From Candidatus Atribacteria bacterium (GTDB taxonomy: Bacteria; Atribacterota; JALVIU01), in the NCBI GenBank assembly GCA_027028665.1, contig JALVIU010000027.1, positions 1-6,306 on the forward strand: a stretch of DNA of 6,306 nucleotides. The letters run 5' to 3'. How positions within the stretch are numbered: the stretch's first letter is position 1; every line of letters starts with the position of its first letter. Both the position numbers and the translations under genes were made by a program. This document shows positions 1 to 6,306 of the stretch, piece by piece. The notes below the pieces were generated by a model, which saw only the letters and a list, made by a program, of their open reading frames with translations, did not search any database and had not been told where the DNA came from.

Positions 1-637
1 TATTTGTAATGGTTGCACGCTGCGGCACAGTAAGTGTCTTTACCCCTTCTCCTGTATATTCCATCACCTTTCCTACACCACCCTTTACGGTAAGCCTACG
101 AAGGAGTTCAAGGATCACATCCTTTGCAGAAACAAAGGGTGGAAGCTTTCCCAAAAGCTCTACCTTTACCACCTCTGGCATCCTGAGGTGAAATGGGATA
201 CCACACATGGCAAGTGCCACATCAAGACCTCCCGCACCTATAGCAAGTGAGCCCATTCCTCCTGCTGTAGGTGTATGGGAGTCAGAACCTATAAGTGTCT
301 TCCCGGGGATGGCAAATCTCTCAAGGTGTACCTGATGACATATTCCGTTCCCTGGACGGGAAAAATAGAGCCCAAACTTCTCTGCAGCAGATTGCAAAAA
401 TCTATGATCATCAGGGTTTTTAAAGTCTGCCTGGATCATATTGTGATCCACATAACTTACAGATAATTCAGTTCTTACCCTATCTATACCTAATGCCTCA
501 AGTTCCAGATAGACCATTGTACCTGTTGCATCCTGGGTAAGGGTCTGGTCGATTTTTATAGAGATGTCACTTCCGGGGATAAGTTCTCCATCTACAAGGT
601 GAGATTTGATGATTTTTTGCGTGAGATTAAGAGACAT
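1..637 (-). CDS. Aconitate hydratase, N-terminal part (cut by left window edge)
   Basis: Aconitase interconverts citrate and isocitrate through cis-aconitate using a [4Fe-4S] cluster, in the TCA cycle in the cytoplasm. The minus strand is open from ATG 637-635 to base 1, giving 212 residues. Visible active-site residues match mitochondrial aconitase in order: Q35 in QDATG, D64-H65 in YVDHN, H101 in GICHQVHLE, and D119-S120-H121 in GSDSHTPTAGG, followed by the glycine-rich LAIGAGGLD stretch. The cluster cysteines lie beyond the window. The SRPGNGICHQ and TVKGGVGKVMEY wording recalls the short (~640-residue) 'Aquifex-type' bacterial aconitase rather than AcnA or AcnB. LeuC and homoaconitase are relatives but fit less well. 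The start is fixed by GGAGGAG three bases upstream. It is transcribed divergently from the aldo/keto reductase gene from its own strong promoter. Sampled lines are about 43-48% GC, richer than the next operon. The family call is firm; the subtype is from memory. Confidence 0.93.
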   Translation of the reverse strand, partial: MSLNLTQKIIKSHLVDGELIPGSDISIKIDQTLTQDATGTMVYLELEALGIDRVRTELSVSYVDHNMIQADFKNPDDHRFLQSAAEKFGLYFSRPGNGICHQVHLERFAIPGKTLIGSDSHTPTAGGMGSLAIGAGGLDVALAMCGIPFHLRMPEVVKVELLGKLPPFVSAKDVILELLRRLTVKGGVGKVMEYTGEGVKTLTVPQRATITN

Positions 638-668
638 AGTCTCCTCCTTATAATCAAAGTTCTAATAC

Positions 669-698
669 ATTTTAGCACAAGTTAGTCTTATGTGTCAA
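669..698 (-). promoter_or_regulatory. Sigma70-type promoter for the aconitase gene
   Basis: Read on the minus strand, a perfect TTGACA (-35, bases 698-693) is followed after 18 bases by TAAAAT (-10, 674-669). TGC directly before the -10 box gives an extended -10. Transcription would start near 662, leaving a leader of about 25 bases with the GGAGGAG ribosome binding site at 641-648. The match is seen directly; activity is inferred. Confidence 0.8.
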
Positions 699-741
699 AA
701 TACTATAAAGAGATAAAAAAATTTAATCTATAATCACAAAT

Positions 742-770
742 TTGACAAAATTTATAGAAAATAGTATATT
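742..770 (+). promoter_or_regulatory. Sigma70-type promoter for the AKR-kinase-regulator operon
   Basis: TTGACA (742-747), a 17-base spacer and TATATT (765-770) make a near-consensus promoter. Transcription would begin near 777, only about 16 bases before the chosen GTG start at 793, so the leader is little more than the ribosome binding site. The same TTGACA contains an in-frame TTG that could be mistaken for a start codon. The -35 boxes of this promoter and the aconitase promoter are 43 bases apart and point away from each other. Confidence 0.8.
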
Positions 771-777
771 TTTTAGA

Positions 778-787
778 AGGGAGGTGG
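778..787 (+). promoter_or_regulatory. Ribosome binding site that decides the AKR start (GTG 793)
   Basis: AGGGAGGTGG is close to the full anti-Shine-Dalgarno complement and ends about six bases before GTG 793. It excludes the upstream TTG 742, which lies in the promoter. It also excludes GTG 784, which is inside the site itself. Confidence 0.8.
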
Positions 788-792
788 AGGTT

Positions 793-1932
793 GTGGAAAA
801 TTATAGAACATTTAAAAAGATAGGGATAAAGGTCTTTCCTCTTGGTTTTGGAGCTATGAGACTCCCTATTATAGGAGGGAATGAGGCAAACATAGATGAA
901 AAAGAAGCAATAAAAATGATAAGATACGGTATAGATCATGGTATAAATTATGTAGATACTGCATATCCTTATCATAAAGGAAACAGTGAAATATTAGTAG
1001 GTAAAGCACTAAAAAATGGATATAGAAATAAAACATATCTTGCCACAAAACTTCCCACATGGCTCCTTGAGACAAAAAAGGATATGGATAAATACTTTAC
1101 AGAACAACTGAAAAAATTAGATGTAGAACATATAGATTTTTATCTTATACATTCTCTTAGAAAACATACATGGGAGAGGGCTTACAAATTGGGAGTATTA
1201 GAGTGGGCAGAGAAGATGAAAGAAAAGGGATATATAAGGTTTTTGGGATTTTCCTTTCATGATGAGTTTCCAGTATTTAAAGAGATCATAGATGCCTATG
1301 ATGAGTGGGATTTTTGTCAGATCCAATATAACTATATGGATATCAATTTTCAAGCAGGAAGAAAGGGACTTAAATATGCAGCTTCAAAGGGAATATCTGT
1401 AATAGTTATGGAACCCCTAAGAGGTGGAAAGCTTGCCAATCCTCCACTTAGTGTAAAAGAGGTGTTTGACTCATACCATGTAAAGAGGACTCCTGTAGAA
1501 TGGGCACTTCTTTGGGTATGGAATCATCCTGAAGTAGCCCTTCTCCTAAGCGGCATGTCCACCATGGAACAGGTAAAACAGAATGTAGAAACTGCAAAAC
1601 ACTCAGGCATAGGAATTTTAAGCGAAGAGGAGTTAAATATAATTAAAAAGGCAAGAGAAGAGTATTTAAGACTTACACCTATTGACTGTACAAGTTGTAA
1701 TTACTGTATGCCCTGTCCTTTTGGGGTAAATATACCTGGTAATTTCGCAATATACAATAATGCAGTAAGATATAACAACAGCTTTAAGGATTTCAAGTGG
1801 GAATACGATGCACTTGGTGACGGACGGGCATCAAGCTGCACAAAGTGTGGAGAGTGTGAACCGAAGTGCCCACAAAATCTCCACATAAGAGACCTATTAG
1901 AAATGGTAAAGGATACCTTTGAATCCCTTTAG
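793..1932 (+). CDS. Aldo/keto reductase with C-terminal two-cluster ferredoxin domain
   Basis: This is a cytoplasmic NAD(P)H-type aldo/keto reductase of the COG1453-like group, in which a TIM barrel is joined to a ferredoxin-like tail; the substrate is unknown. The 379-residue product opens with the typical KIGIKVFPLGFGAMRLP. The catalytic tetrad is complete: D55 and Y60 (DTAYPY), K86 (ATKLP) and H120 (LIHS). A barrel covers about residues 1-290. The tail carries C299, C302, C305 and C308-Pro (CxxCxxCxxCP), then C349, C352, C355 and C359-Pro (CxxCxxCxxxCP), enough for two [4Fe-4S] clusters. Such proteins could pass electrons between a carbonyl/alcohol couple and a ferredoxin-like partner, but this is inference. 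GTG 793 is chosen because of the AGGGAGGTGG site before it and the good N-terminal fit to the family. It is the first gene of an operon: its end overlaps the histidine kinase gene by 14 bases. Confidence 0.93.
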   Translation: MENYRTFKKIGIKVFPLGFGAMRLPIIGGNEANIDEKEAIKMIRYGIDHGINYVDTAYPYHKGNSEILVGKALKNGYRNKTYLATKLPTWLLETKKDMDKYFTEQLKKLDVEHIDFYLIHSLRKHTWERAYKLGVLEWAEKMKEKGYIRFLGFSFHDEFPVFKEIIDAYDEWDFCQIQYNYMDINFQAGRKGLKYAASKGISVIVMEPLRGGKLANPPLSVKEVFDSYHVKRTPVEWALLWVWNHPEVALLLSGMSTMEQVKQNVETAKHSGIGILSEEELNIIKKAREEYLRLTPIDCTSCNYCMPCPFGVNIPGNFAIYNNAVRYNNSFKDFKWEYDALGDGRASSCTKCGECEPKCPQNLHIRDLLEMVKDTFESL

Positions 1933-3715
1933 TAAAGTTTCTATAAGAAAAAAATTTAATATTAAATTTTTAAATCCTTTAGTACCAGATATAGATAAGT
2001 ACAATCTTATAATAAGGTGGGGGGTGGTTTTTGCCTCAGGACTCTCATATATATTTGCAGAGACAGAGGCCCAGATTCGCATAAACCCCATAGGCTCTTT
2101 TCTTCTTCTCATTCTATATAATATTCCAGTATCTATATACATTTTTAATCGAAAACCTATAGAAAAAGGGAATCCATGGCTACTTATAGCATCTGATACC
2201 ATTGTATCCCTTGTTGTAATAGCTTTTACTGGGGGCCATCTAAGTATCTTCTTTTTTCTTCTTATACTTCCTATTATAGAGACAGTTACAGTATATAAAT
2301 GGCTTATAAGTATGACAATTATTGTAATAATAGATGCCTTACAGCTCTTTATATCTACACTAACCACCTCAGAGAATGTACATCCTCTTATTGTAATAAA
2401 TAGATTTATAGCTCTTCTAATTTTTGGTCTCCTCTTTATAATTTTTAAGGAAAGAGCACAGATAGAAGAGGAAAAACGGCGTCAGATAGAAATAGCCATG
2501 GCCCATGAAAGAAATCTAAATGAAATCTTTTTAAAGATTGGTGAAAGCAGTACCCGTCTTGAAGAGGTATTGAATATCATACTGGAAAGTGCGCAAAAAC
2601 TGTTGGATGCATCAGGTGCCATAATTCTTCTAAATGAAAACCCTTTTCTCAGAGTATCTGCCTCAAGTACAAGCAAACACTTCATTGGAGAAGAGATAAA
2701 AAAACTGAATTGCAAAAATAACAAAGACCAGATAGTGATAGTGGAAAAAGGTAGTAATGATTGGCCCGACTTTGTAAAGGAAGTTGGTATAAGACAACTA
2801 ATATGTGTAAAGCTTTCCTCTCCTTCTCAGGAAACATTAGGATGGATCGTGGTAGGAAGAGATAAGACAGAACCCTTAAGTGTTCAGCAGCTTAATCTAA
2901 TTAAATCATTTGCATTGGAGGCAGGTTTTGCAATACACAATTCACAATTATACAGGAGAGAACAGGCACATATAAAAAAGCTTGAAGAATTTGAGGAATT
3001 ACGTTCTACATTTTTCTCATCTTTAGGACATGAGCTAAAAACTCCTATTACAGTACTTAAAACCTTATCTCCTTCTCTTAAAAGCCTAAAAAATCTACCA
3101 GGAGATACACAGAAAGAGATAATAGAGATAATAAATCAAAATCTAAATAGATTAGAATCCCTTGTCCAGGAAATGCTTGAAAGTGCAAGATTGGAATCAA
3201 ATACTATACAGCTCTATACTGTGCCTATAAATATAGTATCTCGTATTGATAATGTCACCAGACTTGTAAGCCCAATAATCAAGAGGAAAAATATAAAACT
3301 AATAAAAGATATGCCCAGAGATATTCCCATGATAAATGCTGACCCAAAGAGACTGGATCAAATACTATTCAACCTCTTAAACAACGGATTAAAGTTTACT
3401 CCCCAGGGTGGAACTATCAAAATAAGCATAAAGACCTTAAACAATACTGTATTAATATGTATAGATGATACAGGACCTGGGATTTCAAAGGAGGATCAAG
3501 ACAGAATCTTTGATAAATTCTATACATCCTCTAAGAATAAGGCATTAACAGGTGTAGGTCTGGGGTTGTTTATATGTCGTGAACTTGTAAAAATGCATGG
3601 AGGGAAAATCTGGGTTGAGGATTCTAAATTGGGCGGAAGTAGGTTTTGTTTTACTATGCCCATTTATAAGGAGAGTAAAAATGGAAAAGATGACAAAAAA
3701 GATTCTGGTCATTGA
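1919..3715 (+). CDS. Membrane sensor histidine kinase (6 TM, GAF, HisKA, HATPase)
   Basis: This is an inner-membrane sensor kinase of 598 residues that would autophosphorylate on His and pass the phosphate to the regulator encoded next. About six hydrophobic helices lie near residues 31-46, 58-76, 87-103, 108-125, 128-147 and 157-176, with very short loops, so sensing is probably within the membrane. A charged coiled-coil linker (about 177-200) leads to a GAF-like domain (about 200-345). HisKA has the phospho-acceptor H371 in GHELKTP. The ATPase part shows the N box (N485-P495, key N489), G1 box DDTGPGI (516-522), F box RIFDKFY and G2 box GVGLG (545-549), all intact. No ATG is available near the N-terminus. 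TTG 1919 is chosen because AAAGGA at 1908-1913 precedes it and it lies before the first helix. It overlaps the reductase gene by 14 bases and the regulator gene by 35, indicating translational coupling. The signal is unknown; the membrane part recalls RegB/PilS-type sensors. Confidence 0.93.
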   Translation: MNPFSKVSIRKKFNIKFLNPLVPDIDKYNLIIRWGVVFASGLSYIFAETEAQIRINPIGSFLLLILYNIPVSIYIFNRKPIEKGNPWLLIASDTIVSLVVIAFTGGHLSIFFFLLILPIIETVTVYKWLISMTIIVIIDALQLFISTLTTSENVHPLIVINRFIALLIFGLLFIIFKERAQIEEEKRRQIEIAMAHERNLNEIFLKIGESSTRLEEVLNIILESAQKLLDASGAIILLNENPFLRVSASSTSKHFIGEEIKKLNCKNNKDQIVIVEKGSNDWPDFVKEVGIRQLICVKLSSPSQETLGWIVVGRDKTEPLSVQQLNLIKSFALEAGFAIHNSQLYRREQAHIKKLEEFEELRSTFFSSLGHELKTPITVLKTLSPSLKSLKNLPGDTQKEIIEIINQNLNRLESLVQEMLESARLESNTIQLYTVPINIVSRIDNVTRLVSPIIKRKNIKLIKDMPRDIPMINADPKRLDQILFNLLNNGLKFTPQGGTIKISIKTLNNTVLICIDDTGPGISKEDQDRIFDKFYTSSKNKALTGVGLGLFICRELVKMHGGKIWVEDSKLGGSRFCFTMPIYKESKNGKDDKKDSGH

Positions 3716-4394
3716 TGATGAACCAGATATTTCAAGGGCAATCAGGCTCACCATAACCATACAGGAACCAAACTGGGAAGTAGTAGAGGCCAACTCTGCA
3801 AAAGACGGATTAAAAAAGTTATTGGAAGACGAATCTTTTGATCTTGTACTTTTAGATCTTGTCATGCCAGACATGTCAGGATTTGATGTACTAAAAAAGA
3901 TCCGCTCCTTCAGTGATATTCCTGTAATTATGCTTACTGTTCGGGATGATGAGCTGGATAAAGTGCACGGTCTTGAATTAGGTGCAGATGATTATATTGT
4001 AAAACCCTTTGGTCACCTTGAACTTATGGCAAGAATCAGATCTATATTTAGAAGGGTAAGTGGTGAGGTAAAGGAGTATGAAAAACCATTCATAGTAGAT
4101 GATCTAATGATAGATTTTAATAAAAGAAAGGTTTTTGTAGATAACAAAGAGATAAGCCTTACAGCCACAGAATATAAGGTGCTGGAGATACTTGCAAGAA
4201 ATGCAGGAAGAATTGTTGAGAAAAATACACTACTCTCACGGGTATGGGGCACATATGAGGTAGATAATCCTGATTATCTAAAGATCTATATTCATAGATT
4301 AAGATCAAAGATTGAAAAAGACCCAAAAAATCCAAAATATCTACATACAGAAAGGGGCATAGGATACTGGCTTTTGGCACCTCCTAAAAAATAA
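3681..4394 (+). CDS. OmpR/PhoB-family response regulator
   Basis: This is a cytoplasmic DNA-binding regulator of 237 residues, the evident partner of the overlapping kinase. The receiver domain (about 6-125) has the acidic pair D12-D13, phospho-acceptor D59 in LLDLVMPD, T86 and K108 in VKPF, all the residues needed for phosphorylation. The C-terminal winged helix (about 135-232) contains LTATEYKVLEILARN, a recognition helix in the YLKIYIHRLRSKIE region (199-212) and a wing ending in ERGIGYWL. ATG 3681 is preceded by AAGGAG at 3668-3673 with seven bases spacing, inside the end of the kinase gene; ATG 3690 is too far from this site. Family members bind direct repeats of about 11 bp, and such an array exists about 500 bases downstream at 4901-4944, so the SPW gene is a candidate target. 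It is the last gene of the operon, ending in a terminator whose stem contains the TAA stop. It is not assignable to a named regulator from sequence alone. Confidence 0.94.
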   Translation: MEKMTKKILVIDDEPDISRAIRLTITIQEPNWEVVEANSAKDGLKKLLEDESFDLVLLDLVMPDMSGFDVLKKIRSFSDIPVIMLTVRDDELDKVHGLELGADDYIVKPFGHLELMARIRSIFRRVSGEVKEYEKPFIVDDLMIDFNKRKVFVDNKEISLTATEYKVLEILARNAGRIVEKNTLLSRVWGTYEVDNPDYLKIYIHRLRSKIEKDPKNPKYLHTERGIGYWLLAPPKK

Positions 4395-4430
4395 AGGGGC
4401 CCAAACCAGAAGGTCTGAACCCCTTTATTT
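4389..4430. terminator. Bidirectional intrinsic terminator between convergent genes
   Basis: AAATAAAGGGG (4389-4399) pairs perfectly with CCCCTTTATTT (4420-4430), an 11-bp stem whose interior also has CAGA/TCTG able to pair (4407-4410 with 4414-4417). T-rich sequence follows on the plus strand (TTTATTTATATTT). On the minus strand the mirror is TTTATTTTTT. It can therefore end both the regulator operon and the SPW gene transcript. The regulator's TAA stop (4392-4394) lies inside the stem. Confidence 0.88.
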
Positions 4431-4448
4431 ATATTTCCTAATCTCTTG

Positions 4449-4841
4449 CTATACTTCCTTTGCAACAAGTGCTGCCCATGCACCAACAACAAGTACGATA
4501 ATACCAATTACTACATCATTCCACATAGCTGATGCAAGCTTTGAATATCCAAGGGTAAATGGTGCAATAATAAGCCAGAGTCCCAGAATTGCATTTAGCC
4601 AGCTTAAACTCTTAATAAGACCTACAGAATTGGAAAGTGCTGCCCATGCACCAACTATGAGCAGTACTATACCTATTATTATAGCATCCCACATTGCATT
4701 TCCAGTTTTAGGTAAAGCTGCGGCTTTTTGAGCACCTTCTGCAGCCTTTTGTACTTTTGAATAAGAAAGAATAAATGGTGCAAGAAGCTCCCAGATACCC
4801 AGAATAGCAACTACCCAGTTTAAACTCTTTGCAGTCTTCAT
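4449..4841 (-). CDS. Small membrane protein with two SPW repeats
   Basis: A 130-residue, probably four-helix inner-membrane protein of the SPW-repeat type (Pfam PF03779, from memory), a group with no established function. It is an internal duplication. Repeat 1 (about 5-69) starts SLNWVVAILGIW and ends IVGAWAAL; repeat 2 (about 77-125) starts SLSWLNAILGLW and ends VVGAWAAL. Each copy has an LxAPFxLxYSK segment and an AMW motif between its two helices. Repeat 1 carries a 16-residue longer loop rich in Ala and Lys (about 30-47) that repeat 2 lacks. ATG 4841-4839 is preceded by a perfect AAAAGGAGGTG at 4860-4850 with eight bases spacing. The gene is monocistronic, convergent with the response regulator gene and divergent from the aldolase gene. 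Its promoter has a good -10 but no -35 and overlaps a phased repeat array, suggesting activator control. The function is unknown; an envelope or stress role is only a guess. Confidence 0.85.
   Translation of the reverse strand: MKTAKSLNWVVAILGIWELLAPFILSYSKVQKAAEGAQKAAALPKTGNAMWDAIIIGIVLLIVGAWAALSNSVGLIKSLSWLNAILGLWLIIAPFTLGYSKLASAMWNDVVIGIIVLVVGAWAALVAKEV
4467..4655. repeat. 21-bp direct repeat pair inside the SPW gene (4467-4487 and 4635-4655)
   Basis: The sequence beginning AAGTGCTGCCCATGCACCAA is identical at both sites, offset by 168 bp (56 codons). It encodes the VGAWAAL end of each SPW repeat on the minus strand. Identity at synonymous positions suggests the internal duplication is recent or kept alike by recombination, although codon preference could contribute. 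Confidence 0.85.
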
Positions 4842-4886
4842 TTTTAAAACACCTCCTTTTGGGATTTACTTCCACTTTCTGTTTTT

Positions 4887-4892
4887 ATTATA
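4887..4892 (-). promoter_or_regulatory. -10 box of the SPW gene promoter, with no recognisable -35
   Basis: A perfect TATAAT reads on the minus strand at 4892-4887, placing the start of transcription near 4880 and giving a leader of about 39 bases. Hexamers at the 16-18 base spacing (TTTTCT, CTTTTC, ACTTTT) do not resemble TTGACA, and there is no TG extension. This is typical of promoters that need an activator bound upstream. Confidence 0.65.
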
Positions 4893-4900
4893 GAGAGTTT

Positions 4901-4944
4901 TGGTTAAAAGAAAAGTAACGATAGGTTAATATTTGGTTAAAAAT
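4901..4944. promoter_or_regulatory. Phased GGTTAA array, candidate response-regulator operator
   Basis: GGTTAA occurs at 4902-4907, 4924-4929 and 4935-4940, with starts 22 and 11 bp apart. A degenerate copy (AAGTAA, 4913-4918) fills the remaining 11-bp slot, so four units lie on one face of the helix. On the SPW coding strand they read TTAACC, close to the TT(A/C/T)A(C/T)A direct repeats known for Bacillus PhoP. They cover about -21 to -64 of the SPW promoter and about -47 to -90 of the aldolase promoter. Binding by the regulator encoded at 3681-4394 is inference. Confidence 0.6.
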
Positions 4945-4975
4945 TCTAAAATAAAGGTAAAATTTTGAAATTTTA

Positions 4976-4984
4976 TGATATAAT
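4976..4984 (+). promoter_or_regulatory. Extended -10 promoter for the aldolase operon
   Basis: TGATATAAT is a perfect TGnTATAAT extended -10 element. The -35 region at the 17-base spacing (GGTAAA) is poor. Transcription would start near 4991, only four bases ahead of the AGGAGG site at 4995-5000. Confidence 0.7.
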
Positions 4985-5006
4985 TGGAAAAAACAGGAGG
5001 CATAAA

Positions 5007-5849
5007 ATGTCACTTCTCACCCTAAGAGAGATCCTCAACTTAGATAGAGGAATACCTGCCTTTGATGTCTATGACTCTAATATGTTAGAGGCTGTATTAC
5101 AAGCTGCTTTAGAACTTAACTCTCCGGTAATTATTATGGCATATGAAGGTCATATGAAAAACTTCGGCATAAACACAGTAAAGACATTTGCAAATATGAT
5201 AAAAGCAAAAGCAGAAAACCTTCCTATACCTATAACACTCCATCTCGATCACGGAAAAGATATAGATTTTATAAAGGAATGCATATATGCAGGTTTTTCA
5301 TCTGTAATGTTTGACGGCTCTATGTTGCCTTTTGAGGAAAACCTGCGTATTACAAAGGAGCTCACAACCATTGCACATTCACATTTTGTATCAATAGAGG
5401 CAGAAGTAGGAAAAGTAGGAAGTGATACAGGAGGTGTTGAGACAATTTATACATCACCTGAGGATGCCGTACGCTTTGCACAAGAGACAGGAGTGGATGC
5501 ACTTGCCATATCTGTAGGCACTACTCACGGCTTATACCTAAAAGAGGCAAAGATCAAAGTAGAGCTTGTAACCATGATAAAAGATGCACTGGAAAAAAAT
5601 GGTATTACTACAAAACTCGTCCTACATGGAGGATCGGGAACACCGACAAAGGATCTCATAGAACTTATAAAAAGGGGGATAAAAAAGGTAAATATCGGCA
5701 CAGATCTAAACAAGGCCTATCTTAAGGTACTTTCCAAAACAGATACCATATACCTGGAAGAGATATTTCCAAAGGCCATGAAAGCAGTAAAAGAGGAAGC
5801 AAAAAAGTATATAAATATCATATATTATCAAAAAGGAGGAGATGAATGA
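5007..5849 (+). CDS. Class II (zinc) fructose-bisphosphate-type aldolase
   Basis: This is a cytoplasmic aldolase expected to cleave or form fructose 1,6-bisphosphate (dihydroxyacetone phosphate plus glyceraldehyde 3-phosphate) in glycolysis or gluconeogenesis. The 280-residue product has the whole class II signature. D81 and zinc ligand H82 lie in HLDHG, SVMFDGS is at 99-105, and E133 is in EAEVG. Zinc ligand H174 is in VGTTHGLY, and zinc ligand H207 in LHGGSG also supplies phosphate-binding Gly/Ser residues. NIGTD is at 229-233. The close relatives tagatose-bisphosphate aldolase (GatY/KbaY) and IolJ share these motifs, so the substrate is not certain. ATG 5007 follows AGGAGG by six bases; an upstream in-frame TTG at 4965 lies ahead of the -10 box and is rejected. 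The stop overlaps the start of the next gene (ATGA), so the two are an operon. The promoter region is shared with the SPW gene and its repeat array. Confidence 0.9.
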   Translation: MSLLTLREILNLDRGIPAFDVYDSNMLEAVLQAALELNSPVIIMAYEGHMKNFGINTVKTFANMIKAKAENLPIPITLHLDHGKDIDFIKECIYAGFSSVMFDGSMLPFEENLRITKELTTIAHSHFVSIEAEVGKVGSDTGGVETIYTSPEDAVRFAQETGVDALAISVGTTHGLYLKEAKIKVELVTMIKDALEKNGITTKLVLHGGSGTPTKDLIELIKRGIKKVNIGTDLNKAYLKVLSKTDTIYLEEIFPKAMKAVKEEAKKYINIIYYQKGGDE

Positions 5850-6306
5850 AGGTCTTTGTTACCTATAAGATCCCTGAAAAAGGACTTGAAATCCTAAAGA
5901 ATAAGTATGAATTATTTGTACATGACAAGGATGAGTTTCTTACAAAAGAGGAACTCCTAGAACTGGTAAGGGATAAGGATGCAGTAATTACACAGCTTAG
6001 AGACCCGATAGATAAGGAGTTTATAGATGCAGGTAAAAATCTAAAAATCATAGCAAACTATGCGGTGGGTTATAACAATATAGATGTAGAATATGCAACT
6101 CAAAAGGGTATATATGTTACACATACACCGGGTGTCCTTACAGAGGCAACGGCAGATCTTGCATGGGCCCTTATCCTGGCCATTGTAAGACGTGTAGTAG
6201 AAGGGGATAAATTTACAAGAGAAGGTAGATTTGTAGGATGGAAACCTTCTCTGCTTTTAGGTCATGACCTATATGGTAAAACATTGGGTATAATAGGAAT
6301 GGGGCG
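5846..6306 (+). CDS. D-2-hydroxyacid dehydrogenase (glyoxylate/hydroxypyruvate reductase-like), N-terminal part
   Basis: This is an NAD(P)H-dependent oxidoreductase of the D-isomer-specific 2-hydroxyacid dehydrogenase family, cytoplasmic, cut by the right edge after 153 complete codons. The N-terminal catalytic half is intact: MKVFVTYKIPEKGLEIL, the ITQLRDPID segment, and the typical NYAVGYNNIDVEYATQKGI with HTPGVLTEATADLAW. The window stops as the Rossmann dinucleotide-binding loop begins (GKTLGIIGMG). The catalytic Arg, Glu and His of the family lie beyond. The style is nearest to glyoxylate/hydroxypyruvate reductases, but phosphoglycerate and lactate dehydrogenases share the fold, so the substrate is open. 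ATG 5846 overlaps the aldolase stop in an ATGA and is preceded by AAGGAGGA, the AGGAGG ending six bases before it, so the gene is translationally coupled to the aldolase. A role in glycerate or three-carbon metabolism beside the aldolase would make sense but is inferred. Confidence 0.9.
   Translation, partial: MKVFVTYKIPEKGLEILKNKYELFVHDKDEFLTKEELLELVRDKDAVITQLRDPIDKEFIDAGKNLKIIANYAVGYNNIDVEYATQKGIYVTHTPGVLTEATADLAWALILAIVRRVVEGDKFTREGRFVGWKPSLLLGHDLYGKTLGIIGMG

Follow-up and report, generated by a model that had tools for sequence, protein, structure and literature searches.

What kind of control acts on the gene of an SPW repeat membrane protein (minus strand, 4449–4841; PF03779, 69 bits), in front of which a few hexamers recur at regular spacing in an AT-rich intergenic region, and which regulator would exert it? 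We addressed this question in a window of 6306 bp that represents an entire contig, from a source genome of 1.79 Mb in 413 contigs (90% complete), and by comparison with other members of the phylum.

A phased array in front of the SPW gene

On the plus strand of the window, an aldo/keto reductase gene is followed by those of a membrane histidine kinase (1919–3715; domain matches to GAF, HisKA and HATPase) and of an OmpR/PhoB-family response regulator (3681–4394; PF00072 and PF00486), the latter converging on SPW. Between the two convergent genes lies a hairpin (4389–4430; −19.2 kcal/mol, z −4.2) that is probably a two-way terminator. On its other side, SPW is divergent from the genes for a class II aldolase (plus strand, 5007–5849; PF01116) and a hydroxyacid dehydrogenase. 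Genome G085, which is unrelated, has an SPW gene and a class II aldolase gene of the same families lying tail to tail (L006:435-1779), and no phased arrays were found before SPW genes elsewhere.

Read on the minus strand toward SPW, the array begins with unit 1 (TTAACC, 4935–4940), the farthest from the gene, followed after the spacer aaata by unit 2 (TTAACC, 4924–4929), after tatcg by the weak unit 3 (TTACTT, 4913–4918) and after ttctt by unit 4 (TTAACC, 4902–4907), from which the spacer aaaactctc, exactly 9 bp long, leads to a −10 hexamer TATAAT (4887–4892). The three exact units, GGTTAA on the plus strand, are the sole copies of this hexamer in the window and all share one strand. The sequence-only reading had announced three exact hexamers and one degenerate copy in four 11-bp slots, upstream of an SPW promoter with a perfect TATAAT and no −35. 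All of these elements were recovered, the degenerate slot (AAGTAA on the plus strand) matching GGTTAA at only 3 of 6 bases, and an inferred transcription start near 4880 would place the units at about −22 to −60. This promoter is absent from the list of a general promoter scan, because the scan demands a −35.

The divergent aldolase gene, a possible second target, has a perfect extended −10, TGATATAAT (plus strand, 4976–4984), that begins 38 bp past the distal unit of the array and, like that of SPW, comes without a −35. The sequence-only reading had not remarked on this −10. An effect of the array on this second promoter is possible but unsupported.

Such phasing is rare. Some non-simple hexamer occupies three of four slots at 11 bp in 0.11% of the dinucleotide shuffles of the intergenic region 4842–5006 (p = 0.001), and in 0.5% of them when any period from 9 to 13 is allowed. 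The 11-mer TTTGGTTAAAA is also present in exact copies at 4899 and 4932, 33 bp apart, with the caveat that, the sequence being AT-rich, 20 of its 500 shuffles also contain repeats of at least 11 bases. A genome scan for TTAACC units at 11-bp spacing, as proposed from the sequence alone, led back to the same place: the exact pair GGTTAA-N5-GGTTAA occurs a single time in the genome, at the window array, and 443 kb of the genome held no further 11-bp hexamer array. Looser pair matches numbered 76 genome-wide, below the 129 of a reversed control, which rules out a large regulon of such pairs. Elsewhere in this genome, a P-type cation ATPase gene is preceded, on the minus strand, by TTAACT-N5-TTAACA-N10-TATAAT (L149:3160-3192); since its units number just two and its distance to the −10 is not that of the window array, this locus is not claimed as a second target.

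Comparison with pstS promoters of the phylum

No close relative was present among the genomes searched, none being nearer than the phylum, and a search of plasmid records for the orthologous region returned nothing. The comparison was made with pstS promoters rather than with orthologous SPW regions. A loose scan of phylum members for the array gave arrays less than 2 kb from OmpR-type regulator genes, and these loci turned out to be phoB-phoR-pst clusters with the array immediately before pstS, where pstS was named by PF12849 and phoB, phoR and the other pst genes by gene order and sequence. In four families (f2, f4, f5 and f6), four TTAAC-type units at 11 bp precede pstS, and a TANNNT lies exactly 9 bp past the last unit in 13 of 14 promoters, the same distance as in the window. 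This layout with its fixed gap to the −10 is thus conserved across families of one phylum. Unit 3 also deviates in the pst promoters of f2 (TTTATA), as does the weak unit 3 of the window. From their gene context we infer that these arrays are Pho boxes; we know of no Pho-box footprint in this phylum.

A matrix built only from these 14 pst promoters, none of them from the family of the window, gave the window a score of 18.8, the best in the sample, the next best in its own genome being 11.0 (611 kb, 1.2 million positions). A pst-derived pattern allowing up to two mismatches likewise matched the genome at the window only. With at most one mismatch and the window excluded, 14 of the 17 matches in the phylum lie just upstream of pstS, although 11 of these 14 had served in the design of the pattern and three are new (G016, G022 and G036). 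In G060, a member of another phylum, three near-identical four-unit arrays (GTTACAAAAATTTAACA...) occur at C31:1861, C82:40263 and C83:45857, one of them upstream of pstS, and the four-unit layout may thus reach beyond the phylum.

The array is a genuine control site. A functionless, fortuitous arrangement of AT-rich hexamers might be argued from the weakness of unit 3 and from the lack of a second copy in the genome, but it is extremely improbable given the p value of 0.001 for the array and the full promoter matrix, whose window score was attained by none of 20,000 shuffles, whether spacer columns were included or left out.

As to the kind of site, the window combines direct repeats at 11 bp, units that take the place of a −35 with constant spacing to the −10, and a sequence resembling the Pho boxes of relatives. 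The suggestion that an OmpR/PhoB-family operator faces SPW in the position of an activated Pho-type promoter holds, the pstS promoters of relatives, with the same 11-bp and 9-bp layout, being the decisive evidence together with the matrix score, and we consider it very probable that the site is a Pho-type operator. One could also envisage a binder from outside the OmpR/PhoB family, for instance a repressor of DeoR type acting on the aldolase operon, since some DeoR-type repressors (IolR) use direct-repeat operators and the genome contains four HTH_DeoR genes. However, the array faces SPW with the 9-bp gap of pst promoters, the regions upstream of the four DeoR genes contain neither GGTTAA nor TTAACC, and 29 homologues of the aldolase gene have no upstream phased array, which makes this alternative very unlikely.

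The local regulator and its rivals

Two full-length OmpR-type regulators were found in the genome, in addition to a 664-aa frame with one match to PF00486. Judged from sequence, the local kinase and regulator appear the likeliest partners of the array, since this regulator is one of only two and is encoded 0.5 kb from the sole site; we estimate at roughly 0.4% the chance that such a site would fall within about 1 kb of an OmpR-type regulator gene. The second regulator, on contig C185, could in principle use the array as the only other full-length protein of its type found, but it is CusR-like (51% identical to a CusR-like protein of a relative) and encoded elsewhere with its own kinase beside it, which leaves it a very unlikely candidate.

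The nearby two-component system had been called PhoB-type, and only part of this description stood: an OmpR/PhoB-family pair does lie about 0.5 kb away, but its regulator is KdpE-like and its kinase does not have the domain layout of phylum PhoR. In the tree, the window regulator joins, on a long branch, E. coli KdpE and the KdpE-like proteins of the phylum (98/95), apart from pst-linked PhoB, and an AU test marginally disfavours its grouping with PhoB (p 0.056). RegX3 and KdpE are among its nearest solved relatives. It stays below the cut-offs of the PhoB model (179 of 296 bits) and of the KdpE (179 of 325 bits) and YycF (180 of 340 bits) equivalogs. With the KdpE grouping and the PhoB score, we rejected its identification as PhoB proper. 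The alignment of the kinase to KdpD covers the kinase portion and some of the GAF region, and that to phylum PhoR covers the kinase portion only; the protein has a KdpD-like GAF-kinase core instead of the Cache-like, HAMP and PAS domains of phylum PhoR, and DUF4118, the KdpD membrane domain, is absent from it, leaving GAF, HisKA and HATPase only.

Three observations count against the local regulator as binder. Its recognition helix reads DYLKIYIHRLR, against RTIDVHIKNLR in the f2 PhoB proteins, despite the similarity of the boxes, no GGTTAA precedes its own operon, and the TTAAC box is absent from the KdpE-like loci of relatives. At one such locus of a relative (L257:6997-7050), TTTATCAATAT direct repeats with an 11-bp period stand upstream of a KdpD-like kinase gene and are possibly the KdpE box of that clade.

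The same type of promoter could instead be bound by a true PhoB, encoded with phoR and pst in the 10% that the assembly lacks, in which case SPW would be a phosphate-starvation gene. This is consistent with the match of the window box to the pst promoters of relatives, with PF12849 proteins in 29 of 31 good genomes among the relatives searched, and with the adjacency of phoB, phoR and pst in relatives, where a single gap could conceal them all. By contrast, neither PstS nor a second, PhoB-like regulator was found in the 90%-complete assembly, PhoU appeared only below cut-off (a 224-aa frame on contig C400), the Pst gene search in 611 kb of the genome returned only generic ABC-type matches, no further Pho-type box was found in the assembly, and the site lies close to the window regulator. 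On balance we regard a concealed PhoB as rather unlikely. Given the 29 of 31 genomes, we estimate an assembly gap to be about as likely as a true loss of Pst, and this is the main uncertainty on the identity of the binder. A tentative scenario is that the lineage lost Pst and PhoB and that the KdpE-like regulator recruited a Pho-type box to control SPW alone, uncoupled from phosphate uptake; if Pst was truly lost, the window would offer a case of an operator type outlasting its usual regulon.

Our preferred reading, to which we give a probability of about 0.6, is that positions 4887–4940 form an activator-dependent Pho-box promoter of SPW bound by the local KdpE-like regulator; the array, its rarity, its pstS-like layout and the kinship of the regulator gene are observed, and binding, activation, signal and the identity of the regulator are inferred. 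The GAF-containing membrane kinase would phosphorylate the regulator encoded 0.5 kb away, and two head-to-tail dimers of the phosphorylated protein would occupy one face of the DNA over units 1–4, the four 11-bp half-sites (unit 3 weak) replacing the missing −35. By analogy with PHO boxes, KdpE sites and the tandem binding of M. tuberculosis PhoP, unit 4, at 9 bp from the perfect −10, would then place the last monomer beside this hexamer, where it could substitute for −35 contacts and recruit RNA polymerase, so that SPW would be transcribed upon phosphorylation of the regulator. The locus offers a candidate pair of regulator and target, open to testing, in which the target encodes an SPW protein; an open-access literature search on the SPW repeat found no paper.

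Relation to known direct-repeat operators

The locus appears to be a regulatory site of an established type found in an uncommon context, the Pho-type promoter being well supported and the predicted regulator probable. Among known sites of this architecture, the WalR/YycF box (TGTWAH-N5-TGTWAH; PMC5405149) differs from GGTTAA-N5-GGTTAA solely at position 1 of the units. However, the window regulator scored below the YycF equivalog cut-off, on which ground it was rejected as WalR/YycF, and SPW is not a cell-wall gene. E. coli KdpE binds TTTATA-N5-TTTACA and requires R193, R200 and T215 (PMC3264566), which align with K, R and T of the window regulator. The window shares with that site 6-bp units starting with TT and 5-bp spacers, and its regulator groups with KdpE, but its core is TTAAC instead of TTTA, its units are four instead of two, and no kdp genes occur in the window. 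For M. tuberculosis PhoP, binding to three or four consecutive units is better than to two (PMC4832192). In the PHO box of pst promoters, bound by PhoB in E. coli and by PhoP in B. subtilis, direct-repeat units at 11 bp stand in place of the −35 (PMC4415409), as they do in the window. The window differs from these promoters in that its array precedes SPW rather than pstS, no Pst genes were found and the adjacent regulator is KdpE-like, whereas it shares with the pstS promoters of its own phylum the TTAAC core, the four units and the 9 bp to the −10.
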